A DNA stretch of 41,009 nucleotides from Bacteroidaceae bacterium. Lineage in GTDB: Bacteria; Bacteroidota; Bacteroidia; Bacteroidales; Bacteroidaceae. Location: contig JAKSLM010000023.1 of the NCBI GenBank assembly GCA_024401225.1, positions 1 to 41,009 of the forward strand, read 5' to 3'. Under the pieces are notes generated by a model. That model did not search any database. It was not told where the DNA came from and saw only the letters and a program-made list of their open reading frames with translations. Of the stretch, positions 1 through 41,009 are shown one piece after another (within the stretch, counting starts at the first letter, position 1; each line of letters opens with the position of its first letter). The position numbers and the translations under genes are program-made.

Positions 1-26
1 TCAATAATAATGTAAAGGGTTTTAGG

Positions 27-54
27 TTAAGGGTAGCAGGGATGCTGCCCTTAA
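27..54. repeat. Small hairpin
   Basis: A 12-bp stem (TTAAGGGTAGCA with TGCTGCCCTTAA, one T-G wobble) closes on the four-base loop GGGA. No long T-tract follows on either strand, so it is at best a weak terminator. Confidence 0.4.
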
Positions 55-233
55 TTGTTAGCCCCCTCCTAGCCCAAGACCCTCTCCGCCCTTCGGGCAT
101 GTCCGTCCTCGCAAAGGCATTTGCTCGGTCGCTCACTAAACCGTGACATTCAGTCACGTTTCCGGGCGCTCGCTACCCCCGTTAGGGGGAGCGCCATGCG
201 GGAAGTGGGCCATGCGGGAAGTGAGGGGAGGAG

Positions 234-273
234 AAAAAAAAATCCGAGTTACCAGGGCAGTAACTCGGATTTT
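234..273 (-). terminator. Intrinsic terminator behind hisS
   Basis: A perfect 14-bp stem (239-252 with 260-273) closes on a seven-base loop (253-259). Read on the minus strand, the stem runs directly into nine T residues (complement of the A-tract at 234-242). It lies about 210 bases past the hisS stop. The plus strand also has a short T run after the stem, so it may act in both directions. Confidence 0.8.
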
Positions 274-309
274 ATACTACTCAGGTACCTCCCAAATATT
301 TAATTTTTT

Positions 310-418
310 AACGTGAATGTCCGTGAATTGCCCGTGAATTATTTCGTGAATTTAATTTTGTTCAAGAGTTATACCAATTTACGAACAAATTCACGGGCAA
401 TTCACGGGCATTCACGTT
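310..418. repeat. Long inverted repeat built from CGTGAATT units
   Basis: The arms 310-340 and 388-418 are 31 bases each and complementary except for one position. Each arm contains the unit GTGAATT in near-tandem copies spaced by CCC or TCC, and weaker complementarity continues inwards for about 12 bases. The central spacer is 47 bases. It sits between the hisS stop and the terminator on the minus strand, so it would form a large hairpin in the hisS 3' UTR. A degenerate relative of one arm lies upstream of the radical SAM gene at 31916-31957. Confidence 0.75.
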
Positions 419-482
419 CGCCGAAGGCAAAAACAAAGATACCTGAGTCGTTACCGGATTTTTGGTTTTTAATTTTTATCTT

Positions 483-1838
483 TTAGCAGATAGCTGCTAC
501 AAGCTCGTCGGGAGTGAGCATCTGCTGCTCGCCTGTGATCATGTTCTTGAGGTTGACCTTGCCCTCTGCCATCTCGCTCTCGCCTACGATGGCAACGTAT
601 GGTATCTGCTTTGCGTTGGCATACGACATCTGCTTCTTCATCTTGACTGAGTCAGGATAGATCTCGGAGCGGATGCCTGCCTTGCGTGCCTTGGCAAGGA
701 TAGGAAGGCAGTAGTCGGCTTCTGACTCTCCGAAGTTGACGAAGAGGAGCTGAGTAGCATTGACTGCCTCCTTTGGATAGAGGTCGAGCTGATTGAGCAC
801 ATCGAAGATGCGGTCGGCACCGAACGAGATGCCCACGCCCGAAAGGCCTGGCATGCCGAAGATGCCTGTAAGGTTGTCGTAGCGACCACCACCTGTGATG
901 CTGCCTATCTGAACATCGAGTGCCTTAACCTCGAAGATGGCACCTGTGTAGTAGTTGAGACCACGAGCAAGGGTAAGGTCGAGTTCGATGGCATTGTTGA
1001 GGTCGGTGAGCTTGCTGAGTATATACTCGCACTCGTCCACTCCCTTGAGGCCAATCTCGCTGTCCTTGAGTACGGAGCGCATGGTCTGAAGTTTCTCTGC
1101 GTTAGTGCCGGAGAGGTTGATGATAGGCTGAAGTTTCTCGATAGCGTCGGCTGGGATGCCATCGGCTGCGAGCTCTGCATTGACGGCATCGAGTCCGATC
1201 TTATCGAGCTTGTCGATAGCTACGGTGATGTCCACGATCTTGTCGGCCTGACCTATCATCTCGGCTATTCCGGTAAGGATCTTGCGGTTGTTGATCTTGA
1301 TGCATACGCGAACGCCGAAACGTGTGAATACGGTGTCGACGATCTGCATGAGCTCTACCTCGTTGAGGAGGCTTTCGCTGCCCACTACATCGGCATCGCA
1401 CTGGTAGAATTCGCGATAGCGGCCCTTCTGAGGACGATCGGCACGCCATACTGGCTGGATCTGATAGCGCTTGAATGGGAGTGTGAGTTCCTCACGGTGC
1501 TGAACGACAAAGCGTGCGAATGGTACGGTGAGGTCGTAACGCAGTCCCTTCTCGCAGAACTTGCTGGCAAGCTTGAGGGTGCTGGTGTTGGCTACCTCCT
1601 CGCCTGTCATGCCGTGCATGAAGTCGCCCGAGTTGAGGATCTTGAAGAGGAGCTTGTCGCCCTCCTCGCCATACTTACCCATGAGGGTCGAGAGGTTTTC
1701 CATCGCAGGAGTCTCGATCTGCTGGAATCCGTAGAGTGCATAGACGTCCTTGATGGTGTTGAAGATATAGTTGCGCTTGGCCATCTCGATTGGTGAGAAG
1801 TCGCGCGTACCTTTTGGAATTGATGGTTTCTGTGCCAT
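483..1838 (-). CDS. hisS: Histidyl-tRNA synthetase
   Basis: Cytoplasmic class II aminoacyl-tRNA synthetase that charges tRNA-His with histidine using ATP. The 451-residue length is usual for bacterial HisS. Motif 2 is seen around residues 122-148 ([20 protein letters not shown]), the histidine-binding loops as [10 protein letters not shown] and GGGRYDNL, and motif 3 as [10 protein letters not shown]. The C-terminal anticodon-binding domain follows (QLLFVNFGE onward). The N-terminus [15 protein letters not shown] matches the family start, supporting the ATG at 1836-1838. It lies 167 bases behind sufS on the same strand, so it is probably a separate unit or the tail of a long one. No consensus -7 box was seen directly upstream. 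Confidence 0.97.
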
Positions 1839-1964
1839 AAAAGGGATAAAAGACCTTCCCTGCCCTGCGGCAAAAGGGTGTCGGCCTTATATTGGGGGGT
1901 TATTATTGATTAATGATCACTAATTAAAGAGAATTCATTTAATGACTAATAGCTTACGCTTTCG

Positions 1965-2004
1965 TTCCGGATGGTCTCCCTCGGCCTTTACGGGAGAGGG
2001 TCTT
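1965..2004. repeat. Short palindromic interspersed repeat (copy A)
   Basis: The core reads TCCGGATGGTCTCCCTC, a short loop, then GGGAGAGGGTCTT, and can fold as CTCCC with GGGAG or CCCTC with GAGGG. It lies just behind the sufS stop. The segment 3943-3981 inside sufD, read on the minus strand, has the same order of blocks, and GGAGAGGGTCTT recurs inversely at 76-87. I infer a degenerate repeat family. Confidence 0.5.
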
Positions 2005-2005
2005 T

Positions 2006-3214
2006 CTAAAACATCTGCGCTACGCGGCGTATGCCTGCCACGAGTGCATCGACCTCTTCCCTGGTGTTGTAGAGGCCAAACGAGGCGCGTACGGTGCCTT
2101 CGATGCCCAAGCGATGCATGAGTGGCTCGGCGCAATGATGGCCTGTGCGCACAGCTATGCCGAGGCGGTCGAGGAGTGTCCCCATGTCGAGGTGGTGGAT
2201 ATTTCCCACCTGGAATGAGATGACTGCATCGTGCGAAGGACCGAAGAACTTCATGTCGGGTATCTGTGCCATCTGTTCACGAGCATAGCGGGTCAGCATC
2301 TGTTCGTGCTGATAGATATTGTCCATGCCGAGAGCCGAGACATAATCGAGCGCAACCGCAAGTGCATGGGTGGCAACATAGTCGGGTGTGCCAGCTTCGA
2401 ACTTGTATGGAAGTTCGTTGTATGTTGTCTTTTCGAACGAGACGTTCTTGATCATCTCACCACCACCCTGGTAAGGAGGCAGCTGTTCGAGCCACGCTTC
2501 CTTTCCGTACAACACTCCGACACCTGTAGGAGCGTAGATCTTATGACCTGAGAAGGCGAAGAAGTCGCAGTCGAGCTCTTGCATGTCCACCTTGAAATGA
2601 GGTGTAGACTGTGCACCATCAATGAGCACAGGGATGTCGTGCTTATGAGCTTCTGCTATCACCTCCCTGACAGGATTGACCGTACCCATCACGTTGCTCA
2701 CATGAGCACAGCATACGAGCTTTGTCCTTTCCGAGAGCAACGACTTGTATTCGTCCATGCAGAGTATGCCTTCATCGGTCATAGGAATGACTCGCAGCAC
2801 GGCACCTTTTCTCTCACACACCATCTGCCAAGGGACGATGTTGGAATGGTGCTCCATGGTGGAGACAATAATCTCATCGCCCTGCTTTATGAATGCCTCA
2901 CCAAACGAGAATGCGAGCAGGTTGATGCTCTCGGTGGTGCCTCGCGTGAAGAGGATCTCGTTGGTGCTGCGTGCATTGATGAAGCGGCGCACAGTTTCGC
3001 GGCTTGCCTCATGAAGGTCGGTAGCCTTCTGCGAGAGGAAGTGGACGCCTCGGTGCACGTTAGCGTTGACATTATAGTACTCATCGACCATAGCCTCGAC
3101 TACGCATCGAGGCTTCTGAGTCGTGGCACCATTGTCAAGGTAGACCAACGGACGGTTGTATATCTGGCGTGACAGGATCGGGAAATCCTCACGCACCTGG
3201 TTTATATCGTACAT
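2006..3214 (-). CDS. sufS: Cysteine desulfurase SufS
   Basis: PLP-dependent group II cysteine desulfurase that takes sulfur from L-cysteine as an enzyme persulfide and supplies it to the SufBCD scaffold. At 402 residues it has normal family length. Visible landmarks are the cofactor lysine in SGHKIYAPTG, the histidine of HVSNVMG, and the active-site cysteine in RTGHHCAEP followed by RASFGLYNT. It is the last gene of sufBCDS, nine bases behind sufD. No sufE or sufU gene is seen in the window, so the sulfur shuttle partner must lie elsewhere or be dispensable. Confidence 0.96.
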   Translation of the reverse strand: MYDINQVREDFPILSRQIYNRPLVYLDNGATTQKPRCVVEAMVDEYYNVNANVHRGVHFLSQKATDLHEASRETVRRFINARSTNEILFTRGTTESINLLAFSFGEAFIKQGDEIIVSTMEHHSNIVPWQMVCERKGAVLRVIPMTDEGILCMDEYKSLLSERTKLVCCAHVSNVMGTVNPVREVIAEAHKHDIPVLIDGAQSTPHFKVDMQELDCDFFAFSGHKIYAPTGVGVLYGKEAWLEQLPPYQGGGEMIKNVSFEKTTYNELPYKFEAGTPDYVATHALAVALDYVSALGMDNIYQHEQMLTRYAREQMAQIPDMKFFGPSHDAVISFQVGNIHHLDMGTLLDRLGIAVRTGHHCAEPLMHRLGIEGTVRASFGLYNTREEVDALVAGIRRVAQMF

Positions 3215-3223
3215 TTTGAAATG

Positions 3224-4515
3224 TTATTTACAAAGCTGGCAGTCCTCGCACTTGTCGAGTTCGCCACGGAAGCGCTTCTCAACCTTGACATAGAGGAGCT
3301 GTCGAAGGGCTTCGAGCGATATCTGATCGATGACCTGCCCCATGAAGGCGTTCTTGAGCAGCGTGCGAGCATCGTCCTCCGGAATGCCACGCTGGCGCAT
3401 ATAGAAGAGCGCACTCTCGTCCATCACGCCAACCGTAGAGCCATGGTTGCACTTGACATCGTCGGCATAGATCTCGAGCATAGGCTGCGTGAACATTCGT
3501 GCCTGGGACGATGCGCAGAGGTTGGCGTTGGTCTCCTGCGAGGCGGTCTTCTGGGCACCCTTCTCCACGAGTATCTTGCCTGCGAAGGCTCCGACCGAAC
3601 TGTCGTCAACAACGTACTTATAGAGTTCGTTGGACTGGCAATTAGGTGCCTTATGGTCGATGAGGGTATTGTTGTCAATACGCTGGCTTCCGCTGCCTAT
3701 AGCACAGCCATTGAGCGTCACCTCGGAGTTCTCGCCCTCAAGGTAGACGTCGCAGAGGTTGCGTGTCTGTCCATTGTAGAGGGTGATGGAGTTGTGCTTG
3801 ACTGAGCAGTCGCGTCCCTCACGGATGTAGACGTTGGAGAAGCGAGAGCAGAGCGGAGTTGTCTCTTCTATTTCGTAGAGGTCGAGATGGGAGTTATCTT
3901 TAGTTACGACCTCGATGACCTGAGTGGTGAGGAAGCGACCCACCCCTTCCCTACCTGTGAGGGAGGAGGTATCATCCGGATGGGATTGCTGCCCGTTCTC
4001 CTCCACTTCGGTGATGGCTGGGGAGATTCTTCTATCATTCATTATGACTATTGCTTCTGCTCCCTGCTCAAGGATGATGAGGACTCGTCGGTTCATCATC
4101 GTGGCCGATGTACCCCGGAGGAAGTGGTCGATCTTGATAGGGTCGGAAGGGCGCTCATTCTTAGGAACATAGATGAGAAGGCCTTCGTGAGCAAGTGCCG
4201 TATTGAGCGCAGTAAGTGCATCTGAACCGTCTGCCACCTTATTGTAATAAGGAGTGAGGTCGATAGGCGAATCCTTGAAGGAGAAGATGTACTTCGATGG
4301 TTTGAGTTCGAGAGCTCCGAGCGAAATGCCGTAGTTGGGCGCGAATGCTGCATCAACATCGGTGTATTTGTATCGCTCTACCTTCCTTGACGGAAATCCC
4401 TTCTCCTCAAACACAGCAAAGGCGGCATCACGAACCGAGTTCATGACGGGGCAACTCTTCTGCTTTATCAAGCTCGAAGCCTCATTGTATAGCTCTATGT
4501 ACTGTCGCTCGCTTT

Positions 4516-4519
<4 letters not shown>
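3224..4519 (-). CDS. sufD: Fe-S cluster assembly protein SufD
   Basis: Non-catalytic scaffold subunit that pairs with SufB and binds SufC in the SufBC2D complex, which assembles Fe-S clusters in the cytoplasm. The 431-residue protein has the SufD beta-helix core (for example SNVYIREGRDCSVKHNSITL) and the conserved C-terminal segment VKCNHGSTVGVMDESALFYM followed by RGI. It overlaps sufC by four bases (ATGA), implying translational coupling. Residues about 165-194 form a polar insertion between NDRR and RFLTTQVIEV that, from memory, typical Bacteroidales SufD lacks; its DNA resembles the repeat behind sufS. Confidence 0.95.
3938..4027 (-). repeat. In-frame repeat-like insertion in sufD (copy B)
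   Basis: Ninety bases code for thirty polar residues (beginning ISPAITEVEENG, ending REGVG) placed where related SufD proteins, as I remember them, pass almost directly from the strand before NDRR to RFLTTQVIEV. Within it, 3943-3981 reads on the minus strand TCCGGATGATACC, CTCCCTC, then AGGGAAGGGG, the same block order as copy A at 1965-2004, and TCCCT/AGGGA can pair. The length is a multiple of three, so the frame stays open. Confidence 0.45.
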
Positions 4520-5265
<746 letters not shown>

Positions 5266-5267
5266 AA

Positions 5268-6716
5268 TTATCCTACTGTTCCTTCAAGTGAAACTGACAA
5301 TAACTTCTGAGCCTCAACGGCAAACTCCATAGGAAGCTTGTTGATCACATCCTTGGCATATCCATTGACTATGAGTCCGACAGCCTCCTCGGTAGAGATG
5401 CCACGCTGATTGCAATACATCAGCTGGTCCTCATTGATCTTGGAGGTTGTGGCCTCGTGCTCGATGGTGGCGGTATTGTTGCGCACATCCATGTAAGGGA
5501 AAGTATGCGCTCCGCACTCGGACCCGAGCAGCAGCGAGTCGCACGACGAATAGTTGCGAGCACCATCGGCAGTAGGCGCTACACGCACCAGTCCGCGGTA
5601 GGAGTTCTCGCTCTTGCCGGCTGATATGCCCTTGGATATTATAGTGGAACGGGTGTTGCGCCCGATATGAATCATCTTTGTGCCTGTGTCGGCCTGCTGA
5701 TAGTTGTTGGTGACTGCCACGCTGTAGAACTCAGCCTGGCTATTATCGCCACGAAGCACACACGATGGGTACTTCCACGTGATGGCCGAACCGGTCTCGA
5801 CCTGAGTCCATGAGAGCTTGCTGTTCACTCCACGCAGGTCGCCACGCTTGGTGACGAGATTGAGCACACCACCCTTGCCCTCAGCATCGCCAGGATACCA
5901 GTTCTGCACGGTAGAGTACTTGACCTCAGCATTGTCCATCACAACGATCTCCACAATGGCTGCATGGAGCTGGTTCTCATCGCGCATAGGAGCCGTACAG
6001 CCCTCAAGATAGCTGACATACGAGCCCTCATCGCACACGATAAGCGTACGCTCAAACTGGCCCGTATTGCGGGCGTTGATGCGGAAGTATGTGCTCAGTT
6101 CCATAGGGCAACGGGTGTTCTTCGGAATGTAGACAAACGAGCCGTCGGAGAACACCGCCGAATTGAGTGCTGCGAAATAGTTATCCTTTGGAGGCACTAC
6201 GCTACCCAGGTACTTACGTACCAAGTCGGGGTACTCGCGCACGGCTTCCGATATGGAGCAGAAGATGATGCCCTTCTCCGATAGCTTCTCCTTGAAGGTG
6301 GTCTTCACGCTGACTGAGTCCATAACGGCATCAACAGCCATACCAGAGAGTGCCAGGCGCTCCTCGAGCGGAATGCCAAGTTTGTCAAAGGTCTTCATCA
6401 GCTCAGGATCAATATCATCGGCACTCTTAGGACCATCCTTCTTGGCCGTAGGGTCGGCATAGTAGGATATGGCCTGGTAGTCGATCTCGGGCATTCGCAG
6501 GTGGCCCCACTTAGGCTCTGCCTGCGTAAGCCAGTAGCGATAGGCATCGAGTCGGAACTGCAAGAGCCAGTCCGGTTCGCCCTTCTTTGCCGAGATGATA
6601 CGTATGACCTCCTCGTTAAGACCTTTTTCAATTATTTCCGTCTGTACATCAGTAGTGAAACCGAACTCATATTTCTTATCAGCCACACTGCGCACAAACT
6701 CATTCTGTTCACTCAT
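5268..6716 (-). CDS. sufB: Fe-S cluster assembly protein SufB
   Basis: Scaffold subunit on which nascent Fe-S clusters are built, receiving sulfur from SufS. The 482 residues are a normal length. Recognisable conserved stretches are [58 protein letters not shown] and [18 protein letters not shown]. First of the four suf genes, 11 bases behind cvpA. No IscR- or SufR-type regulator is seen nearby, so expression probably follows the upstream operon promoter. Confidence 0.97.
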
Positions 6717-6727
6717 CTATATATACC

Positions 6728-7303
6728 TTATTTAAACGGATTAACTCTGTCCATAGCATCATTGACTACAGGCTTGAGACCTCGGTGAGGCTCTACGCCC
6801 GGGTCGAGATTGGCAACCTCGGTCGAGTCGTCAACAATGAGGAAGTTTGGCACCAAAACCTGCGATGCGTGCTTGGCTGTGTAGAATATCGGTTCACGCT
6901 CACCGAGACGCTCTGGCTTGAAGCCACCGCTGCTCTCAACGAAGTCCATCATGTTGAACGCGAAACTCATCACTATGCCATAGCATATTGCACCGATAGC
7001 CGCGCCACAGAGACGATTGACGAATCCAAGGTGCATCTTCTTGAACAGCTTAGTAAGCAACGATGCCAACCATCCCAGCACTACTGGGACTGCGATGGCA
7101 ATGAGGAAGAAGGCCACCGTATGTGCCAAACCCTGCGACGTACCTGTCTTATTGACAAGGAATTCGCCAAACTGATGAGACAAGAGCGATGCTACCAGCA
7201 CACCTGCCACGATACCAATGAAATTGGCTATCTGTTTAAACGCTCCTTGGCAGAAGCCTATTACGGCTCCTACCAAGAGAACTATCAATATTAATGTAGT
7301 CAC
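6728..7303 (-). CDS. CvpA family membrane protein
   Basis: A 191-residue inner-membrane protein of the CvpA (colicin V production) family. About four hydrophobic segments are visible: near residues 2-20 (LILIVLLVGAVIGFCQGAF), 25-42, 60-82 (HTVAFFLIAIAVPVVLGWLA) and 100-120 (LCGAAIGAICYGIVMSF). The conserved G-x-x-x-G-F-x-Q-G-x-F-K-Q start is typical. The C-terminal third is polar and probably on one side of the membrane. The biochemical function is unknown. It lies 18 bases behind infB and 11 before sufB, clearly within the operon. Confidence 0.88.
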   Translation of the reverse strand: MTTLILIVLLVGAVIGFCQGAFKQIANFIGIVAGVLVASLLSHQFGEFLVNKTGTSQGLAHTVAFFLIAIAVPVVLGWLASLLTKLFKKMHLGFVNRLCGAAIGAICYGIVMSFAFNMMDFVESSGGFKPERLGEREPIFYTAKHASQVLVPNFLIVDDSTEVANLDPGVEPHRGLKPVVNDAMDRVNPFK

Positions 7304-7321
7304 TTTATTTGTTCTGAGTTA

Positions 7322-10201
7322 TTAAAGCTTAGTCTTTACCTCAACCTCTGTATAGGTCTCGAAAATATCGCCTTCACGGATGTCGTTGTAGTTGACAACT
7401 GAGATACCGCACTCGAAGTCGCGACCCACCTCCTTGACATCATCCTTGAAGCGCTTGAGGGCAAGGATCTCGCCTGTGTGAACGACGATACCATCGCGAA
7501 TGACACGAATCTTGTCGGAGCGGTGTACCTTTCCGTCTGTAACCCAACAACCGGCAACTGTACCGACCTTGGTGATCTTGTAGACCTGGCGCACCTCGAC
7601 CTGACCTGTGATCTCCTCCTTGAGCGTAGGCGCAAGCATACCCTCCATGGCATCCTTGATCTCCTCGATAGTGTCGTAGATGATAGAATAGAGGCGGATG
7701 TCCACACCTTCCTGCTCAGCAAGCTTGCGAGCTGCTGCAGAAGGACGAACCTGGAAACCGATGATGATGGCATCGGATGCAGATGCAAGGGTGACATCGC
7801 TCTCGGAGATCTGACCCACAGCCTTGTGGATAACGTTGACCTGAATCTTCTCGGTAGAGAGCTTGATGAGTGAGTCAGAGAGTGCTTCGATCGAACCGTC
7901 AACGTCGCCCTTAACAACGAGGTTGAGTTCCTTGAAGTCGCCAAGAGCGATACGGCGTCCGAGCTCGTTGAGGTCGACACGCTTGAGGGTACGGAGTCCC
8001 TGCTCGCGCTTGAGCTGTTCGCGCTTGTTGCATATCTCGCGAGCTTCCTGCTCTGTCTCCATCACGTGGAATGTGTCGCCCGCTGTTGGAGCACCATTGA
8101 GACCGAGGATTACGGCTGGCTCGGCTGGCAGAGCCTGCTGGATGCGCTGACCACGCTCATTGAACATAGCCTTGATGCGTCCGTAGTGAGTACCTGCAAG
8201 CACGATGTCGCCCTGCTTGAGCGTACCGTTCTGACAGAGCACAGTAGCAACGAATCCGCGTCCCTTATCAAGGGTTGACTCGATGATGGAACCAGTAGCC
8301 TTACGGTCTGGGTTAGCCTTGAGGTCGAGCATCTCAGCCTCGAGGAGCACCTTCTCCATGAGGTCGTCAACACCTACGCCCTTCTTGGCGCTGATCTCCT
8401 GACACTGGTACTTACCGCCCCAGTCCTCAACGAGGAGGTTCATGGCAGCAAGCTGCTCACGGATCTTGTCCGGATTGGCACCTGGCTTATCGATCTTATT
8501 GATAGCGAATACCATTGGCACGTTGGCTGCCTGAGCATGTGCAATGGCCTCCTTGGTCTGAGGCATGATAGCATCATCGGCTGCGATGATGATGATAGCA
8601 ATATCGGTAACCTGAGCACCACGGGCACGCATGGCAGTAAATGCCTCGTGACCTGGGGTATCGAGGAATGTGATGTGGCGTCCATCCTTCATCTTCACGT
8701 TGTAGGCACCGATGTGCTGAGTGATACCTCCGGCCTCACCGGCAATCACGTTAGTGTTGCGTACATAGTCGAGGAGCGAAGTCTTACCGTGGTCTACGTG
8801 TCCCATCACGGTGATGATAGGTGCGCGGTCCTGAAGATCTTCCTCAGCATCCTCCTCCTCAACGATAGCGTTCGACACTTCTTCGCTGACATAGTTGGTG
8901 GTGAATCCGAACTCCTCAGCCACGATGTTGATAGTCTCAGCATCGAGACGCTGGTTGATACTTACCATCATACCGATTGCCATACATGTACCGATGACCT
9001 TTGTGACTGGCACATCCATCATGGTAGCAAGATCGCTTACGGTAACGAACTCAGTAAGCTTGAGAACCTTGCTCTCTGCGCTCTCCATCTCTTCCTCCTC
9101 ATTCATTCGCTCACGAACGGCATCACGCTTCTCCTTACGATACTTGACGCCCTTCTTCTCCTGCTTTGAGGTGAGACGTGCGAGAGTCTCCTTTACCTGC
9201 TTTGCTACTTCCTCATCGGTGAGCTCCACTGGCTTGGCTGGCTGGTTCTTCTTCTTATTCTTCTTACCCTGTCCCTGTGGAACCTGGTTCTTGCCTGGCT
9301 GGTTCTTCTGGCCGTTAGGTGCCTGCTGGCCTCCCTTAGCCTTCTTCTGGCCGTTCTGGCCTGCCTGCATCTTAGCTGCCTCAGCTACATCGACACGCTC
9401 GTTCTTGATGCGTGCGCGCTTCTTTTTCTTTCCATCACCAGCAGCATCGCCAGCAGCTGCACCATGCTGACCTGCAGCCTTAGCCTTCTGCTGTTGCTGC
9501 TTCTCAAGGCGATCCTTCTTGCGATCAGCCTTACTCTTACGGTCTGGGCGAGTCTTGGAATTGAGGCTTGAGAGGTCAATGAATCCGACCTGCTTGAACT
9601 GCACACCAGCCTCTTCCGGAGCCTGAAGACGATACACGCCATTCTCATCCATCTCAAGGCGGTCGGCAGGAGTAAGCTTCTTAGCCTGAGGTGCTTCCTC
9701 CTTCTTAGGAGCAGCAGGTGCTGAAGCCTCTGCCTTAGGAGTCTCAACAACCTGTGGTGCTTCCTCCTTCTTTGGTGCAGGAGCCTTTGGAGCCTCAGCA
9801 ACAGGTGCTGGTGCTGGAGCCTCAGCCTTAGGAGCTTCAACCTTTGGGGCCTCAGTCACAACAGGCTTTGCAGGCTTTGGTTCTGGCTTCTTCTGCAAGT
9901 CAGATATATTGCCAACGATCTTGAACTGCTGCTTCTGCTGTTTCTCCTGCTGCGCCTGAGCCTTACGCTCCTCCTTCTCCTTCTGCTCACGCTCCTTGCG
10001 CTTCTGGATGTCAGCCTTAGTCTCAGCATGTACGTTCTTGTCGTTACCAAACTCTTTCATGAGCAATCCGTACTGCTCATCCGTGATCTTTGCATTAGGA
10101 CTGGCATCTTCAAGTGCCTTGCCCTTCTTCTGCAGGAATTCTGCCACGGTGTTAATTCCTACATTAAGTTCTTTTAATGCTTTATTTAGTCTAACTGCCA
10201 T
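7322..10201 (-). CDS. infB: Translation initiation factor IF-2
   Basis: GTPase that delivers initiator fMet-tRNA to the 30S subunit and promotes subunit joining. The 959-residue protein starts with an IF2-N type segment ([24 protein letters not shown]), followed by a long low-complexity linker rich in Ala, Pro, Lys, Glu and Gln (about residues 75-340). The G domain has G1 GHVDHGKT at 467-474, G3 DTPGHEAF, G4 NKID and G5 SAKKG. Beta-barrel and C-terminal tRNA-binding domains follow ([27 protein letters not shown]). The linker repeats motifs such as KKEEAPQ and is compositionally unlike the rest. It lies 144 bases behind nusA. Confidence 0.98.
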
Positions 10202-10345
10202 ATTTTCTAAATTAAAAACTAAAAATTAAATAAAAATACGATGAATAAGAAAATCTATTTTCCCGAACCTGCAATCAAATTGCACCCAATTAAAAATCAA
10301 AAGCAACATCATGCGCGGTTCCTTTTAATTTTTAATTTTTAATCA
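10202..10345. other. AT-rich spacer between nusA and infB
   Basis: 144 bases with long A/T runs flanking a short mixed segment (about 10260-10320). No -7 box of the TAnnTTTG type and no strong hairpin were seen. It is the only sizeable gap in the rimP-to-sufS series and could hold an internal start or processing site. Confidence 0.4.
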
Positions 10346-11626
10346 TTAATTTTCGTTTCCATCTTCTTCAAATTCCTGACGGAGGATGTTGAGAACCTCA
10401 TCGACAGTATCCTCTTCGAGGTCGGCCTTCTCAATGAGCATCTCGCGAGGAGCGTCAAGCACAGCCTTTGCTGTCTCAAGACCGATGCCCTTGATCGAGT
10501 CGATGATCCACTGGTCGATCTCATCAGAGAACTGATCGAGATAAACGTCCTCATCGCTCTCCTCTGAGCCATCAAGCTCGCGGAATACGTCGATAGTATA
10601 GTCAGTAAGCATAGATGCAAGCTTGATGTTGTGGCCATTCTTACCGATGGCAAGGCTAACCTGATCAGGCTGCAGGTACACCTGTGCCTTCTTCTCGTTC
10701 TCATCAAGATCAATGCTTGAAATGCGTGCTGGAGCAAGAGCACGGGTGATGAAGAGCTTGATGTTGCTTGTGTAGTTGATGACATCGATGTTCTCGTTGC
10801 GAAGCTCACGAACGATACCGTGGATACGAGCACCCTTCACACCTACGCAGGCACCAACTGGATCGATGCGGTCGTTGTAGCTCTCGACAGCGATCTTAGC
10901 ACGCTCGCCTGGGATGCGGGCAATCTTGCGGATAGTGATGAGACCATCGTTGATCTCTGGCACTTCGTTCTCAAGAAGGCGCTGGAGGAACTCAGGAGCT
11001 GTACGGCTGAGGATGATCTTTGGGTTGTTGTTGAGGTTGTCAACACGAGCTACGACTGCACGAGCAGGCTCACCCTTGCGGAAGAAGTCGGATGGGATCT
11101 GCTCTGACTTAGGAAGGAGGAGTTCGTTGCCCTCATCATCAAGAAGGAGCACCTCGCGCTTCCAGATCTGATAGACCTCAGCGCTAACGATTGTGCCAAC
11201 CTTGTCCACATACTTGTTGTAAAGGTTGTCATGCTCAAGGTCAAGGATCTTGCTTGCCATAGTCTGGCGAAGAGTAAGGATGGCGCGGCGGCCGAAATCA
11301 GAGAAGTTGACCTTCTCAGCCACTTCCTCACCGATCTCATAGTCCTTATCAATCTTCTGAGCCTCGGAAAGGCTGATCTCAGCGTTAGGGTTCTCAACCT
11401 CGCCATCAGCAACGACTGTACGGTTGCGGTAGATCTCGAAGTCACCCTTGTCAGGGTTTACGATAACGTCGAAATTCTCGTCCGAGCCGAATGTCTTCTG
11501 AAGCACGCTGCGGAACGAATCCTCAAGAACACTCACGAGAGTTGTTCTGTCAATGTTTTTAGTCTCCTTGAAATCCTTGAATGTGTCGATCAAGTTGACC
11601 TGTTCAATGTTTTTCTTTGTTGCCAT
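10346..11626 (-). CDS. nusA: Transcription termination/antitermination factor NusA
   Basis: RNA polymerase-associated elongation factor affecting pausing, termination and antitermination. The 426 residues show an N-terminal polymerase-binding domain (about 1-130), an S1 domain (VDKVGTIVSAEVYQIWKREV onward), and paired KH domains containing DPVGACVGVKGARIHGIVRE and QVSLAIGKNGHNIKLAS. It ends with a helix-hairpin-helix-like tail and lacks the duplicated acidic repeats of E. coli NusA, giving a shorter protein, as is common outside Proteobacteria. It follows rimP by 13 bases. Confidence 0.97.
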   Translation of the reverse strand: MATKKNIEQVNLIDTFKDFKETKNIDRTTLVSVLEDSFRSVLQKTFGSDENFDVIVNPDKGDFEIYRNRTVVADGEVENPNAEISLSEAQKIDKDYEIGEEVAEKVNFSDFGRRAILTLRQTMASKILDLEHDNLYNKYVDKVGTIVSAEVYQIWKREVLLLDDEGNELLLPKSEQIPSDFFRKGEPARAVVARVDNLNNNPKIILSRTAPEFLQRLLENEVPEINDGLITIRKIARIPGERAKIAVESYNDRIDPVGACVGVKGARIHGIVRELRNENIDVINYTSNIKLFITRALAPARISSIDLDENEKKAQVYLQPDQVSLAIGKNGHNIKLASMLTDYTIDVFRELDGSEESDEDVYLDQFSDEIDQWIIDSIKGIGLETAKAVLDAPREMLIEKADLEEDTVDEVLNILRQEFEEDGNEN

Positions 11627-11639
11627 TATATTTTGTTTT

Positions 11640-12107
11640 TTATTTGAAATCGATAATACTCTTCACCCACTTGACATCCGCATATCCGAAGGCCTTATCA
11701 ACCTCGACCTTCACTGGACGCTTCTTGCCTTCAAGCTTCTGCTTCTCCTCGACCACAACGACAAATCCGTTTTCATCGGCCTCCTTGAGGTAGCCTTCCA
11801 TCTTCTTGCCATCGGCTGTGAGCAATTCAACATCGTAACCGATATTGTTGACATACTGCTGAAGAACCTTGAAAGGCTGACCGATACCTGCAGAGCCTAC
11901 TTCCAGTTCGTAGTCCTCTACCTCCCTGTCAAGCTTCGACTCAATGTACTTGCTCAGGTCGCAGCAATCTTCAATCCACACACCTTCCTTGTGGTCAATC
12001 TCGATAGTAATCTTGTTCTGCTCGTCTACTGTAGTGTCCACAAGGAAATAATCCTTGCCTTCAAGCCATTCTCCGACTAATTCTTTGACTGTATTTTTGT
12101 CAATCAT
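11640..12107 (-). CDS. rimP: Ribosome maturation factor RimP
   Basis: Small-subunit assembly factor, 155 residues. The N-terminal alpha/beta domain contains the family pattern VDCCDLSKYIE-like (WIEDCCDLSKYIESKLDRE) and YELEVGSAGIGQPFK, followed by the C-terminal Sm-like barrel (VELLTADGKKMEGYLKEA). In Bacteroidetes the usual first core residue patterns are slightly diverged, as here. First gene of rimP-nusA-infB-cvpA-sufBCDS, preceded by a consensus promoter and a leader hairpin. Confidence 0.93.
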   Translation of the reverse strand: MIDKNTVKELVGEWLEGKDYFLVDTTVDEQNKITIEIDHKEGVWIEDCCDLSKYIESKLDREVEDYELEVGSAGIGQPFKVLQQYVNNIGYDVELLTADGKKMEGYLKEADENGFVVVVEEKQKLEGKKRPVKVEVDKAFGYADVKWVKSIIDFK

Positions 12108-12146
12108 AAAAAATAATTAAAAAATTAAGTACAAAATCAGTACACT

Positions 12147-12177
12147 AAAAAGAGGGAACCTTGCAGTCCCCTCTTTT
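12147..12177 (-). promoter_or_regulatory. Leader hairpin with T-tract upstream of rimP (possible attenuator)
   Basis: A nine-bp stem (12148-12156 with 12169-12177, AAAAGAGGG/CCCTCTTTT) closes on a 12-base loop. Read on the minus strand it ends in TTTTTAG, as an intrinsic terminator does, yet it lies between the predicted transcription start (about 12180) and the rimP start at 12107. That placement suggests attenuation or a structured leader. I cannot see a competing antiterminator with certainty. Confidence 0.55.
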
Positions 12178-12185
12178 CTTCGGTG

Positions 12186-12216
12186 CAAAAGTACAACAAA
12201 ATATTATTCTGACAAA
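12186..12216 (-). promoter_or_regulatory. Bacteroidetes-type promoter of the rimP operon
   Basis: On the minus strand a -33 TTTG (12216-12213), a 19-base spacer and a -7 box TACTTTTG (12193-12186) match the TTTG / TAnnTTTG consensus. The expected transcription start is near 12180, leaving a leader of roughly 70 bases. Confidence 0.75.
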
Positions 12217-12340
12217 GACTTTTTAAATAATAATGTGTTTTTTGAGCATTTCTTTTGACTATTTAGGTCAAAATACGTTGTTTTAAAGGCAAAAACACAC
12301 TTTTCAAGGCGAAAATCGGTTCTTTATGCAGCAAAATCAC

Positions 12341-12348
12341 TACATTTG
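12341..12348 (+). promoter_or_regulatory. -7 box upstream of the DUF2490 gene
   Basis: TACATTTG fits TAnnTTTG and lies 26 bases before the ATG. No clear TTTG is found at the -33 position, so strength is uncertain. Confidence 0.5.
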
Positions 12349-12374
12349 CAAATAATTCAAACAACAGCACTCAA

Positions 12375-13169
12375 ATGGCAAGACAAACTATATTAACCAC
12401 TATACTTTTCCTGGCAGTTCTAAGCACTCACGCCCAAAGCAACGACGACTTTGGACTCGACATCGCTATAGGGTGCGAAAAGAAACTGACAAAAGCCCTA
12501 AGCATGGACTTCGAAGCCGACTTCCGTTCGCAGGACAACACCTCGCACCCTGAACGATGGAGCGTAGGCGGCGGATTGGAGTACAAGATTCTCAGCAAGA
12601 AGAAATACTCCATCAAGGCTGCAGCGGGATGGGAGCACATCTGGCAATATCATCTGCAGGAATCAAAACTCACGCAAAAGGGCAACAAAAAGATTACCGA
12701 TGCCTTCTGGCGCAACCGACACCGCACATCAGTAAGCATAGCGGGACAATACAGTCCAAACAAACATTGGACTGTCTCGCTCAAGGAGACAGCCCAATAT
12801 AATCATTTCGCTTCTGCTTCAACCATCGAACGCAAATTCGACAAGATCAACGGTTCGGATGGTATATATTTCGATGAAGAGGATCCGGAGATTGAAAAGA
12901 AGACTTTCAATTCTGCCGATCGATTCATTCTTCGTTCCAAGATGACAGTACAATATGAGATACGCCATTGTCCTCTATCTCCGTTTGCATCGGTCGACTA
13001 TGGATACGGTATCAACTATTCTGCCAACAAGTGGAAGATGAGTGCGGGAACCGACATCAAGATTGACAAGCACAACAAGCTGTCAGTATTCTACCGCTAT
13101 CAGACAGAGAATGATGATGACGAAGCCAACGGCCACATCATCGGCGTATCGTACGGATTCAAGTTTTAG
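12375..13169 (+). CDS. DUF2490 family outer-membrane beta-barrel protein
   Basis: 264 residues with an N-terminal signal peptide (ILTTILFLAVLSTHAQ, cleavage likely after AQ). The rest alternates polar and hydrophobic residues in the manner of an antiparallel outer-membrane barrel and ends in GVSYGFKF with a C-terminal phenylalanine, typical of barrel assembly signals. Features such as FWRNRHRTSVSI and FSVFYRYQTEND-like strands fit DUF2490, a Bacteroidetes family of unknown function. It is transcribed towards ispG and the two stop codons are only five bases apart. Confidence 0.8.
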   Translation: MARQTILTTILFLAVLSTHAQSNDDFGLDIAIGCEKKLTKALSMDFEADFRSQDNTSHPERWSVGGGLEYKILSKKKYSIKAAAGWEHIWQYHLQESKLTQKGNKKITDAFWRNRHRTSVSIAGQYSPNKHWTVSLKETAQYNHFASASTIERKFDKINGSDGIYFDEEDPEIEKKTFNSADRFILRSKMTVQYEIRHCPLSPFASVDYGYGINYSANKWKMSAGTDIKIDKHNKLSVFYRYQTENDDDEANGHIIGVSYGFKF

Positions 13170-13178
13170 GAATCCTAA
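13166..13178. repeat. Palindrome containing both convergent stop codons
   Basis: TTAGG AAT CCTAA includes the TAG stop of the DUF2490 gene and the TAG stop of ispG on the other strand. It is too short to be a convincing terminator. Confidence 0.5.
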
Positions 13179-14572
13179 GCCATATCATCCTCGATGAAAC
13201 GGATAAGTCTATCCACAGCTTCAGCCTCTGGGATATTCTTCTCAATGCATTGCTTACCCTTGTATAGGCTTATCTTACCCACACCAGCACCCACATATCC
13301 GTAGTCGGCATCAGCCATTTCGCCTGGTCCGTTCACAATACAGCCCATGATACCTATCTTGAGCGTAGCGAATCGTGCGTCGGTCTGAGATCGTTCCTTA
13401 ACTGCGCTGCGGATGCGTGCAATGGTATCTTCAAGATTGTAGAGTGTGCGGCCGCATCCAGGGCATGAGATGTACTCAGTCTTCGTAAACTTCACTCTTG
13501 CAGCCTGAAGAATGCTATCAGACAGTTCTTTTAGCACATCAGCATCGAATCCATCGGCATTAATCACGAGTTCGTGAACCAATCCATCGATGAATATTGC
13601 ACCAAGAGCCATGGATGCCTTAAGCTGAAGTTGCTCAACATCATCGGCAGAAAGAGTAACGCATACCGTATCGTCCTTGATGCCTTCGATAGCCTTAGCA
13701 CGTATCTCGGCACATTCAGGTATCATATCTACGAGCTGGCGAGCCACAGGAATCTCACGCTCAGGAGCCTCACTCAAGCTGACGCGAATGGTATCGCCGA
13801 TGCCTTCGCAGAGAAGAGCACCGATTCCAACGGCACTCTTGATGCGTCCATCCTCACCTTCACCAGCCTCTGTCACACCAAGATGCAATGGGAATGCCAT
13901 ACCCTCGATCTCCATCTGCTTGACAAGAAGGCGAACTGTACGCACCATGACAACGGTATTCGAAGCCTTGATAGAGATGACTACATCCGAGAATTGCTGC
14001 TGAACGCAGATACGCAGAAACTCCATGCACGATTCTACCATCCCTTCGGGAGTATCGCCATATCGACTCATGATTCGATCGGACAAACTGCCATGATTCA
14101 CACCAATGCGTACCGCTGTATGATGCTCCTTGCATATATTAAGGAAAGGTACGAATCGGGCATCAATCTTCTTGATTTCATCGGCATATTCCTGGTCTGT
14201 ATACTCAAGCTTCTTGAACGTACGCCCCGGATCGACATAGTTGCCCGGATTGACACGTACCTTCTCGCAGATGGCTGCAGCCGTATCAGCAACAGCGGCA
14301 TTAAAATGGACATCTGCAACAAGCGGCACCATGTACCCTGCCTCACGCAGTCCACGGCTGATGTTCTCCATGTTAAGTGCCTCACGCTGGCCCTGAGTAG
14401 TGAAACGTACTATTTCGCCACCAGCATCAACGATGCGCTGTGCCTGGGCTATGCTTCCTTCTGTATCCATTGTAGATGTGTTAGCCATCGACTGGATACG
14501 TATAGGATTGCTACCGCCAAGCTGCACATTGCCTACATTAACAACAGAGCTTAACCTTCTCTTGTACATCAT
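13175..14572 (-). CDS. ispG: 4-hydroxy-3-methylbut-2-enyl diphosphate synthase IspG
   Basis: Fe-S enzyme of the MEP isoprenoid pathway that converts MEcPP to HMBPP. The TIM-barrel substrate domain spans about residues 1-283 (SNPIRIQSMANTSTMD; VADVHFN; RIGVNHGSLSDR). The 4Fe-4S domain starts near 365 with C370 and C373 in SCPGCGRTL, C411 in GIMGCIVNGPGE, and E418 as probable fourth ligand. Only about 80 residues lie between the two domains. From memory, Bacteroidetes IspG usually has a much larger middle domain and about 600 residues, so this 465-residue form is short. The start overlaps the purE stop by one base (TAATG on the minus strand), implying coupling. Confidence 0.95.
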   Translation of the reverse strand: MMYKRRLSSVVNVGNVQLGGSNPIRIQSMANTSTMDTEGSIAQAQRIVDAGGEIVRFTTQGQREALNMENISRGLREAGYMVPLVADVHFNAAVADTAAAICEKVRVNPGNYVDPGRTFKKLEYTDQEYADEIKKIDARFVPFLNICKEHHTAVRIGVNHGSLSDRIMSRYGDTPEGMVESCMEFLRICVQQQFSDVVISIKASNTVVMVRTVRLLVKQMEIEGMAFPLHLGVTEAGEGEDGRIKSAVGIGALLCEGIGDTIRVSLSEAPEREIPVARQLVDMIPECAEIRAKAIEGIKDDTVCVTLSADDVEQLQLKASMALGAIFIDGLVHELVINADGFDADVLKELSDSILQAARVKFTKTEYISCPGCGRTLYNLEDTIARIRSAVKERSQTDARFATLKIGIMGCIVNGPGEMADADYGYVGAGVGKISLYKGKQCIEKNIPEAEAVDRLIRFIEDDMA

Positions 14573-15081
14573 TAATTACACTTAAAGTTATACTTAACTT
14601 CTGCAAGTGCCTGATTAGCCTTTTCAATCTTTGCACGGAGTCCATTCTTGTAGGCAGCAAACTTTTCAGCAAGCGCCTCATCGCTGAGAGCAAGCATCTG
14701 CACAGCAAGGATGCCAGCATTGAGCGCACCATTGATAGCAACTGTTGCTACTGGAATGCCAGGAGGCATCTGAAGCATCGAATAAACGGCATCAACACCA
14801 TCAAGAACACTACCCTTCACAGGAACACCAATCACAGGAAGTGTTGTGCTTGCAGCAATAACACCAGGCAAAGCTGCAGCCATACCCGCGCCGGCGATGA
14901 TGACCTTCACGCCGCGGGCCTTTGCTCCCTTAGCGAAAGCCTCAACGGCATCAGGGGTACGATGTGCACTAAGTGCGTTGATTTCGAATGGAACTTCCAT
15001 TTCATCGAAGATTTGAGCAGCCTTTTCCATAACTGGAAGATCGGATGTGCTACCCATAATGATAGATACTACAGGAGTCAT
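14572..15081 (-). CDS. purE: N5-carboxyaminoimidazole ribonucleotide mutase PurE
   Basis: Purine biosynthesis enzyme moving the carboxyl group of N5-CAIR to give CAIR. 169 residues, normal for class I PurE. The phosphate-binding loop GSTSDLPVM (9-17), the catalytic SAHRTP and the loop GAGMAAALPGVIA are visible; class I enzymes of Proteobacteria have a His at the GAGGAAHLPG position, Ala here. No purK is adjacent. It is coupled to ispG by a one-base stop/start overlap and follows the PAP2-like gene by 54 bases. Confidence 0.95.
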   Translation of the reverse strand: MTPVVSIIMGSTSDLPVMEKAAQIFDEMEVPFEINALSAHRTPDAVEAFAKGAKARGVKVIIAGAGMAAALPGVIAASTTLPVIGVPVKGSVLDGVDAVYSMLQMPPGIPVATVAINGALNAGILAVQMLALSDEALAEKFAAYKNGLRAKIEKANQALAEVKYNFKCN

Positions 15082-15135
15082 AGTTTTTTATAACTTTATG
15101 TTTATATTAAGAATTTACACTTTACAGTTTCTGCA

Positions 15136-15759
15136 TCACAGCCAGCTCGCAAGCACGAAGTACATAGAGCAGAAGAAGCCTATGGCATAACCTGCAAAAA
15201 GTTGGGCAGGTGTGTGCTGGCGAAGTATGATACGAGCCGTACCGACCAGACCAGAGAGCAAAAGCAGCATGCACACGGAAATAGCAGGATTGAAGTAGAA
15301 CAGGTAGCTCATCGAGACAAGCACCCCCAGCATACCTCCCATACCTACCATATGAGTGCTGATCTTCCACCAGTAATTGACCACAACGCAAATCACCTGA
15401 GCCACAAGGGAAGCAATGATGACACCGCGTATAAATGCTGGCACATTCATACTTGTCATCACAGCAAGGCAGATGCTGTAGCTGACCAAGGTCAGCACAT
15501 ACGGCATGTGTCGATGTTCGCGATGCGAAAGCTGCCAATGAGTCCACTTGTTTATGACGCGGAACACGTTGATACTCATTCGCGGAATGAACACAGTAAA
15601 CACCCATACCATACAAAGTATGAAGAGTTTGTAGTTCCATGGCAGCAGTTTCAGATAACTGAACAGGAACATACCGATGAATGCCCACAACGGAGCATTG
15701 AACGGTGTGAACGCTACCGAAAGAAACTTAGAAATACGTATGAGCTGCTTCTCTGACAT
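15136..15759 (-). CDS. PAP2-superfamily-like integral membrane protein
   Basis: 207 residues with about five or six membrane helices (for example FIGMFLFSYLKLLPW, FILCMVWVFTVFI, YVLTLVSYSICLAVM, ISVCMLLLLSGLV, LFAGYAIGFFCSMYFVL). Weak PAP2 phosphatase traces are seen: KISTHMVGMGG in place of PSGH, and ARIILRQHTPAQLFAGY in place of SR-x5-H-x3-D. The final Asp is absent and the first KX6RP motif is not obvious, so catalytic activity is doubtful. It could be a lipid phosphatase relative or an undecaprenyl-phosphate handling protein. Starts 58 bases behind rpoN. Confidence 0.65.
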   Translation of the reverse strand: MSEKQLIRISKFLSVAFTPFNAPLWAFIGMFLFSYLKLLPWNYKLFILCMVWVFTVFIPRMSINVFRVINKWTHWQLSHREHRHMPYVLTLVSYSICLAVMTSMNVPAFIRGVIIASLVAQVICVVVNYWWKISTHMVGMGGMLGVLVSMSYLFYFNPAISVCMLLLLSGLVGTARIILRQHTPAQLFAGYAIGFFCSMYFVLASWL

Positions 15760-15817
15760 ATATATTAATAATGTATTCTACTTTTGCTTTATGATTATAT
15801 ATTTGGGGCTGGTGCCT

Positions 15818-17338
15818 TCAATCTATCGCTCGGCTGCGCGCAGGAGGTATGCCAAACTCATTGCGATACTTATTGACTGTTCGGAGCCGGATATTAATGC
15901 CATGCTTCTTCAATTCCTCAACCAGCTTACTATCCGAGAACGGATGATTCTTATCCTCACCTTCAATGATGTGAGTCAGAACTTTCCTTACATTGTCCGA
16001 ATCAACCGATTCGCCTTCCTTGTTGGCACGAGAATGCTTGAAAAAGAACGACAATTTCCTGACACGTCCATCAACCAGAGCATACTTTGTCTTACACACT
16101 CGCGACACTGTCGATGCATCCAGACCAGCACGCTCGGCCACATCTTTCAATATCATATCGTGCAAATCGTCCTCATCGAGAGTCACGAAATAGTCATGCT
16201 GAAGTTCTGTGATCGCCTTCATCGTGCTGGTAAGAGTTTGATGGCGAGTCTTGATAGCCTCAATAAACATTTGTGCACGTTCTATGTGCTTTTTGTTGTA
16301 CTCATACGACTCCTTGTCGCGCTTGCGCATCTTGTCACCCATAGCCATATACTGCTTCTCGAGTTCAAGGTACTTGCTGTTGACTTGCAAAGCAGGAATC
16401 TCGCCTTTGTTAAGTACAAATGACACTTTACCCTCGACATCGGTCTCTATTATGAAGTCGGGAACAACGGTCTGAGCTCTGTCACTTGCCGACTCGCAAA
16501 GCGCAAGACCAGGATGTATGCTAAGCTTCTTTATGCCTTCGAAAGCAACGGCAAGTTGCGTAGCATCAATACCAAGGCGTTTCTGCAATCTATCGACGTT
16601 ACTGTTCTTGAAAGCATCGAATTCATCGGATATTATCCTTCGTTCCAACTCAAGCAGACGGCGGCGACTCACCGAAGAATCTGGCAATTGCGCCATCTTT
16701 CTATCAATCTGCAACAGCAGGCACTCCCGCGTATCGCGAGCACCGATGCCGGCAGGTTCGAACTGCTGTAGTACAGCAAGCGCCTCCTCCAGTTCGTATT
16801 CATCGGTGTCTATACCATGCTTAAATGTCATTTCATCGGCTATTCTTGACAGTTTCTGATCGATGAATCCGCTCTCATTGAGCGAACCTACAAGGTACTC
16901 GACCAACTGTTGCTGATGCTCTGTCAGGTTGAAGTCTACCATCTGTTCAAGCAGATCATCAACAAAGGAAGATGTATCACCGATAGGCAATTCGACCGGT
17001 TCAAACTCACGGGATTCCGTCAAATACCCTGGGATATCATCGTCCGAGGAATAATCGCCGGTTTCATCAGCATTTCTGCCAAACATTTCCTCATCATTAT
17101 CGAACTCATCGTTACTTTCGTCCTCACCATTGGCGATTCCATCATCATTTAAGTCATCATCACTACGCTTATCGTACGCCTCCTCAAGAACGAAATTATC
17201 ATCCAGTTCGTTTTTCACCCTCATCTCAAGACCATCAATAGGCAACTCCGTCAGCTCCACCACTAAAAGCTGCTGTGGGGAGAGTTTCTGGAGTTGTTGC
17301 TCCTTCTGAATCTGCTGTAAACCTTGGTTCTGAGACAT
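15818..17338 (-). CDS. rpoN: RNA polymerase sigma-54 factor RpoN
   Basis: Alternative sigma factor needing AAA+ enhancer-binding activators. Region I is Gln/Leu-rich (MSQNQGLQQIQKEQQLQKLS), region II very acidic (DDDLNDDGIANGEDESNDEF), then the core-binding and DNA-binding regions, ending with an RpoN-box-like LRTVNKYRNEFGIPPAR. I place the start at the ATG at 17336-17338 (506 residues), not at an upstream GTG at 17357-17359, because that GTG overlaps a -7 box. No enhancer-binding activator gene is seen in the window. Confidence 0.94.
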   Translation of the reverse strand: MSQNQGLQQIQKEQQLQKLSPQQLLVVELTELPIDGLEMRVKNELDDNFVLEEAYDKRSDDDLNDDGIANGEDESNDEFDNDEEMFGRNADETGDYSSDDDIPGYLTESREFEPVELPIGDTSSFVDDLLEQMVDFNLTEHQQQLVEYLVGSLNESGFIDQKLSRIADEMTFKHGIDTDEYELEEALAVLQQFEPAGIGARDTRECLLLQIDRKMAQLPDSSVSRRRLLELERRIISDEFDAFKNSNVDRLQKRLGIDATQLAVAFEGIKKLSIHPGLALCESASDRAQTVVPDFIIETDVEGKVSFVLNKGEIPALQVNSKYLELEKQYMAMGDKMRKRDKESYEYNKKHIERAQMFIEAIKTRHQTLTSTMKAITELQHDYFVTLDEDDLHDMILKDVAERAGLDASTVSRVCKTKYALVDGRVRKLSFFFKHSRANKEGESVDSDNVRKVLTHIIEGEDKNHPFSDSKLVEELKKHGINIRLRTVNKYRNEFGIPPARSRAID

Positions 17339-17358
17339 TGTTTTGAAGAAATTTTGCA

Positions 17359-17366
17359 CAAAGGTA
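17359..17366 (-). promoter_or_regulatory. -7 box of rpoN
   Basis: Minus-strand TACCTTTG fits TAnnTTTG. The expected transcript start is near 17352, just ahead of the chosen ATG at 17338. No clean -33 TTTG was found. Confidence 0.5.
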
Positions 17367-17410
17367 GTAAAAAAATAATATGTGTAGTATTAAGATTGAA
17401 GTTTTTTTAT

Positions 17411-17418
17411 TACTTTTG
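17411..17418 (+). promoter_or_regulatory. -7 box of dnaE
   Basis: TACTTTTG fits TAnnTTTG and lies 17 bases before the dnaE ATG, giving a very short leader. It diverges from the rpoN box 45 bases away. Confidence 0.5.
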
Positions 17419-17435
17419 CACAAAATACATAGACA

Positions 17436-20400
17436 ATGCAAGATTTTATTCACCTACACGTACACACCCATTTCTCAATCCTTGACGGAATGTCAAAGAT
17501 TGATTCCCTGGTTGACAAGGCCATAGAAAACGGAATGAAAGGCATGGCCTTGACCGATCATGGCAACATGTTTGGCATCAAGGAGCTTTTCGACTATTGC
17601 AACAAAGTCAATAAAGGAAGGAAGAAAGATGGACTCGAACCTTTCAAGCCAATCTTCGGATGCGAGATGTATGTGGCCCGCCACAACAAGGAGGACATGG
17701 TGGCAGCCAACGGCGACCGAAGCGGTAACCACCTCATTGTGCTTGCCAAGAACTTCAACGGATACAAGAACCTCATACGCCTTGTGTCGCGTGCATGGGT
17801 AGACGGAAACTATGTACGCCCACGAACGGATAGAAAGGATCTTGCTATGTTTCATGAAGACCTCATCGTATGTTCCGCATGTCTGGCTGGTGCTCCGCAG
17901 GAACTGATCCGCAGGGCTTTACGCCGTGAAAGGTATGTCAACGAGACTCTGCCACCAGAGGTGCTTTTCCAGCAGGCCGATGATATGGTGAAATGGTATA
18001 AAGACACCTTTGGTGACGACTACTACATGGAGCTGATGCGCCATGAGGTCAAGGATCCTAATATCCGTGCCAATCGTGAGGTATACGAAGAGCAGATGGC
18101 TATCGAGCCATACCTTATTGATCTCGCAAAGAAGCACAACGTCAAACTGATATGTTCAAACGATGTTCACTTTGTAAACGAGGATGATGCGGAAGCCCAC
18201 GAGCGTCTGCTCTGCCTCAGTACGGGCAAGCGTATCGACGAGCCTCACATGCTCTACTCAAAGCAGGAATGGTTCAAGACAAAAGAGGAGATGAACGAGG
18301 TGTTCAGCGACATTCCTGAGGCATTGAGCAACACACTCGAAATCCTTGACAAGGTAGAGACTTACGACATCGAGAGCAATCCTATCATGCCTTTCTTCCC
18401 TATCCCGGAAGACTTTGGTACTGAAGAAGAATGGCGAAAGAAGTATACTGAGGAGGACCTGTTCAAGGAGTTCACTTCGGACGAGAACGGAGAGAATCAG
18501 ATGCCTGAGGCTGATGGTCTTGCTAAAATCAAGAAACTTGGCGGTTACGACAAACTTTACCGAATCAAGTTTGAGGCCGACTATCTTGCAAAACTGGCAT
18601 ACGAAGGTGCACAGAGGATTTACGGATCAGGTACTGCCGATGATCTCTCTGCCGACCAACTCATAAAAGGCAACTATGGCATTCCTGAGGACGTGGAGGA
18701 TCGCATCCGATTCGAGCTTCACATCATGAAGACGATGGGTTTCCCTGGTTACTTCCTTATCGTGTCCGACTTCATCAACTCTGCTCGCGAAGAACTTGGC
18801 GTATGGGTAGGACCTGGTCGAGGATCGGCTGCAGGTTCGGTAGTTGCTTATTGCTTGGGTATCACAAAGCTGGACCCATTGAAGTACGACCTTCTGTTTG
18901 AGCGTTTCCTTAATCCTGACCGTATCTCACTCCCTGATATCGATACCGACTTTGATGATGATGGACGCGGAAAAGTGTTGCAATGGGTTATGGATAAATA
19001 CGGTCACGAGAACTGTGCACACATCATCACCTACGGTTCGATGGCAGCAAAGAACTCCATCAAGGACGTTGCCCGCGTGCAAGACATCCCTCTGCCAGTC
19101 GTGAACGGATGGTGTAAGGCCATGCCGGACCGATTGCCTGATGGCATGAAGCCAAAGCTCAAGAACTACCTCAAGTGTACCCCAGAACTGCAGCAAGCCT
19201 CAACATCATCGAACGCTAAGGAGCGAGACACCATCAAGTTTGCCACAAAACTGGAGGGTACAGTCCGCAACACCGGTATTCATGCTTGCGGATTCATCAT
19301 CTGCCGCGACCCAATCTCCGACCATGTACCAGTATCCACAGCCGACGACCCTGATTTCCCAGAGCTCAAGACTGCTGTGACTCAATACGATGGACACGTC
19401 ATCGAATCCACCGGACTCATCAAGATGGACTTCCTCGGTCTGAAGACTCTATCGGAGATGAAGGAGTGTGTCAAGCTGGTGAAGCAGACACTCGGCATTG
19501 AGATAGACTTGGACCACATTCCTATCGACGACGAACTCACATACAAGCTGTATCAGGAAGGACGAACCATTGGTACGTTCCAGTTCGAGTCTGCCGGTAT
19601 GCAGAAGTATCTCAAGGAGTTGCATCCTACTGTATTCGAGGACCTCATTGCCATGAATGCCCTGTACCGTCCAGGTCCTATGGATTATATTCCGTCGTTC
19701 ATCAAGCGTAAGAATGGCCGCGAGGATATAACATACGATATCGACTGCATGGAGAAATACCTCAAGGACACATACGGAATTACGGTGTACCAAGAGCAAG
19801 TCATGCTTCTGTCGCGACAGTTGGCAGACTTCACCCGTGGACAGTCGGATGCCCTTCGTAAGGCAATGGGTAAGAAGAAGAAGGATATCGTTGACCAGAT
19901 GAAGCCAATGTTTATCGAAGGTGGAAAGAAGAATGGCCACGATCCTAAGGTACTGGAGAAGATATGGGCCGACTGGGAGAAGTTTGCATCCTATGCCTTC
20001 AACAAGTCGCATGCTGCGTGCTACTCATGGGTTGCATACCAGACGGCTTATCTCAAGGCGCACTACCCTGCCCAGTTCCTTGCAGCACTTATGACCCGAA
20101 GAAAATCGGACATCAAGGAGATCACAAAACTCATGGATGAGTGTAAGTCCATGGGAATATCTACACTCGGCCCGGATGTCAATGAATCATTCACAGACTT
20201 CAGCGTAAACAAGAAAGGCGAGGTGCGATTTGGTCTTGGTGGTATTAAAGGTGTTGGTGAGAGCGGCGTCCAGGCTATCGTTAATGAACGTGAGAAAAAC
20301 GGTCCATTCAAGGATATGTTTGACTTCATCGAACGCGTAAATCTCTCTGCATGCAACCGCAAGAGCGTTGAAAACCTTATACTTGCAGGAGCATTCGACG

Positions 20401-21236
20401 GATTCTCCGTGAGCCGAGAAGCATTCTTCACTCCTACGGGCAAAGCAAACAACGAGGTATTCCTTGATCAGTTCATACGCTATGGACAGAAATATCAGAA
20501 CGATAAGCAAGCTGCAGCCAACTCCCTATTTGGCGCCGATGCTATCGAGATTGCACATCCTGCCATACCTAAGGGAGTGCAGGAATGGAGTGCCCTTGAT
20601 CGTCTTAACAAGGAGCGCGACCTGGTAGGAATCTATCTCTCTGCCCACCCTCTCGATGAGTTTTCGATAGTTCTCGAACATGTGTGCAACACAAAGCTCG
20701 AGCAACTGGCAGACAAGGAAGCGCTTGCCAACATTCAGGAGATAACTTTCGGAGGTATCGTGACCGGCATTCGCAATGGTCAGACCAAGTCCGGTCGTCC
20801 TTTTGGCATCATCAGGATGGAGGACTTCTCTGGTGCAGGTGAGCTTCCGCTGTTCGGTCAAGACTGGATGATGTTCAACAGTAGTTTCATCGAAGGCACT
20901 TCACTCTTTATCAGGGCAAAGATCGTTCCGCGACAACACCAACCAGACGTTCTGGATTTGCAGATCAAGACCGTGGAGCTCATGGCCGATGTGAAGGACA
21001 AACTGATAGAGAAGATAACCTTCGACATTCCTCTCGAATCGCTTACGAGCGACATCGTGGAAGACCTGAAAGTGATAGCTCAGGACAATCCAGGAAATAC
21101 TGACTTATATTTCAATATTTATGGTCCTGACAACATGAAAGTGCAGCTTATGGCCCACGAAATGAAGATTTCAGTACAAAAAACGTTAATCAATTACATT
21201 TCTGACCATCCGGAAATCAAATATTCAATAAATTAA
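17436..21236 (+). CDS. dnaE: DNA polymerase III subunit alpha
   Basis: Replicative C-family DNA polymerase, 1266 residues. The N-terminal PHP domain begins with FIHLHVHTHFSILDGMSKID and ALTDHGNMFG, retaining metal-binding-type residues. The catalytic aspartates are D501 and D503 in PDIDTDFD and D665 in IKMDFLGLKTL. The stretch ALYRPGPMDYIPSFI and the finger region KAMGKKKKD are typical. Helix-hairpin-helix and OB domains follow (ITFGGIVTGIRNGQTKSGRP). No 3'-5' exonuclease insertion is present, so this is DnaE rather than PolC. Divergent from rpoN. Confidence 0.98.
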   Translation: MQDFIHLHVHTHFSILDGMSKIDSLVDKAIENGMKGMALTDHGNMFGIKELFDYCNKVNKGRKKDGLEPFKPIFGCEMYVARHNKEDMVAANGDRSGNHLIVLAKNFNGYKNLIRLVSRAWVDGNYVRPRTDRKDLAMFHEDLIVCSACLAGAPQELIRRALRRERYVNETLPPEVLFQQADDMVKWYKDTFGDDYYMELMRHEVKDPNIRANREVYEEQMAIEPYLIDLAKKHNVKLICSNDVHFVNEDDAEAHERLLCLSTGKRIDEPHMLYSKQEWFKTKEEMNEVFSDIPEALSNTLEILDKVETYDIESNPIMPFFPIPEDFGTEEEWRKKYTEEDLFKEFTSDENGENQMPEADGLAKIKKLGGYDKLYRIKFEADYLAKLAYEGAQRIYGSGTADDLSADQLIKGNYGIPEDVEDRIRFELHIMKTMGFPGYFLIVSDFINSAREELGVWVGPGRGSAAGSVVAYCLGITKLDPLKYDLLFERFLNPDRISLPDIDTDFDDDGRGKVLQWVMDKYGHENCAHIITYGSMAAKNSIKDVARVQDIPLPVVNGWCKAMPDRLPDGMKPKLKNYLKCTPELQQASTSSNAKERDTIKFATKLEGTVRNTGIHACGFIICRDPISDHVPVSTADDPDFPELKTAVTQYDGHVIESTGLIKMDFLGLKTLSEMKECVKLVKQTLGIEIDLDHIPIDDELTYKLYQEGRTIGTFQFESAGMQKYLKELHPTVFEDLIAMNALYRPGPMDYIPSFIKRKNGREDITYDIDCMEKYLKDTYGITVYQEQVMLLSRQLADFTRGQSDALRKAMGKKKKDIVDQMKPMFIEGGKKNGHDPKVLEKIWADWEKFASYAFNKSHAACYSWVAYQTAYLKAHYPAQFLAALMTRRKSDIKEITKLMDECKSMGISTLGPDVNESFTDFSVNKKGEVRFGLGGIKGVGESGVQAIVNEREKNGPFKDMFDFIERVNLSACNRKSVENLILAGAFDGFSVSREAFFTPTGKANNEVFLDQFIRYGQKYQNDKQAAANSLFGADAIEIAHPAIPKGVQEWSALDRLNKERDLVGIYLSAHPLDEFSIVLEHVCNTKLEQLADKEALANIQEITFGGIVTGIRNGQTKSGRPFGIIRMEDFSGAGELPLFGQDWMMFNSSFIEGTSLFIRAKIVPRQHQPDVLDLQIKTVELMADVKDKLIEKITFDIPLESLTSDIVEDLKVIAQDNPGNTDLYFNIYGPDNMKVQLMAHEMKISVQKTLINYISDHPEIKYSIN

Positions 21237-21238
21237 TC

Positions 21239-21246
21239 TATCTTTG
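21239..21246 (+). promoter_or_regulatory. -7 box upstream of trxA
   Basis: TATCTTTG fits TAnnTTTG and lies just behind the dnaE stop, about 105 bases before the trxA ATG. The -33 element is not evident. Confidence 0.4.
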
Positions 21247-21350
21247 CAACGGATTTTAGTATTCCATACTATTTGCACACCAAAGGACCAACCTTTCTGT
21301 GCACATCCATGTCATTCAAACATTGTACAACATTCTAAATACAGACAATT

Positions 21351-21662
21351 ATGGTAATCAACGACAACAACTACGAAGAAGTAGTAGCTCAGGGCAAACC
21401 TATCGTGCTCGACTTTTGGGCTACATGGTGTGGCCCTTGCAAAAAGATTGGTCCAATCATTGAAGGTCTTGCAGAGGTATATGCAGATCAGGTCAATATT
21501 GGCAAGGTAAACATCGAAGACGAATCTGACGACCTCGTAGCCGAGTTCGGTATCCGCAACGTGCCAACAGTACTTTTCATCAAGAATGGTGAAGTTGTTG
21601 ACAAGGTTGTAGGCGCTGCTGCCAAGAACGTTTTCGAAGAGAAGATCAAGGCAATGCTTTAA
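21351..21662 (+). CDS. trxA: Thioredoxin
   Basis: Cytoplasmic disulfide reductant, 103 residues, a normal length. The redox motif WCGPC has C27 and C30, preceded by the usual VLDFWATWC, and the cis-proline is in IRNVPTVLFIKNGE. No signal peptide. It follows dnaE by 114 bases with its own likely promoter and is followed by a hairpin. Confidence 0.96.
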   Translation: MVINDNNYEEVVAQGKPIVLDFWATWCGPCKKIGPIIEGLAEVYADQVNIGKVNIEDESDDLVAEFGIRNVPTVLFIKNGEVVDKVVGAAAKNVFEEKIKAML

Positions 21663-21666
21663 GAAA

Positions 21667-21697
21667 TAATCCCTGTCAGCAACACTGGCAGGGATTA
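21667..21697. terminator. Hairpin behind trxA
   Basis: A 12-13 bp stem (AATCCCTGTCAG with CTGGCAGGGATT, one wobble) on a five-base loop begins five bases after the trxA stop. The downstream T content is modest, so termination may be partial. Confidence 0.55.
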
Positions 21698-21731
21698 CTT
21701 GCTTATATAAACCATAATTTCAAAGACAACA

Positions 21732-22070
21732 ATGAGCAATATCGACAACGAGATACTCCTCAACGCTGAGGACGACGCAGCTGCAATCGAGTTCATTCAG
21801 AACCAGTTGCCACAGGACTTGAAGGATAAGTTTTCGGAGGACGAGCTTTACTACTTCCTCGATGTAATATACGATTACTACGCTACAAGCGGCATCTTTG
21901 ACAGCACACCCGACCAGGATGGCTACATCGACATCGACCTTGATGAGATTGTGAAGTTCATCCAGAAGAAGGCTAAGAAGGAAGGCATGGGCGAATACGA
22001 GCATGACGACCTTCTGCTTATCATACAGGCTGAGATGGACTATAGCGAGCAATTTGAAGACGAAGAATAA
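21732..22070 (+). CDS. Acidic small protein of unknown function
   Basis: 112 residues, strongly acidic (runs such as EDDAA, DIDLDEI, EHDD, EDEE), no signal peptide or membrane segment, and rich in Tyr and Asp in the middle (ELYYFLDVIYDYYATSG). I do not recognise a named family; it looks like a conserved Bacteroidales protein. Its stop overlaps the start of the following esterase by one base (TAATG), so the two are probably co-translated, though one product is cytoplasmic and the other exported. Confidence 0.7.
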   Translation: MSNIDNEILLNAEDDAAAIEFIQNQLPQDLKDKFSEDELYYFLDVIYDYYATSGIFDSTPDQDGYIDIDLDEIVKFIQKKAKKEGMGEYEHDDLLLIIQAEMDYSEQFEDEE

Positions 22071-24025
22071 TGAAACAAATACTTTCCACCCTGACACTTC
22101 TGGCATTTGCCATCCTGGCTGATGCCCAGATCCGCCTGCCACATTTCTTCGCAGACGGCATGGTAGTACAACGCGATGCAAAGATTCCTGTATGGGGATG
22201 GGCTTCTCCTAACGAGAGCATCACGGTTACGTTCAACGGCAAGTCGGCCAAGGCAAAAGCCGATGCAAACGGAGTATGGAAGACCTACCTCCCTGCCATG
22301 AAGGCCAACGCCAAGCCTTCCGTGCTGAGCATCAACAATGGCGAGGTAAAAATCAGCAACATACTGATTGGTGACGTGTTCCTCTGCTCCGGGCAGTCGA
22401 ACATGGAGTTGCCTATCCGACGTTGCATGGATGTTGTTGCCAACGAGGTAAAGGACTATTCCAACGACCTGATTCGCTACATCAAGCTGCCTCACCAGTA
22501 CAACTACGTATCGCCTAACAGCGACTGCAACGTTCTTCCTTGGCAGAACATCACACCACAGAACTGTGCTGAGGTGTCAGGCATCTGCTACTTTATGGCG
22601 CGCGAACTGCAGAAGGTGGAACAGGTGCCTATTGGCATCATCAACTCAGCAGTTGGCGGCACACGAGTTGAAGCATGGACTCCGCAGGAGGTGCTGAAGC
22701 AGTTCCCTGCCTACACTAAAGAGTTCGAGAACATCAAGTACCATCAGACCAACTGGCCTGATTCAATCCGTCAAGTTGAGGACAAGGCTGGTAATGAATG
22801 GGAAAACAGGATGATGGCTACTGACAAGGTCGTGAACGAATGGCGCAAGAAGGGCTACGACTTCGATGCGTGGCAGACCGTGAGCCAGTTTGGCGACTGG
22901 TTCAAGGGCAATGGCTCGTACTGGTTCCGTCAGACAGTAAAGATTTCACATGAAGATGCTGGTAAGGCAGGTATCATCCGCATCGGCGCAATGAAGGATG
23001 CCGACTCGGTATTCATCAATGGCAAGTTCATTGGCAACACTACCTATCAGTATCCTCCTCGCATCTACAAGATACCGGCAGGCCTCCTCTTCCAAGGCAA
23101 TAATGAGATCATGATACACCTCATGTCGCAGAATGGAAAGGCCGACTTCACCCAAGGCAAGCTCTATCAGATTGAACTCGACAAAATCATTCCTCTCTCC
23201 GAGAACTGGCAGTTCTGCCAGGGTTCTTCAATGCAGCCTAAGCCAGGCAGCACATATTTTGTCGACTGTCCTTCGGGATTGTACAATGCTATGATTGCTC
23301 CATTCCAGGACTTTCCTATCAAGGCTATGCTTTGGTATCAGGGAGAATCAAACCTCAGCAACACAGCCGACTACGCTAAGTATCTGCAAGCGATGGTAGA
23401 GTCATGGAGAAACCAGTTCGGCGCTGATTTCCCTGTAGTTATCATGCAGCTTGCTGGTTACATGCAGCATCATGAAGAACCGCTTCAGCACAGCACTTGG
23501 TGTGAGATCCGCGAACAGCAGCGCATCGCAGCCAACAACATTCCAAACGCCGCCCTTGCTACCATCATCGATACCGGCGAAGGAAACGACATCCATCCAC
23601 AGGACAAGAAGACCGCCGGCGAACGTGCTGCACTTCAGATGCGACGCTTGGCATACGGCGAGACATACACCATCGAACCTAATAAGTTCATTCAGGCAAA
23701 GCCTATCACCAAGCCTATAGTTGCCACAGGTCCTGCACCAGTTAGCACAAAGGTCGATGCTGAGGGCACACTTACTGTGACATTCGACAGCGAACTTGAT
23801 ATTGATGTGAAAAAGATAGCCAAGAGCCTTACCGTTGCTGGCGAGGACCACAAGTTCTACTTTCCTCCTCGCGCCAGAGCCATTGGCAAGGATCTCATCG
23901 TCTACCTTCCTGAGGAGGTGACCTCACCTTGTAGCATCCGATATGCTTACGATGACTACCCAGTCCCAGCCATTTTCAACAAGCAGGGCCTTCCATCGGC
24001 AGCATTCATTCTTTCTATACAATAA
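22070..24025 (+). CDS. Exported SGNH-type (sialate O-acetylesterase-like) carbohydrate esterase
   Basis: 651 residues with a signal peptide (ILSTLTLLAFAILADA). The SGNH hydrolase core has the nucleophile S110 in LCSGQSNMEL, the oxyanion segment MLWYQGESNLSNT, and the catalytic pair D507 and H509 in GNDIHPQDK. Between these, residues of about 230-380 form a separate beta-sandwich (WFRQTVKISHEDAGKAG; DSVFINGKFIGNT) similar to the jelly-roll in the 9-O-acetylsialate esterase family. It likely removes acetyl groups from sialic acids or plant polysaccharides in the periplasm or outside; substrate cannot be read from sequence. A strong hairpin follows. Confidence 0.88.
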   Translation: MKQILSTLTLLAFAILADAQIRLPHFFADGMVVQRDAKIPVWGWASPNESITVTFNGKSAKAKADANGVWKTYLPAMKANAKPSVLSINNGEVKISNILIGDVFLCSGQSNMELPIRRCMDVVANEVKDYSNDLIRYIKLPHQYNYVSPNSDCNVLPWQNITPQNCAEVSGICYFMARELQKVEQVPIGIINSAVGGTRVEAWTPQEVLKQFPAYTKEFENIKYHQTNWPDSIRQVEDKAGNEWENRMMATDKVVNEWRKKGYDFDAWQTVSQFGDWFKGNGSYWFRQTVKISHEDAGKAGIIRIGAMKDADSVFINGKFIGNTTYQYPPRIYKIPAGLLFQGNNEIMIHLMSQNGKADFTQGKLYQIELDKIIPLSENWQFCQGSSMQPKPGSTYFVDCPSGLYNAMIAPFQDFPIKAMLWYQGESNLSNTADYAKYLQAMVESWRNQFGADFPVVIMQLAGYMQHHEEPLQHSTWCEIREQQRIAANNIPNAALATIIDTGEGNDIHPQDKKTAGERAALQMRRLAYGETYTIEPNKFIQAKPITKPIVATGPAPVSTKVDAEGTLTVTFDSELDIDVKKIAKSLTVAGEDHKFYFPPRARAIGKDLIVYLPEEVTSPCSIRYAYDDYPVPAIFNKQGLPSAAFILSIQ

Positions 24026-24029
24026 TACA

Positions 24030-24063
24030 TTCTGACAGCATCGTCCAATCAATGCTGTCAGAA
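24030..24063. terminator. Perfect hairpin between the esterase gene and aroA
   Basis: A perfect 12-bp stem (TTCTGACAGCAT with ATGCTGTCAGAA) closes on a ten-base loop. It begins four bases after the esterase stop and ends 14 bases before the aroA ATG, followed by CATTCTTCTTAT. It may terminate the esterase transcript or control aroA expression. Confidence 0.6.
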
Positions 24064-24077
24064 CATTCTTCTTATAT

Positions 24078-25343
24078 ATGCAGATCAAAATCAGTTCACC
24101 AGATAAGTTAAGAGGCACCATCACCCTTCCATCGTCCAAGAGCATCAGCAACCGTGCGCTGGTCATCAACGCACTGGCTGGCAACAGGACGCTACCCGAC
24201 AACGTATCGGATTGTGATGATACCAATGTGATGATCAAGTGGCTCACGGATTCCGAAAGCAGCATCAAGAGCAGCGAGCACCTTGTTGATATAGGTGCTG
24301 CAGGTACTGCCATGCGCTTCTCCACCGCTCTGCTTTCTGTCACAGAAGGCACTCACACCATCACTGGCACGGAGCGCATGAAGAACCGTCCTATCGGAGT
24401 GTTGGTCGATGCTTTGCGCCAGTTGGGAGCTGATGTACAATACGTTGAGAAGGAGGGCTACCCTCCTCTGCGCATCAAGGGCAATCCTGATCTGGAGGGC
24501 GGCTGCATATCCCTGCCGGGAAATGTCAGTTCGCAGTACATCTCCGCATTGCTGATGATTGGTCCTTCGCTCAGGAAAGGCATCACCCTTACTCTCACCG
24601 ACAACATCGTGTCACGTCCCTACATCAACATGACTCTTGCCATGATGCGGGAGTTTGGTGCAGATGCCGGATGGCAGGGGGACGACACCATTGCCGTTCA
24701 GCCACAGCCATACGCTCAGCGCCAGTACTTCGTTGAGAGCGACTGGAGTGCAAGCAGCTACTGGTACGAGATGGTAGCCCTTTCCAAGGATGAGGATGCT
24801 GAGGTTACTTTGCCAGGACTGTTCGCTACATCATTGCAGGGCGACAGCAAGGTAGCTGACATCTTCAAGCTTCTTGGGGTCGACACCGTTCACAATGGCA
24901 ACACCGTTACCCTACGCAAAAACAAGGATATAGTGCAACGCTTGAACTACGACTTCGTTGAGCAGCCAGATCTTGCCCAGACATTCGTAGTGACCTGCTG
25001 CATGATGGGCATTCCATTCCACTTCACGGGTCTTCAGTCGCTGAAGATCAAGGAGACCGACCGCATCGAAGCCTTGAAGGCAGAACTCAGCAAACTCGGT
25101 TTCACCATCACCGATCGCAACGACTCCGAACTGCTATGGGACGGAAGCGATGCCCCACAGGCTTCTGCATGCCCAGCAAAGGCTATTGACACATACGAGG
25201 ACCACCGCATGGCTATGTGCTTTGCACCTGCATCACTCCTTCGTGAGAGCATAGACATGAACGATCCTCAAGTAGTAACCAAGTCATACCCAAAGTACTG
25301 GGATGACCTTCAATCTATAGGTTTCCGGATATGTGGATTCTGA
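24078..25343 (+). CDS. aroA: 3-phosphoshikimate 1-carboxyvinyltransferase (EPSP synthase)
   Basis: Shikimate-pathway enzyme joining PEP and shikimate 3-phosphate. 421 residues, close to the 427 of E. coli. Visible motifs are LPSSKSISNRALVINAL (start of the first inverse barrel), GAAGTAMRFSTALL, TGTERMKNRPIGVLVDAL, GNVSSQYISALLM and the C-terminal DTYEDHRMAM. No other shikimate gene is adjacent. The end overlaps the next gene by 13 bases. Confidence 0.97.
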   Translation: MQIKISSPDKLRGTITLPSSKSISNRALVINALAGNRTLPDNVSDCDDTNVMIKWLTDSESSIKSSEHLVDIGAAGTAMRFSTALLSVTEGTHTITGTERMKNRPIGVLVDALRQLGADVQYVEKEGYPPLRIKGNPDLEGGCISLPGNVSSQYISALLMIGPSLRKGITLTLTDNIVSRPYINMTLAMMREFGADAGWQGDDTIAVQPQPYAQRQYFVESDWSASSYWYEMVALSKDEDAEVTLPGLFATSLQGDSKVADIFKLLGVDTVHNGNTVTLRKNKDIVQRLNYDFVEQPDLAQTFVVTCCMMGIPFHFTGLQSLKIKETDRIEALKAELSKLGFTITDRNDSELLWDGSDAPQASACPAKAIDTYEDHRMAMCFAPASLLRESIDMNDPQVVTKSYPKYWDDLQSIGFRICGF

Positions 25344-25747
25344 TCATAGCCATATTGGCTCTTGGCGTAATAGCCATGGTAGCCGGATTCTTCCACGACC
25401 GCAAACTGAAGGGACAGCTTGAGCGTGGTGAGATCACCGAACTGCCATCCATCAAGCAGGTTGAGGACATGGAGTGCTGCGGCCAGCACGAGACGTGCGA
25501 GAAGGACAGTCTGCTTGCAGCCGTCAGCAAGGAGATTGAATACTACAACGATGAGGAGCTCGATCGTTTCCGTGGAGTGGCATCGGACGAGTTTCTCCCC
25601 GAAGAGATTGAGGAGTTCCGCGACATTCTGTACACCATGCGTGAAGAAGAAGTGGCAGGATGGGTGCGCAGTCTTCAGCTTCGTGCCGTTGAACTTCCTG
25701 ACGAATTGAAGGATGAAGTATTCCTCATCGTAGGCGAGAGAAGATGA
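25331..25747 (+). CDS. Small membrane-anchored protein of unknown function
   Basis: 138 residues. Residues about 2-21 (WILIIAILALGVIAMVAGFF) form one membrane helix, followed by a basic stretch (HDRKLKGQ) and an acidic soluble domain. A CCGQHETC cluster lies near residue 46, with conserved-looking FLPEEIEEFRDILYTM and EVAGWVRSLQLRAVELPDELKDEV. I do not recognise a function. Overlap of 13 bases with aroA in another frame implies translational coupling. Confidence 0.75.
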   Translation: MWILIIAILALGVIAMVAGFFHDRKLKGQLERGEITELPSIKQVEDMECCGQHETCEKDSLLAAVSKEIEYYNDEELDRFRGVASDEFLPEEIEEFRDILYTMREEEVAGWVRSLQLRAVELPDELKDEVFLIVGERR

Positions 25748-25761
25748 TGCTTTCGACCTTC

Positions 25762-25777
25762 ATTATTCACGAATAAT
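25762..25777. promoter_or_regulatory. Small palindrome upstream of the PorW-like gene
   Basis: ATTATTC AC GAATAAT is a perfect 7+2+7 inverted repeat about 100 bases before the PorW-like ATG. It could be a protein-binding site or part of the upstream gene's 3' end; nothing in the sequence decides. Confidence 0.3.
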
Positions 25778-25875
25778 TCAAGTTAATGAATATTTAAGTG
25801 TTCCATCAAAATAAATCGCACACTTTTTCGTTTATCTATTAGTAAGCACCATACCTATTGGCTTGATATCAACCG

Positions 25876-28827
25876 ATGCGCAAACTCTTAAATGTCATAT
25901 TGATATTTCTATCCATCACGATAGTTGCGGCATGTTCGTCCAAAAAGAACACTGCCGTCAATCGTCGTATACAAGCCATCAAGGCCAATTACAACACTTA
26001 CTACAACGGCAAACTTGCCTACATTGATGGACGTCTGGCACAAGAGCAGGGTAACAAGGACAACTGCACCGATGTGATTCCGTTCTACATCACCGGCAAT
26101 AAGACTACTGCCAAGCTCGGTTCGTCCAATTTCAATACTACGATTGAGAAATGCCAGAAGACCATCAAGTTGCACAGCATCACCGAGCGTCCTAAATGGA
26201 GTTCAAACAAACCCAAGTCGGAGAAGGACAAGATCTGGCTTTCGCTCAAGGAGTACAACCCATTCCTTCACAAGGCATGGTTCCTCATGGCTGATGCCCA
26301 GTTCCGCAAAGGCGAGTATCTTGAGGCGGCATCCACCTATTCTTATATAGCATCGATGTATTTCTCCGAACCTGACATCATAGCCAAGGCTCATGTGCTT
26401 GAGGCCAAATGCTATGCTGAGATGGATTGGTTCTACGATGCAGAGGACATTCTCAATCGTGCCAGCCGCGATAGCTTCCCTAAGAACCTTGACAACCTCA
26501 AGGCTGGAGTCGATGCTACTATTCTGTTGCGACAGAAGAAGTATGAGGAAGCCATCCCGAAGGTTCTGGCTGGCATCAAGGCCGAGAAGCGTAGCTACGA
26601 GAAGGCACGCCTCAACTTCCTTCTCGGACAGCTCTATCACAGGACAGGCAACGAGACTGCTGCCTACAAGTATTTCACCAAGACCATCCGCATGAACCCA
26701 CCTTACGAGCTGGAGTTCAATGCCCGCATACAGCGCACGGAGACCATGACCAAGGGCAACTGGCGCCGAGTAGTGAAACAATTGAAGTCTATGGCAAGCA
26801 ATCCTAAGAACAAGGACTACCTCGATCAGGTCTACTATGCCATCGGCAATGTCTACCTATCGCAGGGCGATACCCTTCACGCCATCTGGGCATACAACGA
26901 CGGCATGGAGAAATCCACACGCAGCAGCATCGAGAAGGGTGTGCTCATGATTAAGCTTGGTGCCTTGTACTATGAGCAGGAGGAATTTGTCAAGGCACAA
27001 AAGTGCTACTCAGGAGCGCTGGGCATGTTTGACAAGGAGCATGAGGACTACAATACTATCAATGAGCGAAGCAAGATCCTCGAAGAACTGTTGCCTCATG
27101 CCACAGCAGTTGAGTTGCAGGATAGTCTTCAGGAACTGGCTGCGATGGACTCCGTTCAGCGCATGAAGGTCATTGAGAAGATTATAGAGGAGGTGAAGAA
27201 GAAGGAAAAGGAAGAGGCACGTAAGGCCGCCGAGGCTGCACAACCTAAGCCTACCACCTCTCAGGGCATGAACACCAACCAGCGCAACAACCTCAACAAT
27301 CAGCAGGAGGCTGTGTGGTACTTCTACAATCCTACTGCGGTCGAAGCGGGCAAGAACACCTTCCGCCAGAAGTGGGGCGACCGTCCTAATGAGAACCATT
27401 GGCGCCGAAAGAACAAGACCGTCCTGGCCGACTACAACGATGAGGAGGAAAGCGACAGCCTCGACACCCAGCTCAGCGACAGCCTTTTGAGCGATAGCAT
27501 CGTGATCGATAGCATCACGGGCGACACTATCAAGGGCCGTGCAATAAAGGAAGGGCTTGATAGCGGCAATGATAGCAAGGACAACAAGGGCAGTAAGGAC
27601 AAGGGCGAACTCTCAGAGGATGAGCAGAAGCGCCAGGAATACGAGAACGACCCTCATCGTCCTGAATTCTATCTGAAAGACATTCCGTTTACCGATGAGC
27701 AGATGGAAGCATCCAACAAGAAGCTGGTCGAAGGCCTTTACGGCTCTGCAGTAATATATAAGGATCGCATGGAGAATTTCCCTCTCGCCGACCGCACATT
27801 CAAGCGCATCATGACCTACTTCCCCGACTTTGAGAAGAACGAGGACATGTACTACAACCTCTTCCAGCTCTACTCGCGCATGGAACTGGCCGACTCGGCC
27901 GAGATCTACAGGCAGATTCTCATCAACGACTATCCTGACAATCCTCACGTGGCAGTCATCTCCGACCCCGACTTCATCTACAAGGCACGCTTTGGAAAGG
28001 CTGTGGAGGACTCCATCTACCAGGCTGCTTGGCATGCCTACAAGGAAGCGGATTACAATACCGTCATCGCCAACAATGAGCTGACCCGACGCGACTATCC
28101 AGCAGGCGACAATCGCGCACGCTTCCTGTTCCTCTCTGCCATGAGCCGACTCGAGCAGGGCGAACGCGACAATTTCCTCAACGACATGAAGGAGATCGTG
28201 GAGAAGTATCCTAAGAGCACCGTCAGCGAACTCGCCGGACTCTATGTCAAGGGACTGAAGGAAGGACGCCTCCTGGCAAGTGGCAAGTTCGAGATGGGCA
28301 GCATCTGGGAACGCAGGCGCGGAGTGATCGATGGCGATAGTCTTGCTGCCGACACCACATTCACGGACGAGAAGAACTGCGACTGGCTCTTTGCCATAGC
28401 CTACGAGCGCGACAGCGTCGACCTCAACCGCATGCTCTTCGAGATGGCTCGCTACAACTTCACCAACTTCACCGTGCGCAACTTCGACATCTCCATCGAT
28501 AAGGGCGATGGAATCGACATGCTTCAGATTCGGCAGTTCGTCAACTACGACGAGGCATACATCTACCTGCACCGATTGATGAACGATGAGGACATGGCAT
28601 ACAAGCTTGAAGGATTGAAGTGCTTCATCATTTCGGAGGACAATCTGAAGAAACTGATGCGAGGACTCAGTTTTGCCGATTACTTCGACTTCTACGATGA
28701 AACATTCGATGAAATCGGCCACCTCAACATAGATGACAACATACTCGACGAACCGACAGAACTCCCTGAACCATCCGATGAGGACGACGTTGAGGAGTAT
28801 GAGGATGATGGCGGATTCATATTCTAA
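25876..28827 (+). CDS. porW: PorW/SprE-like TPR lipoprotein
   Basis: 983 residues with a lipoprotein signal (ILIFLSITIVAAC, modified Cys20) followed by SSKKNTAVNRRIQAIKANYN and YYNGKLAY, the characteristic start of the SprE/PorW family. TPR-type helices are clear around residues 130-420 (for example HKAWFLMADAQFRKGEYLEA). A Ser/Asp-rich low-complexity linker lies at about 500-590 (SDSLLSDSIVIDSITGD) and more helical repeats follow, then an acidic C-terminal tail. In Flavobacterium and Porphyromonas this lipoprotein is needed for type IX secretion and gliding. The T9SS core genes are not in the window, so its role here is inferred. Confidence 0.82.
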   Translation: MRKLLNVILIFLSITIVAACSSKKNTAVNRRIQAIKANYNTYYNGKLAYIDGRLAQEQGNKDNCTDVIPFYITGNKTTAKLGSSNFNTTIEKCQKTIKLHSITERPKWSSNKPKSEKDKIWLSLKEYNPFLHKAWFLMADAQFRKGEYLEAASTYSYIASMYFSEPDIIAKAHVLEAKCYAEMDWFYDAEDILNRASRDSFPKNLDNLKAGVDATILLRQKKYEEAIPKVLAGIKAEKRSYEKARLNFLLGQLYHRTGNETAAYKYFTKTIRMNPPYELEFNARIQRTETMTKGNWRRVVKQLKSMASNPKNKDYLDQVYYAIGNVYLSQGDTLHAIWAYNDGMEKSTRSSIEKGVLMIKLGALYYEQEEFVKAQKCYSGALGMFDKEHEDYNTINERSKILEELLPHATAVELQDSLQELAAMDSVQRMKVIEKIIEEVKKKEKEEARKAAEAAQPKPTTSQGMNTNQRNNLNNQQEAVWYFYNPTAVEAGKNTFRQKWGDRPNENHWRRKNKTVLADYNDEEESDSLDTQLSDSLLSDSIVIDSITGDTIKGRAIKEGLDSGNDSKDNKGSKDKGELSEDEQKRQEYENDPHRPEFYLKDIPFTDEQMEASNKKLVEGLYGSAVIYKDRMENFPLADRTFKRIMTYFPDFEKNEDMYYNLFQLYSRMELADSAEIYRQILINDYPDNPHVAVISDPDFIYKARFGKAVEDSIYQAAWHAYKEADYNTVIANNELTRRDYPAGDNRARFLFLSAMSRLEQGERDNFLNDMKEIVEKYPKSTVSELAGLYVKGLKEGRLLASGKFEMGSIWERRRGVIDGDSLAADTTFTDEKNCDWLFAIAYERDSVDLNRMLFEMARYNFTNFTVRNFDISIDKGDGIDMLQIRQFVNYDEAYIYLHRLMNDEDMAYKLEGLKCFIISEDNLKKLMRGLSFADYFDFYDETFDEIGHLNIDDNILDEPTELPEPSDEDDVEEYEDDGGFIF

Positions 28828-28839
28828 TGCGACTGGACT

Positions 28840-29748
28840 ATGCGACACAGCAGAAGTGACGAAAGGGCAATGCTTGCCATCGCAGGCATCATGGTCATCA
28901 GCATTGGCATCATCATGCTCATCGAGCATTTCAAGCCTGTGGAGCAGAAGGAGCAGCCAGCATCAGCCCCTGAGCTGACTGAGGATGAGATTGCAGCCAA
29001 CCTCCATTCGTTCGATCCCAACACCGTCGATTCCACCACGCTTCTGAGCTTTGGTCTCCGTCCGCATCAGATCAAGACATTCCTCAACTACAGGCGAAAG
29101 GGTGCACGGTTCTACACTCCCGAATCCATCGAGCGAATATACACGTGGGACGACGAAACCATCGAACGTTTGCTGCCATTCGTCATCATCAATAAGAGCC
29201 ATCAGGCACCGCCGAGGGCACAACGCACCTACCCAAGCAGGAAGCAATACGATGCGGAGCGCAACGACGCATACGAGCATAGGCAGACGCACCGCTCAGA
29301 GCACAGCGATTCCACCTACCACTATGCCCAATCGAACAAGTTCACCTCCCCGACCATGGTCGACATCAACACAGCCGACTCCGCCCTCCTCACCCGCATC
29401 CCAGGCATAGGAGCAGTAACGGCACGCTCCATCATCCGGCTGCGCAACAAGCTGGGCGGCTTCCATTCCACCGGGCAATTGAAGCAGATCGACTATCTCC
29501 GCGACAATCCCGAACTACTCTCCTGGCTGACCGCATCCGCCATCGAGCTGAAGACGATCGACATCAACCATGCCACGTTCAACACCCTTCGCCAGCACCC
29601 CTACATCACCTACGATCAGGCAAGAGGCATCACCGAAGTGCGCCGTACGCACGGCAGCTTCAGGGATCTGCAGGCATTGAAAGGACTGGGCATCTTCTCG
29701 GACGAAGAACTACAGCGCCTTACGCCCTACATCAGCTTTGTGCCGTAA
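28840..29748 (+). CDS. Membrane-anchored ComEA-type helix-hairpin-helix protein
   Basis: 302 residues. One N-terminal membrane helix (about 9-30, AMLAIAGIMVISIGIIMLIEHF) is followed by three HhH units: one near 45-105 (FDPNTVDSTTLLSFGLRPHQ), one near 170-215 (VDINTADSALLTRIPGIGAV), and one near 240-300 (IDINHATFNTLRQHPYITYD). Such domains bind DNA non-specifically; ComEA relatives do so in DNA uptake, but no other competence gene is nearby. Lies 12 bases behind the PorW-like gene, so co-transcribed. Start chosen because the ATG at 28827 opens a ten-codon frame only. Confidence 0.82.
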   Translation: MRHSRSDERAMLAIAGIMVISIGIIMLIEHFKPVEQKEQPASAPELTEDEIAANLHSFDPNTVDSTTLLSFGLRPHQIKTFLNYRRKGARFYTPESIERIYTWDDETIERLLPFVIINKSHQAPPRAQRTYPSRKQYDAERNDAYEHRQTHRSEHSDSTYHYAQSNKFTSPTMVDINTADSALLTRIPGIGAVTARSIIRLRNKLGGFHSTGQLKQIDYLRDNPELLSWLTASAIELKTIDINHATFNTLRQHPYITYDQARGITEVRRTHGSFRDLQALKGLGIFSDEELQRLTPYISFVP

Positions 29749-29787
29749 GGCATTTAGATAGGGAATATAAGCCGTGCTATTTGCATT

Positions 29788-29815
29788 CTTCACTCTTCGT
29801 TCTTCACTCTTCACT
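29788..29815. repeat. Heptanucleotide tandem repeat upstream of the PorX-like gene
   Basis: Four tandem seven-base units: CTTCACT, CTTCGTT, CTTCACT, CTTCACT. The tract ends about 40 bases before the start codon, in the likely promoter or leader region. Confidence 0.75.
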
Positions 29816-29856
29816 TTCAAGTTGAGTAACATATATATATTTTTATTTAAGATTTT

Positions 29857-31407
29857 ATGACAAACGGAACACTCCTATGGGTAGACGACGAGATTGAGTT
29901 GCTCAAAGCCTACATCATCTACCTCGAAAAAAAAGAATACCGAGTCGTGACTGCAACCAACGGTCAGGACGCCATCGACATGTGCCGCGAACAGTCGTTC
30001 GACCTCATCTTCCTCGATGAGAACATGCCAGGCATCAGCGGACTGGAGACTCTCGTACACATCAAGGAGATTGCTCCCAACATACCCGTAGTGATGGTGA
30101 CCAAGAGTGAGGAGGAGCACATCATGGACCAGGCGATAGGAAGCAAGATCGCCGACTATCTCATCAAGCCCGTCACCCCTCCGCAGATACTGCTCACACT
30201 CAAGAAGCACCTTCACAAGAAGGCACTCGTCACCGAGGTGGCAAACACCGGCTACCAGCAGAACTTCTCCAAGATCGGCATGCAGATCAACGACTCCTAC
30301 TCTCTCGACGACTGGAAGGAAGTGTATCGCCGACTCGTGTTCTGGGAACTGGAACTTGCCGAGACCAACTCTGAGATGACCGACATGCTTCGCATGCAGA
30401 AACAGGAAGCCAACCAGGAATTTGCCAAATTCGTACGCAAGAACTATCTCGGATGGATCAACGACAAGGACCATCGTCCGCTCATGTCGCCCGACATCTT
30501 CAAGCGCAAGGTATTCCCTTTGCTCGACAACGGAGAGAAGGTTTTCCTCGTTGTATTCGACAATTTCCGCTACGACCAGTGGCGTGAGATAAGCAAATAC
30601 CTGTCCGACGAGTTCACCTTCGATGAGGAGCTCTACATGTCCATCCTTCCTACCGCTACGCAGTACGCCCGCAACTCCATCTTCTCGGGACTCATGCCTA
30701 ACCAGATAGCCAACCTCTTTCCCGACCTTTGGGTTGATGAGGACGAGGAGGAAGGCAAGAACCTCAACGAGGAACCACTCATTCAGACCCAGCTCGACCG
30801 CTACCGCAAGCGCCATACATTCTCATACTACAAGCTCAACAACTCCACCGAATCCGAGCGACTGGTGGAACGCTTCAAGAACCTGCAGAACAACGACCTC
30901 AACGTGCTTGTCATCAACTTCATCGACATGCTGAGCCACGCACGCACCGAGTCGAAGATGGTACGCGAGCTGGCAAGCGACGAGAAGGCATACCGAAGCA
31001 TCACCGCCTCATGGTTCAAGAACTCGCCAGTCAACGACCTGTTCCACGCTCTGGCTCAGACCGATGCCCGCATCATCATCACCACCGACCACGGATCCAT
31101 ACGCGTCAGCAACCCAATCAAGGTGATAGGCGACAAGAACACCAACACCAATCTGCGCTACAAGCTGGGCAAGAACCTCTCGTACAATCAGAAGCAGGTG
31201 TACGAACTCAAGCGTCCGGGCGATGCCTTCCTTCCATCACCCAACCTCAGCACCACCTACATCTTTGCACAGAACGAGGACTTCTTCGCCTACCCTAACA
31301 ACTACAACTACTACGTAGGCTACTTCAAGAACACCTTCCAGCACGGAGGCATCTCGCTCGAAGAGATGCTCATCCCTCTGGTCACAATGAAGAGCAAAAA
31401 GAGATAA
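29857..31407 (+). CDS. porX: PorX-type response regulator with PglZ phosphatase domain
   Basis: 516 residues. The receiver domain (about 1-120) has the acidic pair D10/D11, the phosphorylation site D54 in LIFLDENMPG, the conserved Thr in VVMVTKS and Lys in LIKPV. A helical linker leads to a C-terminal alkaline-phosphatase-superfamily PglZ domain: FLVVFDNFRYDQW, the nucleophile-type Thr in LPTATQYARNS, FIDMLSHARTES and ITTDHGSIRV, all metal-site patterns intact. PorX of Porphyromonas (518 residues) has this architecture and controls T9SS genes together with the kinase PorY. No kinase is adjacent here. tsaE follows by 19 bases. Confidence 0.9.
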   Translation: MTNGTLLWVDDEIELLKAYIIYLEKKEYRVVTATNGQDAIDMCREQSFDLIFLDENMPGISGLETLVHIKEIAPNIPVVMVTKSEEEHIMDQAIGSKIADYLIKPVTPPQILLTLKKHLHKKALVTEVANTGYQQNFSKIGMQINDSYSLDDWKEVYRRLVFWELELAETNSEMTDMLRMQKQEANQEFAKFVRKNYLGWINDKDHRPLMSPDIFKRKVFPLLDNGEKVFLVVFDNFRYDQWREISKYLSDEFTFDEELYMSILPTATQYARNSIFSGLMPNQIANLFPDLWVDEDEEEGKNLNEEPLIQTQLDRYRKRHTFSYYKLNNSTESERLVERFKNLQNNDLNVLVINFIDMLSHARTESKMVRELASDEKAYRSITASWFKNSPVNDLFHALAQTDARIIITTDHGSIRVSNPIKVIGDKNTNTNLRYKLGKNLSYNQKQVYELKRPGDAFLPSPNLSTTYIFAQNEDFFAYPNNYNYYVGYFKNTFQHGGISLEEMLIPLVTMKSKKR

Positions 31408-31426
31408 CAACACCCTTACAACATAT

Positions 31427-31837
31427 ATGGAAATAAGAATAAACAACATCGATGAAATCGCCATTGCAGCACAGGAATTCATCGATCAAATGGGCGACAA
31501 CACCATCTTCGCCTTCTACGGCAAGATGGGAGCAGGCAAGACCACATTCATCAAGGCAGTATGCGAAGCCCTGGGAGTGACCGACGTCATCAACTCCCCT
31601 ACGTTTGCCATCGTCAACGAATACGAGGCAGGCAATGGCGACTCCATCTTCCACTTCGACTTCTACCGCATCAAGAAAGAGCAGGAAGTGCTCGACATCG
31701 GCTACGAGGACTACGTCTACTCCGGCTGCCTCTGCTTCATGGAGTGGCCCGAACTCATCGAGGACCTGCTTCCCGAGGAGACCGTCAAAGTCACCATCGA
31801 AGAGGCCGAGGATGGCACCCGCCTCATCCGTTTCTAA
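31427..31837 (+). CDS. tsaE: tRNA threonylcarbamoyladenosine biosynthesis ATPase TsaE
   Basis: 136 residues, a P-loop ATPase required with TsaB, TsaC and TsaD for the t6A modification at position 37 of ANN-decoding tRNAs. Walker A is GKMGAGKTTF near residue 32; INSPTFAIVNEYEAG and FHFDFYRIK are family signatures, and the C-terminal MEWPELIEDLLPEE is typical. Probably co-transcribed with the PorX-like gene; a terminator-like hairpin follows. Confidence 0.95.
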   Translation: MEIRINNIDEIAIAAQEFIDQMGDNTIFAFYGKMGAGKTTFIKAVCEALGVTDVINSPTFAIVNEYEAGNGDSIFHFDFYRIKKEQEVLDIGYEDYVYSGCLCFMEWPELIEDLLPEETVKVTIEEAEDGTRLIRF

Positions 31838-31857
31838 GCCTCTCGCATGTGTATAAT

Positions 31858-31896
31858 TTGCAACATGGGGTGAAACTCCCATCCGCAATTGTTTTT
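31858..31896 (+). terminator. Terminator-like hairpin behind tsaE
   Basis: Two stacked stems, TTGC/GCAA (31858-31861 with 31885-31888) and ATGGGG/TCCCAT (31865-31870 with 31877-31882), separated by a small internal loop and followed by TTGTTTTTA. Confidence 0.45.
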
Positions 31897-31915
31897 AATG
31901 TATTTGTTATAAAAT

Positions 31916-31957
31916 ATTCACGGAAAATTCACGAAGCATTTTACGGTAATTCGCGTT
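31916..31957. repeat. ATTCACGG repeat element upstream of the radical SAM gene
   Basis: Reads ATTCACGG AA AATTCACG AAGCATT, closely parallel to the right arm of the inverted repeat at 388-418 (ATTCACGG GC AATTCACG GGCATT), then degenerates. It ends 15 bases before the radical SAM ATG. No matching opposite arm is present, so this is a half element. Confidence 0.5.
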
Positions 31958-31972
31958 AAAAACAACCTCCCA

Positions 31973-33037
31973 ATGATGAACATCAAGAAGCGCATCATCC
32001 TCGAACTCGACCGCCAGGTACGTGAGAACAAAAAGAAACTGCATCCCCTGCACCAACTGTTTTGGGAATGCACCCTCAGGTGCAACCTCAAGTGCAAGCA
32101 TTGCGGAAGCGACTGCAAAGTAGTGGCAGAAACACCCGACATGCCAGCAGCCGACTTTCTCCGCACCATCGACAGCATAACGCCCCATGTCGATCCACAC
32201 AAACTGATGATCATCTTCTCGGGCGGCGAACCACTGATGCGAAACGACATTGAAGCAGTCGGAGCCGAACTCTACAAGCGCGAATATCCTTGGGGCATGG
32301 TGACCAACGGCATGCTGCTCACCGAGGAACGACTCAAGCGCCTGCTTGCCTCAGGTCTCAGGAGCGTGGCAGTAAGCCTTGACGGCATGCAGGACGACCA
32401 CAACTGGATGCGAGGCAACGACCAGAGCTTCCAGAACGCCATGCGAGCCATCCGCCTACTCGCTCGCACCAAGAACCTCGCATGGGATGTCGTGACATGC
32501 GTGAATGGGCGCAACATCAGCTACTTGCCAGCCATGAAGGACATGCTCTACGAGGCAGGAGTGCGCAACTGGCGCCTCTTCTCCATCTTCCCCCTTGGCA
32601 GAGCAAAGCAATACCCAGAGTTTCAACTATCCAACCCCGACTTCCGAGCCATGATGGACTTCATTAAGGCCACCCGTAAGGAAGGAAAGATACATGCCAG
32701 CTACGGCTGCGAAGGCTTCCTTGGCGACTACGAAGGCGAGGTTCGCGACCATCTCTACATCTGCAATGCAGGCATCAGCGTAGCATCCATACTCATCGAT
32801 GGCAGCATCTCTGCATGCACCAGCATCCGCAGCAAGTTCTACCAGGGCAACATCTACCACGACGACTTCTGGGACGTATGGGAAAACCGTTTCCACAACT
32901 ATCGCAATCGCGAATGGGCACGCCAGGGCGAATGTGCCGACTGCAACATGTTCCGCTATTGCGAGGGCAACGGCATGCACCTCCACGACGAGGATGGCAA
33001 ACTACTGGTTTGCCACCTGAAGAGGCTACGCATTTAG
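31973..33037 (+). CDS. Radical SAM/SPASM enzyme, probable rSAM/lipoprotein system
   Basis: 354 residues, cytoplasmic. The radical SAM 4Fe-4S motif CNLKCKHC has C37, C41 and C44, with extra Cys at 33 and 48. The SAM-binding FSGGEP is near 83-88. A SPASM-like C-terminal domain carries further cysteines at about 246, 264, 282, 321, 324, 330 and 347 (YICNAGIS; SACTSIRS; GECADCNMFRYCEG), enough for auxiliary clusters as in peptide-modifying enzymes. From memory it resembles TIGR04133, paired with lipoprotein TIGR04134, whose likely member is at 35874-36362. Substrate and reaction are unknown. Confidence 0.82.
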   Translation: MMNIKKRIILELDRQVRENKKKLHPLHQLFWECTLRCNLKCKHCGSDCKVVAETPDMPAADFLRTIDSITPHVDPHKLMIIFSGGEPLMRNDIEAVGAELYKREYPWGMVTNGMLLTEERLKRLLASGLRSVAVSLDGMQDDHNWMRGNDQSFQNAMRAIRLLARTKNLAWDVVTCVNGRNISYLPAMKDMLYEAGVRNWRLFSIFPLGRAKQYPEFQLSNPDFRAMMDFIKATRKEGKIHASYGCEGFLGDYEGEVRDHLYICNAGISVASILIDGSISACTSIRSKFYQGNIYHDDFWDVWENRFHNYRNREWARQGECADCNMFRYCEGNGMHLHDEDGKLLVCHLKRLRI

Positions 33038-33056
33038 TAGGGTGTCAGTAGATAGT

Positions 33057-33095
33057 TAGTAGAGTGTTTACGAAACACCCTACTAGCATATTTTT
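33057..33095 (+). terminator. Terminator behind the radical SAM gene
   Basis: A 12-13 bp stem (33057-33069 with 33073-33085, one mismatch) on loop ACG is followed by TTTTTAT. The sequence TAGTAGGGTGT occurs also at 33035-33045, overlapping the stop codon, and at 33122-33132; both are perfectly complementary to the right stem arm, so alternative pairings exist. Confidence 0.6.
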
Positions 33096-33209
33096 ATATC
33101 ATTCAACACATTACAAGAAATTAGTAGGGTGTTGGCACATTTTACGTTTTTTGTGATTTTTGACCAGGATACGGGAATCGCATCTATGCACCAATCCCAG
33201 CCAGCAAAG

Positions 33210-33307
33210 TCCTTGCAAGAAGTTGATAAAGTCCTTGCAAGGAGTTGACAATATCCTTGCAAGGAGTTAGCGATGTCCTTGCAAGGAGTTTGGCATATCC
33301 GTGCAAG
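33210..33307. repeat. Five 22-bp tandem repeats around the palindrome CCTTGCAAGG
   Basis: TCCTTGCAAG begins at 33210, 33232, 33254, 33276 and (as TCCGTGCAAG) 33298, an exact 22-base period. The central copies extend to TCCTTGCAAGGAGTT, with about seven variable bases between. The ten-base core is self-complementary. The array lies between two convergent genes, behind the PD40 gene stop at 33322. Confidence 0.9.
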
Positions 33308-33321
33308 GGTAAAACGCCGTT

Positions 33322-34725
33322 CTACCATTCCCTTGTTGCATTGCGTGTAAACTCGGGGATATTGTACGACTTCATGAGGCGCTGGTGATGGTCGGCACGG
33401 TTTTGGGGAAGGTAGAAGGGCTTGGAGAAGTGGCCTTTGCCATCGAAATGGGCGATGAAGGGGCGTGTGTAGAGTCCATCGATGCGACGCGAGGAGAAGA
33501 TGACCCACTTGCCATTGCTGCTCCATGAATGATAGCTGTCGGTATCGGGGGAGTTGAGGGCGACGAGGGGGCATGTGAAACCGTTGGCCTGGAGGTCGAT
33601 CATCCAAAGGTCGGCCTCATGATGCCAGATGGAGAAGTTGCCATAGGCATGGTGTGTGAACATGAGGTAGCGGCCATCGGGCGAAACACGTGGGAAGGAG
33701 ATGCTGCCGCCTTCCCTTTTTACATTATAGAGGGTGTCGACCTTGGTGTCGAAGATGCCTGTGTGCGGATCGAAGGCTATGCTGCATAGCGAGTAGCATG
33801 CCTCATCGTACTGTGCTGGCATGGCTACGCTATCGGCTGAGCAGAAGTAGAGGGTGCGGCCATCGGGACTCCATGATGGGAAGGTCTCGAACGATGCCCC
33901 GGAGGTGAGCTGGGGGCATGAGAAGGTCTGCATGGTCTCGGTGTTGAGGACTACGATGTCGGATGAGTAGTCGAACACTTCTATACGATTGCGGCTCGTG
34001 GTGTGGAAGAGTTGCTTGGTGTCGTTCTGAGAATAGGCTATGTATTTGCCAGTCGGATGCCAGCTTGGGTATACGAGCGATGGCTGCGGCTGCAGGCGGG
34101 TGTCTGTCCCATCCTTGCGGATGTAGGTTCCTGCACAGGTCTTGCGCATGTGCAGGCTCATGGTCTCGGCATCGTAGTTGCAGTAGGAGTGGCAGTTGAT
34201 GCATCCGCCATCGGTCTTGTCGTTGGTGATGATGGCACGCTCTTCATATGTCTGCAGGTCGCGCTGGTAGATGCCCATTTCGCCCCACACTTCATATCCT
34301 GGCTCTACGAGTCGATAAGTGAGGAAATTGTCGATGGAATCGCGAGAAATGTGTATTTTTTGTGTATTGTACTCTACCCATTCGCCCGATGGATTCGTGC
34401 CTTGTATGCGCACGCTGATGTCGGTTGCATGGCTGGTCAATGAGTGCCAATCGGCTTCGGAGATGCAGAATCCGCGTTCGCCATCGCTCTCCACGATGTG
34501 CTTCGTGCTGCCCGCCTCAAAGATTGCGATGGCATCATGGAGCATGCTCTCGTCCGTAAGGATGAAGGTAGGTGGAGCGATGTTGCATGGCATGGTGACG
34601 TCGTTGTAGTCGGGAAAGGTCGATGCATCGATGCCTAATGCCTTTGCTTTCCGCTCCTGCTGGCTGCAAGCAGCAAGGCTAATGAGGATAGTCAGGAACA
34701 GTATGGAGGAGATGGTGCGTCTCAT
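33322..34725 (-). CDS. PD40 (TolB-like) beta-propeller lipoprotein with CxxCH motif
   Basis: 467 residues with a lipoprotein signal (ILFLTILISLAAC, Cys20). Blades of the WD40-like PD40 type recur: YPSWHPTGKYIAYSQN, FPSWSPDGRTLYFCSA, FPRVSPDGRYLMFTHH and YHSWSSNGKWVIFSSR. Upstream of the propeller, C175-I-N-C178-H179 forms a canonical haem c attachment motif, with C182 and C195 nearby. The N-terminal region (about 50-160) may be a small beta domain. Function is unknown. The start overlaps the DUF6057-like gene by four bases (ATGA), so it is the last gene of a three-gene operon convergent with the radical SAM gene. Confidence 0.8.
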   Translation of the reverse strand: MRRTISSILFLTILISLAACSQQERKAKALGIDASTFPDYNDVTMPCNIAPPTFILTDESMLHDAIAIFEAGSTKHIVESDGERGFCISEADWHSLTSHATDISVRIQGTNPSGEWVEYNTQKIHISRDSIDNFLTYRLVEPGYEVWGEMGIYQRDLQTYEERAIITNDKTDGGCINCHSYCNYDAETMSLHMRKTCAGTYIRKDGTDTRLQPQPSLVYPSWHPTGKYIAYSQNDTKQLFHTTSRNRIEVFDYSSDIVVLNTETMQTFSCPQLTSGASFETFPSWSPDGRTLYFCSADSVAMPAQYDEACYSLCSIAFDPHTGIFDTKVDTLYNVKREGGSISFPRVSPDGRYLMFTHHAYGNFSIWHHEADLWMIDLQANGFTCPLVALNSPDTDSYHSWSSNGKWVIFSSRRIDGLYTRPFIAHFDGKGHFSKPFYLPQNRADHHQRLMKSYNIPEFTRNATREW

Positions 34726-35870
34726 TGTCGTTTCAAGTGATTATAATATTGATCAAAGTATCGTGGCAGGTGTCCGTTGCTACGCAGCACATCGCCAAAC
34801 TCTTCTACCATGCTGACAAACTGGTCGGTGTAGTCGGCAAGGATGTAAAGCGAACCGAGGTAGTGGAGGGTTGTGACGCATTGCTTGGTGCCGCGGGTGC
34901 TGCGCGCCACTTGCAGCAGGTCGTCATCAAGTCCACGGGTTCCGGAGAATCGGTTGTCGGCAAAGATGCATTTGCGCTTCATGGCAAGGGGATGGTTTGA
35001 GGGGTCGGACCCTTTGATGAGTGCAAGGTGCTCATCTGCCCAATCGCGGTAATATAAGGTACGCTTCAGCCAATAGAGATATTTCTTTGCCACTTCGTAC
35101 TGCTCGTAGATGATGTTGGTCTGTACCAGTCGCTGGAGCATGCGAGGCGAGAGGTTGTGCATCTTCTCGTTCGATTCAAATGCGTAGCGCTGGCTCTGCG
35201 CGATGTGTCCCATGGAGTAGTACACGTCGCTCAGATGGGCTGCAATAAGATAGTTGGGGATGTCGCTTACGTAGATGGCATTGATGTTCTGACATGGCTG
35301 GTTGAGAAGCATGTCGCCAAGCTTGCCTTGCTCGGCATACGCCATGTTGAGCAGGTTCTGGTGAAGTTCGTTGGCCACAGGTGCCTTGGATGCGAAATAT
35401 TCGATGATTTCGTCCCATTGCTGGGTGCGAACCATATCCGATCCCTCGATGAATTGGCGATTGACTGCCGTTTCGCCTCCCATAGGCAGCAGGGTGCTGA
35501 GGGACATCTGAGTGGTCCAGCAGACGATGCCCACATTTGCCATGAGCGAGATGATGAGGCTGGCTATGCTTGTCACAACCGCTCCGCACTTCACACGGCG
35601 CATGATGCCCCATACTGCCATGCAGGTGATGGCTGCAAGGAGGGAGAGGAAGAGTATGCCATGCCACTGGTGCGCAAAGAACTGCAACACGAATCCTCTC
35701 ACGGCTTCTGCACATCCCACGGTATGGATGTACTGGGTGTCGTAATAGAATGTATTCCACCCTTCGCAATAGGTGAGTACCGGTTGCGACATTGCGGTGA
35801 ATACTCCTGACAATACGATTGCTATCAGCAGCACAAGGGGCTGCAGGCTCCTGCGGGGAAATGATGACAT
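34722..35870 (-). CDS. DUF6057-like integral membrane protein
   Basis: 382 residues with three N-terminal membrane helices (about 11-28, LVLLIAIVLSGVFTAM; about 70-90, ILFLSLLAAITCMAVWGIM; about 97-120, VVTSIASLIISLMANVGIV), then a helical, TPR-like soluble region (NYLIAAHLSDVYYSMGHIAQ; LYILADYTDQFVSM). I associate it from memory with DUF6057, found in Bacteroidales beside PD40 lipoproteins; this is not certain. Function is unknown. It starts three bases after the small lipoprotein gene and overlaps the PD40 gene by four. Confidence 0.72.
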   Translation of the reverse strand: MSSFPRRSLQPLVLLIAIVLSGVFTAMSQPVLTYCEGWNTFYYDTQYIHTVGCAEAVRGFVLQFFAHQWHGILFLSLLAAITCMAVWGIMRRVKCGAVVTSIASLIISLMANVGIVCWTTQMSLSTLLPMGGETAVNRQFIEGSDMVRTQQWDEIIEYFASKAPVANELHQNLLNMAYAEQGKLGDMLLNQPCQNINAIYVSDIPNYLIAAHLSDVYYSMGHIAQSQRYAFESNEKMHNLSPRMLQRLVQTNIIYEQYEVAKKYLYWLKRTLYYRDWADEHLALIKGSDPSNHPLAMKRKCIFADNRFSGTRGLDDDLLQVARSTRGTKQCVTTLHYLGSLYILADYTDQFVSMVEEFGDVLRSNGHLPRYFDQYYNHLKRQ

Positions 35871-35873
35871 TGC

Positions 35874-36362
35874 TTACTTCTTCTTTTTGAGCTTAAAGTC
35901 GTGAGTGAAGCGGTAGACTCCAGTGTTCCACGCTCCTTCGCCTTCAGCAACTTTCTGCGGATTGACCACATCGACTGAGTCGTCCTCGTAGGTTCCGGTA
36001 GGATCGTGGGCTACTACGCGCATGGTGACAAGGTCTGAAGGTTCTTTATGGATGCGTTGGGTATATGTGCCCTTTTCATCGGTCTTTACGGTATCGCTTT
36101 CGATGTATCTACGTCCACTTCCGTCGATGAATTCGGGATAGACCTTTCGGATTATCACTTCCTCACCCTGCACGCCTTTGTCGCTCTCATCAAGCACGGT
36201 TCCTGTGGCTTCGTATATTGCATACGGACTACCATACTCCACCACCATCGAGCCGTATTCGTCAGGGCTCTCTTTGCTGCACGAGGTAACGCCAAACAAT
36301 GCAAGTATGAACGACAGCACACTATTGCACATCGTCAGCCATTTGTTTCTAATCTCTATCAT
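35874..36362 (-). CDS. Radical SAM-associated putative lipoprotein
   Basis: 162 residues. The N-terminal helix ends in a lipobox (LALFGVTSC, Cys28), followed by SKESPDEYGSMVVEYGSPYA and YEATGTVLDE, then a small beta domain of carboxypeptidase-regulatory or Ig type (TVKTDEKGTYTQRIHKEP; GTYEDDSVDVV) and a lysine-rich end FKLKKKK. The VEYGSPYA-type segment after the lipobox is what I remember of TIGR04134, the lipoprotein partner of the TIGR04133 radical SAM enzyme. First gene of the operon with the DUF6057-like and PD40 genes. No consensus promoter was seen upstream. Confidence 0.75.
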   Translation of the reverse strand: MIEIRNKWLTMCNSVLSFILALFGVTSCSKESPDEYGSMVVEYGSPYAIYEATGTVLDESDKGVQGEEVIIRKVYPEFIDGSGRRYIESDTVKTDEKGTYTQRIHKEPSDLVTMRVVAHDPTGTYEDDSVDVVNPQKVAEGEGAWNTGVYRFTHDFKLKKKK

Positions 36363-36397
36363 AACCTGGTACTTTGTTTTAGTTTACAACTCTATTT

Positions 36398-36413
36398 AGG
36401 GTCGCAGGACCCT
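36398..36413. repeat. Small hairpin between the ATPase and lipoprotein genes
   Basis: AGGGTC GCAG GACCCT is a perfect six-bp stem with a four-base loop, 13 bases past the ATPase stop and without a T-tract. Weak terminator at best. Confidence 0.4.
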
Positions 36414-36426
36414 CTGAAATATTACA

Positions 36427-37980
36427 TCAACCAATAACCCATTTCTCAATGTTGCGGGTTTTGCTATCGAAGTTCATGCCAATGCGAACGACCTGTCGCC
36501 CTGTGGTATCGAATGGCAAAGTGTAATGCTTGTCTTCTATCTGCGCCAACGCTTCTTCTGCCGTTCCATCAAGCTTGAACTCCATAACATAACAATACTG
36601 AGGCGATTGAAGCACAAGGTCTATGCGACCCTCGCTGGTATGATACTCTGCTTGCACGTAGAAACCCAATAGTTTGAACAGCAACCAAAGAACATTCTGG
36701 TAGTGGTTCTCCAGATTCTTCACCAATTCGTAAGGCGTGTCGGAAAAGAGAGAACGCAGACGCTTGAGGAATTGCTCGGTATTGCCGTTGCGCACATCCA
36801 TCACAAAGTTCTTTATGTCGAATGCCGTTTGCCCTTTACGCACGGACGTATAGCAAGGCAATAGGAATCTTGTGAACCCTTCTTCCACCTCCTTGTTAGG
36901 AAAACCGAGAGTGTATACGCTAAACTCTGGATCATAGTCCTTTATCGTAAGATAGCCGCTCTGATAAATCACAGGAATAGGGTTCGTGCTATTGGCATCT
37001 ACACTATTTAGTGTCTCATCATCTGCCTCTACCTGCGACATCTGCTCCAGATTGTAGTCATGCATCTGGAGAAGATCAACGAGATATGTAGGGGTGCCAG
37101 TCTCAAACCAATAGCTTCCATACTTCAGCTTGTTCAAGGTGTTCAGCAAGCTGAAAGGATTATACACACCTTTGGAGTCTTCCAAAAAATGATAGCCATC
37201 GTAACGTATACGCAACGTTTCTATAGCTTCTTCCGCCGTCTGGTTTTGGCTGGCAGCCAAAGCCTTAATGCTTGGTAGGAAACAGCTTAGAAGTTCCTCC
37301 TCTGTAACACCACAAATATCATAGTAAGGCAACGACATTGAGATGTCGTCAAGATGGTTCAAATCGCTGAATACGCTAACCTTGCCAAACTTCGTGACAC
37401 CCGTCAGCATAGCAAATTTAATGCATCCGTCCATTGACTTCAAAGCACCATAGAAGCCATTTAATGTACCGCGGAATTGCTCTTGCAAATCCTCGTTGCC
37501 TATTGCTTGAAGCAAAGGTTTATCATACTCGTCAACGAGAACCACAACTCGCTGTCCAGTCTGCTTATAGGCTGCCTCTATGACACGTTCAAAACGAATA
37601 CCATGTGAATACGTCTCAAATCCTGTAGGATATTGCATTTCCCACAACTTTAATTGAGCATCAAGCTTCCTCTCCAAAGAAGAACCAGTGTCGTATTTCT
37701 CCGCATTCAGATCAAGATGCAAGACGGGATGTTCGGTCCAATCCTTTTCCAGTTGTTCGATAGCAAGACCTTTGAAGAGCTCTTTCTTCCCTTGAAAATA
37801 TGCCTTTATCGTAGATATCAGCAAAGACTTTCCGAAACGACGTGGACGGGAAAGGAAATAGTATCTTCCATCATTAACCAACTTGTAAACCAAGCGCGTC
37901 TTATCCACGTAAAGATATCCATCCTTACGCAGACTCTCAAAGTCTTGTATACCTATCGGAAGTTTCTGAACTGCATCCAT
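36427..37980 (-). CDS. AAA-ATPase-like / PD-(D/E)XK nuclease-like protein
   Basis: 517 residues from the ATG at 37978-37980. The N-terminal part matches the AAA-ATPase-like family of Bacteroidetes: LPIGIQDFESLRKDGYLYVDK, a P-loop variant RPRRFGKSLL (about 45-54), and VVLVDEYDKPLL as Walker B. The C-terminus has a PD-(D/E)XK-type signature, EGRIDLVLQ and CYVMEFKLDG. Such proteins occur in many copies per genome and their function is not established; a role in mobile elements or defence has been suggested. A TTG start ten codons upstream is rejected since it overlaps a -7 box. The gene is more AT-rich than its neighbours. Confidence 0.85.
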   Translation of the reverse strand: MDAVQKLPIGIQDFESLRKDGYLYVDKTRLVYKLVNDGRYYFLSRPRRFGKSLLISTIKAYFQGKKELFKGLAIEQLEKDWTEHPVLHLDLNAEKYDTGSSLERKLDAQLKLWEMQYPTGFETYSHGIRFERVIEAAYKQTGQRVVVLVDEYDKPLLQAIGNEDLQEQFRGTLNGFYGALKSMDGCIKFAMLTGVTKFGKVSVFSDLNHLDDISMSLPYYDICGVTEEELLSCFLPSIKALAASQNQTAEEAIETLRIRYDGYHFLEDSKGVYNPFSLLNTLNKLKYGSYWFETGTPTYLVDLLQMHDYNLEQMSQVEADDETLNSVDANSTNPIPVIYQSGYLTIKDYDPEFSVYTLGFPNKEVEEGFTRFLLPCYTSVRKGQTAFDIKNFVMDVRNGNTEQFLKRLRSLFSDTPYELVKNLENHYQNVLWLLFKLLGFYVQAEYHTSEGRIDLVLQSPQYCYVMEFKLDGTAEEALAQIEDKHYTLPFDTTGRQVVRIGMNFDSKTRNIEKWVIG

Positions 37981-38007
37981 AGTGGAAAAATCATTGATTA
38001 CATGTTG

Positions 38008-38015
38008 CAAAGTTA
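38008..38015 (-). promoter_or_regulatory. -7 box of the AAA-ATPase gene
   Basis: Minus-strand TAACTTTG fits TAnnTTTG; TTG-containing sequence lies near the -33 position (38036-38033). The predicted start near 38001 leaves a leader of about 20 bases before the ATG at 37980. Confidence 0.55.
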
Positions 38016-38086
38016 GTAATTTATTTTAAGAACAACGAAATAAGTAAAACGTTTTTTTAATTATTAATGTATTTTCAACACATATC

Positions 38087-38120
38087 AAAAAAAATCCTGC
38101 CCAGTAAATACTGGACAGGA
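38087..38120 (-). terminator. Intrinsic terminator behind susD
   Basis: A stem of 11 to 12 bp (38095-38106 with 38109-38120, one wobble on the minus strand) is followed on the minus strand by eight T residues. It begins about 30 bases after the susD stop and ends the SusC/SusD transcript. Confidence 0.85.
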
Positions 38121-38150
38121 CTCTTTATTATAAGTATTGTAGCTGTACGA

Positions 38151-40190
38151 TTAATAGCCTTCATTCTGTTCACATGCAGGGTTCTTCAGAATCTCATCCT
38201 CAGGGATAGGCATGAACATCTTCTCCATCTTGAAGTCGAAGTCACGAGCAGTCTCCCACTGTGTGATAGTTTCGAGACCAACAGTTGGCAGGCTGTTCTT
38301 CTTATACACATGCTCAACGTGATCCTTCAGGAAGCCAGATTTGTGCATATCTGAACGGAGATAAGGCTCAGCAGAGAATTCCTTACGGCGCTCGTTGTTT
38401 ACAGCAATCTTCCATACCTCTGACTCATAGCCCATCTTAGCCTTAAGATCAGCATAATACGTCTGAGCATCTGGAACATTTACAACTTCAGTGTTGAATG
38501 GGAAAGGATACTCTTTAACTGGCTGGATAGCACCCTTACCATCGCAGTCACCGTTTGAGAAGTTCTTATAGTACTCATAGACCTTATTGTGGTGAGCGAT
38601 GTACTTAGAAAGATCCTGACCAACCTCCATGTTACCGAATGCACGCTTACGGATTTCATTAACCAACTGCCATCCGAAAGCCACCTTATCACCTCCAAGG
38701 CGGAAGCAGCACTCTGCGAGGTCAAGGTAAACGTTAGCAAGACGCTTGAAGTAGATGTGGTCTGGTGTCCAGAGTGCGTTTGTACCCCAGTCAGTACCAC
38801 GACCGTTACGCCAATGCTTTGAAGACCATACTGTAGGAGCAGGGTCGGCCGATGACCAGTGGTAACCACACCAACCTACATACTCCTGGTTGAATGGGTT
38901 GAAGCCCATTGGGTGCTGTGGGTCGTACTTACCGTTGTCAGCCTCAGCATTCCAATCATATGCATCATATGTAGCCTGGTCAAATTCATACTCGGTAATT
39001 TCATTGCCATCCGCATCCGTTTTCTTTACTTCCTTATAACCACGGATGTACTTCTTGTTAGCATCAATCCAAGCCTGTGTAGGTTTTACACGCTGCTCCC
39101 ACTCTGGCTTTACAATGTGCTTTGCAGGAATAGTAGCAGTAACCATAGAAGCATCACGACGCTTGTCGAATGAGCCAGCATATTCGCCTTCGAGGTAGTT
39201 CTCGAATGAGTCGTAGAGCTCCCAAGACATCTGGAATGTACCCCAAGCACCGTTTGAAGTAGGACCAAAGTAGAAACCTGTCCAACCACGTGCACCAGCG
39301 TTCTTAGTGTCATCCCATGAACCCCAGTCATCACCAGAGTTGAGGACAATCTGCCAAATAGCCTCATCTGGCCAAGCCTCTTCTGCATCGTACAATGTAG
39401 AGAATGAAGGAGAGAGCTTGTATGTATGACTGTCATAAACTTCTTTGAGAGCGTTGTAAGCAGCCAGGTAGCAAGAATCTGCCTTCTCTGGGCAAGTGTA
39501 AGCCTTCCACATGTAAGCGTCGCCAAGGAATGTAAGAGCCATACCCTTTGTACAACGACCATACTGACCCTGGAATGGTTGCCAGTCAAGAAGCGTTGCA
39601 GCCTCCTTGAAATCTTTGATTACGAAGTCCCACATCTCAGCATAGTCCTTTGCCTTTGCCTTAACAGGAGTGTTCACGTAGTTCTCACCTGTGATGAGGA
39701 GAGGAACGCGTCCGAATGTGTTAGCGAGACCAAAGAACTGGAATCCGCGGAGAGCCATAGCCTCACCTCTAAGGTGATCCTTTACATCCTTCGAGATGTT
39801 TTCTGATGCCTCGAGACCAGCGAGGAAGTCATTACAACGAGAAGCACAAGCGTAAGACTGCTTCCAATAGTCACGGAGCTGCTCGTTCTTAGCAGTCCAG
39901 TTCTGAGTCATGAAGTCCTTATCCCAGCCAGAAGCCTGAGAGTCCATTGTTGGGTGAAGACCGTTGAAGATCCAGTACTTGTATGGGTCATCATTCTTAC
40001 CGCCACGGCGGTGAAGAAGATCGTAGCAACCTGTCATACCCTTGATGGCATTGTCATCGTTGGCAAACATCTGGTCGCCTTCAAGCATAGAATAGTGGGT
40101 CACATCGAGGAATTCATCATTGTTACATGAACTCAAGCCGAAAGTGAGTGCTGCACCTGCGATAAGACCATATATTAAATTCTTTTTCAT
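38151..40190 (-). CDS. SusD/RagB family nutrient-binding lipoprotein
   Basis: 679 residues, larger than the 500-600 typical of the family. Lipoprotein signal MKKNLIYGLIAGAALTFGLS with modified Cys22 (SSCNNDEFLDV), so surface-exposed and tethered. The TPR-containing SusD fold is indicated by ALRGFQFFGLANTFGRVPLL and VYLDLAECCFRLGGDKVAF, and the C-terminal region VNNERRKEFSAEPYLRSDMH is typical. It acts as the lid over the SusC transporter, binding a glycan or peptide; the ligand cannot be told. Starts 24 bases behind susC and is followed by a strong terminator, so no downstream genes belong to this unit. Confidence 0.93.
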   Translation of the reverse strand: MKKNLIYGLIAGAALTFGLSSCNNDEFLDVTHYSMLEGDQMFANDDNAIKGMTGCYDLLHRRGGKNDDPYKYWIFNGLHPTMDSQASGWDKDFMTQNWTAKNEQLRDYWKQSYACASRCNDFLAGLEASENISKDVKDHLRGEAMALRGFQFFGLANTFGRVPLLITGENYVNTPVKAKAKDYAEMWDFVIKDFKEAATLLDWQPFQGQYGRCTKGMALTFLGDAYMWKAYTCPEKADSCYLAAYNALKEVYDSHTYKLSPSFSTLYDAEEAWPDEAIWQIVLNSGDDWGSWDDTKNAGARGWTGFYFGPTSNGAWGTFQMSWELYDSFENYLEGEYAGSFDKRRDASMVTATIPAKHIVKPEWEQRVKPTQAWIDANKKYIRGYKEVKKTDADGNEITEYEFDQATYDAYDWNAEADNGKYDPQHPMGFNPFNQEYVGWCGYHWSSADPAPTVWSSKHWRNGRGTDWGTNALWTPDHIYFKRLANVYLDLAECCFRLGGDKVAFGWQLVNEIRKRAFGNMEVGQDLSKYIAHHNKVYEYYKNFSNGDCDGKGAIQPVKEYPFPFNTEVVNVPDAQTYYADLKAKMGYESEVWKIAVNNERRKEFSAEPYLRSDMHKSGFLKDHVEHVYKKNSLPTVGLETITQWETARDFDFKMEKMFMPIPEDEILKNPACEQNEGY

Positions 40191-40214
40191 AATATACTAT
40201 AATAATGAGTTTTT

Positions 40215-41009
40215 TTAGAATGTTACGTTGATACCTGCTGCGTAAGTACGTGGCATTGGATAACGGCCAGTATCAAGACCTGTATAGAGAACTGAACCCT
40301 GACCACACTCAGGATCGCCATACTTGTTGTATGGAGAGATGCAGAGGAGGTTCTGGACAGCTACGTAGATACGAGCATTTTGAATCATACACTTCTTTGC
40401 GATAGACTTTGGAAGAGTGTAACCAACCTGGAGGTTAGAAATCTTGAGGAAGTTGCCATTCTTAACCCATGCATCGCTAGCTCGCATGTTGTAGTTCTCA
40501 TCGATGATAGAGAGGCGAGCCTCAGTACCATTTGTGTTAGATGGTGACCATGCATTCTTAGCAGCCTCAGCGAGGATGTTTGGAGTACAGCCGTCATCAG
40601 AAGAGAACATATTAGAAAGACGCATTGCAGAGTAAGAGAAGATCTTCTGACCGAGTACACCATGCATCTGAACAGAGAAGTCGAAGTTCTTGTACTGAGC
40701 ACCAAGAGTAAGACCAAAGTTGAGAGCAGGGAAACCATTGCCAAGAATGTCCATATCACTTTCATTGAGGGTACCATCAGCACCGAGGTCATCACCGACC
40801 TTCTTTGCCAAGCCCTTATCCACATCTTCCTGTGTTGCCTTCTTACCTGCGATATCCTTGAAGAGATAGTCACCCATCTTTGCTGATGCCTGACCCTGAG
40901 CGTGAGCCTTGTCGAGGTCTGCCTGAGTTGTGATGATCTTTTCTACGCGGTAGCCATAGAATGAACCTACAGCCTCGCCCTCGCGGCAGATAGAGTGGTT
41001 GCCCCAGTG
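40215..41009 (-). CDS. SusC/RagA TonB-linked outer-membrane transporter (C-terminal part)
   Basis: Partial gene: the frame stays open to the window edge, giving the last 264 residues of what should be a protein of about 1000. The first visible residues, HWGNHSICREGEAVGSFYGY, match the conserved GEPVGSFYGY segment of SusC proteins. Later stretches LNFGLTLGAQYKNFDFSVQM and WVKNGNFLKISNLQVGYTLP are typical barrel strands, and it ends in RTYAAGINVTF with the C-terminal Phe barrel signal. The internal Met at 40877 is not a start. It transports the ligand captured by the SusD partner, powered by TonB. Confidence 0.95.
   Translation of the reverse strand, partial: HWGNHSICREGEAVGSFYGYRVEKIITTQADLDKAHAQGQASAKMGDYLFKDIAGKKATQEDVDKGLAKKVGDDLGADGTLNESDMDILGNGFPALNFGLTLGAQYKNFDFSVQMHGVLGQKIFSYSAMRLSNMFSSDDGCTPNILAEAAKNAWSPSNTNGTEARLSIIDENYNMRASDAWVKNGNFLKISNLQVGYTLPKSIAKKCMIQNARIYVAVQNLLCISPYNKYGDPECGQGSVLYTGLDTGRYPMPRTYAAGINVTF

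Follow-up and report, generated by a model that had tools for sequence, protein, structure and literature searches.

What does the radical SAM enzyme of the family TIGR04133 do to the small lipoprotein of the family TIGR04134 with which it is associated, and at which residue? Both families have been named (rSAM_w_lipo and lipo_with_rSAM, hypothetical equivalogs in NCBIfam), with their function left unexplained. A representative of each is encoded in the window analyzed here, a stretch of 41,009 nucleotides from a Bacteroidaceae bacterium, together with a membrane protein and a propeller-type lipoprotein. Our analysis suggests that the enzyme of this gut bacterium probably alters a conserved Tyr-Gly motif in small envelope-bound lipoproteins. 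The locus comprises the following features:

31973..33037, plus strand: TIGR04133 radical SAM/SPASM enzyme of 354 aa, with Radical_SAM and SPASM Pfam domains
32081..32104, plus strand: CxxxCxxC cluster motif of the radical SAM domain (C37-C44), from translation and conservation
33205..33308, no strand: array of 22-bp repeats whose palindromic core is CCTTGCAAGG, located where the PD40 and radical SAM genes converge (TRF)
33322..34725, minus strand: PD40 (TolB-like propeller) lipoprotein of 467 aa with a CxxCH motif (PD40 E 4.5e-22)
34189..34203, minus strand: CINCH of the PD40 protein (C175-H179), from translation and alignment
34722..35870, minus strand: shortened DUF6057 membrane protein of 382 aa (PF19529 E 1.5e-53)
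35874..36362, minus strand: TIGR04134-type lipoprotein of 162 aa, probable substrate of the radical SAM enzyme
36279..36362, minus strand: lipoprotein signal peptide ending in ILALFGVTSC (lipobox C28, from its conservation)
36225..36239, minus strand: E-Y-G-S-P (residues 42-46), the XYGxP motif and proposed modification site, from alignment and motif tests
36252..36260, minus strand: second E-Y-G at residues 35-37, with S-M after it and no Pro, a conceivable second site, suggested by the translation

Re-derivation from the sequence confirmed the four genes of the preliminary description, with their coordinates, strands and spacing: on the minus strand, the lipoprotein gene is followed, after a gap of 3 bases, by the DUF6057 gene, which overlaps the PD40 gene by 4 bases. 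The radical SAM gene is indeed convergent with this group and lies 2.8 kb from the lipoprotein gene, separated from it by the DUF6057 and PD40 genes, unlike in most relatives read, where the lipoprotein gene is found in its usual context directly beside the TIGR04133 gene. The source genome (84% complete) contains a single match to each of the two families. The repeat unit with the CCTTGCAAGG core has eight matches (four sites, each on both strands), compared with 0.09 expected.

The family assignments suggested previously were upheld by profile searches, in which the enzyme scored 607.1 bits (curated NCBIfam cut-off 425) and the lipoprotein 93.6 bits (cut-off 39.8). As judged from its Pfam domains and from alignment, the enzyme has both the radical SAM CxxxCxxC and the SPASM cysteines. 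Each of its residues C37, C41, C44, C48, C176, C246, C264, C282, C321, C324, C330 and C347 is a cysteine in 155 or 156 of 156 aligned homologs, so that the earlier count of at least seven C-terminal cysteines holds.

The likely point of attack is suggested by the conservation of the lipoprotein. Among 49 aligned TIGR04134-type proteins, the lipobox residue C28 and G44 of the Tyr-Gly dyad are invariant, and Y43, P46, L20 and G24 are conserved in at least 90%. The N-terminal region of the window protein is also matched by a profile of short motif lipoproteins (E 1.1e-9), and in 18 short lipoproteins the invariant residues of the mature part are limited to a Pro, M-Y-G and a later Met. TIGR04134 accounts for just one type of partner among several. 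The gene products found next to TIGR04133 enzymes differ in body type, without relationship between the types (Ig/transthyretin-like, short tails, coiled-coil-like), but usually have X-Tyr-Gly-x-Pro in common. This motif, which is absent from the preliminary description, appears to mark the probable substrates, with its Tyr-Gly dyad as the likely target of the TIGR04133 enzyme.

Linkage of the motif to the enzyme is pronounced. A same-strand neighbor with XYGx(x)P was found at 121 of 133 distinct radical SAM loci, a count that includes L026, which at 206 bits does not truly belong to the family, among the loci and, as passes, L148, L196 and L198, which qualify only via distant or unlikely ORFs. 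The neighborhood survey bore out a conserved association of enzyme and lipoprotein. One of the 12 misses is an ORF in which enzyme and lipoprotein are joined in frame and which contains VEYGTP. In lipoprotein-like ORFs, YGxP occurs in 96 of 132 cases near the enzyme gene (same strand, less than 900 bp away), compared with 1 of 73 at a distance of 3 kb or more and a shuffle mean of 2.4, L026 being left out of this count; a signal peptide end of the form [LF]G[FILMVY]x0-3C is similarly confined to near ORFs (55/96 versus 0/73). At 25 unseen loci, none of them a near-copy of an earlier one, the motif test was passed by 16, with the right gene in 15; the pass at L234 is an ABC ATPase. The loose form of the test was also passed by opposite-strand ORFs, at 2/25 and 6/21 loci. 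A further set from the genus (L326-L346; 19/21 passed) was rejected as a second held-out sample, because in 14 of the 21 the radical SAM enzyme is near-identical to that of a locus already used; the seven new ones all passed.

The motif itself varies. Some partners have no Pro (ACYGVD, CKYGTD, KYGTES) or a later one (EYGVREP), second sites in close relatives may read MYS in place of MYG, and in one lineage a CNNM-like gene precedes the enzyme gene, with no motif lipoprotein visible there. An out-of-frame ORF overlapping the true lipoprotein at L151 was omitted from alignment A3. YGTFP and VYGRP in PD40 proteins of a second genus were not counted as sites, because they fall within the propeller sequence. 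One divergent clade has the lipobox Cys itself as X (ACYGTP), and a Cys precedes X in 32 of 111 motifs, as might be expected if YGxP served only as a recognition or sorting tag, with another residue such as the lipobox Cys being modified, or as a tag for lipoprotein export. However, the motif can lie more than 100 residues away from the lipobox Cys and is also found where no lipobox is visible in the protein (L246, L248); its rarity in the distant lipoprotein-like ORFs of the same contigs and the few invariant residues of the 18 short lipoproteins also speak against a mere tag, a reading we regard as quite unlikely.

Presence and absence across genomes follow the same pattern. Among 45 genomes of the genus, the motif-lipoprotein profile found a match in 25 of 26 with the enzyme and in none of the 19 without it. 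TIGR04134 matches above the cut-off, the only ones included in these co-occurrence counts, were accompanied by the enzyme in 18 of 18 cases in a draw of genomes from the order and in 19 of 21 in a draw from the family; lower scores, mostly from ORFs of 600-1,000 aa, were set aside as probably reflecting a shared CarboxypepD_reg-like domain. In enzyme-positive genomes, relatives encoded on other contigs keep Tyr-Gly in 8 of 11 cases, the three without it being L282 and the weak matches L292 and L295, and one genome without an enzyme match has EHGTP, with His in place of Tyr. A draw from the phylum (198 genomes) yielded one genome besides the window's own, and it adds little as a test outside the Bacteroidales because its partner carries EYGVREP. 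Linkage and co-occurrence together strongly support the pairing of enzyme and lipoprotein put forward earlier.

Linkage could also arise without a functional connection, with the lipoproteins hitch-hiking beside an enzyme that makes a small molecule. The best-scoring families of the window enzyme other than its own (AhbD, NirJ2, TIGR04053 and NirJ) include heme-pathway radical SAM enzymes and would fit such a role. However, the matches to AhbD, TIGR04053 and NirJ span only its first ~250 residues, that to NirJ2 covering most of the protein; moreover, several lipoprotein bodies with no relationship to one another have converged upon a single motif, which most unlinked relatives keep and whose presence follows that of the enzyme. 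A hitch-hiking origin therefore appears very improbable, and modification of these proteins at the Tyr-Gly motif by the TIGR04133 enzyme can, on the basis of motif and linkage, be proposed with considerable confidence.

The other two genes have a different distribution. The window DUF6057 protein scores 183.1 bits (gathering cut-off 29.8), as the preliminary description would predict, but it is not full-length: of a model of ~569 positions, only positions 9-110 and 276-509 are matched, and the alignment gaps indicate that much of the membrane part has been lost. The PD40 lipoprotein was likewise correctly described, and its CxxCH motif, to our knowledge not a feature of TolB, is conserved in 49 of 50 homologs. 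Comparison of the DUF6057 protein with the PDB gave no informative match (one hit, E 0.052), and the PD40 protein shows only weak matches to TolB-type propellers. DUF6057 lies within 400 bp at at least 32 of 37 PD40 places; the two form a module of their own, often present in multiple copies.

It had been proposed that the four genes encode one envelope machine, in which the modified lipoprotein is assembled with the DUF6057 protein and the PD40 propeller. Apart from the tight packing in the window, this idea is favored by the recurrence of the gene set on one strand in a second genus, with the order DUF6057-PD40-lipoprotein-radical SAM at three loci and DUF6057-PD40-radical SAM at two; a uniform model, admittedly crude and based on the PD40 matches listed, predicts ~0.18 chance adjacencies in 45 enzyme-bearing genomes, compared with the two lineages seen (P ~0.014). 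However, among the enzyme-bearing loci read, of which only 57 of 239 (duplicates included) extend at least 5 kb on both sides, the module adjoins the enzyme gene only in the window and this second genus. In addition, PD40 is found in at least 110 of 151 family genomes, compared with 45 for the enzyme, and the window DUF6057 protein is without much of its membrane part. At locus L226, a weak PD40/DUF6057 match lies 7 kb away. Of the complete four-gene system, the enzyme-lipoprotein pair and the recurrence in a second genus stood, whereas a general association did not, and the notion of one conserved system was dropped, the operon being found, among the loci read, in one other genus only. The four-gene set is a recurrent but minority arrangement, with DUF6057 and PD40 as an optional envelope module; a single machine appears unlikely.

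The nature of the modification may be approached by comparison with known systems. TIGR04103 (PlpX), which we take to correspond to IPR026482, comprises spliceases, defined by the excision of tyramine (-135.07 Da). In the available excerpts of the literature, PlpXY is described as a SPASM radical SAM system that acts at X-Tyr-Gly, where the natural X residues are Met and Leu (MYG and LYG; PMC10533398), and at several sites per precursor (PMC10533398, PMC11002830, PMC10373908). Some of the keto-amides formed by such enzymes are reactive toward tetrazine reagents (PMC10533398). The same X-Tyr-Gly motif is found in the candidate TIGR04133 substrates. Membership of TIGR04103 itself is not indicated, with 102 bits for the window enzyme (cut-off 725), at most 145.8 bits (L037) among 29 members and no match at E<=1e-60 in 61 relatives. 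Four of the 29 (L046, L056, L168, L245) have TIGR04103 as their best family other than their own, L209 having no rank in this comparison; in most, including the window enzyme, TIGR04103 is outscored by AhbD, NirJ2 or TIGR04053. Unlike PlpXY, the system described here belongs to a different phylum, would act on substrates that are mostly lipoproteins with signal peptides, and usually has a Pro three residues after the Tyr; no PlpY/RRE partner or Nif11/NHLP leader was noticed in passing, and no RRE/PqqD Pfam match was found among seven window genes scanned, although short RREs are easily missed. Splicing at the motif is a tentative proposal, somewhat less than evenly likely.

Instead of splicing, the enzyme could crosslink the Tyr ring to a nearby residue through a C-C or C-O bond, giving a three-residue cyclophane or a PqqE-type product (-2 Da). 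PqqE and the mycofactocin maturase MftC (TIGR03962), which act on Tyr in small dedicated precursors of redox cofactors, are among the related SPASM families (MftC, 106.9 bits; PqqE, a weak match), and an aromatic residue (Y, F or W) at position +7 is common (67/111 motifs). However, a three-residue cyclophane requires a beta-carbon at its third residue, and the second position after Tyr is occupied by Gly in 7 and by Pro in 12 of the 111 motifs; besides Gly and, usually, Pro, no further residue was seen conserved across different partner bodies. We therefore consider a crosslink rather doubtful. A further precedent is the anaerobic sulfatase-maturating enzyme, a weak sequence match to the window enzyme, which is a SPASM radical SAM protein modifying a short motif of an export-bound protein. 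That motif is Cys/Ser-x-Pro-x-Arg, differing from Tyr-Gly in both the residue and the product.

Collectively, the conservation of the motif across unrelated bodies, its linkage to the enzyme and the co-occurrence of the two suggest that a protein-modification system is encoded here. Its TIGR04133 enzyme would act in the cytoplasm on lipoprotein precursors, recognizing a signal peptide that often ends in (L/F)-G-(hydrophobic)-x-C together with one or more X-Tyr-Gly-x-Pro motifs, and would modify the Tyr-Gly dyad; the precursor, bearing its altered residue, would then undergo export and lipidation and become anchored in the envelope. The Tyr-Gly dyad as the modified site and modification before export are our best guess, and the scheme as a whole is the explanation that we favor, with some reservation. 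It is tempting to speculate, although we would not expect it to hold in full, that Bacteroidales display membrane-tethered, ribosomally synthesized lipoproteins bearing alpha-keto-beta-amino acids, which a TIGR04133 enzyme resembling the spliceases would install at XYGxP. The keto-amide would trap gut or rumen proteases with a specificity set by X (Met, Val, Glu, Lys, Leu), and a single enzyme would serve several lipoproteins, scattered and with differing binding domains.

With the Tyr-Gly motif, chemists have a defined position to examine for a protein modification. The named but unexplained enzyme-lipoprotein pair thus becomes testable, because the motif supplies a probable site, other likely substrates in each genome and a mass shift. 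If splicing proves true, a major order of gut and rumen bacteria would carry backbone-edited beta-amino acids in its envelope lipoproteins, placing such chemistry outside the setting of peptide natural products and a reactive keto-amide at the cell envelope.

The four genes lie exactly as the preliminary description had placed them in layout, strand and spacing, with the radical SAM gene on the plus strand convergent with a minus-strand operon in which the lipoprotein gene is followed, after a 3-base gap, by the DUF6057 gene and, with a 4-base overlap, by the PD40 gene.

Genes of the locus, with family scores and cut-offs
31973-33037, plus strand: radical SAM/SPASM enzyme (TIGR04133, 607.1 bits; cut-off 425)
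33322-34725, minus strand: PD40 lipoprotein with CxxCH motif
34722-35870, minus strand: DUF6057 membrane protein (DUF6057, 183.1 bits; cut-off 29.8)
35874-36362, minus strand: lipoprotein (TIGR04134, 93.6 bits; cut-off 39.8)

Profile searches thus bear out the three family assignments, each above its cut-off. The CxxCH motif noted in the PD40 protein is present and conserved in 49 of 50 homologues, as are a His and an Arg further along. Compared with relatives of ~560-660 residues, the DUF6057 protein (34722-35870) is shortened: it matches only positions 9-110 and 276-509 of the 569-position model and lacks most of its central membrane region together with its C-terminus. Longer DUF6057 copies are also found in the same genome. 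The locus is flanked by porX and tsaE upstream and SusD downstream. The PorX-type response regulator with a PglZ domain (29857-31407; type IX secretion regulation) lies two genes upstream of the enzyme, and an AAA-ATPase-like/PDDEXK_9 protein (36427-38010) separates the locus from the SusD gene. Between the convergent PD40 and radical SAM genes, positions 33205-33308 hold roughly four copies of a 22-bp repeat whose palindromic core is CCTTGCAAGG; the repeat unit yields 8 matches on both strands together, versus 0.09 expected.

The suggestion that the four genes make up a complete envelope system is weakly supported. DUF6057 and PD40 constitute a separate module: DUF6057 lies within 400 bp at no fewer than 32 of 37 PD40 sites in the order-wide draw, PD40 homologues occur in 110 of 151 family genomes, and several pairs adjoin large genes of TonB-receptor/SusD size (judged by size only). 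Among 239 radical SAM loci (duplicates included, only 57 of them extending 5 kb on both sides), the window and a single further genus are the sole cases in which this module adjoins the enzyme. Three loci of that genus have the order DUF6057-PD40-lipoprotein-radical SAM on one strand, two have DUF6057-PD40-radical SAM on one strand with the contig ending just beyond the enzyme, and a sixth shows, at the edge of a contig, an enzyme fragment but no PD40. By a crude uniform estimate, 0.18 chance PD40-enzyme adjacencies would be expected in 45 enzyme-containing genomes, versus the two lineages seen (P ~0.014). We treat the association of the module with the enzyme and lipoprotein as an optional partnership.

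The pairing of enzyme and lipoprotein is strongly supported. TIGR04133 is mainly a Bacteroidales family, detected (E<=1e-60) in 36/149 genomes of the order-wide draw, 45/151 of the family draw and only 2/198 of the phylum draw, which includes the window's own genome. Counting only TIGR04134 matches over the cut-off, in a comparison to which Fisher's test was applied, the enzyme accompanies the lipoprotein in 18/18 genomes of the order draw and 19/21 of the family draw. In one of the two exceptions, the sequence next to the lipoprotein gene is unreadable, which leaves no way to tell whether the enzyme is present; the second lacks an enzyme match, and Tyr is changed to His in its motif (EHGTP).

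Small proteins whose genes adjoin those for TIGR04133 enzymes have mutually unrelated bodies, namely the Ig/transthyretin-like domain of TIGR04134, short tails of 60-100 residues or coiled-coil-like proteins of 90-190 residues (judged by eye). What they share is the motif X-Tyr-Gly-x-Pro, which occurs one to four times. A same-strand reading frame with XYGx(x)P lies within 1.5 kb of the enzyme at 121 of 133 distinct loci, a count that is only descriptive because the motif was first noticed there. The 12 misses include the window, whose lipoprotein lies 2.8 kb away on the opposite strand; L134, where the motif falls within an in-frame enzyme-lipoprotein reading frame; three loci with the enzyme at a contig edge (L158, L167, L170); and L026, which is not a true TIGR04133 member. 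No convincing motif partner was found at the other six (L043, L052, L149, L200, L213, L220). We regard L148, L196 and L198, although counted in the 121, as further real misses, since their only motif-bearing reading frames are distant from the enzyme or improbable as genes. At L134 (1450-3051), enzyme and TIGR04134-type lipoprotein share a single uninterrupted 533-residue frame with an internal signal peptide, which may represent a fusion or contain a separate internal start.

Controls link the motif to proximity. Among lipoprotein-like reading frames, with related loci at full weight, YGxP occurs in 96/132 near the enzyme (same strand, <900 bp) versus 1/73 far from it (>=3 kb), and shuffled sequences give a mean of 2.4/132. 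A signal-peptide ending [LF]-G-[FILMVY]-x0-3-C is present in 55 of the 96 motif lipoproteins versus 0/73 far frames, again with related loci at full weight. At 25 later-read loci, none a near-copy of earlier ones, 16 passed the motif test, 15 for the right gene, against an opposite-strand background of 2/25. Those without a correct pass comprise partners with ACYGVD (L234) or EYGVREP (L230), three loci without a visible motif partner (L239, L252, L254) and five of one lineage (L243, L244, L250, L251, L253), where the enzyme lies directly downstream of a CNNM-like gene and no motif lipoprotein is visible; Pfam CNNM/CBS was confirmed on L278, a longer stretch of the L244 locus. A further 21 loci from the window's genus gave 19 passes (background 6/21), with both misses at contig edges; only seven were new relative to earlier loci, and all seven passed.

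Presence and absence within the genus follow the same pattern. A profile of 18 short motif lipoproteins encoded beside the enzyme (A3) matched 25 of 26 enzyme-containing genomes and none of 19 without it (P ~8e-12); as many of its source proteins come from this genus, the weight of the comparison lies in the 19 genomes without a hit. The genome missed (G512) has a TIGR04134-type motif lipoprotein adjoining its enzyme. Hits are weak in G507, G514 and G525 (E 2.9e-6 to 5.6e-5); that in G525 has no true YG, and another frame beside its enzyme carries CYGPSP. Eleven relatives were read on other contigs of enzyme-containing genomes (L282, L283, L285, L287, L288, two each on L286 and L289, and two weak matches, L292 and L295). 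Tyr-Gly is kept in 8/11, all except L282, L292 and L295, and YGxP in 5/11, so a single TIGR04133 enzyme probably serves several proteins. A BACON-domain lipoprotein with ACYGPPP is encoded at L325 (1030-1698), in a genus genome whose enzyme sits on another contig.

Across 49 TIGR04134-type proteins, three positions are invariant: the lipobox Cys, the Gly of the YG dyad and a Gly within the domain. Conservation reaches at least 90% at the Tyr, the Pro, four domain positions and the signal residues L20 and G24. In the short motif lipoproteins, M-Y-G and the Cys never vary, nor do the signal-peptide Gly, a Pro that precedes the motif and a Met further on. The X residue, in 167 distinct contexts, is most often Met (73), followed by Val (29), Glu (21), Lys (11), Leu (10) and Cys (7); in a divergent clade, it is the lipobox Cys itself (ACYGTP). 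The simplest reading of these sequences is that the enzyme would recognise the lipoprotein signal peptide as a leader and act on Tyr-Gly prior to export. At L246 and L248, the adjacent motif proteins contain repeated YGPP, YGGP or YGPMP and no visible lipobox, so the proposed substrates may not all be lipoproteins.

Mainly because the motif starts with the same X-Tyr-Gly as splicease sites, we propose that the chemistry could be splicing, the excision of tyramine. Sequence backs kinship with PlpX only loosely. TIGR04103, taken here as the PlpX family, reaches 102 bits with the window enzyme, and its top score in a relative is 145.8 bits (L037). Apart from TIGR04133 itself, it ranks first for 4 of 29 members; elsewhere the leading match is to a heme-pathway family, TIGR04053 or one other maturase family (no rank for L209). 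No TIGR04103 match at E<=1e-60 was found in 61 relatives; the control genome of Bacteroides ihuae has one, below the cut-off, and Bacteroides may harbour a closer relative of PlpX. Formation of a three-residue cyclophane at the motif is disfavoured, because the second residue after Tyr can be Gly (7/111 motifs) or Pro (12/111), residues that count against such a ring at this position. Other Tyr-centred reactions may apply instead. PMC11117315, citing Scott et al. 2022, describes spliceotide products as protease inhibitors.

The enzyme/lipoprotein pair is already known by name. The literature searched yielded no paper on TIGR04133, TIGR04134 (or equivalent phrases) or DUF6057, and no title on the motif appeared among the matches listed from broader searches, with 20 of 131 listed for one of them; the likeliest overlap is with Scott et al. 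2022. What we rate as new here is a putative motif-directed radical SAM enzyme that would act on envelope lipoproteins.
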